64,000 bases of DNA, from NCBI RefSeq assembly GCF_011075055.1, contig NC_058146.1, forward strand, positions 12,325,820 through 12,389,819, given 5' to 3'. This DNA comes from Mangifera indica. Taxonomy: Eukaryota; Streptophyta; Magnoliopsida; Sapindales; Anacardiaceae. Position 1 is the first letter of the stretch. Each line of letters starts with the position of its first letter. Under the pieces are notes generated by a model that saw only the letters and a program-made list of their open reading frames with translations, was not told the DNA's origin and did not search any database. This document shows, piece by piece, positions 1 to 64,000 of the stretch. A program made the position numbers and the translations under genes.

Positions 1-1488
1 GTAATCCCTTAATCCAGCCAAATAATATATATTTTCCCAAAAAGAAAGGAATAAATATATATCTTCCTTATAGATATCCCTATCCATCAAAATAATATTC
101 CCCATTTCCAACTAATGACCATCCATTTTCTAGGAATTAAATCTTGACTTTTCTAGAATATTTCAGCTGATCTAGACATCCAAATATAAATTTTGAAATC
201 TGCTCTTGTCATTTCAAGTGCCCATGCCTAATCAGCATCATGGATTTTGTTGATTCGTAAATCTGCTTCAGTTTTAGATTTCTTGGGCCAACATAGTTCC
301 AAAAATGCTCAAAACTTCCTAAGTGCAAAAGATAAATAATTCCACTAGATTAAATTAAATTTTTTCAAAACATAAGGGAATTATAAATAAAAATAATGAT
401 AGTTAACAACGTTATCGTGTATGCTTACTTAGAGTGGCTTATTCATGCTTAGGTATATTTTCTAATGTCTCATGAGTCCTAGAACTTGTCACTTAATCTT
501 TCGAGATGAAATAAAACATTGCATGCTTTGATAGAGGATATGATTTAGGCATTTCTTTTATTTATTTTAACCTAAATGACCCATTTCCTGTACATATTTT
601 TAATCCGTAGTTAATTATGTTTCCTATTTCAAGTATAGCTATAATATTTTCTTTATATTAACCATACCCTTTAAATGAGTTATGTTGTTGGTGAATTGAG
701 TGGATTTACATGAGATTTTTGATCAATTGAAAATGGGAGAATGAAATAAAAGTATTATTGTTACATTTACCCCTTTATTCATGAAGAAATAAGTTTTGGG
801 GATCTTTGAAAGAAATATATGTATTTATACATGTATAAAAAAAAAATATTAGAACAAAATAATTAAAAAAATTTGAAAAAATATGAGAAAAGAAAAAATA
901 AAGAGAAAAGAATATATGAAAAAAGAAGGAAAAGAAAATAAAAAAGAGAAAAAAAATGTGTACATATTATTAGTGTAATTTACATTCATATTTCTATTTT
1001 ATAATCATCTAGATCTTTACTTCTCTCATTGATAATATTCTCATGTTTATTTGTTAATTTCTTTATCCTTTTATTCTTTAACCCTTATCCCTAACCATAT
1101 TACAACCTAAATAAAGACCTATTAATCTTTTTGAAATGTGTTACCATCTTCATTAGTGAAGATAGGTTGTCTAATTTTGCCTATAGGACTTGGTTGATTT
1201 CTTTTAGGGACCATAAAGGTTGATAAGTATATATATGCTAATTTAAGTGCAATGGTCCTATTTAGGATTGATCATTGTATGCATTCTTAGTTTGACCTCT
1301 GTGATCATTGTTTACTTTGGACCTGAGATTAAGCATTTAGAGTTTGAAGGGGCAATTTTTGCCTTTGATTGCATAATGTTAATTCAAATTTTTGACCTTC
1401 TTGTTAATACCATTCCAATATCTCTTTCCCTTTGTTTCTCCATTGTCTTTATTTGCTTGGGGACAAGAAAAATCTTAAGTTTAAGGAG
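1..1488. other. AT-rich sequence without a recognisable gene
   Basis: I see no supported gene here. The stretch is AT-rich with many short homopolymer runs. Positions about 834-957 form an almost pure A/G (homopurine) tract on the plus strand. An open frame of 117 codons at 1247-1600 is hydrophobic and low in complexity, matches no family I know, and runs into the LTR-like sequence that follows, so I do not call it a gene. Confidence 0.6.
834..957 (+). repeat. Homopurine (A/G) low-complexity tract
   Basis: About 120 bases consist almost only of A and G (runs of A broken by G or GA, with a few T). Such tracts can form triplex DNA, but they are also ordinary plant low-complexity sequence. Confidence 0.6.
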
Positions 1489-3395
1489 TTTGATGTGTGT
1501 ATTTTATACACACATTTATAGCTTTTGTTTAGGTCATTTTAGGAAAATTTTGATTTATTTTCTTAATTTTAGTTTTCTTTTAAGGTTTAATCTTATTTGA
1601 TACTTTAAATAATATTTTTAGGTGATTTGGCAACGTTCGAGCTCGATCAAGACAAAAATTAAAGGATCAAAACGAGAAAAAAGCATGAATTGTTAAAAGT
1701 AATGCAGAAGTCAATTATGGCTATAATTGATGGCAAAAATTAAAAAACACAGGAAACAAATTAAGGCTGAGTTGACTGGTATTATAAAAAAGAAAAATAC
1801 ATCTTTTTACAAAGGAGAACCGGGGGGGGGGGGGGGGGGGGGGGGGCGGCGGCGAACACAACACCAAAAGTAGAAAAATTTCAAAGGAAAACCACAAGAT
1901 CCAAGAGAAAGATTCAAAATTCAAGCTCAAGGATTAAGTTAGAGAGGATCTAACCTATTAATCTTGAAGAGCCAAAAGTTTTCTCTAACCTTTCCTTTCT
2001 TGATAGTTGTTTCTCCTTTGTTTTGCATATGATGAATATTTCTTTTATTGATTTTCGTGGATTTATTGTGATGGCTATGAATAGCTAAATTTTCTATCTA
2101 GGGTTTATGATAAATCTATGAATTTTTGTGATTGTTGATGGGTTTTTTATTTAATTTAATGTTGAGGGGGGAAGGGGGGGGGGGGGGGGGGGACAAATAC
2201 TACACCAAAAATAGAAAATTTCAAAGAAAAACCACAAGATCCAAGAGGAAGATTCAAAATTCAAGCTCAAGGATTAAGTTAGAGAGGATCTAACCTATTA
2301 AGCTTGAAGAGCCAAAAGTTTTCTCTAACCTTTCCCTTCTTGATAGTTGTTTCTCCTTTGTTTTGCACATGATGAATATTTCTTTTATTGATTTTCGTGG
2401 ATTTATTGTGATGGCTATGAATAGCTAAATTTTCTACCTAGGGTTTATGATAAATCTATGAATTTTGTGATTGTTAATGGGTTTTTGATTTAATTTAATG
2501 TTGAGGGGGGGGGGGGGGGGGGGGGGGGGGGACAAACGCTACACCAAAAATAGAAAATTCAAAGAAAAACCACAAGATCTAAGAGGAAGATTTAAAATTC
2601 AAGCTCAAGGATCAAGTTAGAGAGTATCTAACCTATTAAGCTTGAAGAGCCAAAAGTTTTCTCTAACCTTTTCCTTTCTTGATAGTTGTTTCTCCTCTGT
2701 TCTAAACATGATAAATATTTCTTTTATTGGGTAGCTAAGTTTTCTACCTAGGGTTTATGATGGATCTATGAATATTTGTGATTATTGATAGGTTTTTGAT
2801 TTAATTTAATATTGATGAAGCTTTTATCTAGTGATTGTGAGCTTATTTCTTGAAATTTTGGGCCTAACATTTAGTTTTTTTGTAGATTGATTTTATACCA
2901 TTGAAAGATGGATAACCAATTAGTCTATGCAATTTCTAAACCTAGAATTTTTATTTACAAATAAATTTAGGTTCCTTGTGGATTTTGTGATCATCATAGA
3001 GGTTTTTAATGGGTTTTGATTAATACTTGACTACAACAATAAGTAATTTCTTAATCTTTACACACTTAATCAACTTCAAAAGAAGAATTAAGTAATTTAG
3101 GATGATTACCGATCAAGTTCTCATCAATTTATTGTTTTAGATCTAATATATTAGCAATTACAAGTGATTCATAGTGAAATCTTAAATCTTAGATAACTTT
3201 ACTTGATAATTAGTCCTTTAATTTTTCTGTTTTAATTAATTTTGCCACTACTCTTTTATTCATTTTTCTGGATTAAATATTTGATTTCTCCAGTTAATTG
3301 GAATTACAAAATTAACTAGTACTTAATAGCCAATCCCTATGGGATTGACATCTTTTTATATTACTTGAATGACTTGTGCACTTATGAGCCATAGA
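1489..3395 (+). mobile_element. Probable LTR of a Tat/Ogre-like or LARD-type gypsy element
   Basis: The left part opens with a TGTGTGTATT...TATACACACA inverted repeat near 1493-1513, of a kind I associate with LTR starts of large non-autonomous gypsy elements. The right part ends near 3340-3390 with the text CAATCCCTATGGGATTGACA, followed by TATTACTTGAATGACTTGTGCACTT. That resembles a signature common at the 3' end of Tat/Athila-type or LARD LTRs (CCAATCCCTGTGG...GTGCACTTG). No coding domain is visible next to it, so it may be a solo LTR or a truncated one. The tandem poly-G units lie inside it. This is family resemblance judged from memory, not an alignment. Both boundaries are approximate. 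Confidence 0.4.
1822..2815 (+). repeat. Three ~340 bp tandem units, each headed by a long poly-G run
   Basis: Three direct repeats are readable by eye. Unit 1 starts with 25 G at 1822-1846, followed by a CGGCGGCG tail. Unit 2 starts with 6 G, AA and 19 G (2166-2192). Unit 3 starts with 27 G (2505-2531). Each G run is followed by ACA(A)A...ACACCAAAA, then shared text such as CCACAAGATC, AAGCTCAAGGAT, AGAGCCAAAAGTTTTCTC and CTAGGGTTTATGAT. Unit 3 has lost about 35 bases in its middle and ends without a further G run. Sequence identity between units is very high, which suggests recent amplification. Confidence 0.93.
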
Positions 3396-4187
3396 TAACA
3401 GAGGCTATCATGGAAAATATTTGGGAATTCTTGCACCATTGGGCTATCCTTTTCACCCGGGACTGCCTCATCTAATATGTTTACTATATGCATCAAATAA
3501 GCTGTGACCCTTTACTTAACATTTTTCTAGTCTTGACATTGCTGATCATTATATTGAAAACTTGACCTTCTTCAAAATTTTGAGATAGACCATGCCTTGC
3601 AACATATTGAGCACTTATATATGGAATATCAATTTAATATTTCTAACAAAAAGATTTTACCTTCCCATTCCCAAAGAAACTGCCCTAACCTAAATTCCTT
3701 ATTTTCTTGATAAATAAATATGTACTTGTTATTCTTGATAAATAAATATGTACTTGAAATAAGATGTATATCATTCAAAATATTTTCAGATTGGGTTTAA
3801 AAAGAAAGAAACATAGCCAAGTGACTTCCATAACCTCCTTCATAAGATGTACAACAAAAACCAAAGTGAAAACATAATAACTAATTCTAAGCAAAATTTT
3901 CAACTCCAGGGTGAGAGTGCGAATATTGTTCCTCATCTATGTTACTTAGAGCCACACAAGTTGTACCCAATGTTTGAAGTAAGCTAGAAATAGAATCTAA
4001 CTAAGAACCCCATTGAGTATTTGAGAAGTTTTAAAGTACCAATTTAATTAAGCCCTCTCATAGATTCATGTTCATCATTTGCACTCTTTAAAGCAATTTT
4101 TATAGCTTGAGATTTAAAGTTAAAGGAAATTTTCACATTTGAAGGTATCCAAGCTTTCATCATGTCTAACAAAATCTAGACAAGAAG
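3396..4187. other. Unassigned AT-rich sequence with a short tandem duplication
   Basis: No gene or element domain is recognised. A 25-base text TTCTTGATAAATAAATATG... followed by TACTTG occurs twice with a 28-base period (3704-3728 and 3732-3756). The sequence directly before 4188 is the outer flank of copia A. Confidence 0.6.
3704..3756. repeat. 28-bp tandem duplication (two copies)
   Basis: Two identical 25-base copies are separated by three bases. This is a typical replication-slippage product. Confidence 0.9.
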
Positions 4188-4442
4188 TGTTGTAAGGAAT
4201 TTTGTAACTTTGTATATATTTCTATATATTTGTCAAGAATACAATTTGTGAATTTAAAAAGGAAGAAAGGAAACTATACTTGGTAAATCATAACAGTATC
4301 CTATACAAAAGGGAACTAATTATTTGGATTGATTGTCTAATAAAAAACTCAATAATTTGTTTCCTTGATTGTAGTCTTATTTCCTTGGTTTAATAGGAAA
4401 CTCAATAATTTGTTCCCAAACTTGTAGTCTCATTTCCAATAC
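4188..4442 (-). repeat. 3' LTR of copia A
   Basis: The element-strand text AAAGGGGAG, a polypurine tract, sits at 4443-4452. It is followed by TATTGGAAATGAGAC, probably a mutated TGTTGGA start. The minus-strand end is ...CCTTACAACA at 4188, giving an LTR of about 255 bp, a normal copia length. Its partner LTR is not in the window. Confidence 0.6.
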
Positions 4443-4469
4443 TCCCCTTTAAGCTTGTGGTTTGAAAAT

Positions 4470-5995
4470 GTCATAAACGCTAAGCTTACATAAGAGATAA
4501 GAGTGTTATCTGCTCTCTAATGGCTTTGTGAATATGTCTGCTAGTTGCTTTGATGTCCAAATGTGAGATATCTTGATGATTCTTTCTTGGATTATCTCTA
4601 ACAAAGTGGTAATCAATCCTAATGTGTTTTGTTCTTTCATGAAACACCAGGTTTGTTGAAATATCATTAGCTACTTTTTTGTTACAAAATAGTTCTACGC
4701 TTTAAGATTTGGAAATCATGATCTGTTAGAAATCCCCAGATCTAGATTATCTCGCATGTTATCTTGGCCATAGCCCAGTATTTTACCTTTGCTGATGACA
4801 ATGACATATTCATGTCTTTCTTTGTTTTCTATGAGATGAGCGATTTGCTAAGCTTTATGCAGAATCCTGTGAGAGATTTCCATGACATAGGGCACATTAC
4901 CTAATCAGAATCATAGTACGCTGTCATCTTGGCCTTTTCATTTCGTGGGAATAGTAGACCAAAGCTTAGACACCATTTCAAATATTTGATTACCTAATCT
5001 GCTTCCATGTGGAACTGTTTTGGAGCATGCATGAATTGGCTAAGAACTTGTATTGCATGACTAATATCTAGATAGGTCATTATGAGATAGATAAGATGTC
5101 TTACTAGCTGTTGGTATTTTGACTGGTCTAGTAGTGGTGGATCCTCCTTTAGGTTATGTTTCCCTTTATCATACTCTTGACTAGTAAGCTTCATATTCTA
5201 TTCCATGGGCACTATGTTAGTTTTAAAGCTAGCCAAACTAGTATCTGTAATTAATTCTATGGTATATTTCCTTTGACTGAGACAAATCTCTATTAGGGAT
5301 TTGGCTAAGGAAATATGCCCTGGAATTAATTGTAGATATCGGCTTGGCTAGCTATTTCAATACCTAAAAGAATTTGGATAGCCCCAAATCCTTAATGCAA
5401 AATAATTTGTCCAAGTATTGCTTTATACCTATTATTGTTGCCTTATTATTTCTTCTGATCAAAATATCATAAACATAAACGATGAGGCCAACGAATGAAT
5501 TACCTTGCTTCCACGTGAGCAAAACATAATCATGCTTAGACTGTTGAAAACCTATTTTATGTAGGACCTCTGTAATTTTTGCATTCCATTGCCTTGACGC
5601 TTGTTTTAATCTATAGAACGACTTTCACAGATGATAGACATGATTCTCCCCCTGTTTGTGAAGGTTTAGAGGTAGCTTCATACAATTCTCATTATCCAAG
5701 TCTTCATAAAGAAAGACATTATGAACATCCATTTAATAGAGGGGCTAATTGCAGAGAGCGACAATAGAAATAAAGGTTTTGACTATGACATCCTTGGCAA
5801 TGGGAAAAAATGTGTCTTGATAATTCAAGCCTGCTTGCTGGGTAAAACCCTTCACCATAAGATGTTCTTTATAGCTTTCGATAGAACCATCTACCCAATA
5901 TTTGATCTTATAAAACCATTTACATCCAATAGGTTTCTGGTAAGAGGGCCTAGGAACAAAATCCCAAGTGTGGTTAAGTTTAAGTGCAGATAGTT
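4470..5995 (-). pseudogene. Copia A reverse transcriptase and RNase H remnant
   Basis: Minus-strand translation shows the copia RT core: DVHNVFLYEDLDNE, then KSFYRLKQASRQWNAKITEV, then a VYVYDIL segment. In that segment the expected YVDD catalytic box has become YVYD, so an active-site aspartate is lost. Further along, at 4994-5194, RLIYL...LDISHAIQVLSQFMHAPK is the RT/RNase H connection. Near 4560-4680, HIRIDYHFVRDN is the RNase H C-terminal signature. Frames change several times and stops are frequent. The remnant cannot make an enzyme. Confidence 0.85.
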
Positions 5996-6499
5996 CATCG
6001 ACAATTGCTTGTCACCAATGATTATATTGAAAAACTTCAAGATAAGAACTATGCTCCTGGTGAATAAAGATGTCAATGATGCAAGCTTTATGTATAAGCA
6101 AAAGTTGCTTGTAGCTGACATAATTGTCAATAGGATAGGGAACTAAATTTGTGGGGACTTGTTAACCATGACAAAGATAATCAATACTCTAGATAAGAGG
6201 TCTGGTGGTCTGAGTGAAACAACGTAAAGGAATAAATGAAGAGGTCTCTAGTTGGTGTGCCTTGTGAAGGAAAGGAACCATTAAGCGTACTAGAGATTGA
6301 TGCATCATTAGAGGTCGGTTCTGATTGAGCTAGAGAGGAAGAAACTGTTTTTGGAATGATGACATACCATGGCAAATCAATAAGACAGTTATCCAAAACT
6401 AATGGTGAATTGGATCAATTCCTATATAAATGTTTTATTTGGAAAATGGAAAGACATCTTCATGGAACATAACATCTCAACTAACAAAAAATTGATCTA

Positions 6500-7720
6500 G
6501 TTTGGGATCATATAGTCGATACCCCTTTTGTAGCATAGGGTATCTTGTGAAGATATAGTAGGTGGTTCTAGATGTAACTTCTCAGCCTGAATAGATTTGG
6601 GTAGAAACATAAAAACCCAAATACGCATAAATGTTATATGTTTAGTGGTTTTCTGAACAAAAGCTTATAAGGTATTTTACCATTAAGACTATGTTGGCAT
6701 TCGATTGATCAAGTAAGTTGTTGTGACCACATAGTCTTCTTAAGAATATGTAGAAATATTGGTTTGGTGTTTTAATGCATGGGTTACCTCTAATAACTAT
6801 CGATATTTACATTCAACGAGGCCATTTTATTAAGAGGTGTATATACAAGGACTTTTATGAAGTATCCCTTAAGACTGGAAAAAAATAGTGGTGTGATGAT
6901 TAAGGAAATCTCGGGTGTTGTCAATTCTAACCTTCTATACTTTGGTATTGAACTGTGTTTTGACCATGCTACAAAATTGAACAATATAAGAATAAGTTTG
7001 AGCTTTTGAATTCAATAAGAAAATCCAGGTGGCCTGAGAGTAATCATCTACAATAGTTAAGAAGAATATGATCCATTATGGTTTAGGGTGTTATAGGGGC
7101 CCCAAATATTCATGTGGACCAAACTAAAAATTTTAGTTGTGGTGGATGTGCTTGTTGGGAAAGGTGGACGAGCTTGCTTAGCTAATGGACAAATAAGATA
7201 TTTAGGATATGGAATAGTTGCACTATGTCCTAACTCTGATGTAAAATAAACAACCTTTTATTAATGGTAACAACATTACAATTGGAATATGAGAATGATT
7301 TCAGTCATCCAAATGTGAAAACCATGTTACAGACTACCCAAGCCTATTAGTTTCCTAGTCAAAAGGTCCTGAAATTTACAAACATCAGGAAGAAATTTTA
7401 GTACATAGTTATTGTCCTTACGAGCCTGAGACATTAAGATTAAGTTAAAGTGGAAAAAGGGAACATAAAGGATGTTTTTTAGAACGAAATCTCTTAGACG
7501 TATACTTTCTCAATAAGTTACGTGAGTAGTATGGCCATTAGGCATTTTGACATAAGTAGGTTAGTTAAGAGTCTACAGTGTTGATTAAGGTCTGGTGTGT
7601 AAACTATATGGTTATTAGCCCCTAAATCTATTATCCAAACATCAACAGATAACTAAGTGTTGAGACAAAAAGATCTACCTGTATATATAGGAAAAGCTTT
7701 ATTAGGCTTTGGAATTTTTG
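6500..7720 (-). pseudogene. Copia A protease and integrase remnant
   Basis: At 7560-7700 the minus strand reads VWIIDLGANNHIV, the copia protease active-site region with DSG changed to DLG. At 6790-6984 a broken integrase core is recognisable by a segment equivalent to the conserved NTPQQNGVAERKN motif (here read as YTPLNKMASLNVN). The reading frame shifts several times. Flanking integrase text is visible but too decayed to fix exact limits. Confidence 0.7.
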
Positions 7721-7944
7721 TCAAGAGTTCTAGCAGTTGTTAATACTATTATGTAATGAGTCATGAAGGTAAAAAGTTGTTGAAGTCAGGTCTTACTTGG
7801 TTGACAATGTGATGCTTAGACTTGACTTTGTTGGATCCTAGTTTGCCAAATAGTTTCCAATTGGCGTCTTAGCTATGATTGCAACATTTGCAAAAAACAC
7901 AAAATAATATTTGGTGCTAAAGGGCTGAGTGTGATTATCCAGAG

Positions 7945-8700
7945 CTACAAGTGGTTGAAAGTATTATGTGGAAAGCCATGGGTCGTTATATATGCCCCAA
8001 AAATTTGGGGGCCTTTTTGTAATACTTGAGTAGATGAATTTTGGTAGTTAGTTCCAAAAGGATAATCTGATCTATTAAAAGAATATAAAAAAGCTTCTTT
8101 TTTCAACCTTAAATCAACATTACTTGCCTTTGGTGTTGACATCTTAATGCTTTCCCTTTTTGACCCCTTTTGAGTTGCTAGCGAGGATGCTAGGAAGGCA
8201 CTTGGTGATTTACCTACATCAAGACTTATCATCCTTTGAAACTCACCTTAGATGGCAAGCTGGTAGACTCGTCAGAGGGAAAACCCACTGCCACCAGTTA
8301 ACATTTGTGTCTAAAAAACGATGAAGCCTTTATTCAACCTAAGGAGGAAACACGTCAACCATTCCTGATCTTTGAGGCTCTGAACTTGCCAAAGTGTCTT
8401 TGGTAGGCCGATGATCAGATTTTTGACAATATCAATTTTGTTCCATATGGCTGACAATTTGTTGTAATAAGCAATCACTGTTTGATTGCCTTGCCAAATA
8501 TCGACGAGGCTTTGACGGAAGTTGAAAAGTTTTGCTAAATCAAGTCATCCATACATTTCCTTGATATTTTCCCACATTTCTTTAGCCATTTCGGTTGGTG
8601 ATAGATCAATAGACACTTTTGGAGCCAAGTAATTGTCGATCCATGCTTGTGCCAAGACATTACATTTATTCTAAAAACATAGCAAGTCAGGTTTTGATGA
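7945..8700 (-). pseudogene. Copia A gag (UBN2-type) remnant
   Basis: At 8690-8350 the minus strand reads CNVLAQAWIDNYLAPKVS, AKEMWENIKEMYG, KLFNFRQSLVDIWQG, then VIAYYNKLSAIWNKI. This is the standard UBN2/retrotrans_gag pattern of copia capsid proteins. The 95-codon frame at 7945-8232 is the basic, decayed region before the protease. The N-terminal ~70 residues are absent, because the homology stops abruptly at the MULE boundary near 8711. Confidence 0.8.
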
Positions 8701-8710
8701 CATGGGAACA

Positions 8711-8950
8711 GTTTTAGGATATATCAACTTGTATTTTTCAGATTTTCGAAGAATTGTTCGATTATTACCATTTTAGGGTATTTCAACTTTTAGAATTTGA
8801 ATTTCAGTTCTGTTTTTTTGAATTTTATCGTTTTAAGATATATCCACTAGTATTTTCCAGATTTCTGAAGAAATTTTTTATTATTGACATTTTAAAGCAT
8901 TTCAAAGTATAGAATTTGAATATCTATTTCAAAGTATAGATATTATAAAA
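8711..8950 (+). repeat. Left copies of the MULE 119-bp subterminal repeat
   Basis: Two monomers start at the GATATATC-type anchors at 8718 and 8836 (spacing 118). Their reverse complement matches the right-hand array closely: shared blocks are TTTAGGGTATTTCAAC, GAATTTGAATTTCAGTTC and GATATATC. The copies are more diverged than those on the right. The outermost unit abuts copia A gag sequence. Confidence 0.85.
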
Positions 8951-10801
8951 ACGTTTTAAATGGAACGTTACAAACAGATAGATGCATTTTGAGGGGTAAA
9001 ATAACATACGAAAGTGTTATATAAATTGTTATATAAATTGTCAAATAATTATAGGGGGATAAATAAATTATTAGAAAAATATTAGGAGTTTTTCTTAATT
9101 ATTAATAATTGTACGACTGTTTTTCATAGTTATTATTGATTTTTTTATTATAAATGAATAATTATCTTCAAAAACTGGTCATTGCAGGATTCATAATTAA
9201 AATGGATGGTTATGCATCAGTTCGTTATCAGGGAGAATGGATTCAAGGTCGCAACAACACAATGAAATATGTTGGAGGAGCCAAACAATTGATTAAAATC
9301 CCTTATGGAACAACATTCGAGGGATTTATTGAGCTTTTGACGAAGTCTTGCAGTATTGATCCAATGAAAAACTACATTCAAGTATCGATGAAGCCAAGAA
9401 AAATTGAGCTCGACGGCCCCATCCAGATCCAAAATGATGAAGATGTCCAAGGTCTTCTTGATATGTGCCAGTACTTTCAGGAATGTATTCCTGTATTTGT
9501 TACATGTACCCCAATTGAAGGGCAGGAGGATGAAGATGAAAACGAAAGTAGTTGGGTCAAAAAAGAATATGATTTGGAAAAGTTGATTGATTTCAGTAAT
9601 GACCCGTTGTATATTGCAAACTCATGGGCTCATGGAGAAAAAGATATAGTTCCCTATTGGGGTGACTTTGATGGAAATGATATGCCCGACATTCCTTCAG
9701 AAGATGTAGAGCCTGAGTATATGGCATCAGTTACCGAGGGTATGGTTGTTTACAGCTTGAAGATCCTATTTCAGGTGGTGGAAATTATTCTGGGCCATTT
9801 TTTGACAATGTCCCCACTAATCCATTTAGGTGGCTTCCTGATTTTCCTCCACAGCCATCAACATCATCAGGTAGTTCCAGATCGATCCGAGAGGAGCATG
9901 GTGTCAAGATAAGGGATATTTTTCATAATAAAGTCCAATTGAAAGACGCTGTGAAGCAATTCGCCTTACTGAAAGGATTTCAATTTGATGTCAAAAAGTC
10001 TGACAAGAAACGGTGGGAAATTAAGTGCACGGTCGAAAATTGTAAGTGGTATATACATGCAACCAAGTCCACTGTTGGTGATGTGTGGGGTATCAACTCT
10101 ATGAATCCTACCCACACATGTTTAGTTGATCAAATCTTGCCACATCACAGACAAGCTGGCGCCCAAGCTTTAGGTCAATTAATGAGATCAAAGTTTGTGA
10201 TGATTGATCGAATTTATCGGCCTAAAGAAATAATTGTAGACATCGCCGACCAATATAAAATTGATATTTCCTACTCACAGGCTTGGCGGGCAAGAAATTG
10301 GGCTATCAATTCATTGAGGGGTTCACCGGAGGAATCTTTATGTTGTTACCAGATTATTATTACAATTTACAACGTACTAATCCGGGCACCGTTACTGCTA
10401 TTGAAACAGATGATGAGCATCAATTTACAAATTTTTTCATGGCGTTAGGATGTTCCGTTCGTGCGTTTAGTCAATATCTTCACCCCGTTATTTGCATTGA
10501 CGCTGCTTTCCTTAAAGGTCAATATCTGGGGCATTTATTTATTGCGGTGGCTCTTGATGGTAATAATCAAATATACCCTATTGGTTTCGGTGTCGGCAAA
10601 AAAGAAGATCACAACACGTGGTGTTGGTTTCTTATGAGAATTAAAGAATGCATCCCTGACCTCTCTAAGCTTGCAATAATCTCCGATCAACATCATGCTA
10701 TCTACTCGACAATGGCTGAAGTCTTTCCAGATGTCCACCATGGATGCTGTTGTCATCACCTTCTGTGTAACATGCAGGCAAAGTATAAACGGGACTCAAA
10801 G

Positions 10802-10894
10802 GTATATTGTAAACAAGTAATTAAATTTATAACAATTTATCATTTTTAAACATTTTGCTTACAATGAGTTTTCATATTTTTTACCATCTTACAG
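10802..10894 (+). other. Intron 1 of mudrA-like gene
   Basis: The donor is AAAG|GTATAT and the acceptor TTACAG|GTCGCG. Removing it joins ...YKRDSK to VAGAYWKVAK in phase 0, restoring the continuous MULE transposase domain. Confidence 0.8.
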
Positions 10895-11189
10895 GTCGCG
10901 GGTGCATATTGGAAAGTCGCTAAATCATACACAGAGTCTGAATTTGGTTCGATGATGTAATCCATTGACTCAATGAACCCCCAAGCTGGAGCTTATCTAC
11001 GGGATGTCGGCTTTCACCGTTGGAGTAGAGTGTACTTTTCAGGACATCGATACAACATCATGACCACAAATATTGCTGAGTCATTTAATGCCCTTGTCAG
11101 ACACGCTCGGGGCCCACCTATAACCATGCTTTTGGAGTTTATTCGTGGTACCATGCAACGATGGTTTTATGAGAGGAGAACCCATACAA

Positions 11190-11292
11190 GTAAGTATCAA
11201 ATCGATCTTAATTAAAAGTTGTCTCATATACTTTTTTCCACTTTGTTAATCATATTACCAAATGTATTCTTAATATTTTTTCTGAATTACAG
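11190..11292 (+). other. Intron 2 of mudrA-like gene
   Basis: The donor is CATACAA|GTAAGT and the acceptor GAATTACAG|GTGAAT. Splicing joins ...RRTHT-S to ECHNFLTPWAEEK, the expected context before the SWIM domain. Confidence 0.8.
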
Positions 11293-11854
11293 GTGAATGT
11301 CATAACTTCCTCACCCCTTGGGCAGAAGAGAAGATCAACAATCGCCTTTCAAAGTCTGCAAGTCTGGAGGTTCGACCGATTACACCTACTCGGTATCAGG
11401 TTGTTGGATTTGGTGGATTCATGAGTATTGTGGACTTTGGTGACATGTCTTGCACGTGTAGAAAGTTTCAGCTTTCACGTATTCCGTGTAAGCATGCCCT
11501 TGCCGTTGCACGACATATGAGACTGACGAATGTGCACGCATGGGTTCATCCATTCTTTTGTACCGATATTTACTGTGCAATATATCAAGAACCGATCAAT
11601 CCTCTTGGAAATCAATGTGATTGGTTACACTCACCGGAAGACAGAGTAATATTGCCCCCGTCCTCCATAGTCGTCGTCCAGGTCGTCCATCCAATAGAAA
11701 TCGACGTCCATCGCAAGGAGAAATTGTTACACCGAGGATTTGCAGTCGTTGCCATGAACCGGGGCATACACGAACCCAATGTAAATCTCCAGCACCGGTG
11801 CCGAGCTCCGCCCCCCAGCGTTCACATACAAAAGGCAAAGGAACGAGATCTTGA

Positions 11855-12216
11855 CATGTTTATACTCAATTTTGTTTGTTATATGATTCTTCATTGATGT
11901 ACTTCAATTTTATGTAACCGATGTATTTTTATTATTGTTTCAAACGTGTAATTGTATTGTTATTTGATGTAATAAATTTAGTGTTTCGTATGAGTTATTT
12001 CAGTATTACTTTATTTTCTCTAATTGTTTCAAGTGTGTAAATGTTTGAATAATCATACGTTTTTATTGTTTTTTCATGACAAGATTATTTAAAAAATGAA
12101 ATCAAATACGATACACATCCATATATAACCACAAATAAAGTATATCATACACATATGCACATACAATAAATATATACATCTAAACATAGGAATAACGATA
12201 AATATACATCCGTGAG
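11855..12216. other. Convergent 3' region between mudrA and the ULP1-like gene
   Basis: This ~360 bp AT-rich spacer separates the two stop codons. It holds no open frame of note. AATAAA-like polyadenylation text occurs for the plus-strand gene (AATAAATTTAG near 11971). Both genes would terminate transcription here. Confidence 0.6.
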
Positions 12217-12615
12217 CTACTCGATACAGTGAAAATACAACTGCGTCGTTAATCGTCGACGCATAGAGGTAGACGACTCTCGGGGAAAAACGTAGCTCCG
12301 TGCCAACGCCAAATACTCAAAAAATCGCAACATAAAGATGCCACAGTCACCGGAGCCTACCCCCTGCTGAGGGACATCCGACGCTCGATGCAAAGTCAGG
12401 GGATCACGTTGTGGAGTCATCCCAGAAGCTGTCCAAAAACTCGTCGCCTCTAATAACGCGGGAATAAAGGTCATGTATGGTCGCATGCGCTGCTCCAGAG
12501 TCCCTGTATTCCCCAAAAATGAAACCTCTGAATCGTACACCGTAATTGACCACTCATGAAAATCTATAACTCCGACGACCCAATGTGCGTTCTCAAAGTT
12601 TATAGGGATGAAAAC
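12217..12615 (-). other. Catalytic exon of the ULP1-like gene
   Basis: This exon is 133 codons including the TAG stop at 12217-12219, fully open. It contains His (AHW, about codon 11), Asp (YDSE, about codon 28) and Cys in SGDCGIF, with the preceding Gln of the oxyanion hole. The acceptor is TTTATAG|GTTTTC at 12616-12617. Confidence 0.9.
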
Positions 12616-13897
12616 CTATAAACAATGAGACATTTTAGTTACTTATCGTTGTCGTTATGTTCTTGAATGTAATAGAAATATATATAAACTATACCTGATC
12701 GACCAGCCCCCATGGTTTGTATAACAATCCCGGGGTGTACGCTGCATCAACCATCCTCGTGAAGAGCCTCGAAAACTCAAACTCTCTAATCGGTGTGGTC
12801 TACCAACTCTTCCAGGCCATCTCAATATGGCCTCCAAAGAATGTGTGGGCAGTCATCCAATGTTGTGAGATAGTCGAGGGGTGATCGTCCTGCTGCCGAC
12901 GTAATAAAGCCAAAAAGGAGTCCACATGCTAAAATGGTATAAACAAGTTCACGTGTTAGTTATTAATAAATATATCTAGCTTTTTATCAAATTATATAGT
13001 ATAGACAACTCACATCGTTGGTCAACCACTCGCGCAACTCTACAACAAGCCTCCAAAAGTTATCCTTCGACTTCGACCCGATGAAGTAGACATCATGTGA
13101 GTCGGAAGCCGCAGCGCTGGTGTACCACGTGAGGAAAGATTCCTCACACTCAGAGGCAGAGGATGGAATGGCCGTAGGTTGCTGTTTCGCCCTCCCTTTG
13201 AGTGGATTCGTATACGGGGTGTGAATCAGTGGACCCTTCTGGACGATCCGGCCACGTGCTGTACGAATCATCTGCATGATCCCAAAAAAATAATTAATTC
13301 ATCATTCATCCTACTTAACAATTACCATTAATCGATTTATCTTACCTTCTCCAAGTATGCGAGAGGAGGTTTAGTTGGAGAATCATGAATCACGGTCAAG
13401 TCCACCACGCGTGCTCCCTCGGCGGACTAGAAAATACAAATTTTGAACATCTCAATGACCAATATATACAACTATTTATATACTAAGTATGATTGATATA
13501 CCTCAATAGGGATGGCCTCAAAATCATCCTCCTGGAAGTCCTCTTCCGGTGAACCAATATCCCGCAGAATTTGGTTTCGGGTAAACGAAGCAAGGACCCG
13601 AAACATATCCTCTCAAATAGTCGCAGCTGATGAGGGGTCAATGTAGAAGAAATACGAGATAATGCAGTACGCTGTGCACGAGATATCGCATCTGCCCAGA
13701 AGTGTCTGGACTCATCGGGAATGCGCAGCTCGCTGTCAATCCGTCTTCTTTTGCGAGAAATATCCTGTAACAATCACATAAAATTTGTTAGACATTCATA
13801 AAAATAAATATGTAAACAAATGTATTAGTGAAAAAAACATAAAAAGATGAGAAATTCCAAATAATCAAAAAGGAAATGACAAAACTTAACAAATAAG

Positions 13898-14815
13898 AAC
13901 TGAAATTCGAGTTCTATACGTTCAACTTCTGTAGAATGTTAACAATCGAAAAAGTTATCCTGAAATGACGAAAAATAGGAAAAACGAAACTGAAATTTGA
14001 ATTTTATAGATTAAAATACCTTAAAGTGACGATAATTGGAAAATGGTTTAGAAATCTTGAAAATACGAATCGATATATCCTAAAATGGTTAAATTCAAAA
14101 AAATAGAACTGAAATTTGAATTCTATACGTTGAAATACCTTAAAGTGACGATAATCGGAAAATGATTCGGAAATCTTGAAAATACGAATCGATATATCCT
14201 AAAATGGTGAAATTCAAAAAAACGGAACTGAAATTCGAATTCTATACGTTGAAATACCTTAAAGTGACGATAATCAGAAAATGGTTGGGAAATCTTGAAA
14301 ATACGAATCGATATATCCTAAATTGGTGAAATTCAAAAAAACGGAACTGAAATTCGAATTCTATACGTTGAAATACCTTAAAGTGACGATACTCGGGAAA
14401 TCATTCAAAAATCTTGAAAATACGAATCGATATATCCTAAAATGGTGAAATTAGAAAAAACGGAACTGAAATTCGAATTCTATACGCTGAAATACCTTAA
14501 AGTGACGATAATTGAAAAATCGTTCGGCGATCTTGAAAATACGATTCAATATATCCTGAAATGGTGAAATTCGAAAAAACAGAGTTGAAATTCGAATTCT
14601 ATACGTTGAAATACCTTAAAGTGACGATAATCGAAAAATCGTTCGGAACTAGTAAAAATACGAATTCATATATCCTAAAATAGTGAAATTCGGAAAAACA
14701 GAACTGAAATTCGAACTCTATCAATTGAAATACCTATGAATGTCGCTAACCAAAAAATCATTTGAAAAATTGAAAAAACGAATCGATATATCCTATAAAC
14801 GAAAAATCGAAATAT
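13898..14815 (-). repeat. Right-hand array of the MULE 119-bp repeat (about 8 copies)
   Basis: The anchor AACTGAAATT (one copy GTTGAAATT) recurs at 13898, 13988, 14107, 14226, 14345, 14464, 14583 and 14702. The last six steps are exactly 119 bases. The first unit is shortened to 90. Shared blocks include CGAATTCTATACGTTGAAAT, ACCTTAAAGTGACGATAAT and CGAATCGATATATCCTAAAA. The inner copies are close to identical, and those at the ends are more diverged. If the gene model is right, the array lies inside intron 1 of the ULP1-like gene. Confidence 0.95.
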
Positions 14816-15039
14816 TAAATTGAAATTACGTCGTTACATCGTAAGTTGTGTCAAAAAGCACCAAAATTCGAAAACTCGAATTTAAAATTTGAAAAATACA
14901 TATAGAAAAACCTAAAACAGAAAAAACTGATATAAAATTCGAAAACTACATGATCAGAAACCGTGGATAAGAAAATTCTCAATTTAACCCCTCATGAAAA
15001 TTCTTTAATTAAAAAGGTCCAATGTTATATCAAAAATTT

Positions 15040-16250
15040 CCATAAAACCCCCTATGTTGTAACGAATCTATCCGGCTCCCCAAGGTTTTAAAAAACCCAC
15101 TTTAACCCCCAACTAGGACTGGCAAAAGACGCTGCCGTGGGAAAATTCGTCCTGCCGTGGGAAATTCCGTTCCCACGGCAGACTGTCGATCCATTCAGCA
15201 GCTAATTTCGGCCAATTTTTGGTCGTTTCGACCTCCGATTTTTACATAAATCAAATCTACACATTGTATAACATAAAACCCCTCAATCAATTCAACAAAA
15301 ACAACCAAAAATCCAAACATTTTAAGCAATATTCAAAGCGTAAACCCTAAAATTTCAAACCCAAAATTCTCAATCAAATCTCAATTATATCAGCAATAAA
15401 TTGATCCAAACAAGATTACGGGAGATATACTAACCTTCTTTGTCATTTACGGTTGCTGGGAAGCTTCAAAATCGACGGAAATGACCTTCGCTGTGGGATT
15501 GACGTGGGAGGAGGAAAACTTGTGGAATTTTCGTGGAAATGCATAGTGAAAACAGAACTTGCCGTGGGAAGAAATGAAATTTTGCTGTGTTTATAAAGGG
15601 GGGCAGTTTCGTAATTTTGCTTTTCCCACGACAACGTGCGAAATTTCAAAAAAACCCGATGTGGGCTAAGGATTTCCCCGACACCCCAATGTGTTAAAAA
15701 AGCCAGTTTACCCCCCCAAACCCATTGTCCATTCAACTGCCATGGGAGAACTCGTCTTGCTGTGGGAAACTCCGTTCCCACGGCAGACTGCCGATCCATT
15801 CGGTAGCCAATTTCGGCCATTTTTGGTCGTTTCGACCTCCGATTTTTACATAAATCAAATCTACACATTGTATAACATAAAACCCCTCAATCAATTCAAC
15901 AAAAACAACCAAAAATTGAAACATTTTAAGCATTATTCAAACCGTAAACCCTAAAATTTCAAACCCAAAATTCTCAATCAAATCTCAATAATATCAGCAA
16001 TAACTTGATCCAAAAAAGATTACGGGAGATATACTAACCTTATTTGCCATTTGCGGTTACCGGAATGAAAGAAAATCGACAGAAATGACATTCGCCGTGG
16101 GATTGCCGTGGGAGGTGAGAAGCTTTGGAATTTTCTCTCGCTTGTACAGTGAAAATTTGCTGACTTTATATATGGGGGCAGTTTCGTCATTTCACAAAAC
16201 ATGGGCATTTTTGCTTAAACCTAAATTTTTTGGGCAATTTCGCTTTGACC
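15040..16250 (-). repeat. ~605-bp tandem duplication of the ULP1-like promoter and first exon
   Basis: Unit A (about 15040-15643) and unit B (about 15644-16250) are direct repeats. CCGTTCCCACGGCAGACTG starts at 15167 and 15772. GATTACGGGAGATATACTAA starts at 15414 and 16018. The long text between them is nearly identical. On the minus strand each unit reads promoter-like sequence, then an ATG with a 12-nt exon ending in AAG|GTTAGT: 15446-15435 in A and 16050-16039 in B. Both units also contain GGGGGCAGTTTCGT. Confidence 0.92.
15152..15181. promoter_or_regulatory. Perfect 12-bp inverted repeat CTGCCGTGGGAA / TTCCCACGGCAG
   Basis: The arms are 15152-15163 and 15170-15181 with a 6-base loop. 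The same structure recurs with one mismatch in unit B (about 15757-15787). Isolated CCGTGGGA or its complement recurs near 15132, 15557 and 16086-16110. Its core is CGTGG/CCACG. Whether it binds a protein is unknown. Confidence 0.6.
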
Positions 16251-16275
16251 CCTTTAATTTTGTCTATTTTTAATA

Positions 16276-17160
16276 ATTTCCCAATATATTATGTTGTTGA
16301 TATTTTTGTGTTATTTCTAATGGCGTTTTGACCTGCTATTCCAACAGATTGAGTTATATTTAGTTTTTGATTTCGCTATCCTATTCTTTTGACATGATGA
16401 GCTTCGATTGCTTCCAAGTCTCTTTATAAACTCATTGTTCTTTGTTAATATATTTTTTCACTTACCGAGAAAAGAAATGAAGTGTGATATTCATCCAAGG
16501 CTGCATATACCAAATCTCAAGTATAGATAAAAATCCATATACATATTCATATCTGTCGATGACAAGAATGTGAATCAACATAAAATGGACACACTATTTT
16601 CTTGATATTATCTATTTATAAACAAAATTTACAAAAAAAAAAAAAGGTATTTTGTTGCAATTAAAGAATTTGGTATAGGATGTAAGAATTTTTATGACTC
16701 ATATGACATTAAGATTTTGCTTTATCGAGTATAATAGTATTTATTTGATAAAATAAATTAATATAAGATTTTCAATACCGAAATTCTATCGATTAATATA
16801 AAGATGTGACTTTTATGATAAAAAGATATGATTCTTCCTAATGAAAAGAGGTGATTCTTTATGATGAAAAGAAACAACTCTTTACTAATGAAAATATGTG
16901 ACTTTTGATGGAAAGTCACCATTAATTCTATAAATAGGAGTTGGTCCTCTCTCTACCCCTAACATACATATAGTTTTCACAACACTTACATTACAACACA
17001 CTAATAGACAACTTATATATAGAAAAATATTAAGTTGTTTTTATCCATCATTAAGTCAAGGGGTCAAGTGAGAGAAATCAACATCCTCTATACTTCTTCA
17101 TGAATTCTCTTTATGATTAGCACGTTATAAAATATGATGAAATCAAGGTATGTTTTTCTA
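16276..17160 (+). other. AT-rich sequence ending in an LTR-like or promoter-like piece
   Basis: No gene is seen. From about 16740, degenerate ~30-base repeats of the type TGATGAAAAGA...GTGACTCTTT lead to CTATAAATAGGAGTTGG (16931-16947), a good TATA box. A C/T-rich stretch follows, then TGATTAGCACGTTATAA near 17115. This order resembles the U3-R end of a copia LTR, perhaps a solo LTR, but I see no primer binding site after it. Confidence 0.4.
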
Positions 17161-17789
17161 TTTTCATTTAATGTGAAAAACATGAAGTTTAAGATTTATG
17201 GGTATGATAATTGTTTCTGCTTTAAGATAATTATTAATAACTTACATAGGAAACACAGTATGACAAAAACTAGTTATTTCTCATCATAAGATTTTACTAG
17301 CTTCACTTTTTTCTAGCAAAATTACCTATAATATAAACAATACAATATTATTATCGAAATTTGTGTCGTTTCTTATATAAATTTATAATCATTATAACCA
17401 CATAGGAAAATACAAGGACATTAATAAAATGTGAATTGAAATTTTATTTTTTCCTTTCTTGACATAACTAATTTCTAGAGGAACAATCACAGTCCTGCGC
17501 AAAAATATAAAAAACTAATAATAATAGAGTTTGTAATGTTATGGGAACTAACAAACTAGACTTGACATAGATGTTATACCCCCACATGCAATCAAAGTGC
17601 ATAAGAGTTAAAAAAAAAAAAAATCAGATTTAAAAGCATCAATTTCATCTAACATGAGGAAGAAACAAATACAAAAAATATGTTCATTAATTTCTTATTC
17701 TAAAAATCATTTTGTGATAATATGCACAAATATCCTATAACACAATATTCTTTCCAAGTTGTTTGGTATGACAAAATTTATTAAATTTT
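17161..17789. other. Unassigned AT-rich sequence
   Basis: No open frame, domain or clear repeat is recognised. It lies downstream of the FAR1-like pseudogene stop and could include its 3' end. Confidence 0.6.
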
Positions 17790-19905
17790 TTACCTTGAAC
17801 CTTGTGTATCATTTTTTGGCATTTGTAATACTTTTTCTTTTACTTTACAAATAATTTGCTTAATCTTTAATTGCTTTCTTTTGAATAGAGGATGACCTTT
17901 GCTATGAACTACCCATGGAGTAAGAATTTTATTGCTTCTTTCTTTCAAAGTACCATCAACAACTTCATAATTCATTCTATTATTACCTGAAATGTTTAGA
18001 CTTTTACAAATGTTGTCACCCCATTCATTCAATGTCAATTTTTTCTTCATATCATTAATAAATGTCAATTTTTTCTTCATATCATTAATAATTTCTATCA
18101 CCATATCATAATCATCCTCATTGTTTGATGTTAAATCTGCTATAGCGCTGGATAAACTAGACAAGTGATCAAATCTTTGTCCTTCAACATTGGTGCTCTA
18201 ACTATTTTAACTTATTTTAACCTTAATATGATATCCATTTATATTTTTCCTCCATTTCCTTAAAATATACTTTTTTGGTACATGAGAAATTTTTTAACGA
18301 ATCAACACCATTATTGCATGACGACAGAAAATTCCTTCAAACTCAAACATTCGATAGTTACAACCAACATTACAAGTTGTTCATCAAAGCGAACAATAAA
18401 AGGAACACAATGATGAGTCATTTCAACCATAATATCTTCTTCTATTATAAATTCCATACATGAATAAACTTTTTTGGCAAAAGAAAATTAACCATAGAGC
18501 TTAGCAGCAAGCTCTTGTTGAAACTCTTTGAATTTAGTAGTGGTATATGTATCTTGAAATTGTTTTTCAATAGCATAAATGCTTATGCAAGGTACTCATG
18601 ACTTGAAAGATTTAAAATCAACCTCCCTTTTTTTTTTTTTTTCCAATATATCACACAATGCATTCTCATATTGTTCCATAAATTGTTTTAAGGTGGTTTT
18701 TTAGTTGACATATCCATCAAAGAATGTATGCATACTTTCATTGCATTGTGTAGTGGACATATTTCCCCAAAAAGTATCTTTTACAAAAGTTGGTACCTAA
18801 TGTCGTCTTTCATTATACAATCCAAGTAGCCAAGCATTATCATGATGGTTGTGTTTAACAATGAACCTATTTCAATGTTCCTCAAACTCCTCATTTGTCA
18901 ATGAATCATACACAACATTTTGCAAAGAGAACTTGATACTTTCATATTCCCTATAACCTTTTAACTTCATTATATTCCATAAACACCACTATGTCGTGTA
19001 TTAGGAAACACAATTTCAATTACATTTTGCATTGCCTTACCTTGATCAGTAATTATTGTCTTCAAAGCATAATTCAACATATCTTTACGCCGAGAATGAA
19101 AAATTAATACAAATGTTTTTGCATCCTCGTTAAAGATTAACCTACAATCTGATAGTGTGGAATGGCCATGATGATCAATATCAACAAAAACACCAAATGA
19201 CATATCATACTTGTTGGTTAAATACGTAGTGTCAAATATCACAATATCACCGAATTCTTTAAATGTAGCCCTACTTCTTGCATCCACCCATAAAACATTA
19301 TTTAATCGACCCTCATCTATATCCATTATGTAGAAGAAATTTGAATTCTTAGTTTGCATCTTCAAAAAATATTTTTAGATTGCAAAAACATCACCAACAC
19401 CAAGTTTTAGCCTTTTGACTTTTTCAATGTAATTTCTACAATATTTCTGTGGGAAAGATAATTTGTCAGCATCACATGCTTCAATTAATAAGGAATTGAA
19501 AATTTTATTTGGTCTAATCCTAACCATATCATTCACTTCAAACTTCCTTTTTACAAATGGTTCTATTTCTCTTGAAATATTGAGTTTTGGCAGGACTACT
19601 AAATTCATGGTTATGATCCAATAAAATTGAACATATTAGCTATTTTCCATCAGAACATAGACATGCACCAACCCTGACCTTGCAATTAGTTTTTATCATT
19701 GGATTAACTTAAAAGCATTTTTAGAGTTACTTCTTGACTTCTTATTATAAGAAAAAGCCAAAGTCACATATTTCATCTCTCTGTCATCTCCTTTCTTTGA
19801 GGTTTGTATAATAGTTTCAAAACCCATTTTATTCCCAAATTTTTGTTGTTTTGGACTAAATTATCAAATGAATAAAAAATCATTCTATTCTTAGGCTCTT
19901 TTCTA
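17790..19905 (-). pseudogene. FAR1/FHY3-related (MULE-derived) gene, decayed
   Basis: Minus-strand order matches the FAR1-RELATED SEQUENCE family. A FAR1 DNA-binding segment (KMGFETIIQTSKKGDD, YVTLAFS) lies at about 19840-19700. A linker (NLVVLPKLNISREIEPF) is at 19608-19375. The MULE transposase-like core reads QTKNSNFFYIMDIDEGRLNN, VLWVDARSRATFKEFGD and FDTTYLTNKYDMSF, with ITDQGKAMQNVIEIVFPNTR (19365-18970). Then come ERRH, VPTFVKDTFWGNMSTTQCNES and FDGYVN (18860-18690). A SWIM-like CNVGCNYRMFEFEGIFCRH sits at 18400-18310, and a C-terminal tail ends at 17790. At least one in-frame TAA (near 19373) and several frameshifts break it. I cannot tell whether it was a host FRS gene or a Jittery/FAR1-type transposase; no terminal repeats are visible. 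Confidence 0.85.
18031..18090 (-). repeat. Exact 30-bp tandem duplication inside the FAR1-like C-terminus
   Basis: Positions 18031-18060 and 18061-18090 are identical. On the coding strand this doubles ten residues (INDMKKKLTF then INDMKKKLTL) without changing frame. Confidence 0.95.
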
Positions 19906-21267
19906 CACTTCCTGTATCTTCTAATTCTTTTGAATGATTATCCTAAGTTATTGAAAACATAATAATCATAATTAAAATATAACAAAGCAATAAAAAAATG
20001 TAGAAAAATATTATATAAAAATTTATATTCATATAAATTAATAAAAAGAATTAACAAACAAAAAATTATCTCCACATCATTGAAATGAGAATAACAATCC
20101 TTTAATTTGGTTTGACTACATACTTCTATCTTATGATATCTCACAGATCATAATCTATATGCAAATCAAATTATTTTTTTATTATTATTTACTATAACCT
20201 ACTAAACTGAAATAATAATTTAGTTAAAATTAGATAAAAGCAATGAAAATCTAAGATATTAAAAAAATGATAATCCTAATCCAAGGCCAAGCTTACAGGC
20301 CTCAAATTATATTATAATAAAGGGCTTGTTCATGTCCCTTTCAGTTTGCACGAGCTGCTCTATTTGGGTAAATGTTATTTGCTTCAACCATTTAAAGAAA
20401 TCAATATATATAATGATAAAATAATCAAATTCATAAAAAAAAATTATTGTCATCTTCTCTTAGTCATTTCATCTAGACCTGACAGTTCGTGCCATCGGAT
20501 CGTGTTTGTATCGTGTTAGTTTGAATTTTGTGTTAGAGACCTTCATCTCTAATTCGACCTAATTTAAAATCATATCAAAATTTTTAATCATAATTCAACC
20601 CTTTAATATTCGAATTGACCTAATCTGACCTAATTTGACCTAAAATTGTATCATGTCATGTCAGGTTAACAGATTGTATTGAAAACTGTTAGTTTTAATT
20701 TTATCAAACATGTGGTGTGCACCATAGTTAAACACATCCATTGTTGAATTAAAGAGATTTACATATATTTAAGAAAAAAAATCCTCTTAAAGCAAAAACT
20801 TGTTCATATTTAAAGTATCATAATCAAACTGTATCAACATACTATAATTCTTTGTCTACTAATTACTTGATCGGAAACAATGACAAAGATGTAGACTTAT
20901 GAACCAATCTAAAATTGTCTATATCTCTATCATATATGAACAAAATCTCAACAAAATTTGTGTGCATGAAAAAAGATAAAATTATAATTAACTTTAGCCA
21001 CAACACAGTGATATGCTTATAACATCCCAAACTTATTTCTTGCTTTAATATTCACAATCCCATTTTTAGATGAAAGGAAATTGGCGAGAGATGACCTAAG
21101 AAGAACTTATGGCAGTTGAAAGATGAGTTGAAGAAGAGGCACTAATTTGCAACAAAAAAATTGAGCAATTTCAAACATTAATTTAATGGTGCTGATGTGG
21201 TAGTTTTTGACATGTGGCATCTGCTACAACATTGCCAACCCATTCTGTGTATTATTTCTATGCACAA

Positions 21268-21270
<3 letters not shown>
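19906..21270. other. Unassigned sequence
   Basis: No gene is recognised. Around 20480-20690 there is repeated text of the form GACCTAATTTGACCTAA, with TCGTGTT...TCGTGTTAG and TCATGTCATGTCAGG. This resembles a dispersed plant repeat, but I cannot name a family. Confidence 0.5.

Positions 21271-21300
<30 letters not shown>
21271..21300. repeat. (CA)15 microsatellite
   Basis: Fifteen uninterrupted CA units are followed by (TA)n. Confidence 0.97.
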
Positions 21301-21307
<7 letters not shown>

Positions 21308-21559
21308 GCATGCTTGGAGACAACATTTTCAACTGTAAGAATATGGTGAAGAAGATGATAGATAAACAATATGCATATAACAATAAAGAATAATCAATGA
21401 CATGCATTAGCTTATTAAAAACAATTAGGAAAGTATACATTCTCCAAGCTAATTCTATGATCAAAGATGATGAAGAAGGCCTTCACACTTGTCAAGCCTC
21501 CAAAGGAATCCACAAAACCAAGTAAAGTCTCCTTGGTTGAATGCATAGAAAGAATATAA

Positions 21560-22990
21560 GGCTGGTTTACTTAACAATTTTTTAATTATTGCATGGCCCT
21601 TGTAAATTCTCAATTTAAACAATGATCATGCATGTATATCATACATGCACATTAGCCACTTTAGATTTAGCTCATAAACACTTTAACTCTTAAAAAGTTA
21701 TTTTACACCCATATAACATGTTATATGACGTAATCTTTATTAGCTTTCAGAAAGTGCTAGCCAACCTCACATAATCTATTCTCACTCTCTAAAATGTTTA
21801 GTTTATTAATATGACCCTTTAAATTTATCATGGCATGGTCTTGAGCCTTTTCAGATGATTTAAAAAATATTTTTGAAAACTCAATGGCTGTAAACATCTA
21901 GCAATGTGTCATAGCCTTTAAACCATAATGAAGAAACACTTTATCAAACCTATTCTTTTGATCTTATGTTTCGTATAGGTAAGATCCTTCTAGTTTCCAT
22001 TCTTGATTGAGTTTGCACTCATGGTTCATCAAAACCTTAATCTTAATGTCATACGAATCGTTGATTGACATATTTGAAACATGTCATCACGAACATCCTT
22101 AGTATGACTTATATTATACTCTGGCTAGAGATTTTTGTTTTCAGCATTTATCAGTATTCATTTAGGAACTTGGAACTAGATTGTTCCTGAGTCAGTAGAT
22201 ACTTAAATCTAATAAATTTGAGTCAACGGATCTCATATTGATCGTCATTTGTCTCTACATACAACTAACATATGACCAACATGACCTTTCGTACAAAACA
22301 TGACTAGCCCTATATTTATACATTATATAAACCTTATGCATCCATATCAAATATGACCATGATATCTCAGGTCAAAAGATTACTCCATACACTAATATAA
22401 TTATGCAATAAGTCATTGACTACATTGTAATGACCATATAACTTATTTTTATTGGTCACATTCAAAAAATAGTTTACTAACTATTAATCCACACTAATAC
22501 CCTAATGATATGACCATCATCGGCACCTACACTAATATCATCTCATTATATTCAACGGAGACTTTTAGTATGCCTACTATGTGACATTATTGCCTAATTA
22601 ATATCACGTTCATAAGTAATAGTTCAATAATCCAGTTATACTCATTAAGTGAATTATTTGAATAGTACACACATATACTTTCTATTTAAGCAGATAAAGA
22701 AAGCAGTTTATGCATATGAACAAAAGAACTTTTTCTTTTATTGATAAATCATTATTACACACAAAAAAAAAAAAACACATACATATATATATATAAGATA
22801 AAATTCCTTAAAACCAACAACACAAATGGTTTCTAGGGCACACACACGCATACATACATATAAGAAAAAATGTTCTGAAACTAACAACATAAATGGTTCC
22901 TAGGGCGCACATACACACACAAAGAAAAAAAAGATAAAATGCCTTGAAACCAACAACACAAATGGTTCCTAAGGTATACACTAATATCAA
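21560..22990 (-). mobile_element. Probable copia LTR (solo or truncated)
   Basis: On the minus strand the right end reads ...GTGTATACCTTAGGAACC, then ATTTGTGTTGTTGGTTTCAAG. It is followed by AATAATGATTTATCAATAAA near 22740-22760. This arrangement resembles the 5' part of long copia LTRs (TGT...CCTAGA ACCAA start, then a TTTATTGATAAA block). The interior is 1.2 kb of non-coding text without coding domains, and there is no primer binding site at the left edge. Limits are approximate and the call rests on resemblance only. Confidence 0.4.
22799..22985 (-). repeat. Three ~65-bp imperfect tandem units
   Basis: ACCAACAACACAAATGGTTTCTAG, ACTAACAACATAAATGGTTC and ACCAACAACACAAATGGTTC recur at about 22813, 22880 and 22951. 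Each is followed by a CACA-rich tract and A-rich spacer. Confidence 0.85.
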
Positions 22991-23399
22991 CATTTATCAT
23001 GTTACCTAATGAACTATACTTACAATATCAATAACATAACGATGAACGTAGACTTTCAAGAAGTTGATTGAAACACTTTAAAGACTACACTTTATAAATT
23101 ATTCTTTTATTTTCAAATCACTTGGAACATACTGTAATTAGGTCTCCTAACTATCATGCATGGTCGTACAAAGGTTAGACATAGCATGACATGCTTACAA
23201 TGCTATAGATTTAATGTCATGTATAATAATGCATGAGGACATGCACACTCATACACGTAATGCCTAAATTTTCTTTGATGATGGACTAATGAATATGTAG
23301 AGTGCACATACTACTGTCTGATGATTCGTAGACTAAGTATGTGGTGGATGCCTTTATAATAGGAAAATTTAGCTATTTGTATGGTAGAATGACAAAATA
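22991..23399. other. Unassigned sequence
   Basis: Nothing is recognised apart from dispersed ATGCA-type text similar to the gypsy LTR that follows. Confidence 0.5.
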
Positions 23400-24768
23400 C
23401 CCTTAGGAAATATATAGGTTAGAAAAGGAAAATGTTTATACATGAGGAAGGTTATATGCCCATGTAATTGATCGTGCATCCTTGTACATGTAGTCATGAC
23501 TAAATATGTATGAGGAAATTAAGCATGGCACAAGTGAAGGAGAATGTACACCCATATACATGGTCATGCATGCTCAGATAATGTTATAAGGCATGTACAC
23601 CAATTAAAGGAAAACCATACATAGAAACAAGAATGTACGACCATACACTCAATAATGTATGCACATACATTTAAAATGCATAATGAAATATGTTGAGAAA
23701 TAAGTTAATTATTTAAAGCTAGTTTGAACATAAAAGGTACCCAATAGTACCAAATGTGCCCAAGAGAGAGATTACAAATTAGGGTATGAAACACAAGTTA
23801 AGGTAAAAGCTATTACAAGTTTGAGTTGAGTTAGTGGCTTAAGATGGATGCATGCTAGTCTCTAGCTTAAGGTCATGAAAGTTGTTACGAGGGGTTAGAT
23901 GTGAGTTATACTCCTTGCATTACCTATAGTAGGTATAATAATTTGTATTATGACATTTTACTCATAGTAGGGTATTTATAATTGTAATGGAGCCAAGTAC
24001 AATATAGACATTCGTGGTGGTGTAAGTAAGTGGACTGCATAAAGATACTCATATCGCAAAGGTGCCAAATTTGTATCACGATTTAGTCTGATTGGTATAA
24101 TTATTTAATTTCAAAATAAAAAATGCTTTCACTTGAACAAGTAAAAAGTTAATAGATCATCTTAGTTTAAGATTTAGTGAGATTTCTTGGTGATTTAGTG
24201 GAACTTAGTTATCTCAATAAAGTAACATGAGACTTTGGAGATTCTCGAGTGACTAATTAAGAACAGTTGAATCCATATCATCCTAGTTGGAGTTTAGAAG
24301 TAGGCCCTTGATGACCTAGCTAAGTTGGATAAAGTAAAGATGCTTTGGGGATTTAGTAAAGTTAAGTAGAGTCTCATACTTAGTGATTTTCACTCATTCT
24401 ACTTTCATGTTTTTAAGGTATAGGTGCTTGTGATGGCTATAATACTAATAATGGTCAACGAGCATAGTAAAGGCATGAAAACATAAATGACTTTTAGATT
24501 ATTATGTGTTTGATTTTAGTTTGTCAATAGTTTGTTGAGATTTTATATTTAGTTTGGCTACACACTTTGGATTATAGATTAATGTTATTTTATGAAGTAT
24601 TTTAGACATTCTTTGTTCATTTATGCATGTTGCTAAAACAAAGGTATTTTGGTAATTTTGCAAGTGTATATTGAATGTATGAAGTTATTTTAAGTGATTG
24701 CATACTTAAATAGTCTAAGTTAGTGATGCCTTATTTGAAGGGAAGTATATCTAGAGGGGGGTGTTACA
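23400..24768 (+). repeat. Gypsy A LTR, degenerate
   Basis: This is homologous by eye to 34000-35645. Shared order: a CAAGTT...CATGCTAG block, then CATAGTAGGGTATTTATAAT, GGTGGTGTAAGTAAGTGGACTGCATAA, a GTTTGGCTACACACTTTGG / GGCTACACTTATTG block, and a GGTATTTTGGTAATTTT / GGCATTTTTGTAATTTTTA block. It ends ...GGGGTGTTACA at 24768, a typical chromovirus LTR terminus. The left edge is not defined. Confidence 0.65.
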
Positions 24769-25770
24769 ACAACCAATAACATGTAGAATATAACTCACAT
24801 CATCCAGGTGTTAGCCTATAACTTATAGATGTTAAACCATAAAGATATTGACCTTTGACATGTAAAATGTAACTCACATTATAAGAGTACAATTTACTTG
24901 TCATCACTAAAAGATGGCCAGAGGACTATTTGTATTAGACTAGGTAACCCTAATTATTGAACCTAAGGACATAGCAAAATAACCATTTGAATACTTAACA
25001 TATATTTTCAAAATAGGTGGTCATTTATAAGCTAGACACCTAAGAGGATGAGTATAAAATTAGAGCTAGGAATCCTTATTATGCTCTATTATGTGTCATG
25101 TACCATTATCAAATGACTTTAAGACACTATTAATCATCGTATTCGATGAAACTAGTGATCCATGGATCACTTAGACATATTTAACAACCTTATGAGGCTA
25201 TACCAAGTCTTTGCATTGGCCAAATGTAACTTCCTAGTGATTCCTCTCACTAGAAGATGTAAAAGATGGGTCAAAAAGCTTCCTACTAGTTATATCTTTG
25301 TTTTTTTGGTAATTATTTCGACAAGTTATATCACTTTATAACTTTCCTAGGAATGTGCAACAAGAGAATGATGAGAAATTGAAGTCCTACTTGAAGTGTT
25401 TCAAAGTTGAACTATCCAAAATGGTGTACATTGTAGAAAAGCAAGTCTTGGTGACCATATGATTGTCTATGCATATAACTTCCCTAGAAATGTGCAACAA
25501 GAGAAAGATGAGAAATTAAAGTCCTACTTGAAGTATATCAAAGTTGAACTATCCAAAATGGTGTACATTGTAGAAAACCAAGTCCTTACATTGATAATTG
25601 AAGAATTCATCCACATATAGATTTTTAAAGGTTATTGCAAGGTAAAGAACTTTGGCTTGTTACTTTAGTATGTCTAAAAAGCATTTGTAGATTGAAGGTT
25701 TCATAACTACCTTGAAAAATACTAATCCAAAAGCCTTTGAAGATCGAGAACAAATTAAAAGGAATGATAA
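24769..25770 (+). pseudogene. Gypsy A leader and gag remnant
   Basis: From about 25155 the frame reads ...LYQVFALAKCNFLVIPLT, RRCKRWVKKLP, then EKLKSYLKCFKVELSKM. This is the retrotrans_gag pattern (VYFALLNMQGVAATW-like region and FL..FxxL). Stops and shifts are frequent. The section 25338-25450 is duplicated at 25475-25587. Homology to gag fades near 25700, and LTR-like text starts at about 25770. Confidence 0.7.
25338..25587 (+). repeat. 137-bp direct duplication inside gypsy A gag
   Basis: ATAACTTTCCTAGGAATGTG at 25338 and ATAACTTCCCTAGAAATGTG at 25475 start two copies of ~113 bases, about 93% identical by eye, separated by a short spacer. It duplicates the gag segment from CNKR through the KMVYIVEK equivalent. 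Confidence 0.93.
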
Positions 25771-26072
25771 ATATCCTTCACCCATGTATGTTTAGAGAAT
25801 GACTATGTGTGGGGTGAAATGAAAATAATACCTTTAAAAAGTAAACAAGTCAAGATAAGCTAAGTGTGATGAGTTTAAGTGCAAATTAAGGCACATGCCT
25901 ATCCTTAAAGGATACATGCCCGTGTATGTTTAGAGAAAGGCACAATGAGAATTAATGGTGAAAAAGGGTTGTGCTTGACATAAAGAAGAGGGTTACTTGT
26001 GTTTCCAAGAAAGCACGATCGTTTTTATTATACCTAGATAACACGCCCTTAAAAGGATAACCATGTCTCATA
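25771..26072 (+). repeat. Left part of the gypsy B 5' LTR, split by copia B
   Basis: CACCCATGTATGTTTAGAGA (25780) and ATGCCCGTGTATGTTTAG (25917) are the CATGTATG-type repeated text seen inside the gypsy LTRs at 34710-34740 and 54680-55640. The sequence stops at copia B and appears to continue at 33901. Confidence 0.5.
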
Positions 26073-27265
26073 TGTAGGGTTTTAGGGCATTGATTACTGG
26101 TAACACAACAAGATTAAAAATTTACAAAATCATACAATTCTAAAACCTTGACTAAGATACCTATTTTAAAACATATTTAACATAAACATTCAAAATAACC
26201 ATAACGTGTTTTAGGGTTTATACCTGCATTGGTGACTCCTCCAAGTCTTCACATGGCAAAGAAACAAACTTTATCCAAACCTTATGAGGTGATGACTTCA
26301 TATCCATATAGAGCACAAATACAGAAGGCTATCTAGGAAGAAGGTTGCTAGGGCTCTTGTGTTAGATGAGAACATATTCACATGAAAAAAGAAATTTTAA
26401 AGGACTTAACAACTAGGGTTTTCTGAATCTGTATATGTATTATTTTATTAGATGATACATAACTTACATTTATTATTATTTATTTATGTGTAGGTGTCCA
26501 AGTGCAACAAGAGTTTAACTCATAATGGACACCATTAACATATGTGCATGGGTGGTACACTAAAGTGTGCCACCCGACATGAATCATGCCTTGCATGGCT
26601 GGACAAGGCTTGTTCAACTTGCACGATTGGAAAATTTCTTGTCTAATTATGTCAAGCTTGTATTTTGCATAATGTCATATGATGCCATGCACACCAAAAG
26701 ATTTTGGTCAAATGTGGTCAATAGAGTTCTCTATCTCTCTAAACACCAATATTATCATCAAACGATCCTCACCTCTGGGTTCGTATGAATCCCTGTATAC
26801 ATGTGACCTATAAACTCTTCATTGAATCGATAGTGTTTGAATTTTGATCAAATTTAAATATAGATCAAGATTAGCCTTTAGAAAATATCATGGCCACTTA
26901 GATGATAGAATGTTAGTGAACATTTCTTAAGTTTTTACAATATCACACTTACGTGTAATTCAATCCCTTTATAAACTAATATTTATCAAGGCTGAGATAT
27001 AGAAATGTGTCTATTTCAGTAGTTCCTTGATATGAACTGATACACATTAATGACTAAATGGATAAGACTATAACCTTATCCCACTATGGCCAAATATTCA
27101 AGTAGTTGTGAATGCTATTTAGTATTCTCATATGAGATATCTTTTCTTGTGCTTAGGAGTTAGGAATCTTTTATTGGTCAACTATAGCCTCTATGTATCT
27201 CACAATATAGTTGTACACCACGTAATTATGATAGTACTTTGGATAATGTCAAACTATACTGATCC
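26073..27265 (-). repeat. 3' LTR of copia B, missing its 5' third
   Basis: It aligns by eye with 32134-33410 (TAGGGTTTTAGG, TTAGGGTTTATAC, TTATTATTATTTATTTATGTG, TGACCTATAAACTCT). The outer end TGTAGGG at 26073 is intact. At 27265 it changes directly into antisense RT sequence, so the LTR start, polypurine tract, RNase H and RT end are deleted. Confidence 0.85.
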
Positions 27266-27800
27266 TTACAAGTTTAGTATATCATTTCTAATAATTAAGA
27301 TATCATCGACATATAATACTAGAAATATAATAACACTCCCACTGACCTTCTTATACATACATGACCCATCTTCATTTTTTATAAAACTAAACTCATGAAG
27401 AACTTCATCAAAATGAATGTTCTAACTTTTGGAAACCTTCTTAAGCCTATAAATGGACTTTTGCAGCTTGCATATTTTATCTATCTGTCTAATAAAAACA
27501 AAACCATTTGGTTATGCCATATAGACGTCCTTTACAAGATTACCATTTAAAAAGGCAGTCTTGACATCTATCTGAAAGATTTATAGTCATAACATACAAC
27601 AATAGCTAGCATAATCCTAATAAACTTAAACATAGCAACTGACAAAAAAGTTTCATCATAGTCTATTTCATATTTTTTAGTGGGTATGCACGTTACTTCC
27701 ATGTCAATTTTCTTTTTGAAAACCATTTACACCCTACATGTTTTACTTTTTCAGGTGTATTCACCAGAGTCTATACTTAGTTTTGATACATAAAGTCTAA
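27266..27800 (-). pseudogene. Copia B reverse transcriptase remnant
   Basis: Minus-strand translation gives YEIDYDETFLSVAMFKFIRI at about 27665-27600 (the DYDETFSPVA motif), then MAIVVCYDY and, in shifted frames, the MDVKTAFLNG and KVCKLQKSIYGL equivalents and YYVDDI near 27310. The domain ends at the IIGND...LQSV equivalent, where it is fused to the 3' LTR. Frequent stops are present. Confidence 0.8.
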
Positions 27801-28199
27801 TTTAGATTTCATGGTGTTCAACCATTTCTTAGAATTTGGACTCGAGACAACATCATTGTAAGTCTTGGACTTATCATTAGAGATGACTAGTACATTATCG
27901 TGTTGAGTCATAAGAAAACCAAATCTTTTTGGCTCGTGACATACTCTTGTAGACCTATTTATCTTTTATGTGATCAACCATATATGATGACACATTATCT
28001 TATCTAATATCTATGGTATCTTATAGAACAGAGATTTCATCAATTTCCACCCTTCTCCTATTAGTTCTCTTGAGAATGAATTCTTTCTAAATGAACACTT
28101 TGGTATGAGTGACAAAGACTTTTTGCTCCTTCTAGTGGTCAAAGCAGTATCCCTTAGTTACTTTAAAGTACCCTACAAAGATACACTTTTTAAAGTAAG

Positions 28200-29190
28200 T
28201 GTTTAACTTGTTTGAAGTCAATTTTTTAACATAAGCTTCATAACCCTAAATCCTCAGGTAATCTAGATTGGGTTTTCGCTTAGTCAATAATTCATATGGA
28301 TTTTTATTCATAGATTTAGATGGGCCACAATTTAGTGTATAGGTAATAGTCTTTAGGGCATGACCCCAAAAAGACATAGGTAGATTGATGAAACTCATTA
28401 TGGACTTGACTATTTCCATCAAGGTCTTATTCCTCTGTTCAGATACACCACTATATTGTGGTATACTATGAGGAATGAGTTAAGAAATTATCTCATGTTT
28501 CTTCAAGTATCCTTTGAATTCAGTACTCAAGTATACATTTCTATGATCACTGTAGAAGATTTTAATTTGTTTCCCAAGTTGCTTCTCTACGTTATTCTTG
28601 AATTCTTTGAATTTATCAAAGCATTTAGATTTGTGTTTCATCAAAAATACATAGTCATATTTACTAAAGTCATTAATAAATGTGACAAAGTAGATTTTTT
28701 CATATTTGCTATGCACTGTAATAGGCCCATATATATCACTGCGAATGATCCCTAATAGTTCAATTACCCTTTGACTATCTCTAGTGAATGGTGCTTTGGC
28801 CATTTTACCTAGTAGATGCAATTTGCATTTATCATAAGACTAGAAGTCAAATGATTGCAAGACCTTTTTTTCAAAAAACCTTGATATATATTTAGGTCCT
28901 ATGTGGCCTAGCCTATAATGCAATAGATATGTGGTATTTAACTCATTCAATTTCAATCATTTATTGCTTTGTATATTGAGAATTTCATTATCCAATTTTA
29001 GAATATATAAACTATTATGCAATTCAGCTGTTTTATAAATAATATTATTCAAGCTAAGGGTTATAGTACCATCAACAAAAATAAACAAATATCCTTCTTT
29101 GTTCAAAACAGACACAAAAATTAAGTTTCTAGAAGTAGAAGGAACATAATTACAATTATCTAATTTTAATGCTAGCCCAGTGGGCAACCT
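28200..29190 (-). pseudogene. Copia B integrase and pre-integrase remnant
   Basis: An open segment at 28821-28480 reads LGKMAKAPFT, SDIYGPITVHSKYEKIYFV, TFINDFSKYDYVFLMKHKS and KFKEFKNNVEKQLGKQIK, then SDHRNVYLSTEF. This is the copia integrase core with its catalytic Asp residues in SDIYGP and the NDFSKY equivalent. Upstream, 29187-28957 is the GAG-pre-integrase part (NLIFVSVLNKEGY). The rest to 28200 is decayed. Confidence 0.85.
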
Positions 29191-29266
29191 AAGATAATAA
29201 ACCCCTACGACTAATCCAACATGTAGGTCAACCTCTCATTTGTGAGCAACTACTCTACTATAGTCC

Positions 29267-30171
29267 TTACATATCAAAATAAATATGAAAACCACATTTT
29301 ATGTCTACAACCCATGATGAACTAAAAGAATAGTTTATCTCATTAACAAACATACCTAAAGTAAAGACTTTAACTTTCTTCTTTTTTTTGTTTTCTAGAA
29401 AAGTCTTGCAATGTCTTATCCAGTGACTAGCTTTGCCACAATAAAAGTAGACAACCTTTTCCTTTCTCATACCACCTATTGGCTAAGTAGTAGTATCTGG
29501 TTGCTTTTTCACTTTGGGCTTGGGCTTAACCTTTCGTACCTTAGATCTAGGTGCATGAGCTTGAACCAGAAGCATATTAGTTGAAGCTACCTTTCGTACC
29601 TCTTGTTTAGCTTGCTTGAGCATATATAACAACTCCTTAAGAGTTTTCTTTTTTTTTTTTATGATGAAATTAACCCATTATTTAGGGAGATATTTCATCA
29701 CTAAGTTAATGGCAAGCTCATTGTCTATGATAAAGCCTAAGCTCACCAACCATTTAATGTAGCCAATCATCTTGACCATATGAGGGCCAACATACCCTCT
29801 TTTAGAGAGTTTATAATCAAATAACATGACACATCATATCGTTTAGCTCTTATACGAGTGGCATATAACTCTTGAAGGGGTGTAAGTATAGATGGAACAA
29901 CTATTCCTTCATGTTGTTTTTGAAGCTTAAGTAACATAAAAGTCAACATAAGGCACTAAACTTCCACAGGGTCATCAAGATACTTATTAAAAGTATCTTT
30001 TTCCTCCTAGGTGGCATCAGGACCATGCTCACAAGGCAATGACCCCTTAAGGATGCACAACATGCTCTCTTAGTGTAGAATAATCCAAAAATTTCTATAC
30101 CAATTAGTGAAATTGCTTCTAATGAGCCTATTTTCCCTTTTGAGAATTGATTAATACATTTGGTTTGACAT
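29267..30171 (-). pseudogene. Copia B gag and protease remnant
   Basis: The likely gag start is the ATG at 30171-30169 (MSNQMY-type N-terminus, shared with copia F at 59559). A capsid segment lies at 29949-29767. A zinc knuckle VVYFYCGKASHWIRHCK lies at 29470-29400. It is followed by the protease site SSSWVVDIKCGFHI, where the DTG/DSG triad is degraded. Stops break the frame in several places. Confidence 0.8.
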
Positions 30172-32119
30172 GGTGATTATTTGATCTACAATTTACAAAT
30201 AAAGGAATTAGTAATTTTATTCTTAATTAGTATTTATTTTAATTACGGATTTAATTAATCAAAATGCTCCCACTATTTTTCTTATGTTAATAACCATCAC
30301 ATTGTATTCGGAAAGTTCTGGTGAACTTTTTAATGGACTAAAATCCTATCACATTAACTTTTCTCTTCATTTTGGCAGAAAAATTTGAATGAATCGAATA
30401 GATAAATTTCAAATTAATCAACAAAAGCTCATGATCTCAAGCTAGGTTTTACCCCAATAAATCATGCATCCTTAAATGTGACTCTTTGTGTCAGTAGGAT
30501 AGATATTACATATCTCTTTGCATTGACAAATGCATTCCTTACAGCCTCTAATATACTTCACCTTTACTTTGGCAAATAAGCAAAGTATACTAGTCAAGTC
30601 AGACCCAATAAAACATATCTTAATTTTTCGCTTGGTAGAAGTTTACCCTTTGTTTTGGGAACAAGGTTCCAATGGGTATGGGCTAATCAAGGCATTATAT
30701 TAGAAGATATCAATTTAATCTTATACTTAATATTTAATTTGAGGGTTTTAATTAATCAGTCTCTTTAGATTAAAGCTACATGCTAGGAGATATTTGCAAA
30801 ATATAACTATCCATATATATACAACAACGTAACAATAAACATGCCAGGACACAACTATAACTAATTTCATGCCCCTCAAGCTAAGAGAGGTTTCATTGGT
30901 CAACCTAGATGAATCTTTATCTTTATGTGTTCAGGCTTGTTCTTTTGCCTCCAATCTTTAATAATTACATGACTTTGCTTCATAGTTACATAATTCTAAG
31001 AAAATAAAAAAACAATTTGAACTAAAGAAAAATAGGGATTAAAGTAAGACGTGTAGACCTAATTTCATAATTACAACTTGAGGAAAATAAATAAAATAAA
31101 AAAATAATTCACATCGGTTCTTTGGTTGTGTACTATACACAATGCATACATACATCTATACATATACACCCAATTAAAAAATAAATTTTAATTATTATTT
31201 AACCAAGTGTAAAATTCTTCTAGTCTTTGAAGTTTTGCAAAATTATTATTTAACCCAAAGTTTAAGAAAATTTTAATTTGACCCAAATTCAACAAAACAT
31301 GACTAAACTATAATTTTTAACTAAGTCAAGTGTGCAAGTGAACCACCCAGTTGTGATTTTGGAATTCAACAAACTTCTAGAGGGATGTACAACTAGCACA
31401 TAACTTAAGCACGACTAGACCAATATAAAAAATGCTCCAGTCGTGGCATATAATTGTCTCACAGCTAAACACATGGTGCTAGGATGAGTCATGGCTGGAC
31501 CAACATGAAAATAGGTCTAGTCGTGACACCATTAGGTCTCATCATAACGTGTCATAGTTGGACCAAATTAAAGAATAGTCTAGCCATGACACCTTTAGGT
31601 GTTCTTCATGTGTCATGACTAGGCCAATTTAAAGATGGTCTAGTCGTGACACTTATGGTGCCAAGCACCAAGTGATATGTCACAGTTAGACCAAAATTGG
31701 TCCAATCGTGACACCTCATTTGGTGCAAAGTTTTTGCCAACAATACCTTCATTTATAACAACCTTTTAGTTAAGCCTTTTGGATTTTCCAATAACTAGAA
31801 ATCCAGAAAATCCAATTCTTTGCAAGCCTTTAATAGGGTGAGGAAATACAACATGTAAACCATACTCACAGTAGTGGGAACAACTTTCAATCTAAATTTA
31901 GCCTGCAAAAATAACAAACTTAAACAATAAAATCAAAAATCGTCACTCAATAATTTAATACACATTTACATTGTTCATGAAACATTACAAATCATGCAGT
32001 AACACGATTGCAAATCATTTTTACCAATTTAGGGTTTTGATTAATTCAATTACATGTAACAACAAGAAAAATAATCAAAACACATAAGTATAATTTTCAT
32101 GAAAGTACGTCTAAATGGT
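30172..32119 (-). other. Untranslated leader of copia B
   Basis: About 1.95 kb separates the primer binding site from gag, unusually long for copia. It has no open frame. It contains a five-unit array of hairpin-forming repeats at 31407-31716. Copia F has a leader of similar length and text (59560-61381). Confidence 0.7.
31407..31716 (-). repeat. Five tandem units, each an imperfect hairpin
   Basis: Each ~60-75 bp unit has the plan TGTCATGACTAGGCCA - short A/T loop - TGGTCTAGTCGTGACA, that is, two arms that are reverse complements of each other. Left arms begin near 31407, 31488, 31550, 31611 and 31679. The arms differ at two to three positions per unit, and the loops (8-13 nt) vary more. 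Confidence 0.9.
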
Positions 32120-32132
32120 GGCTCTGATACCA
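32120..32132 (-). promoter_or_regulatory. Primer binding site of copia B (tRNA-iMet type)
   Basis: The minus strand reads TGGTATCAGAGCC, one base after the 5' LTR end, matching the 3' end of plant initiator tRNA-Met. Confidence 0.92.
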
Positions 32133-32133
32133 C

Positions 32134-33900
32134 TATAGGGTTTTAGGTCATCAATAACTAGTAGCATAGTAGAATTAAAGATTTATAAAATCATACAATC
32201 CTAAAACCTTGACCAAAATACCTGTTTTAAAATATATTTAACATGAACATTCAAAACAACCATAAGGTGTTTTAGGGTTTATACTTACATTAATGACTCC
32301 TCTAAGTCTTCATGTGACATAGAAATAGATGTTATCCAACCTCGTGAGACAATGCCTTAGTATCCATATGGACTATGAACACAAGAGGTTGCCTAGGAAT
32401 AAGGCTGCTAAGGCTCTTATGTTGGATAAGACCATGTTCACAAGAAAAGAGATATTTCAAAGAATCCAATGGCTAGTGTTTTTTGAATCTGTATATGTAT
32501 TATTTTGTTAGATGACAATTAACTCATGCTTATTATTATTTATTTATATGTAGGTGTCCAAATGCAGTAAGAATTTATCTCATACTAGACATCATCAACA
32601 TACGTGCATAGGTGGTACATTTGTGTGCCACCTGACACACTTTAAACTGTTAACAGGTGGACACTAAAGTGTACCACCTAGCATGAATCATGTCTTGCTT
32701 AGTTAGACAAGGCTTGTCTAGTTGTGCCATGCATTGCCTATTGCATGGTTGGAAAATTTCTTGTCTAACCATACCAAGCTTTTATTTTGCATGATGCCAT
32801 GTGGCACTATACACATTAAAAGATTTTGGTCAAGCATGATCAACAAAATTTTACGTCTCTCTAAACACTAGGATTGTCATCAAACAATTATTGCCTCTTG
32901 TTTGTATCAACCCCTATATGCATGTGACCTATAAGCTCTCTATTGAACCAGTAGTGTCTGAATTTAAGTCGAATTTAGACATAGATCAAAATTGACCTTT
33001 AACAAAGCATCATGGCTACCCAGACAATAGAGTGTCAATAGACATATCTGAAGCTTTTACAATATCACTATTACGCACAATTTAATCATTTTGTCAGCCA
33101 ATATCTCTCGAGACTAAGACGTAAAAATGTGTCTTTCTCAATAGTTCCTTAGTGTGAAGTAATACACATTGATGACTTACACAGATTAGACTATAACCTT
33201 ATCCCACTGTAGCCACAGATTTAAGTAGTTATGAATGTCATTCAATATTCTTATGTGAGATATCTTCTCCTATGCTCAAGATTGACAAATCCTTTATTGA
33301 TCAACCATAACCTTCATGTATCTCATGACATAATCGTACACTACCTTTATGATACCTTAGTTACAATGGTACTTTAGATAATGTTAAACCATACCGATTC
33401 TTATATGAGATGGTTTGATAACCTTAAGTCATAAGATCACATGCACTCATGGTGTTAAGAGGATTTATTCCATAGCGCTAGAGTAACCATCCATATGAAT
33501 ATCTTCTGATAGGGTCAGTCCAATAAACAAGTTTACAACATGTATCCATGTGTTACACTAAGCTATCTATGAATAGCTATGACGCGTGAAAACTATCATT
33601 ATCTATTGATGGGTCGTTCAATAATATGATAATCTCATCATCATTACATATGCCCTTGTTTATTGTAATATCGGGATTACAAACGTTTCTAGAATGACCA
33701 ATTAATGTGTACATATCTTAAGATTAGTCATTGGATCCCCTTATCATAGTTCTACCATTTTAAGGGCATGTTATTTGTACAATCATATAAAGGGACACAC
33801 ATGTATGAATTTAATAACAATTAATACTTTATTAATTAATGAATGTAAAATTACAATTACAAATGTCAAATCAATTGGCTCTAGAGCACTTACCCTAACA
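32134..33900 (-). repeat. 5' LTR of copia B
   Basis: It starts TGTTAGGG on the minus strand at 33900 and ends ...AAAACCCTATA at 32134 (probably ACCCTACA originally), 1767 bp. It contains hairpins such as AGGTGGACACTAAAGTGTACCACCT (32655-32679). Confidence 0.88.
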
Positions 33901-35645
33901 TCATGGATAAGAAAACGAATAGCCATGTATCCCAATGAGGGACACTTGTTCATATAGGCAAAGTAAATAAGTTAATGAAACTAGACTAGATGTTTATTAG
34001 GTTGTCTTGAGAGATAGTATAAATAATTTGAGTACATAGTAATACCTAATGTCCTTAAAAGATGTGATAATGTTAGGGCAGGAGTTATGATTAGGGTGAA
34101 AGCTAAGATAAGTTCAAGGTGATATAAGGCTCAAGTTGCATGTATGCTAAACATTATAGGATCGTTATGAGGAGGTGTCATAAATACATACTCCATACAT
34201 CACCCATAGTAGGGAATATCTAAAGTAGGACACCATACTTGTAATAGAGTACTTATTCATAGTAGAGTACATTTATAATGACAATTTGGTAGTCTATGGT
34301 GGTATAGGTGAGTAGACTGCATAACGAGTGTTCACATGACCAAGCTGTCAAATCCTTATATTTGATCTAGTTTGATTGGCCTAATATACAATTATAGGAC
34401 ATAACTTACAGATGATAATGTTTTCACTAAAAGTTGATATGATCACTACAGTTTATGATCAAAGAGAGTGATTCCTTATTAACCAAGCAGAACACAATAA
34501 ACCTGATATAACCCTATAGTTATGTCTCAAGGGCAAATTAATCTTTGTGTATGAGTTTGATTAATGTGTGAATGATTTAAGGTAATGTCAAGTTAAAGTA
34601 TGGATTTTGAGGACATATGATCATGTATTACAAGGTTGCGTTTATGTATCATCACCACATCAATCAGATAAAATGGTTTTTGTATGAAATTCAAATTTGG
34701 TGAAACAAGATCGTGTATGTTGGATACATATCCATGTATGACATTACATGAATTCAGTTTATATAAGGCATATTTTCTGCATTTTAAGGATTTTTATCCC
34801 TATCAAAATGCACTTACCTTTTACAAAGAAAGAGAAAGAATTAGGGCTTTGATCAATCATTGGTTCTTGGTGGTAGAATTTGACGATGGTGAGGTAGTCT
34901 TTTGGAAAGGAAAAATAGCATGACTTGCATAGAAAAGTGCTAAGATAGTGATACTTTGCTAATCCAATAAGTAGAGATCCTTTTACCCATCCTTTAAGTA
35001 TTGTAGAGCATTTGTTCAAAGATTATGTTATGTTGATATGCTAATTTTGTGTGATAATGTCAGGATATGGGTAAATCATTTTATCATGTTTTATTAGAAT
35101 GAGGATGACATGAGATATTAATGTATATGTGCATATATATATGTCTATTACTTAATATATGCTTTGGATTAATGAATCATGAGAAAAAAACATTAGAGTG
35201 TAGTGAGAATAGGTGATGAAACAAGTGTATATATATAGTTATCCTTTGACAAACAGGATTAAGTAGAAGTTAGAAGTAAAGTCTCTTACTTACAGAATCT
35301 ACTACTAACTCCTCTAATTTCATATGTGTAGATACAGATGATCATGATGGTTTGTGGATATAGAGTGTGAAGGTATTTTTGTCTTTTAAAACTTTTATTA
35401 GTTTTCCTGTTTTCTATTGTTTTTATGTATTTGGCTACACTTATTGTGATTTCTAGTTATGTATTATCATTGGATGTCTTTTGTATGCTTCTATTACATG
35501 TTTTTAATCAAGGCATTTTTGTAATTTTTAGAGTTTAATAAATAAAGCTTATTTGAATATATGTTTTTGAAATAAATACATGTTTAAAAAGTTAGTTTAA
35601 TAACATCTTCCTCCGAAGGGTAATACTTTTGAAAAAGGCTATTAC
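33901..35645 (+). repeat. Right part of the gypsy B 5' LTR
   Basis: It has the same block order as the gypsy A LTR (23400-24768) and ends ...GGCTATTACA near 35643, comparable to GGTGTTACA and GGTTGTTACA in the sister LTRs. The insertion of copia B at 33900/33901 separates it from 25771-26072. The 79-codon frame at 34684-34923 is non-coding LTR text. Confidence 0.65.
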
Positions 35646-37800
35646 ATTTAAGAGTATAATTTTGGTTCCCAAAGAATGTCTTAGGAATGTGTGTAGCTAA
35701 GTTAAGTTAAGAATGTAAGCTCCTCATGTTATGTCAATCACACTCATAGTTGATCATTATGAGTAAAGTTTTATGTTTACTTACTAAGTGATGTTTGAAA
35801 CTTATAGTTGTGGGTTTTCCAAGAAAATAAGGCAAACAAGAAGAATTGCTAGAAATAAGCAAGTAAGAAACCTCTAGGAGGCATAGAGCAAAGGAACAGG
35901 TCCCCTAACCTTTCAAGTAAAGCTTAATGTTATTGACTAAAAGGTACTAGGGGAGTAAAGAGGTGCTCTAATACATGCTATGAATTAGTCCAAGCACTGT
36001 TGACATAGGGCTCAATGAAAGAGATATCCATACAAGTACTAGTAACAGTAAAGAACCAATTACAATTGAAGACTAGTTAGAGTAAATAAGGAGTATAATG
36101 ACCCTATCTGATATGATTAATCAGGAGATGATTAGATATGCAACCTACTTATTTAAGTTAGATGCTAGGATGTGATAGAACTTGACCAGCGAGATAGTCA
36201 ATATGTCATAGATGTCTTAGTCAAATTTTAGAAATAAATTCAAGGCTAAGTATAGAGGTACATATGTGGCCTATATCAAGGCCTAAGAGCTTATTATTTA
36301 ATTTTAAGTTTTAGATACAGTGAAAAAGTATGCCAACAAGTTTCAACCATTTGGTAAGATACACCCTGAGATAGCCAACATAAAGTTAGGCAAATGGAAA
36401 AAATTTTGTACGAGTTTGATCCAATGATAGCCCAAGATGTCATAATGGGTACACAGTTGCTTTAGACTTACAGTGAGGCTTATATAAAACCTTATGATTA
36501 AAAGTTTTTGTCAAGAGGATGTATTACAAGTCTACTTCCATACTAAAGCAATAGTCAAGTAATAGTAGTGCTTAGAGAGGTCATTTACCAGACAAAAAAG
36601 AGAAAAGGTCATTCTAGCCAAAGGGTAACAAAAAGGGTTAGAAAAGTAACAAGAAGTAAAAGGGACTAGAAATTCCAACTTACCACAGATGTAGTAAACA
36701 TTATAAAAGAGAGTGTCTAATAAGGTCAATAAGTATACTTCAGATGTCTACAAATAAGGTATATTGCAAATTTTATCCTAGAGTTTTAGCTCAAGTTAAG
36801 CAATAAAAAAGGTATCCATTTCCAAAGTTTACACCATAACCCAGGGAGACTTTGAGTCTAGCCTATCTATAGTGAGTAGTCAAATTGCTTATCTCAATAC
36901 CTATTTATATCATGGAGCTACTTATTGTTTTTGTAACTAAAAGCATAGTTGAAAGACTAGGGGTACAACTAGTAAAAGTGTCCTAATAAGTTAAGATTGT
37001 GGGTTAATGATTAGTAATAAGATGCTTCTATGATAGAATTTTAAGGTTAAAAGAAGGTAAATGCTACTAGATTTGATAATGCTTGATATGTCAAATTTCA
37101 ATATGATTCTAGGGATGAACTTTCTAGGGAGATATAGAGCTGAGATCAATTACTAATGTAAAAAGGTTTGGTTCAACCTTAAAGATCATAATGAGTTTGA
37201 TTTCAGTAAGAGGTATATCAGAAGTATAATGATCAACACCATCAAGACGAGGAAAATACTAAGTGAAAAGTGCATATATTTTCTAGCTCACATGGTAAGA
37301 TAGAGATAGCCTAAATATTAATGAGATGCCAATAGTTTAAAAGTTTTTAGATGTTTTCTTAAAAGAGTTACCATGATTAGCTCCTAAGTGTGAAGGTTAG
37401 TTTAACATAGAATTGGTGTCAAGCATAACACCTATATCAAAGGCATCCTATATAATAACCTTGATTGAATTGTAAGAGTTAAAAAAATAGTTATAAGAAT
37501 TGCTTGATAACAGGTTTATCAAGCTAAGTCATTCTTCTTGGAAAGCTCTCATTCTATTGGTCAAGAAGAAAGATAGATCCATAAGGATATGTATTGACTA
37601 CCAAGAGCTGAATAAGGTAACAGTGAAGAACAAGTTCTTTTTACCTAGAATATATGACTTATTGATCAATTGAAAGGAGTATCAGTATTCTTAAAAATTG
37701 ATTTAAGATCGAGCTATTGTCAAATAAGGGTAGCTAAACAATATATACCTAAGACAACCTTAACTAGAAGGATTCTAAGTTGAAAACTAATAATAATGTA
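35646..37800 (+). pseudogene. Gypsy B gag-protease-RT remnant, truncated within RT
   Basis: Gag residues are visible from about 36300 (YANKFQPFGKIHPEIANIKL-type). A zinc-knuckle relic YHRCSKHYKREC lies near 36680-36715. The protease/RT linker reads FNMILGMNFLGRYRAEINY near 37095-37155. RT blocks [33 protein letters not shown] and [20 protein letters not shown] run to about 37750 in shifting frames. Sequence after ~37800 no longer matches, so the catalytic FIDD box and everything 3' of it are missing. It belongs with the chromovirus-type RTs at 50-53 kb. Confidence 0.75.
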
Positions 37801-39779
37801 TTATCATATTTCACTTACTGAATTGAAAACCAAAAACATTGTATCTCACTTGAGAGGTGGAATAGGATCTGAGGTAGAAGTTTTCATAGTTGTTCGAATG
37901 AATTTTGAGGATGATATTCTTTTATGTTTATTTATTGTGTACATATGGTTTTGATAGTAAATAGTCATATGGGAAGCCAACATGCTTATGTGTGTGTTAC
38001 CAAGTGCAAAATGGTTATTTCTTATTTGATACATGAAAGTTATCTATCTGGAAGAAATATACGACACACCAGTGTGTGGTCAACCCAATTTGAATTTGCA
38101 TAAGGTATGGTTTCATAGTGGTATCAAAACTACCATTAGTGGATAATACTTATAAATCATATCAATGTTCTATATCCAAACTCATTATGGTATTTTCAAA
38201 TGTTTCTCGAGCATCCCAAATGCCTATTTGAATGTTTCAGCATCTAGTGCCTAATCTCTAATAGTTATGTTATCTGGGATGACCAGTGCCAAATGATGTA
38301 TATTAATGTCCTAGACATCTAGTGAAAACAAGTGATATCCCAAATGTTAAACATAAAGTGCACTGAGTGTACTTAACGGTCAAGTTTCGTGCTAAGGATA
38401 CCTTATCACAAGAAGAGCAAGACCCCATACCTCTCCTAATATCGCACAAGTATCTTATATACTAAGATGCCTTGTGTCAATGTATAATAAAAATATGAGG
38501 TATCAAGATCATATAGACTAGTCTTGTTGCTTTCACGACCACACTACACATAGGTCGATGTTGACTACATTGCATATAGCCCAATTGTGAGAATAAGAGC
38601 ATACATTGTTTTCAGTTTTTAACTTAAAATCGCGTTTGGGTTCATATTGTCGTCCATATAGTTAGACACCCCCATATACTACTCGTCTTATATTGCCTTC
38701 ATTAGGGCCATAATATTCACATTCGTCATCATTAGGGCCTTATTATTATGATTCCCTACATTAATCATTCATAGGGGTAAAATAGTCATTTTACACTATA
38801 TACAAGCATTGTTAAATTAATGTATGTTCATTTCCAAATTTCCCTAAATATACACGATAATATGTCCTTCATACATAAGGGTGCATGTGTGCTTCCAATT
38901 ACACATACACGGGTATGCAACTTAGGGCAACACATATGGTTGTGTGTCCCATATCATGCAAGTATGTGTTTATCCCTGAATTAACTCACTCATGAATTCT
39001 TTTTCATTAAAAATATTGTCCTAAAGATACATGGGTGTGTTTACACTTTGCAAGACTATGTATCACACTTCTGTAAAATTTTGTTCTCACCATGTCTCGC
39101 TATTTCTAACCACTCAAACATTGGTACCTATCCCAAATAATATCAACTCAATACCAAATACTTCTAGCACAGTTTGAAACCATAAAAAACATCAACAGTA
39201 TTTAATATTCAACCAACTTCATCTATAATTAAACACAACAGTAATTATACATGATACAAACTAATCTACACGATTTCAAAGCATGATATGGTCATAAACT
39301 CATCCCAAACTCATCACCAATAATCATATAATCATGAAATAACAACATATCAGAGAATTACAGTAATTGTACCATTTGGAAACACCTCAATCACTACACA
39401 AAACTAATTCTTCCATAAATAGTACCCATTGCATATCAAAGATTAAACATGCATATTAGTGATAACCATCACCAATACATAATTTAGACATTCTAGTAAA
39501 CTAAACAATCAACAACAACATGATTTAATTGAAATCACAACAGAGAAATTCCTGCACCAAATACAAGTCATCATACTTACCTCTTATCTTATGTCAAACT
39601 AATCTTCTTATGACAAGATTGAGTCCTAATGATTCTTTTGTGTTCTCTAACCTAAAATACTTCAAAATCCCTCACTTTCTCTTTGTTTAGTCTAAAGAAA
39701 ATATATGAATAATTAGTAGCCCATGCATTTGCATTCTTTTTATTTTCCAAAAATAAGTTATTGTTGTAACCTAACCTAT
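37801..39779. other. Unassigned retroelement-like sequence
   Basis: No coding domain is seen. AGTGGTATCAAAACTACC at 38117-38134 resembles a decayed primer binding site. ACACATACACGGGTATGC and CTTACCTCTTATCTTATG (38890-39590) resemble antisense gypsy LTR text. I cannot set limits. Confidence 0.4.
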
Positions 39780-40680
39780 AAGCTTGTTAACAATAAAAAT
39801 ACAGTTGTCCTATGTCATTCTAAATTCTAGTAGCCATGTAGTGTCAAAACCTTGGTTTTTAATCCACAACCTAACCTCTTTATGTTTTAAGTGGAAGTTA
39901 AATCCTTTAACATTCCAAGCACCCTCTTTATTCATAACAAGCATGATGAGAATAAAAGAAAAAAATCCTATAGCCTTATTAGAAAAACAGCCTTCTTTCT
40001 TTTTTCTTTATTCTTCTCTTTCACATCCAATAACATCTATTTCATCAACCATTTTAAGCTTGCCAAATCTAACAATTTTCGAGGAAAACAGCTCAACAGG
40101 GTTTTCAACACAATTCAACCCTATGTTTTTAACAATAACCACGTCGTTTCCCCTTTCTATAGCTTTTTTAGAAGGACTAATAAAGTTACTTCTCTTATCA
40201 TCAAATTCATTATTGATCTTAATGTCCTCCCCAAATGAACTCGAATCATAGGGAGAACCCTTTCCAAAAATCTCATTTAGCTTAGTACTAAGGTTATTCC
40301 CAATTGAGATGACTTCAGGTTTTTTCTAGACAGCATTGTCTACATGGTTATTACTTTTCTCTCTAAGAACTCTATATTTGTTCCTTTCTTTAGTCATTTA
40401 CACACATGTTCCTATCTTGTTTTGTTTAAAGAATCTTGAGTTATCTCCTTCTTTTTTACACCTTGCTTCATCATCATCCATTGATAATTGAGAGTCTCAA
40501 TAAACATAACATTCTACTTCCTCACAACAATTTTATACTTCTTACTCTCAGTAGGCTCCTTCACGTAATTTTTCTTGGTATGGTTGTGCACTTTTCATTT
40601 TAAATAATGCGTAGGTTTCTAAGGATATTCAATTTTTACTGTAAAGATATTTAGACTTAAAAGTAAGTCGTATACTTTTA
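39780..40680 (-). pseudogene. L1-like LINE fragment (ORF1 end and endonuclease start)
   Basis: Minus-strand translation near 39945-39790 gives AWNVKGFNFHLKHKEVRLW, then IKNQGFDTTWLLEFRM. This matches the start of the AP-endonuclease domain of plant L1 ORF2 (WNVRGLN...K..EVR.WI). Just upstream, 40312-40010 is an open stretch of about 95 codons (PEVISIGNNLSTKLNEIFGK ... VENPVELFSSKI ... ending CEREE) with no ATG, plausibly the tail of ORF1 or the linker. Reverse transcriptase is not present, so the copy is a fragment. Confidence 0.6.
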
Positions 40681-41889
40681 ACAGAAAAAGAAATGATATA
40701 TGGTCTACTTATGTCCATGCCTGGCCATTTTTTTCACTAATTAAATATATACACTGCATACAAAGAAACAAAGCCCAAAGGGCAATACAACCTAAGCTCA
40801 TCCTCAAAACAAGAAGATAACATGAAATCTAAATACATGATCACTTGACAAAACAATGACTAGCTAACTACCATCCACCAAGCAAACTAAGTTATAAGGT
40901 CTAAAAGCTAAACAAGCCTAAAGTCATAAATACAAATACAAACACATAAGAAAACTCTAAGCACACTTTAGCCTATATAAACTAGCAATAGTACATCGTT
41001 TCATAACAAATTCGTAAGAAACCTGCATACACCATGTACCGGCACCAAACAAAACCATAACAAATAGGGGTTAATATGGGCATGAAAAAAGAGCCAACAC
41101 AAAAAAGATTTGTAAAGTGGTCAAAGTTTCAAAGATGCCACCCATCCAAGTAGGGGAGAAATAATAGCACCTAAACCACTTAATAATCCAACACCCCAAT
41201 AAACAAAAGTAAAACAACTTACTCCGTGAAATGCAAATGAAAGTCACCTAGAGAACATTAAAACCCATGATACATGATATATGATCTTGTCTAGGACAGG
41301 AATGTAAAGAATTTTTTTGGGATTATGTGGGTAGATTACAACTTGCTAAAGAGCAATGCATTCTAATAAATATGAGTAAATCTATTGATTTATTGTTTTT
41401 TTCCAAATCAAGGAAATACGGGACACGTGAGCTATTACAAACAACATAGGAACTTTATCATAGATAAAGTAACTCGAAGAATTGTACAAGATAATGAAAT
41501 GGTCCTAGTTATAATAGATTGATTTTTTAAATGTTATATGTGAGAATTTTGAGATCAGTAGAATTTAATGAAATTCTTATCCATAATTAATATTGTCATA
41601 ATTGGGTTGAATTTTAAAATATCAGATATTTGAATCATAAAAGATGATTGGGAACATATTAAACTTTCGATTTTATGTCTTATGTGAGATATTTTTAAAT
41701 TTTAATATGTAATTGTGACAATTGATATGTATATAATTGCATTAGTTAATGTGATGTCTTATATATCCCTATAGTCTAAGTAACCATAGCATTTAAGAAC
41801 ATAATAACTTATTTGAACAAAGGTAAGAAATTGAATATGGATAACTATAATATATAGCATCTAAAGATAAATTATGTTATGGAAGAGTC
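40681..41889. other. Unassigned AT-rich sequence
   Basis: No domain or clear repeat is recognised. It may include the 5' region of the LINE fragment. Confidence 0.5.
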
Positions 41890-43090
41890 GCGATTGGCTA
41901 AAAGGTAGAACCCGAACAATACCTACCATAAACAGGATATGGACACATATCACACATGAAGAAGAAAAACTCCATTACGTGTGGTATCTTGATCAACTCC
42001 ATGAATGATGATATGGTATACGAGTACCATCAATACCCAACTGCACATGCCATGCGGATGGCTTTAAATGAAAAGTTTAGAAGAATTATTGTCTCCAAAT
42101 TGAGGCAATTGACCATTAAATTTGACATATATAAGAAAGACCCCAATAAATAGATGAAATAACATTTGAGGGACATGTTAAATATGATAATTAAGGTCAA
42201 GTTAGCTGGGCACAACTTGATAGATAAACAATAGGTTTAAACTATAATACAATCTCTTTTCAATAATAGAGAACATATGAAGGTGAATAATGAGAATATA
42301 AGGACTTTTATTGATATTGCTCATCATATTGAGCTAGAAGACGAGTGTTTTAAGGTAGCTGGACTAAGTGCTCATGCATATGTTATAAAATCTAGTTCTA
42401 AAAGGTTTTTTAGCTTCAAACATAAGTGGCAAAAGTCAAGAAGAGGAAGAACGTTATGTAAGACCCTAAGAACAAGAACAAGCAATCTTGATTAAGAAAA
42501 AAAGGTAAATGTGCTGGAAATATAGACAAAACTAAAATGACATGTTATAATTGTAGCATGAAAGGTCATTTCACCTTTGAATGCATGAAGCTGAAAAAGG
42601 TATTGTTTTACTATACTTTAAGTTATGAAACTTTTGTTTCTAGTATTGTGCTATTAATTGAATCTCATCCTATGTAAACAGTAAACTTAGGTGCCACATA
42701 CCATACATCTCATGATAGAGGAACTTTTGTGAAATTTTGTCAAATTCCAAAGGAAACGAGATGAATTATATAAGCAGCAACACAGAGGTTGAGCAAAAAG
42801 GATAGACACATGCAAATTAATTTTACAAGGTGATCGAAACCTATACCTACATTAAAGTTCTATATGCTCTAGATATATTTGATGAAATATGGTCTTGGTG
42901 CTCATTCTTCTAAAACTATGATTTCTTTGGGAACTCTATTAAAATATATAATGGTAATGATTTTTATAGATTTGGTTTTATATTTAATGGTTTGATGGTA
43001 TTGGACACCTTTTATTATGATAATGATAATGTTAATGTCAATTTTTCTTTATTTGCTACTTCTAAAAGTATGGATGTAGATGCAAATACA
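41890..43090 (+). pseudogene. Copia C gag and protease remnant (plus strand)
   Basis: Gag is readable at 41956-42495 (LNEKFRRIIVSKLRQLTIKF, HLRDMLNMIIKVKLAGHNL, NNENIRTFIDIAHHIELED). It is followed by a zinc knuckle MTCYNCSMKGHFTFECMK at 42537-42590 and the protease region TVNLGATYHTSHDRGTFVKF near 42680-42740, where the DSG triad reads NLG. The GAG-pre-integrase part fades at about 43090. Several stops occur, e.g. TAG at 42151-42153 after DPNK. The element is opposite in orientation to D and E. Confidence 0.8.
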
Positions 43091-43329
43091 TGACATGTAA
43101 ATTCAAAATAAAATTAATTTGAATTCATGGTTTTCAATGTTGTGTATCAAGTATAATATATATAAGTTCAACAACTTATCAATCACAATATATGCAACGC
43201 AAGAGATTTAACATGCATAAGATATATATCTTTTAGAATAGTTTTGGTTGAAAGATCAGTAACCATGTAATGTGTATAAATATATTGTATGCTCACTATT
43301 CTTTTGGCAATGAAGTCTGTTACAAATTG
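43091..43329. other. Short unassigned spacer between opposed copia fragments
   Basis: AT-rich. No domain is visible. Confidence 0.5.
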
Positions 43330-44411
43330 TATTTTATGTTGATATATTTAGTTTAACTATGAAATTTGGGATCTCTTATAAAAACTATTACAACTTAATT
43401 ATCGTAATAGACAACTATTGCCCCAATAATATCATCTAATATATCAAATTCATAAAGAATCTTCTTAACCAAACAACTTCTTGCACAATCATTGAATAAG
43501 CTATAAGCTTGGCTTCCATTGTGGATAAGGCTATGCATGTCTATTTTTTACTACTCTAAGACATGATGCCCTTTTGAAATAAAAATGCAAAACTAGAAGT
43601 GGATTTTGCATTAGTCTAAATCACTTCCCCAGTTGGCATTTGAATAGCTAATGAACCTGAGAACAAAACAAATGCCTGGGCATATGCACATCATAACATA
43701 TGTAAGGCTTCCAATAACATTTAAGTGTGCTACTTTTGACCTTTCTTTTCTTTCTTCTTAAGTTTTGGGAAACATTTGTTGGCTCAATAATTTTCCTTTT
43801 GACACAGAATTATCAACGAGTTTGCAATTTTTCATATTGAATCGTTCTGGAATATTTTGAATGTAATACTCTTGTTACAAGGCTAAAAGTTTTTTCGAAT
43901 GATTCTTTCTAATTTTAATTCCTCATATATAATCTACCTCACCCATATCCTTCATGTCAAATTTTATAAATAACTAACTCTTAATAATCATCATATATTT
44001 CAAATCATTTCCAACTATTAAGACATCATCCACAAAAAAAGACAGAATTGTAAATTTGTGATCAAACTTTTTCACATAAACACAGTGGTCTTGATCAATC
44101 ATTTTAATGTTCTAAGACATTATAACCTTATGAAATTTTAAGTACCACTGTCTAGACGACTATTTTAAGCCATATATCGATCTTTGAAGCTTGCACACTT
44201 TATGCTTTTGGCCTTTAACAATAAAACCTACAAATTGTTCCATGTAGATTTCTTCGTTAAGCATTCCATTAAAGAAAGTTTTCTTAACATCCATTTGATG
44301 CAATTCTAAATCCAAATGTGCTATAATAACTGAAATCAAACAGACTGAAGTATATGAAAAGGGATGATTGGAGAATATCTTGATACATTGATTCAAGCAA
44401 AAGGACAACAT
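43330..44411 (-). pseudogene. Copia D reverse transcriptase and RNase H remnant
   Basis: RT at 44411-44160 reads LELHQMDVKKTFFNGMLNEE, then YMEQFVGF, KVCKLQRSIYGLK. The catalytic box near 44040 reads FFVDDVLIVGND, so the YVDD aspartates are kept. RNase H near 43620-43450 reads KSTSSFAFLFQKG, TCIALSTMEAKLIAYS. The copy stops abruptly at 44411, where the LTR of copia E begins. Confidence 0.85.
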
Positions 44412-44546
44412 TATATAGGAATTGTATTTGATTAATCTAGAAAAGCTATTAACTACTTCTGTTTTAACTTAGGAAAGATATCTATGTATTCTTATTTTAC
44501 ACGATGTATTATTTATTTACATGATATTACCAAAAATATTTCAATA
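44412..44546 (-). repeat. Partial 3' LTR of copia E
   Basis: It starts TATTGAAATATTTTTGG directly after the polypurine tract (probably a mutated TGTTGAAATATT). It is cut after ~135 bp at the border with copia D. Confidence 0.6.
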
Positions 44547-44559
44547 CTCCCCCTAAAGT

Positions 44560-46900
44560 TGGAGCATATAAGTCATATGTGTCAAGCTTATTATAAATAT
44601 AATTAATTTGAGCACCTCATAGAGACTTAGTAAGGTTATTAGCAAGTTGATAATTTGAACTAACATGACTTGTAGTAATGTTGTTGGACAAAATCTTCTC
44701 ACAAACAAAATGACAATCAATTTCTATGTGTTTCATCCTTTCATGAAAAACTAGATTGGAAGAAATGTGGAATGCAGCCTGTCGTCACAATGTAAGGACA
44801 TTTGTGATATATTTGAAATTTCAACTCTTAAATTAACTGTTTCAACCAAAAAAGTTCACAAGTAACTGAGGCCATAACAGAATACTCTTTTTTTATATTT
44901 GATCTAGTCACAACATCTTTTTCTTACATTATCATTATCATATACCTAAAAGTAGATTGTCTGTTTGATGGTAAAACTACCTAATTAGTATTCGAATATC
45001 CAATAACTTATGTATGACCTTTATTCTCATATAGTAGACCTTTTCGAAGGGCTTCCTTGATATATCATAAAATCTGAAAAACTATATTCTAATGATGGTC
45101 ATATGAAAACTAGAGAAACTAACTAACAATATTGACTAAAAATGAAAGGTCAAGTCATGTAATGGTGAGATAATTAAGTTTACCAACTAGCCTTTGATAT
45201 CTCCTAAGATCTGCAAAAGGCTTTTCCTGTTTAGGTAAAAACTTAATATTAGGACCTATGAGAGAATTTATGGGTTTTGTCATCTAACATTCGTGTTTTT
45301 TGAGAGACAACAATTTCATACTTAGACTATGCGACTTATATGCCAAGAAAATACTTGAGTGGCATCGAATCCTTAGTTTGAAAGTGTCTAAACTAATGTT
45401 GTTTTAATTGCTTAATATTTTGATCACTTCTTGTTATAACAATATCATCCTCATAAATAACTAGGTAGATGCATTATCCTTGTAAAGTATGTCTATAGAA
45501 CACAGAATGATTAGACTTACTCCTTCACATGCTAAACTTCTAAATCACCATATTGAAATAACCAAACTAGGTATAAGGAGATTGCTTCAAGCCATATGAA
45601 GAATGACAAAGTTTACGTATGAATCTGGACTCCCTTTGAGCAATAAAGTCAAATGGTTATTTCATATAAATCCCTTCTTGTAGTTCATCATAAAGAAAAA
45701 CATTCTTAATATCCAATTGATGTAGCTGTCATTATCGAATTGTAGCCATAAATAGAAAGAGGTGAACATAAAACATCTTAGCCATAGGAAAAAATGTTTC
45801 ATAATAGTCTAGGTCGAATGTTTGAGTGTAACCTTTGGTAACTAACTGAGCTTTCAATCTATCAACCTTACCATCTGGTCTAATTTTAATAGTATATATT
45901 TATCGATAACTAATAGTGGAGTGTCTAAGAGGTAGAGGAACCAATTCCCAAGTACTATTGGTATGCAAAGTAGACAACTTATCAACCATTACTTGTTACC
46001 ACCTGGGATCATAGAGTACCTCACAAACAATGTTAAGAATAGATACCGAAGATAAAATAGACACAAAGGCATAAAAAGGCAATGATAACTGATGACAACT
46101 AAGGAAATTATAGATAGGAAGAGGATTTTGAGTAGAATGCACACCTTTGCCAATGATAATAAGAAACTAATCAGTAAGAGGTTAGAAAAAGAAATGGATA
46201 CACAAGAATATTAGACACAAACTCATCAACATCGTTACTTGCGAGATGAATAACCATATCAGCACCAAGGAGGGAAAAAGGTTATTCAATAGGAGGAAAA
46301 AAAGGAGACGTAGGAGTAGACTTAGAATATGGCTTCAGAAAAGGGACAATAGATGGTAACAGGAGAGTTTTTGTAATAGGCTAGCCATTTAATGAAGAAG
46401 AAAAGTAAAGAGAGGACTAAAAAAGGTAACGTTAGTAGAAAGATAACCTTTTTGCAGATGAGAGTAATTATGAAATACACATTTGAAAGCACGAGTAGTT
46501 AATTTATCACAACTATGAGATAAGTCATAAACAAAACAAGTGCACCTAAAGATATGAGGGGAAAGAAAATATAGAGAATTATGTTTTTATCTCAACAAAA
46601 AAGAATTTAAAAATAGAGAATAATTCAGATCGATTTTTCATTAAGAACAATCAGGTGCAATGCAAATAATCGTCAATAAAAGTAACAAAATATTAAAACC
46701 ATAAAATAAATGTAACTCTGCTAGGACCATAAACATTAGAATGAACTAACTCAAAGGGGGACATAACCTAATTATTAACTTTCTTTTGAAAAGATTTTTG
46801 AGAATGTTTTCCAAGCTAACATGAGTCATACTGAAGAGATGATAAAGAAGAAAAACCAAGTACCATTTTCTATAGTTTAAAGATGCTAGGGTGTTTGAGA
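44560..46900 (-). pseudogene. Copia E integrase, RT and RNase H remnant
   Basis: RT is readable across 46000-45400: KMFYVHLFLFMATIR-type text, then LHQLDIKNVFLYDELQEG near 45720-45660 and the SLYGLKQSP equivalent near 45590. The box near 45450 is decayed. RNase H near 44760-44690 reads [17 protein letters not shown]. Integrase upstream is recognisable only in short pieces. It is full of stops. Confidence 0.7.
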
Positions 46901-46948
46901 TAATTATAAAGAAGTATCAGAGACTTAGTAATTATACAGGCTATAGAA

Positions 46949-47990
46949 TCAGGTAATAGATGTAAATAGTAGATACCCTAGACTGATGTCCTGTGCTAAT
47001 TGTTTGCTTGTATTGCAGTCCTGTATAATAAAAAACTCATTAGTAAAGGTGATGATATAGTTTAAAGAATGAGTGAGTTTACTTACAAAAATGAGATTGA
47101 AAGGCCATTTAGGTAGATAAAGAACGCAGTTTAAAGGCAAAGAAAGAAGAAGATGTGCATAACCTATGACCATTGCTTAAGTTATAGATCTATTGGCTAA
47201 TGTAACAGCAAGGAAAGACTGAGATTTAGTACAATGGGAAAGTAAAGTAAGGTTACCAAAAATGCAATCAAAAACACCAAAATCAATGACCCATGGTCCC
47301 AGAGGGAAAGATTAAGTGAAGCAAACTACTAGGTGATCGGTGTGGGCGACAATAGCAATATTACAGGAAGATTGCTTAGAGGCCTAATACTTGAGGTATT
47401 CTTCATAACCAACACTTGTAAGAGTCAAGGATTGTTAAGATTGATTGTCAGAGGAATTAGGAAGGTCTGTTTGAATAACATTGGCTACTCTAGGAGGATG
47501 ACCATGTAGTTTATAGCATTTTTCTCTAGTATGACCTCATTTATGGCAGTAACTATATTATGGCTGATTTCCTTAGCCACCACAACAATAAGAAATAACA
47601 TAAGGAAAAATCGAGCAAAGACCTCATCAAGAAACTCTAACATGTTTATTTCTTATTGTTTTAGATGAACTAGATTAGACAACACTAAGTATAACTGTTA
47701 GATGTCATTGATATAGAGATGCTTGGCTTAAGTCTAACATGTTCAATAAGCCTTGAAAATGGGTAGAAATTGAGTGTCAATAGTATTCCATGAAAGGAAA
47801 GAATTATGATATGTGTTTAATGCATGTTCTGTGTCAATTATTTTGTTATAAATAGCTCAGACACGCTGAGTATAGAAGAGATTAGTACCGGTATGAAATA
47901 CTTTGAGTATTGAGTATGATTTTCTTACTGAGTTGTAGTCGCTCACTCTATTTAATTTAATATTTTACAAGTAATGAGTTACAGCAAAAG
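46949..47990 (-). pseudogene. Copia E gag, protease and pre-integrase remnant
   Basis: Gag reads IYNKIIDTEHALNTYHNS-type text at 47860-47790. A zinc knuckle YCHK*GHTREKCYKLHGHPP lies at 47560-47490. The protease site WVIDFGVFDCIFGN is at about 47295-47255, with DSG changed to DFG. The pre-integrase segment at 47173-46949 reads NCVLYLPKWPFNLIFVSKLT, then HSLNYIITFTNEF. This is a clear copia order. Confidence 0.8.
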
Positions 47991-48049
47991 TTCCTAGGGA
48001 GCACTAGTGAGACATGAGGCTAAGGGAGAAAGACACCATAATTTTGTTG

Positions 48050-48409
48050 ATTTATATATTTTGATGTATATGTGAATATATGTATATATTTTGTTTCTTA
48101 TATGTATATATGTGATTGTGTATATCTATATCAATATATGTATATATATATATATAACTAGTTATGAAAATTGGTTGTAAAGTTTTTGTGGGTGATAATT
48201 TTTATGATGGTTATTATTATGTACTTATTTTATTAATTGTGATTGAGTTGATGAAAATCCAGTCAGTTGGTAGGACTGGTTTATGTGAGTTGCTAATTGG
48301 GAGTGTTACAGGACATAATTAAAAAGAAGAAAATATTCTCCGGGCCTTCTAAAATAGGGGAACTCTTGTCGTTTTTCTGTAACACACCTGTTGGCTAGGA
48401 GAGGTTACA
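48050..48409 (+). repeat. 5' LTR remnant of gypsy C
   Basis: It ends ...GGAGAGGTTACA at 48409, just before the primer binding site. Inside are TATATG microsatellite text (48060-48160) and GTTACAGG. Its left border with copia E is not sharp, and most of the LTR is missing. Confidence 0.55.
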
Positions 48410-48413
48410 TTTT

Positions 48414-48425
48414 TGGTATCAGAGC
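48414..48425 (+). promoter_or_regulatory. Primer binding site of gypsy C (tRNA-iMet type)
   Basis: TGGTATCAGAGC lies four bases after the LTR end. This is the standard chromovirus primer site. Confidence 0.9.
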
Positions 48426-48628
48426 GCGATTTTGGGTGCTTAAAAGTAGATATAATAGAATGTGTTGTAATATAATATAATATTTATATATAGTTTTACA
48501 TTCTAGTATTACACAGGTGCCCCTCATGTCTCACAGATTAGCTCCCGAGAATCGATTGCAATAAGTTATTTTCTTTGCCTGTATTTAAATAATAGAATAT
48601 TATGTAATTACACTTATACAGTTATTAG

Positions 48629-50023
48629 ATGAGGAGTACCACAAGATAAGGACGAGGATAGGGTCGTGGAAGGGGTATTCAGAGAGAGACGAGAGAACCG
48701 TCTAACCCTGCCTCGTCAGGTGGTTCAGGATTTGGGCTAACAGAAATCAGAAATATAGTCTATTAGGTGTTGACTAAGAGTCAAGATAGACCCACACCTG
48801 AAAATATAGCCAGAGATGTTGTTTGAGATGAGATTAGAAGTGAGATTTGTGAGGAGGTCATAGAAGAAATCAGAAATGAAATGAGGAATGAAAAGAGAGG
48901 AGAAATTGAAGCTCAAAGGTGACTTAAGCCCATTTATTCCTTACCTAGTCGGCATACCCCTCCTGAATTTAAAGGTACTAAAGACCCTTTGGTGGCTGAT
49001 GAATGGATCAAGCAGGTGGAAAGTACTATAGATTTATTTCCTATGACTGATAGAGAAATAGTTTGGTATACTAGTTTCTTGATGAAGGGAGAGGCCCGCA
49101 TATGGTAGGACCTAGTTAAAGAAACCAGAAATGTGGATCTGATGACCTGGTAGGGCTTCAGAAGTGCATTTGAGGCCTAATACAGAACAACTGATGTAGT
49201 AGCAGTTAAAGTTCAAGAGTTTATTTCTTTGCAGCAGGGGGAAGGTTCAGTAAAGGATTATTCTACCCATTTTAATGTCTTATCTAGTTTTGCTCCCGGT
49301 ATGGTGAGTACACCTAGTCTCCAATCGGACAAATTTCTTTAGGGCCTTAGACCGGAGATAGCCTTACACATACTAGCTAGACCACAACCTCCTCAAACTT
49401 ATGAAGAGGCATTGGAGAGAGCATTGAGGTTAGAGGTATATGTTAATAAGCTACCCAGGAATACACCCTCTATGGTAATACCTCTATCATTGATAGCACC
49501 CTAGACAGTGATGCCAAGTCGGTCAGCTCTACTTGCTTTATTGACTATTTCAGCACCTGTTACAACATCAGGGGGTAGTTCAATTGGCTCCAGTTTTAGA
49601 AACAATTGGGGAAAAAGAAAATTCCAGTCAACAGCAAGTAGAAAAGGCAAGAAAAGTGACAAGAAGCCTAGAAAATAAAATATTCCCCAGTGTCAGATTT
49701 GTGGGAGACGTCATAGCGGGGAATGTTGGTACCAAAAGAAACAGGTGATTTGTTATATATGTCGACAGTCAGGGCATATAGCAAAAGATTTCCAAAGTAC
49801 CGAAGTGCCAGTTCAGATACAACCATAGCAAAGCCTAATTCTGCCAGTGTAACCAAGGAGAGGTACTAATGCACGAGTTTATACAACTACCCATAGTCAA
49901 GCAGAGGCTAGCCCATCTACAGTTACTGGTCAGCTCTTTTTCCACTTTGTTTCCTTAAATGCATTGATTGATTTAGGAGCTACACACTCCTTTATTGCGG
50001 GGGTTATTTAAAGGGTAGGTTTA
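48629..50023 (+). pseudogene. Gypsy C gag and protease N-terminal part, with many stops
   Basis: The start is ATG 48629 (MRSTTR...). Capsid text runs PEFKGTKDPLVADEWIKQVE, FLMKGEARIW, VKVQEFISLQQGEGSVKDYS, LARPQPPQTYEEALERAL. Two zinc knuckles follow near 49690-49800: CQICGRRHSGEC and CYICRQSGHIAKDF, the latter missing its last Cys. The protease site is LIDLGATHSF near 49963-49995 (DSG changed to DLG). About a dozen stops occur, mostly TAG or TGA at positions where Gln, Trp or Arg is expected (for example two W-TAG pairs near 49100-49155). All are in one frame, so the lesions are mainly point changes. Confidence 0.85.
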
Positions 50024-51451
50024 GTGCCTGTTAGATCTACCCATTCTATTAGAGTTGAGATGCCTGATGGTGGGAGTGTGATTACTGATAAGATGTTAAA
50101 AGACCAGAGGGTAGTGATACAAGAGAGAGAGTTAAAGGTGGACTTGATTATCTTTGATATGCCCGATTTTGATGTTATCTTGGGCATGGATTTCTTAGAA
50201 AGATATGAAGTCGAGATTGACTGTAGAAAGAAAAATGCTCGATTCCAACTTGATAATAGGGATTACTTTAATTTCGGAGAGGGCCATCAGCCTAGTATGA
50301 TGATCAGTAGTGTAAAGGCACAAAAATTATTAAAAAAGGGGTCTACGAGATATTTAGCTCATCTGGTACATGAGCATGATATTCAAAGATTAGGTGTTCA
50401 AGATGTCCCAATAGTACGAGATTTCCTAGATATTTTTCTTGATAAGCTACCAGGTTTACCTCCAGAGAGAGAGTTGGAGTTTAGTATAGAGTTAGAACCT
50501 AGCTCAGCCCCAATTTCAAAAGCCCCTTACTGGATGGCTCCAACTGAATTACAAGAATTAAAGAAACAGTTGCGAGAACTTTTAGATAAGCGTTTTATTA
50601 GACCTAGTCACTCTCCTTGGAGAGCGCCCATACTATTTGTCAAAAAGAAAGATGGATCACTTCGTATGTGCATAGATTACAGGGAGTTGAATAAACTAAC
50701 AGTGAAGAATAAATACCCATTGTCTCAAATTGATGATTTATTTGATCAATTGAGAGGAGCTTCTATGTTCTCCAAAATTAACTTGAGGTCGGGTTATCAC
50801 CAAGTGAGGATTGCAGAGCAAGATATTCCAAAGACAACTTTTCGGACTCGCTACGGGCACTACGAGTTTGTGGTGATGCCCTTTGGATTGACTAATGCCC
50901 TAGTAATCTTTATAGATTTAATGAATCGAGTATTTCATGATTGCCTTAACAAATTTTTGGTGGTATTTATTGATGATATCTTGATATACTCCAGGTCAGA
51001 AGAAGAACATGTTAAACACTTGAGATTTGTGCTACAAAGATTGAGAGGAAAGAAATTGTATGCCAAATTCTCTAAGTGTGAATTTTGGTTAGATCAAGTA
51101 GTATTTTTGGGACTTGTGGTTACTAAGGAAGGTATAGTTGTAGACCTCAGTAAAGTGGAAACAATACTTGAATGGGCGAGGCCAAAAATGGTGAAAGAGA
51201 TCAGAAGCTTTTTAGGGCTAGCCGGCTATTACAGGAGATTTGTACAAGGTTTTGCTCGGTTGGGCAAAGCACTTACAGCTCTTACTAGACAAGGAACTCC
51301 TTTTCTATGGATTGAAACTTGTGAAAAGAGTTTCCAAGAGCTAAAAAGGCAGTTGGTTACAGCTCCTATTTTAGTATTACCAAAGAAAGGTGTAGACTAT
51401 GATATTTATTGCGATGCCTCGCATAATGGCTTAGGAGCCGTGCTGATGTAG
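50024..51451 (+). CDS. Gypsy C pol: protease C-part, reverse transcriptase, RNase H start (475-codon open stretch)
   Basis: The longest intact frame in the window. It begins within the protease ([10 protein letters not shown], then [19 protein letters not shown]). It continues with the linker [17 protein letters not shown] and the full [81 protein letters not shown]. The catalytic FIDDILIYS (50966-50992) is intact. The thumb and RNase H entry ([33 protein letters not shown]) follow. It stops at a TAG (51449-51451) where the family has Gln, so this is not a natural end. The style is Tekay/Del chromovirus. With gag broken and no integrase of its own it cannot be autonomous. Confidence 0.85.
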
Positions 51452-51575
51452 AGGGGTAAGGTGATAGCATATGCCTCTCGACAGTTAAACACACTACCCT
51501 AACCATGATTTAGAGTTAGCGGCAGTGGTTTTTGCTTCAAAAATTTGGAGGCATTATTTATATGCAGTTAAATAT
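51452..51575 (+). pseudogene. Gypsy C RNase H continuation up to the chimera junction
   Basis: After the TAG the RNase H goes on: RGKVIAYASRQLNT, a frameshift near 51497, then HDLELAAVVFASKIWRHYLY and AVKYE. There the sequence jumps at about 51570-51580 to protease-region text of gypsy D. Confidence 0.85.
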
Positions 51576-54500
51576 GAAGCAGAAATATTCTATAAGAAGA
51601 AGAAAGTTAGATTCAATATAGATAATAGTAAGTAGTTCACATTCAAAGAGGGTCAAATCCTCAGCATAATTATAAACATCATTAAGGCTAAGAAGATGCT
51701 AAGTATGAGGTGTATGGCGTACTTGGTGCATGTGGTTCAAAAATTAGTAGAGATAGTTTTAGGCATAAAAGATACTATAATGGTGCAAAAATTTCTAAAT
51801 GTATTCCTTAATAACCTTCCAAGGTTAATACTCGAAAGGAAGTTAAAGTTTAGCATCGAGTTTACCTTAGGCATAACACCAATTTCTAAAACCCCATATA
51901 GAATGACCCTAGCCAAATTTTACGAGTTAAAGAAATAATTACAAGAACTGCTAGATAGTGGATTCATTAGACTGAGCCATTTATTATAGGGTGCACCGAT
52001 CCTCTTTGTAAAGAAGAAAGATAGATCAATGAAGATGTGCATTGACTATAAAGAGTTTAGCAAGGTGATAGTGAAGAATAAGTACCCACTCTTAAGGATT
52101 GATGATTTATTTGACTAGCTCAAGGGTGCCTCGGTGTTCTTTAAAATAGATTTGAGGTCAGGGTATCATCAAGTCATAATGGTAAGGCAAGATATGCCTA
52201 AGACTACCTTCAAAACCAAATACAGGCATTATGAGTTTGTGGTCATGCCTTTCAAATTGACCAATGTCTTGGTAGTATTTATAGATCTCATGAATAGGGT
52301 GTTTCAAGATTGTCTGAATAAGTTCTTGGTAGTATTCATCAATGACATCCTGGTTTACTCTAGAACTCGAGATAAGTATGAACAATATTTGAGATTTGTG
52401 CTCCAAAAGCTAAAAGAGAGGCAATCATTAGAAAAGGTCTTTAAGTGTGAGTTTTAGCTGGATAACGTGGCATTTCTAGGTCATGTCATTTGAGCAGATG
52501 GTATATCAGTGGATCCTAACAAAATTGAGGTAGTACTAGAGTGCCAGAGGCCTAAGACAACTAAGACGAGCAAGAGGTTTCTAAGATTAATAGGCTATTA
52601 TAGATATTTTATTGAGGGATTCACCAAGTTAGCTCGACCCCTCATAGAGTTAACATGTAGAGAGCTTCCTTTTAGATAGTCAAAGGCTTATGAATATAGT
52701 TTTCAAAAATTGAAAAAAAGATTAACCTCGATTCCTATCCTTGCTTTGCCAAGCCAAATGAGGGCGAGGAATATGATTTATACATAAATACCTCACATCA
52801 TGATTTTGGAGTAATACTGATATAAAAAGGGAAGGTGATAGCTTATATTTCCCACTAGTTAAAAGAGTATAAGACTATATACCTTACTTACAACTTTAAG
52901 TTAGAAACTGTGGTATTTACACTTAAGATATAACAACACTAGATATGTGTGGTAAAGAGCAACATCTACACAAATCATAAGAACCTTAAGTATTTTTTCA
53001 CCTAAAAATAATAGAATATAAGACAAAAATGGCGGTTGGAAATAGTAAAAGACTGTGATTGCGATATTAAATATCACTCAGGGCAAAGCCAACATAGTTG
53101 TAGATACTTGGAATAGGAAAATAACTTATCACGGATTATCGCTTACTGTGAGCTACAATAAGAGTTGGTGAAAGACCAAATTGAGGTAATTACAGGGCAT
53201 TTGGTAGGTCTCCAGATTCAGTCAACCCTTTTAGATGATATCTATATAACACAGACTTCAGATAAGGGATGTCTATAAATCAAATAGAAAATGATTGAAG
53301 AGGTAGAGATAGAGTTCATTATGGTAGAAGACATCATAAAGTTTCAAGGATGGATATGTGTTCCATGAGAACAAAGCTTGAGAGATAAGATCCTTGTAGA
53401 GGCATACGATTCCCTTTACACTATCTATCCTAAGAGTGTAAAGATGTATTAGAGGATTTGAAAAAGATGTTTTGGTGGATAAGAATGAAAAAAGACATTG
53501 CAAACTTTGTGGCTAAATGCCTTGTGTGTCAACAAGTAAAGGGTGAACATCAAAGACCATCTGAACTTTTATAATCTCTTAGTATTCTTAAGTAAAAATG
53601 GGAATACATATCGATGGACTTCATGGTTAAATTGTTGAGGGTCAAAGGTGGTTATAATGCACTATGGGTCATAGTTGACTGGTTGACCAAGTTAGCACAT
53701 TTGATAACATTTAAAAACACTATAAGTATAGATCAGTTAGGTCAGATCTATGTGAAGAAGATTGTTAAACTCATGAAGTACCTAGGATAATAGTATCAGA
53801 TTAAAACACTAGGTTTCTCTTAGTATTTGGGTAGAGTATGTAGAAATCCTTGGGTATAAGATTGGTATTCAGCATAACATATCATCCGCAGACTGATAGA
53901 AAGACTAAAAAAGTCAATTAGGTGATTGAGGACATGTTAAGGGTTTGTTGCTTAGATAGAAAAGTAAGTTAGATGGATGTGTTACTGTTGATGGAACTTG
54001 CTTATAATAATAGTTATCATACAAACATCAGGATGACTCCTTATGAGGCTTTGTATGATAAGAGATGTAGATCATCGTTGCACTGGGATGAGATAAAAAA
54101 GAAAGATGCCCTAACTTAATCATTGGGATTCGAGCTAACCTAGATGATGATTAAAGATGTGAGGATAATCAAAAAGAGGATGAAGCAAGCTTAAGACCCT
54201 CAGAAAAGTTACATAGATTAGAGGAGACCTGATCTTGAGTTTCAGTTAAATGATAAGGTGTTCGTCAGAGTAGCCCCCTAAATACATGTTATGAGATTTA
54301 GTAGGAATGACAAGTTAACACCGAGATTTGTGAGACCCTTTAAAATATCAAAGTGTGTAGGTAAAGTTGCCTATTGGTTTGCTTTACTAGTGAGCATGAT
54401 TTGGTCTACGAGGAATGTCTAGTTCAAACATTAGATTGGCGAGTTAAAAAGCTTAAACGTAAGTAGATTTCCCTAGTAAAAATTTTTTAGAGGAACCACT

Positions 54501-54585
54501 GAGTTGAGGAGACTATATGAGAGGTTAAGTAAGATATGTAACAGAGGTTCTCACATTTGTTTGAGTTTCGAAGACAAAATTCATA
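51576..54585 (+). pseudogene. Gypsy D pol: protease end, RT, RNase H, integrase, chromodomain-like tail
   Basis: This is a second, more decayed chromovirus pol. It begins with YEAEIFYKKKKVRFNIDNSK (protease C-part). RT is at 51870-52560: [36 protein letters not shown], and the catalytic box VVFINDILVYS near 52330, where FIDD has become FIND, removing an active-site Asp. RNase H runs to about 53050. Integrase spans 53270-54230 with a [18 protein letters not shown] zinc motif and EYISMDFMVKLL. The end, 54415-54560, reads RVKKLKRK*ISLVKI, RNH*VEETI*EV, QRFSHLFEF, the C-terminal chromodomain pattern of Tekay-type elements. Stops are frequent. Confidence 0.85.
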
Positions 54586-54599
54586 TTAAGAGGGAAGAT
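54586..54599 (+). promoter_or_regulatory. Polypurine tract of gypsy D
   Basis: TTAAGAGGGAAGAT directly precedes the 3' LTR start TGAAACAC at 54600. It primes plus-strand synthesis in the family. Confidence 0.8.
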
Positions 54600-56345
54600 T
54601 GAAACACTAGTAGATAAGTCTAAAGGCATTTGAGTCTTTTTCCTAGTTTTAAATTCAATAGTTAATGAATTTCAAATATAAACGCTCATGTATATAGGCA
54701 TACATGTCTGTGTTTGGTTAACAAGAAGTCAAATAAGTGGATCAGATTATGATCATGACAAAATAAAAAGTTGCTTTAGTTATAAAATTAGATACACGAC
54801 TGTGTATGACCTATACATGCCCGTGTATAATGTCTTGGAATTAAAATAAAAGTGTGATAACCCTAATTCTCTAACATTATCATTCACAGTCATAGAAAAC
54901 AAAGAGTAAGAGAGAGAAAAAAAGCAATTTTGTCACCTGAAGAGTTGTTGTTGATAACTAGAACACCATAGCCATGCAAGGGAAACATTTTAGTTAAAAT
55001 CCAAGTAAGTGACATGACTTCCTTTATTTGATCATAAAATTTTAGAATTTTTTTCTTGTTAGACACATGATCTAGAGATGTTTAAACATGATAGTGATGT
55101 ATTTGACTTCGCATGCAAATATGATAAGCCATATGCATGCCTAGTCTCTTGGGTGTATGAAATTAGTAAAAATTAGGGTTTATATTAATATGAATTGTGA
55201 TGTGGGTGTATGTCCTTACATGTGTGTGATGGATGTTAAAAGAGTTGGTGCAAAATAGGTTGTTTGATTAATGTATACATATCAAAGAACAGTAACAACA
55301 TGATTATGGCATGGATGTGATGTGTTTTGGCTTGATAATATGATAATGCCTTAGAAGTGATCGTGTATAAATCATATTGCATGTTTTCCATTGTGTATAC
55401 TTGTTTAAGACTTTTTAGAGACATGGTTGGAACTAGTTGGTGTGGTTTTAATGCTTATGTTGCATTTGTATAACATATAAACCCTTAAGACATGATTTCC
55501 AAATTGTGACATACGACCGTGTATGTTCTTATACACGTTCATGTGTCATTCTAGAAATTTCGAAAGTCTGAGAATCCTATGCTAGTTTTAAGGAAAAGTA
55601 TACATGATCATATGGTATAAGACACATACCCATGTATGGCTTTCTAAAACTGGACGGTATGTAGTAGAAGACATATGGTAGCTATAAGAAGATCTTTGTG
55701 CATAGGGGTGTGTCCAAGTTAACTCCCTTGTGCACTTATTTTATGCATAACTTAATGATAAGTGCCACAAACTCGTATATAGAGAGTTAAAAGGTACATA
55801 GACATGGATAGAAAAGAACACGACCATGTACCCTAGACAAAAGCAAAGAATGATTATACCTCCTAGGCTGTATGTATGGAGGAAGAGTTAAGCAAAAGAA
55901 TAAAAAGCCATCAAAGGATAAAAAATTCAAGAAAGACATTGATTAGATGTCTGACTACATGGACAATGGCACAAGCTCAAACTGAGTTGAATCTATGTCA
56001 AAAGTCAATAACTTTAAAGATTATGTCATGTATTTAGATAGCTATCATATATATACGTAAGTGACAATAATTATGATAACGATAAGGCCGGATACCCATG
56101 AAATGAATCATGTACTCAACGCCAAGGCGTATAGCCACCTAGTTCAGTTCAAATGTCCATGGTAATGATATGGCTTTTAGATATTTCCTCACATGATCAG
56201 CATGTCTATGGGTTATTCTAATTATATTGCCTTTTGGCAAGTTTTATAATTATGATCATGCATTAAAGTTTTCAAATAGTAAAGTTGTGCACATCTTTTT
56301 TAGTATATTTCTATCAGAGGTATGTATTTGAGAAGGGTTGTTACA
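54600..56345 (+). repeat. 3' LTR of gypsy D
   Basis: It starts TGAAACACTAG (TGTAACAC expected) and ends AAGGGTTGTTACA at 56345, 1746 bp. It contains repeated CATGTATG / CGTGTATG text (54690-54830, 55510-55640) shared with the other gypsy LTRs. Its right neighbour is antisense copia F RNase H sequence. Confidence 0.85.
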
Positions 56346-57000
56346 TTATCTCTCTCAAATTATGTCCTAGGATACATATTTTTTAAAAGGTATACATCAT
56401 GGGACATGGGTAGAAATCCTTTCTTGGATTCTTCTATTTTGGTCAAAACCTTGTTTATGTACATATTTTAACTTAGGCCCAGTAATCTATGTTCTCTATC
56501 TCAGTAAATTTTATTTCTAAGAATATAGATTACTTCTCTTGAGTCTTTCATGGAGAAACACATAGATAACCAAGCCTTCACCGATTGCAAGTTTGGTATC
56601 TTATTTCCAATAATCAAGATGTGATCGACATATAATACCAGAAATATAATCATACTCCCACTAACCTTCTTGTGCACAGATGGTTCATCTTTATTTTTGA
56701 TGAATCTGAACTTATGAACAACTTTATCAAAATGAATATTCCACCTTTTTTAAGCTTACTTAAGTCCATAAATGAACTTTTCTTGCTTGCATACTTCGTC
56801 TCCTTGTCCGATAAGAATGAAACCATCGGGTTGAACTATATAGGCGTCATTTACAAGGTTACCATTTAGGAAGGTAATATTGACATCTAACTAAAAGATT
56901 TCATAGTCATAGTACACAACTATAGTAAGTATAATCCTAATAGACTTAAACATAACGATCGACAAAAAGGTTTTATCATAGTTGATACCATACTTCTAAG
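56346..57000 (-). pseudogene. Copia F reverse transcriptase and RNase H start
   Basis: In shifting minus-strand frames: the DETF-SVVMFKSIRI region near 56960, NIT FLNGNLVNDAYIVQPDGF-like text near 56880-56800, SGIICRS... at the YVDDI position near 56630, then IPNLQSVKAW and MKDSREVIY equivalents. Near 56460-56360 it reads INKVLTKIEESKKGFLPMSH, the copia RT/RNase H connection. It stops at the gypsy LTR. Confidence 0.75.
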
Positions 57001-58760
57001 TGAAACCTTTGGCAACCAGTTATGCATTATAGGTATACATGTTACCTTCAATGTTAGTTTTTCTTTTGAAAACCCATTTGCACCCTACGAATTTGACCTA
57101 TTCAAGTGCATCCACTAGAATATATACTCAGTTCTAATACATAAAATCTATTTTAGATTTCATGGCATCCAACCATTTATTAGATTTTGGACTTGAAACA
57201 GCCTTATCGTAGGTCTTAGGTTTATCATCATTGATGACTAATAAATCACCGTGCTGAGTCAGAAGGAAACAAAATCTCTCTAGCTTATAATGTACTCATG
57301 TAGACTTATTAGCTCTTATGTATGTTTAGGTTATTCTACTTGAAGTGGAGGAACTTCCTCATTATGATCAACCATCTATAATGACATATCTTCATGTCTA
57401 ACATCTATGGTATCTTATGGTTCAAGAACTTTATTGAGTTTTACCCTTTTTCGACTAGTTTTCTTGAGAATAAATTCTTTCTGAAAGAACATATTGGTGC
57501 AAGCAACAAAGAATTTTGGCTTCTTTGGATTGTAAAAGCGGTATCCTTTAATAACCTTAGAATACCTCACAAGATGCATTTTTTAGACTTAGCGTTCAAC
57601 TTATTAAAAGTCAATTTTTTAACATAAGCTTCATAGTCCTAAATCCTCAAGTAATCTAGATTAGGCTTTTGCCTAGTCCACAACTCATATGAAATTTTAT
57701 CCATAGATTTAAATAGGACATAATTCAGTGTATAGGCAATAGTTTATAGGGTATGACCTTAGAAAGACATGGATAGATTGGTAAAACTCATCATAGACCT
57801 AACTATTTCCATCAAGGTCTTATTCCTTCTTTCAGTTACACCATTATGCTATAGAGTATGAGGAAAAGTAAGTTGAAATACTATCTTATTTTCCTTTAGG
57901 TATTGTCTAAATTTAGTACTGAGGTATTCCCCTTTTCGATCGCTTCAAAGGATTTTAATTTGTCACCTTTTTTATCACTTTGAAGGACTTTAATTTGTTT
58001 CCCAAGTTGTTTTTCTACTTAATTTTTTAGTTATTTGAATTCATCAAACCATTCAGACTTGTGTTTGATAAAAAACACATAGTCATATCTACTAAAGTCA
58101 TTAGTAAATATGATGTAATAGGTTTCCTCATATTTGTTATACACTGTCATAGACCCACACACATCATTGTGTATGATTCAGAACCTTTCACTATGTTTAG
58201 TAAAGGGTGTTTTGGTCATTTTACCTAATAGACACGATTCGCATTCATCATATGAATGATAGTTAGATGATTACAAGATTATTTGTTCAAAAAGTCTTTA
58301 TATATGTCTCGGTTCTATATGGCTTAGCCTGCAATGCCATTGATATGTGGTATTTAAATTATTTGATTTTGATCGTTTATTATTTGTATATTGAGAATTT
58401 CGTTGTCCAGTTTTAAAATATATAAACCATTATACAATTTAGTTATTCCATAAAGAATATTATAAATATCCCTTTTTTCTAAAATAGATATAAAAACTAA
58501 ATTTCTAGAAACATAAGGAACATAATAACAATTTCTTAATTCGACTATATTGCAGTCCTTACGACTAATGCAACAACTTATGCTTTCTTTCTAACATGTA
58601 GGTTAACCTCTCCTTTGGTGAACAATCTACTATATTGCAATCCCTACATATAAGAACAAATACGAGAACCATAGATGAATAAAAAGAATAGTTTATCTTA
58701 ATGGCAAACATACATGAAGTAGAAGTTTCAATTGCCTTATTCTTCTTATTTTCTATAAAG
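57001..58760 (-). pseudogene. Copia F protease and integrase remnant
   Basis: This is collinear with the copia B integrase region (compare 57640-58260 with 28240-28830; shared text AAACCATTCAGACTTGTGTTTGAT / CAAAGCATTTAGATTTGTGTTTCAT). A CCHC-like zinc knuckle relic lies near 58745-58810. The sequence 57920-58000 carries a local duplication: TTCAAAGGATTTTAATTTGTCACC then TTTGAAGGACTTTAATTTGTTTCC. It is heavily decayed. Confidence 0.7.
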
Positions 58761-59559
58761 GCCTTGCAATGTCTCTTCTAGTGACCTCCCTTGCCATAAT
58801 AGAAGTAAACAACCTTTCATTTCCTTACACCACCTATAAGTGGAGCAGTCAATCAAGTTGCTTTTTTGCTTTGGGCTTGGGCTTGGCTTAGCCTTGTCTT
58901 TGTCCTTAGCTTTGAATTTTAATGCTTACGTATCAACCACAAGTACAATAGTCAAAACTACCTTTCGTATTTCTTGTTTAGCTTGTTTGAGGATCTACAA
59001 CAATTACTCAAGGGTTTTCTCCTTTTCGTTTAGGTTAAAATTCATAATGAAATTAAGCCATGATTTAAGAAGGGATTTCAGCATCAGATCAATGGCAAAC
59101 TTATTATCCATGATGAAACCTAAGCTTGCTAACCATTTAATATAGCTAATTATCTTGACCATATTAGGGCTAACTTGTCCTCTCTTAGAGAGTTTGCAAT
59201 CAAACAACATATTTGATACCTCATATCATTTATCCCTCACACAAGTATCATATAACTCTCGAATGTGTGCAAGTATAGATTATGCATCCATTTTTCTTAT
59301 GTTGTTTTTGAAGCTCAAGTGACATAAAAGTCAACATGAGGCATTGAACTTCTATGGAGTCATCAAGATACATATTAAAAGTACCATTTAACTCATGCGT
59401 GGCATTGGGATCAAACTCAAAGGGTAATAACCCCTCAAAGATATACAACCTCTTCTTCTAACGTAAAATAATATGAAGATTTTTGTACCAATTAGTTAAG
59501 TTTCTTCTAGTAAATCTATTTTCTTTTTCGAGAATTGATCAATACATTGGGTTTGACAT
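58761..59559 (-). pseudogene. Copia F gag remnant
   Basis: It starts at ATG 59559-59557 (MSNPMY...SILEKENRFT, then NLTNWYKNLHIILR). The capsid continues in 59448-59248 (LLPFEFDPNATHELNGTFNM, IEVQCLMLTFMSLELQKQHK) and 59210-59004 (ISYIKWLASLGFIMDNKFAI, LLKSWLNFIMNFNLNEKEK). This is the typical gag of the copia B/F family. Frameshifts and stops separate the pieces. Confidence 0.8.
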
Positions 59560-61381
59560 GGTGATTTTGTGATCTACAATTTACAAATAAAAAAATTAGT
59601 AATTTTATTTAATATCCATTTTAATTATGGAATTAATAATTAAAATGCACTCACTATTTTCATTAAGCCAATAGCCATCACTATTGAACTTGGGGTGTTC
59701 CAATTAATCCTAGTGGATTAAAACCCTATTGCATTAATTCTTCCATTTGCTTTAGCGAACAAGTTCGAATTAATCGAATGGATAAATTTCAAATTAATCA
59801 CCAAAAGCCCATATGTCAAGCGAGGTGTTAACCTAACAAATCATACGACCTCAAATGTAACTCCCAACATCAGTAGGGTAGATAGTATATATCTCTTTAC
59901 ATCGACAAATACATTCCCTACTCATGCCTCTAATATACTTCATTTTCACTTTAGTGAACAAGCAAAGTATATTAGTTAAGTCGGACCTAATATGATCATC
60001 ACCTAATTTTCTACTTGGTAGAAGTGTACCCTTCGTTTTGGTGAAAAAACTTTCAATGAATGGGGGATTAATTTATGTATCATACTAGAAGAGACTAATT
60101 AAATCTTATACTTAATATTTAAATTGAATGTTTTATTATTTAGTCTTATCAGATTTTAGCACATGTCAGGTGATATTTGCAAAATAAAATCTATACATAA
60201 ATTTTACAATGTAAAAATAAAATGTGCCAATACATATTCATAACAATGTTAAGCCCTTCGAGCCAAAAAAAGTTTGACTAGTCAACTTAGGTGAATCTTT
60301 CATCTTCGGGTCTTCGCGTTTGTCCTTTTGTTTTTAGTCTTCAATTATTATATAGCTTTGTTTCCTAATTACATATTTCTAAGGAAAATTAAAAAAAAAA
60401 ACCTAATATAAAAAGGAAATGGGATAAAGGCAAAATGCACAAACCCTATTTAAGAATTACAACCCAAAAATAAAAATAAAATCATCCACAAAGGTTCATT
60501 AGCTATGTACTAGGTACTATGCATACATACATCCATACATATACAAACCAATTAAAATTAAATTTTAATTATTGTTATCCCAAGTGTCAAATTCTTTTAA
60601 CTCTTGAGATTTTGTAAAGTTGTAATTTAACCCGAAAACTTAAGAAAATTTCAATTTATTCCAAATTCAACAAAATATGACTAAATTGATATTTTCGACT
60701 TTGTCAGACGTGCTTGTGAGGTGTCTAGTCATGCTTATGAAATTCACCAAAATTCTAGAATAATGCACAACTAGAAGGCACAGGAAAAAATATTGGGCAT
60801 AGCTGAAGTTCAACCAAGGTGCAAGACTGGCTCCTTATTAGGTCACAATTAGACAAAAATAGTCCAATCGTGTATTAACACATGAGGCCAAACAGGGTCC
60901 ACTTGACACTCACTATGCATGATTTAGTTCTAGCCAAGCACGATATGGTTTTTCAAAACCTATTTTTTGGATTTTTTCAATAACAAAAAATTTTAGAAAA
61001 TCTCCTAATATTCAGCAAGCCAATTGTCGGGGTGAGTAAATACCACATGTAAACTATACTCACATCGGCGACAACCTTCAAATCATGAAAACAACATGAC
61101 TCGAAGAAGATTTCATGCAACAACAAGAAACTTATGACATTTAACCAAAGTTAACTGGCATATATCAACAAAACTAAAAAAAAAACCAGGAATCATTATT
61201 CAATAATTTAACACAGTTTATGTTGTATATGATGCTTAACAAATTATGCAATGAACACAATTACAAATTATCTTTACTAATTTTTTTGCCTAGTTTTGAT
61301 TAAGCTAATTACATACAATGAACATATAAAATTAATCAAAACAATGCAAGTATAATTTTCATGAAAATTATACTAAACTTT
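59560..61381 (-). other. Untranslated leader of copia F
   Basis: About 1.8 kb, similar in text to the copia B leader (shared GCAAAGTATA...AGTTAAGTC, ATACATACATCCATACATATAC). The hairpin array seen in copia B is reduced here to one or two degenerate units near 60790-60880 (GTCACAATTAGAC...AGTCCAATCGTG). Confidence 0.7.
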
Positions 61382-61394
61382 GGTTTTGATACCA
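61382..61394 (-). promoter_or_regulatory. Primer binding site of copia F, decayed
   Basis: The minus strand reads TGGTATCAAAACC. Compared with TGGTATCAGAGCC it has two G-to-A changes, consistent with cytosine deamination on the other strand. Confidence 0.85.
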
Positions 61395-61395
61395 C

Positions 61396-63194
61396 TGTAG
61401 GGTCTAAAACTAGTTGCACGATAGAATTTAAATTTTAAAAAATAAAACAATCTTGAAAATCCTAACCAAGATACCTGTTTTAAACATAATAATCATGGAA
61501 CTTACAAAACACTTTTACAGTGTTTTAGAATTAATTTATGTGTTGATAGCTCCTTTAAACTTCACATGTCTAGAGAAAGTATGTTATCCAATCCTCACGA
61601 GGTGGCACCTTGGTATCCATACACAACACGAACACGAAAGAGGAAATTTAGGTGAAAAGACTTTTAGGGCTCTTGATTGGAATTATTATTCATGAGAGAA
61701 TAAGAGAGTAAAAAACCAGTGGCTAGGGTTTTGTGTTCTATGTATGCTTAGTTTCTTTAGGCGAAAATTATGCCTTATATATATGTGTGTGTGCATGTAG
61801 GTATCTGAGCACAATTGGAATTCTAAGCATGCACGACACCTTTAACACACAGATGCATGATTGGCATTAAAGATTGTCTAATCAATATCATCTGTCCATT
61901 TGCATGGTTAGCACACATATGTGTGCCAGCTAGCATAGCCAAAGCTTACATAATTGGCACACAAATATGCGTCAGTCTGCATGGCCACAAACTTGTACGG
62001 CTAGCACACATATGTGTTCTAGCAGACATATGTATTTGCATAGTTTACACCTCTCTCACTAAGTGCACAACTTGCACTTGGTCAAGGCATATTCAAATTG
62101 AGTCCTCTCAATCCATCAAGCAAACTTGGTCTATTCATATTCTCACTCTCTCAGCATGAACGCCAAAACTGTAAAAAAATAATCCACTCTTTTGAGTTCG
62201 AGTTAACTCCTTTATGTATGTGACCTATAAGCTCTTTATCGAGTCGATAGTGTTTGGATTCAAGGTGAATCTAGACACAAACCAATGTTGACCTCTAGCA
62301 AAACATTATAGCCACTAGGATGATAGAGTGTTAGCGGACATCTCTTAAGCTTTTACAATATCACAATTACATACAAATCAATCCTTTCGTTAACCAATAT
62401 CTCTCAAGGTTGAGATATAGAAATGTGTTTATCTCAATAGTTCTTCAGTATGAATTGATAAATCAATAACTGACTCATGTTAGGTTACAACCTTACCCTA
62501 CTGTGGCCGCAGATTTAAACAGTCATGAATGTTATTTAGTATTCTCATGTAAGGTATCTTTTCTTATTCTCAAGAGTGACGAATCATTTATCGATCTAGT
62601 ATAGCCTATATGTATCTCACAATATGGTTGATTACTATCTTTATAGTTATCCCAATTACGATGACATGTTGGATAGTATCAAACTATATTGATCTTCGTA
62701 CAAAATGGTTTAGGACCTTAAATAAAAGGATCACGTGAACCTGTAGTGTTCAAAAGATTTATTTCTTAGACACTGAAGCAACTATCCATATGGATATCCT
62801 CTAGTCAAGTCAGTCCGATGAATAGTTATAATGTCCTCTTATATGTTGCACTAAGTTGTCTATAATAAATTCGACACATGAGAATAATCACCACTTTTAG
62901 TAGGGTCACTCAACATTATGATAATCCCGTTATCATTGCATGTGCTTTTATTTATTGTAATGTCGAGATTGCAAGCGTGTCTAAAATGGCCACTTAATGC
63001 GAACATAAGGTTCTCATAATCAGTCGTCTGATCCTTTTGTCATAGTTATATTATTCCAAGAGCATGTTATTCATATATTCATATAAATAAATAACATATG
63101 AATTGAATAACAATAAATTCTTTTGTTAATGATTAATATAAAATTATATCCATAAATGCCAAATTCGATGGGCTCTAGGGCACCAACCCTAAGA
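61396..63194 (-). repeat. 5' LTR of copia F
   Basis: 1799 bp from TCTTAGGG (63194, TGTTAGGG expected) to ACCCTACA (61396). It aligns block by block with the copia B LTR (32134-33900). It contains the perfect palindrome GCACACATATGTGTGC at 61911-61926 and a shorter copy near 62003-62018. Confidence 0.88.
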
Positions 63195-64000
63195 AATGTG
63201 TCATCACAAATGGTTAATTATGATGAAGAAGTTCCTTTATCTCTTGTGGAACAACCTTAATGCATATAAGTATATCACAAGTCAGAGAGATTTGGTTTTC
63301 TCTTAACTCAGCACGTTCATGTATTAGTCATCCATAATGATAAAGCTAAGACTTACAATGAAGCTACTTTAAGTCCAAATTTGACAAATGGTTGGATGTC
63401 GTGAAATCTAAAATAGACTTTATGTACTAGAATCAAGTATGGACTTTGGTAGATGCACTTGAAAGGGTAAAACCTATAGGGTGCATATGGTTTTCAAAAG
63501 GAAAACTGACATAGAAAGTAACGTGTACCTATAAAGCACAATTGATTGTTAAAGGTTTCATTGAGAAGTATGACATTGACTATGATGAAACCTTTTCGCC
63601 AGTTGCTATGCTTAAGTCTATTAGGATTATACTTACTATAACTGTTTACTATGACTATGAAATCTTTCAGATGGATGTCAACACTATCTTTTTAAATGGT
63701 AACCATGTAGAAGATGTTATATGGTAAAACCTAATGGTTTTTTTCTTGATAGACAAGTAGATAAAGTTTGCAAGCTGGAAAAGTTCATTTATGGATTTAA
63801 GTAGGCTTTGAGAAGTTGGAACATTTGTTTTGATAAAACTACTTGTGAGTTTAGATTTATAAAAATTGAAGATAGACCGTGTGTGTATAAAAAGGTCAAT
63901 GGGACTATGATTGCATTTATGGTATTATATGTTGATGACATCTTGATTATTGGAAATGACATACCAAACTTGCAATCGGTAAAGGCTTGGTTATCCAAGT
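63195..64000 (+). pseudogene. Copia G integrase-RT linker and reverse transcriptase, runs off the window
   Basis: Plus-strand RT: VKGFIEKYDIDYDETFSPVA, MLKSIRIILTITVYYDYE and FQMDVNTIFLNGN are open at 63542-63727. KVCKLEKFIYGFK, FIKIEDRPCVYKKVNGT, LYVDDILIIGNDI and LQSVKAWLSK follow in other frames up to the window end. The YVDD box is intact (about 63928-63942). Part of the linker lies upstream (63320-63540). It is closely related to the RT of copia B and F but in the opposite orientation. Confidence 0.85.

What the first reader, a model, noticed from the sequence alone, without database searches (positions are those of the whole stretch)
8711..16275. MULE carrying a ULP1-like protease whose catalytic triad is preserved while the transposase is dead
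The minus-strand gene keeps His (AHWVV), Asp (VYDSE) and the Gln/Cys box (QGVGSGDCGIF). It also keeps five phase-consistent introns, with only one TAG (12802-12800) and one single-base loss (exon 2 is 263 nt). The transposase next to it has three frameshifts and a stop. The contrast may mean the protease was kept longer by selection or supplied in trans, or simply that damage fell elsewhere. ULP-carrying MULEs (Kaonashi type) are established; why a transposon keeps a deSUMOylase-like enzyme is unresolved.
Basis: partly seen in the sequence, partly recalled or inferred. Interest (0 to 1): 0.75.

Follow-up and report, generated by a model that had tools for sequence, protein, structure and literature searches.

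The report
Decayed mango transposon with SUMO-protease gene
This is a broken copy of a mango jumping gene whose family carries a SUMO-protease-like helper gene; the helper gene mattered to the family, but in this copy it is broken too, so its apparent preservation means little.

Summary
The MULE is real: a decayed, truncated copy (window 8711-16283) of a large mango family that carries mudrA and, convergently, a DUF1985-Ulp1 gene. The claimed contrast fails. The "single-base loss" in exon 2 is the scar of a 1,874-bp deletion between 13-bp repeats, which removed DUF1985 and further exons. With one TAG, the ULP gene is dead as well. In this copy, lesion rates in the two genes do not differ (1 per 969 nt against 4 per 2451 nt, p 0.56). 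Over 22 sampled elements ULP has more lesions per kb than mudrA (2.27 against 1.12).

Before insertion, ULP was under purifying selection (internal-branch dN/dS 0.27-0.40), somewhat weaker than mudrA (0.18-0.24), so it is no mere passenger. In the largest mudrA-less subgroup (n=15) ULP drifts near-neutrally.

Complete transposed elements with exact 9-bp target duplications lack mudrA (L020, L058) or nearly all of ULP (L036); both keep element ends and inverted 119-bp arrays. DUF1985 plus fast-diverging arrays in the ULP intron and upstream of mudrA match VANC anti-silencing systems. That function is inferred, not shown.

The parts
8711..16283 (.). MULE remnant; ULP-side terminus at 16283, truncated at 8711 on the mudrA side
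   Evidence: alignment to copies A and B; terminus GGGAAATTATT as in A and B; no mudrA-side end found in the window by blastn
15435..15446 (-). proposed exon 1 (Met-Thr-Lys-Lys) followed by GT
   Evidence: sequence; inferred, no RNA data
16039..16050 (-). second copy of the exon-1-like start (Met-Ala-Asn-Lys) in a duplicated 5' region
   Evidence: 16135-15641 against 15532-15034, 85.6% identical
13980..14795 (-). array of 119-bp tandem repeats, 6.9 copies, inside ULP intron 1
   Evidence: TRF
13502..13764 (-). 263-nt fusion of the 5' part of exon 2 with the 3' part of a later exon; out of frame after the junction
13550..13562 (-). 13-bp repeat at the scar of the 1,874-bp deletion that removed DUF1985 and other exons
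13346..13426 (-). ULP exon Eb
13014..13271 (-). ULP exon Ec
12695..12928 (-). ULP exon Ed; stop at 12802-12800 (CAG to TAG, private to this copy among the 52 aligned)
12217..12615 (-). ULP last exon Ee, Peptidase_C48 catalytic region with H, D, Q and C
   Evidence: E 1.8e-21
9202..11854 (+). mudrA pseudogene (two introns); DBD_Tnp_Mut, MULE and SWIM domains over cut-off, PB1 below cut-off
10958..10960 (+). TAA in the second mudrA exon, also present in copies A, L021 and L022
   Evidence: coordinate read
8711..8930 (+). about 1.8 units of the 119-bp repeat, inverted relative to the intron-1 array, upstream of mudrA

Best explanation
The window holds a dead, truncated copy of a mango Mutator-like element. 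Complete members are about 10.8 kb, end in short imperfect inverted repeats (GGGAAATT...AATTTCCC) and sit in 9-bp target duplications. They carry mudrA and, convergently, a DUF1985-Ulp1 gene; the ULP intron and the region upstream of mudrA hold inverted arrays of 119-bp repeats (shown). In the family the DUF1985-Ulp1 protein was selected (shown). In this copy it is destroyed by a 1,874-bp deletion and a stop, so its 'preservation' beside mudrA is chance (shown as far as the counts allow). Most likely mechanism (inferred): the protein is a VANC-type anti-silencing factor. Its DUF1985 half recognises motifs in the arrays of any family member, in trans, and lifts silencing so that mudrA can be expressed and the ends mobilised; the Ulp1 half may strip SUMO from silencing proteins or serve as a non-catalytic module. 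Because both proteins act in trans, deletion derivatives that keep only ends and arrays, or one gene, still spread.
For: Copy B: 10,821 bp, 9-bp duplication TTATTTAGA. DUF1985 matches in A and B. DUF1985+Peptidase_C48 proteins in Citrus, Cannabis and Humulus. Internal-branch dN/dS: ULP 0.38 (n=29), 0.37 (n=49), DUF1985 part 0.28 (n=16), mudrA 0.22 (n=26), 0.18 (n=12); tests against 1 gave LRT 16.9-60.6. Controls: 6 neutral simulations gave internal dN/dS 0.79-0.94; shifted frames gave 1.7-3.3. mudrA-less (L020, L058) and ULP-less (L036) elements with exact 9-bp duplications, all with both arrays. Arrays: majority units of A and B differ by 15% where shared introns differ by 0-13% and C-terminal exons by 3-8%. 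VANC literature: DUF1985 in VANC, targets as fast-evolving tandem repeats in VANC/VANB introns and upstream of VANA (passages of PMC5735166); review passage on Ulp1-bearing VANC genes (PMC13317346).
Against: No binding, methylation or RNA data. The array motif was not tested for function, and its location and fast divergence would also fit ordinary promoter or subterminal repeats. Coding constraint alone can make arrays look fast; the intron nearest the arrays is 87% identical between A and B. In the largest mudrA-less group (15 copies, junction 12061) ULP evolves near-neutrally (dN/dS 0.87, not different from 1, 7 shared stop sites), so ULP gives no visible benefit in cis there. L036 transposed without its own ULP. 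ULP has more lesions per kb than mudrA in the sample.
Confidence: 0.6

Rival explanations
1. The Ulp1 protein acts in transposition itself: it deSUMOylates the transposase or repair proteins at the cut site (the suggestion made for Ulp1 and OTU domains of other DNA transposons).
For: Ulp1 or OTU domains sit in Ginger1, Mutator and other elements and a role in transposition or repair has been proposed (passages of PMC2836005). Catalytic residues are mostly kept in mango: H 49/52, D 51/52, C 50/52 copies, one of the other two a gap.
Against: Does not explain DUF1985 or the arrays. Hop relatives with the same domain order lost Cys, Asp and Gln (alignment), so catalysis is not required throughout the group.
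Confidence: 0.2
2. As the reader's strong option: in this copy ULP was kept longer than mudrA by selection.
For: Fewer small lesions in ULP (1 against 4). The mudrA TAA is shared with copy A, so mudrA may have died first.
Against: ULP lost DUF1985 by deletion; private changes are neutral-like; p 0.56; the family trend is the reverse. The same TAA occurs in L021 and L022, which do not group with A and W in the ULP tree, so it may be recurrent.
Confidence: 0.05
3. The ULP gene is a captured host fragment carried along without function.
For: Near-neutral ULP in the 12061 group; ULP-less elements transposed.
Against: Internal-branch dN/dS of ULP and of DUF1985 well below 1 with controls; same domain order in other eudicots.
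Confidence: 0.1

Closest known systems
Kaonashi (KI) MULEs / KIU genes of Arabidopsis (Hoen et al. 2006, not read; described in PMC6117577 and PMC2528002)
   Same: MULE with a Ulp1 (Peptidase C48) gene in reverse orientation to mudrA, high copy number
   Different: Mango family; here the ends, 9-bp duplication, DUF1985 part, arrays and one-gene derivatives were worked out. No relation by descent to KI was tested.
VANDAL elements with VANC anti-silencing proteins (PMC5735166, PMC10398659)
   Same: DUF1985 in the accessory protein; fast-diverging tandem repeats in the intron of that gene and upstream of the transposase; trans action on copies
   Different: Passages I saw of these two papers describe no Ulp1 domain in VANC21 or VANC6; a review passage (PMC13317346) says some VANDAL VANC genes have one. 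The mango repeat motif, binding and demethylation are untested.
CUMULE-type and grapevine ULP1 MULEs (van Leeuwen et al. 2007, not read; PMC2528002 passages)
   Same: Ulp1 downstream of the transposase in plant MULEs, in either orientation
   Different: No DUF1985 or array analysis in the passages I saw
Ginger1 transposons (PMC2836005 passages)
   Same: DNA transposon with a Ulp1 domain
   Different: Ulp1 is fused to an integrase-like transposase; a different superfamily

Membership tests
Mutator-like element (MULE) | mudrA-type transposase with MULE/DBD/SWIM domains | tested here: met
   PF10551 E 2.7e-21, PF03108 E 2.5e-11, PF04434 E 5.9e-10 in separate frames
Mutator-like element (MULE) | 9-bp target site duplication | tested here: met
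   4 of 4 relatives with both ends read: B TTATTTAGA, L020 CTTTTGGAA, L058 TAAAAAGGA, L036 TTTTCAAAA. L024 could not be judged (one end not fetched). Not testable for the truncated window copy.
KI-MULE / Ulp1-bearing MULE | Peptidase_C48 gene opposite to mudrA | tested here: met
KI-MULE / Ulp1-bearing MULE | descent from the same capture as Arabidopsis KI | not tested
   no tree with Arabidopsis sequences was made
VANC-type anti-silencing system | DUF1985 domain in the accessory protein | tested here: met
   in relatives A and B: E 2.6e-12 over cut-off for one A piece; 1.5e-7 and 9.5e-7 below the bit cut-off for stop-interrupted pieces. Absent from the window copy (deleted).
VANC-type anti-silencing system | tandem-repeat targets in introns of the accessory gene and upstream of the transposase, diverging fast and in concert | tested here: met
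   positions; A against B units 0.24 between, 0.13-0.15 within (ULP-side arrays), majority units differ by 15%
VANC-type anti-silencing system | sequence-specific binding and loss of DNA methylation in trans | not testable with these tools
   needs EMSA/ChIP and bisulfite sequencing
Active deSUMOylase | His-Asp-Gln-Cys catalytic set | tested here: met
   all present in the window exon. Protein as a whole broken; activity not testable here.

The most novel reading that the evidence does not exclude
The mango family has split into a bipartite, trans-complementing system: ULP-only elements (mudrA deleted, some with open DUF1985 and Ulp1 exons, such as L024) and mudrA-only elements (intact mudrA, ULP deleted, L036-L038), both spreading in the same genome and held together by shared ends and 119-bp arrays, with the DUF1985-Ulp1 protein as an array-directed anti-silencer whose Ulp1 half removes SUMO-dependent silencing.
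Probability: 0.2. Interest if true: 0.7.

Novelty: new member of a known kind. Interest (0 to 1): 0.42.

Why it matters
Why plant transposons keep a SUMO-protease-like gene is an open question. This genome makes it testable. Many copies give measurable purifying selection on both DUF1985 and Ulp1 parts, at a strength near that of the transposase. Natural mudrA-less and ULP-less elements with exact target duplications show that each gene can be missing from a transposed element. The arrays give a concrete candidate target for the protein. For this particular copy the message is corrective: a kept catalytic triad beside a broken transposase says nothing about selection.

Tried and rejected
Structure: AlphaFold2 of citrus relative P0007 with five relatives gave mean pLDDT 33; no fold search was made with it and the second job was not used.

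Whole-genome counts of ULP against mudrA by a short pattern never ran, so genome-wide ratios of one-gene elements are unknown; counts here are of the fetched copies.

'ULP kept by selection in mudrA-less elements': the 8-copy set looked selected (dN/dS 0.44), but with 15 more copies the big 12061 group is near-neutral (0.87). The 8-copy set has several junctions and short branches, so selection before mudrA loss explains it equally well. Rejected as shown. Open ULP reading frames (exons Ea-Ee) in 8 of 23 mudrA-less against 1 of 15 mudrA-bearing nearest relatives: p 0.06, not significant and age not controlled.

'Catalytic residues specially protected': H is lost in 3 of 52 copies, D in 1, C in 1 (plus 1 gap); 46 of 132 residues are invariant; only Trp of the four checked sites (H, W, D, C) is among them. 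No special protection shown at this divergence.

'Arrays track DUF1985 type': two exon-2 types exist (about 86% identical) and L012 combines types, but the adjacent array is linked anyway and the far arrays are of one kind in A and B; no coevolution shown.

Papers: Sasaki et al. 2022 (EMBO J) is not held and was not read; its content on Ulp1 in VANC is recalled, plus a review passage. Hoen 2006 and van Leeuwen 2007 were not searched for by id and not read. Literature searches for Ulp1, DUF1985, VANC and mango MULEs were made; none listed a mango paper on these elements, but the library is partial.
Full report
WHAT IS THERE. The window lies at G000:C10:12325820-12389819 of a 391-Mb assembly. 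It is mango: Mangifera indica protein records sit on contigs with the same lengths as G000:C6 and C1. Between 8711 and 16283 is a MULE remnant: mudrA on the plus strand (9202-11854; DBD_Tnp_Mut, MULE and SWIM domains, PB1 below cut-off) and a ULP gene on the minus strand (12217-15446), convergent. At least 150 Peptidase_C48 places over the cut-off exist in the genome (150 of 1073 candidates scored), as do at least 40 ULP copies at 92-100% (40 of 1137 candidates scored) and 40 mudrA copies (40 of 1426); each list includes the window itself.

THE OBSERVATION. So are the three frameshifts and the stop in mudrA. The 'single-base loss' is wrong. The main alignments of all 39 other scored copies start at window 13562, and the 19 copies read have other exons upstream. 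Copy A (C7) is 97.5% identical over 13562-8711 and 94.9% over 14798-13550, but carries 1,874 bp more between two copies of GGATATTGGTTCA; the window keeps one. The lost part encodes DUF1985 (PF09331: E 2.6e-12, 1.5e-7 and 9.5e-7 for stop-interrupted pieces of A and B) and a Ser-rich, coiled-coil-like exon (my reading). L026 has a separate deletion in the same area. The window copy also lacks its mudrA-side end; retrotransposon-like frames abut at 8711 (weak Pol_BBD match below cut-off).

IS THE CONTRAST REAL? In the window copy ULP has 1 small lesion in 969 nt and mudrA 4 in 2451 nt, p 0.56. Private changes are neutral-like in both (ULP 4 replacement, 1 stop, 1 silent; mudrA 17 and 2; ULP was compared with more copies than mudrA, so 'private' is stricter for it). 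Over the 22 elements with both genes sampled, ULP has 50 lesions in 21,988 nt and mudrA exons 2-3 have 21 in 18,732 nt, p 0.006; in the 8 with full mudrA, 21 in 7,140 against 19 in 19,656, p 0.0005. The sample mixes copies found by ULP likeness, by mudrA likeness and by best Pfam score, so the rates carry those biases; C-to-T stop-prone sites are only 1.2-fold denser in ULP. Stops recur at the same Gln and Arg codons in unrelated copies, the mark of C-to-T decay.

SELECTION IN THE FAMILY. I wrote a codon likelihood model with separate dN/dS for internal and terminal branches. ULP exons Ea-Ee: 0.38/0.65 (n=29); catalytic exon 0.29/0.72 (n=32); Ea-Ed 0.40/0.75 (n=30); mudrA exons 2-3 0.22/0.84 (n=26); full mudrA 0.18/0.95 (n=12). 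On the same 22 elements ULP is 0.27/0.70 and mudrA 0.24/0.77. With 20 more copies ULP is 0.37/0.75 (n=49 of 52; three dropped for less than 60% length). DUF1985 part: 0.28/0.95 (n=16 of 23 examined, seven dropped as absent or partial). Controls: shifted frames gave internal values 1.7-3.3 and six neutral simulations 0.79-0.94. So the protein was selected while the element lineage was active and decays after insertion, like mudrA. Recombination was not screened, and L012 is a mosaic.

ONE-GENE ELEMENTS. Of the 39 nearest ULP relatives, 23 lack the mudrA 3' end and run from the ULP 3' region straight into the 119-bp array; one (L023) has a partial mudrA; 15 keep the mudrA 3' end. Junctions: 12061 (15 copies), 12073 (3), 12096 (2), 11995 (2), 11977 (1). 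So mudrA was lost several times, and four of the five forms then multiplied. L036, L037 and L038 have mudrA without stops or frameshifts in all three exons but almost no ULP. L020, L058 and L036 have both ends and exact 9-bp duplications, and L020, L058, L036 and L024 have both arrays. In the 12061 group ULP is near-neutral (0.87; 7 shared stop sites), while 8 other mudrA-less copies give 0.44. Hence ULP-less and mudrA-less elements moved with help in trans, and selection on ULP after mudrA loss is not shown.

ARRAYS. Units of 119 bp stand in ULP intron 1 and, inverted, upstream of mudrA: 11.9 and 3.9 copies in A, 12.4 and 2.8 in B, 6.9 and about 1.8 here. I read 188 units in 25 arrays of three or more units from 17 copies (15 of the 17 come from ULP- or mudrA-based loci with limited flanks). 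Units are more alike within an array (0.13-0.15 differences) than between A and B (0.24); the majority units differ by 15%, while exons Ea-Ee differ by 3-8%, introns between them by 0-13%, and exon 2 by 13%. They evolve fast and in concert.

HOW IT MOST LIKELY WORKS. Shown: structure, selection, mobility of one-gene derivatives. Inferred: the DUF1985-Ulp1 protein is the family's VANC-type factor, read from DUF1985 in VANC proteins and VANC targets being fast-evolving tandem repeats in VANC/VANB introns and upstream of VANA (passages of PMC5735166; abstract and passages of PMC10398659). A review passage states that some VANDAL VANC genes carry Ulp1 (PMC13317346). The Ulp1 half could deSUMOylate silencing factors; but in hop relatives the aligned Cys, Asp and Gln are replaced, so in some lineages it may be a binding module. 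A role in transposition or repair (PMC2836005 passages) is the main rival.

COMPARISON AND NOVELTY. It is a MULE by all features tested, and a Ulp1-bearing, KI-like MULE by gene order; common descent with KI was not tested. It works like VANC systems in anatomy; binding and demethylation are untested. New member of a known kind; the natural split into ULP-only and mudrA-only elements is its most interesting trait. Deletion derivatives as such are ordinary for MULEs (my knowledge).

Noticed in passing
protein P0006 (mango, contig of 29,456,600 b = length of G000:C1): A mango gene model named calmodulin-binding transcription activator 3-like continues from its IQ region in frame into ULP exons Ea-Ee with an open catalytic region (PQQGQGSNDCGIF): a possible host-transposon fusion, or a gene-prediction artefact.
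   Followed up: partly
P0010-P0013 (Humulus lupulus), alignment A1: Hop DUF1985-Ulp1 proteins have Ser for the catalytic Cys, Asn for Asp and no Gln: catalytically dead Ulp1 domains kept in transposon-like proteins.
   Followed up: partly
window 16135-15641 and 15532-15034: The ULP-side subterminal region, including the exon-1-like ATG plus GT, is duplicated (85.6% identical); B-like 5' pieces also match twice in L020, L058 and L036.
   Followed up: partly
window 7330-8710: Retrotransposon-like minus-strand frames (weak Pol_BBD match below cut-off) abut the truncated MULE at 8711.
   Followed up: no
L066 (L012) against L067 (L013) and copy A: Exon 2/DUF1985 comes in two types about 86% identical; L012 has one type while its later exons group with the other, so copies recombine.
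   Followed up: partly
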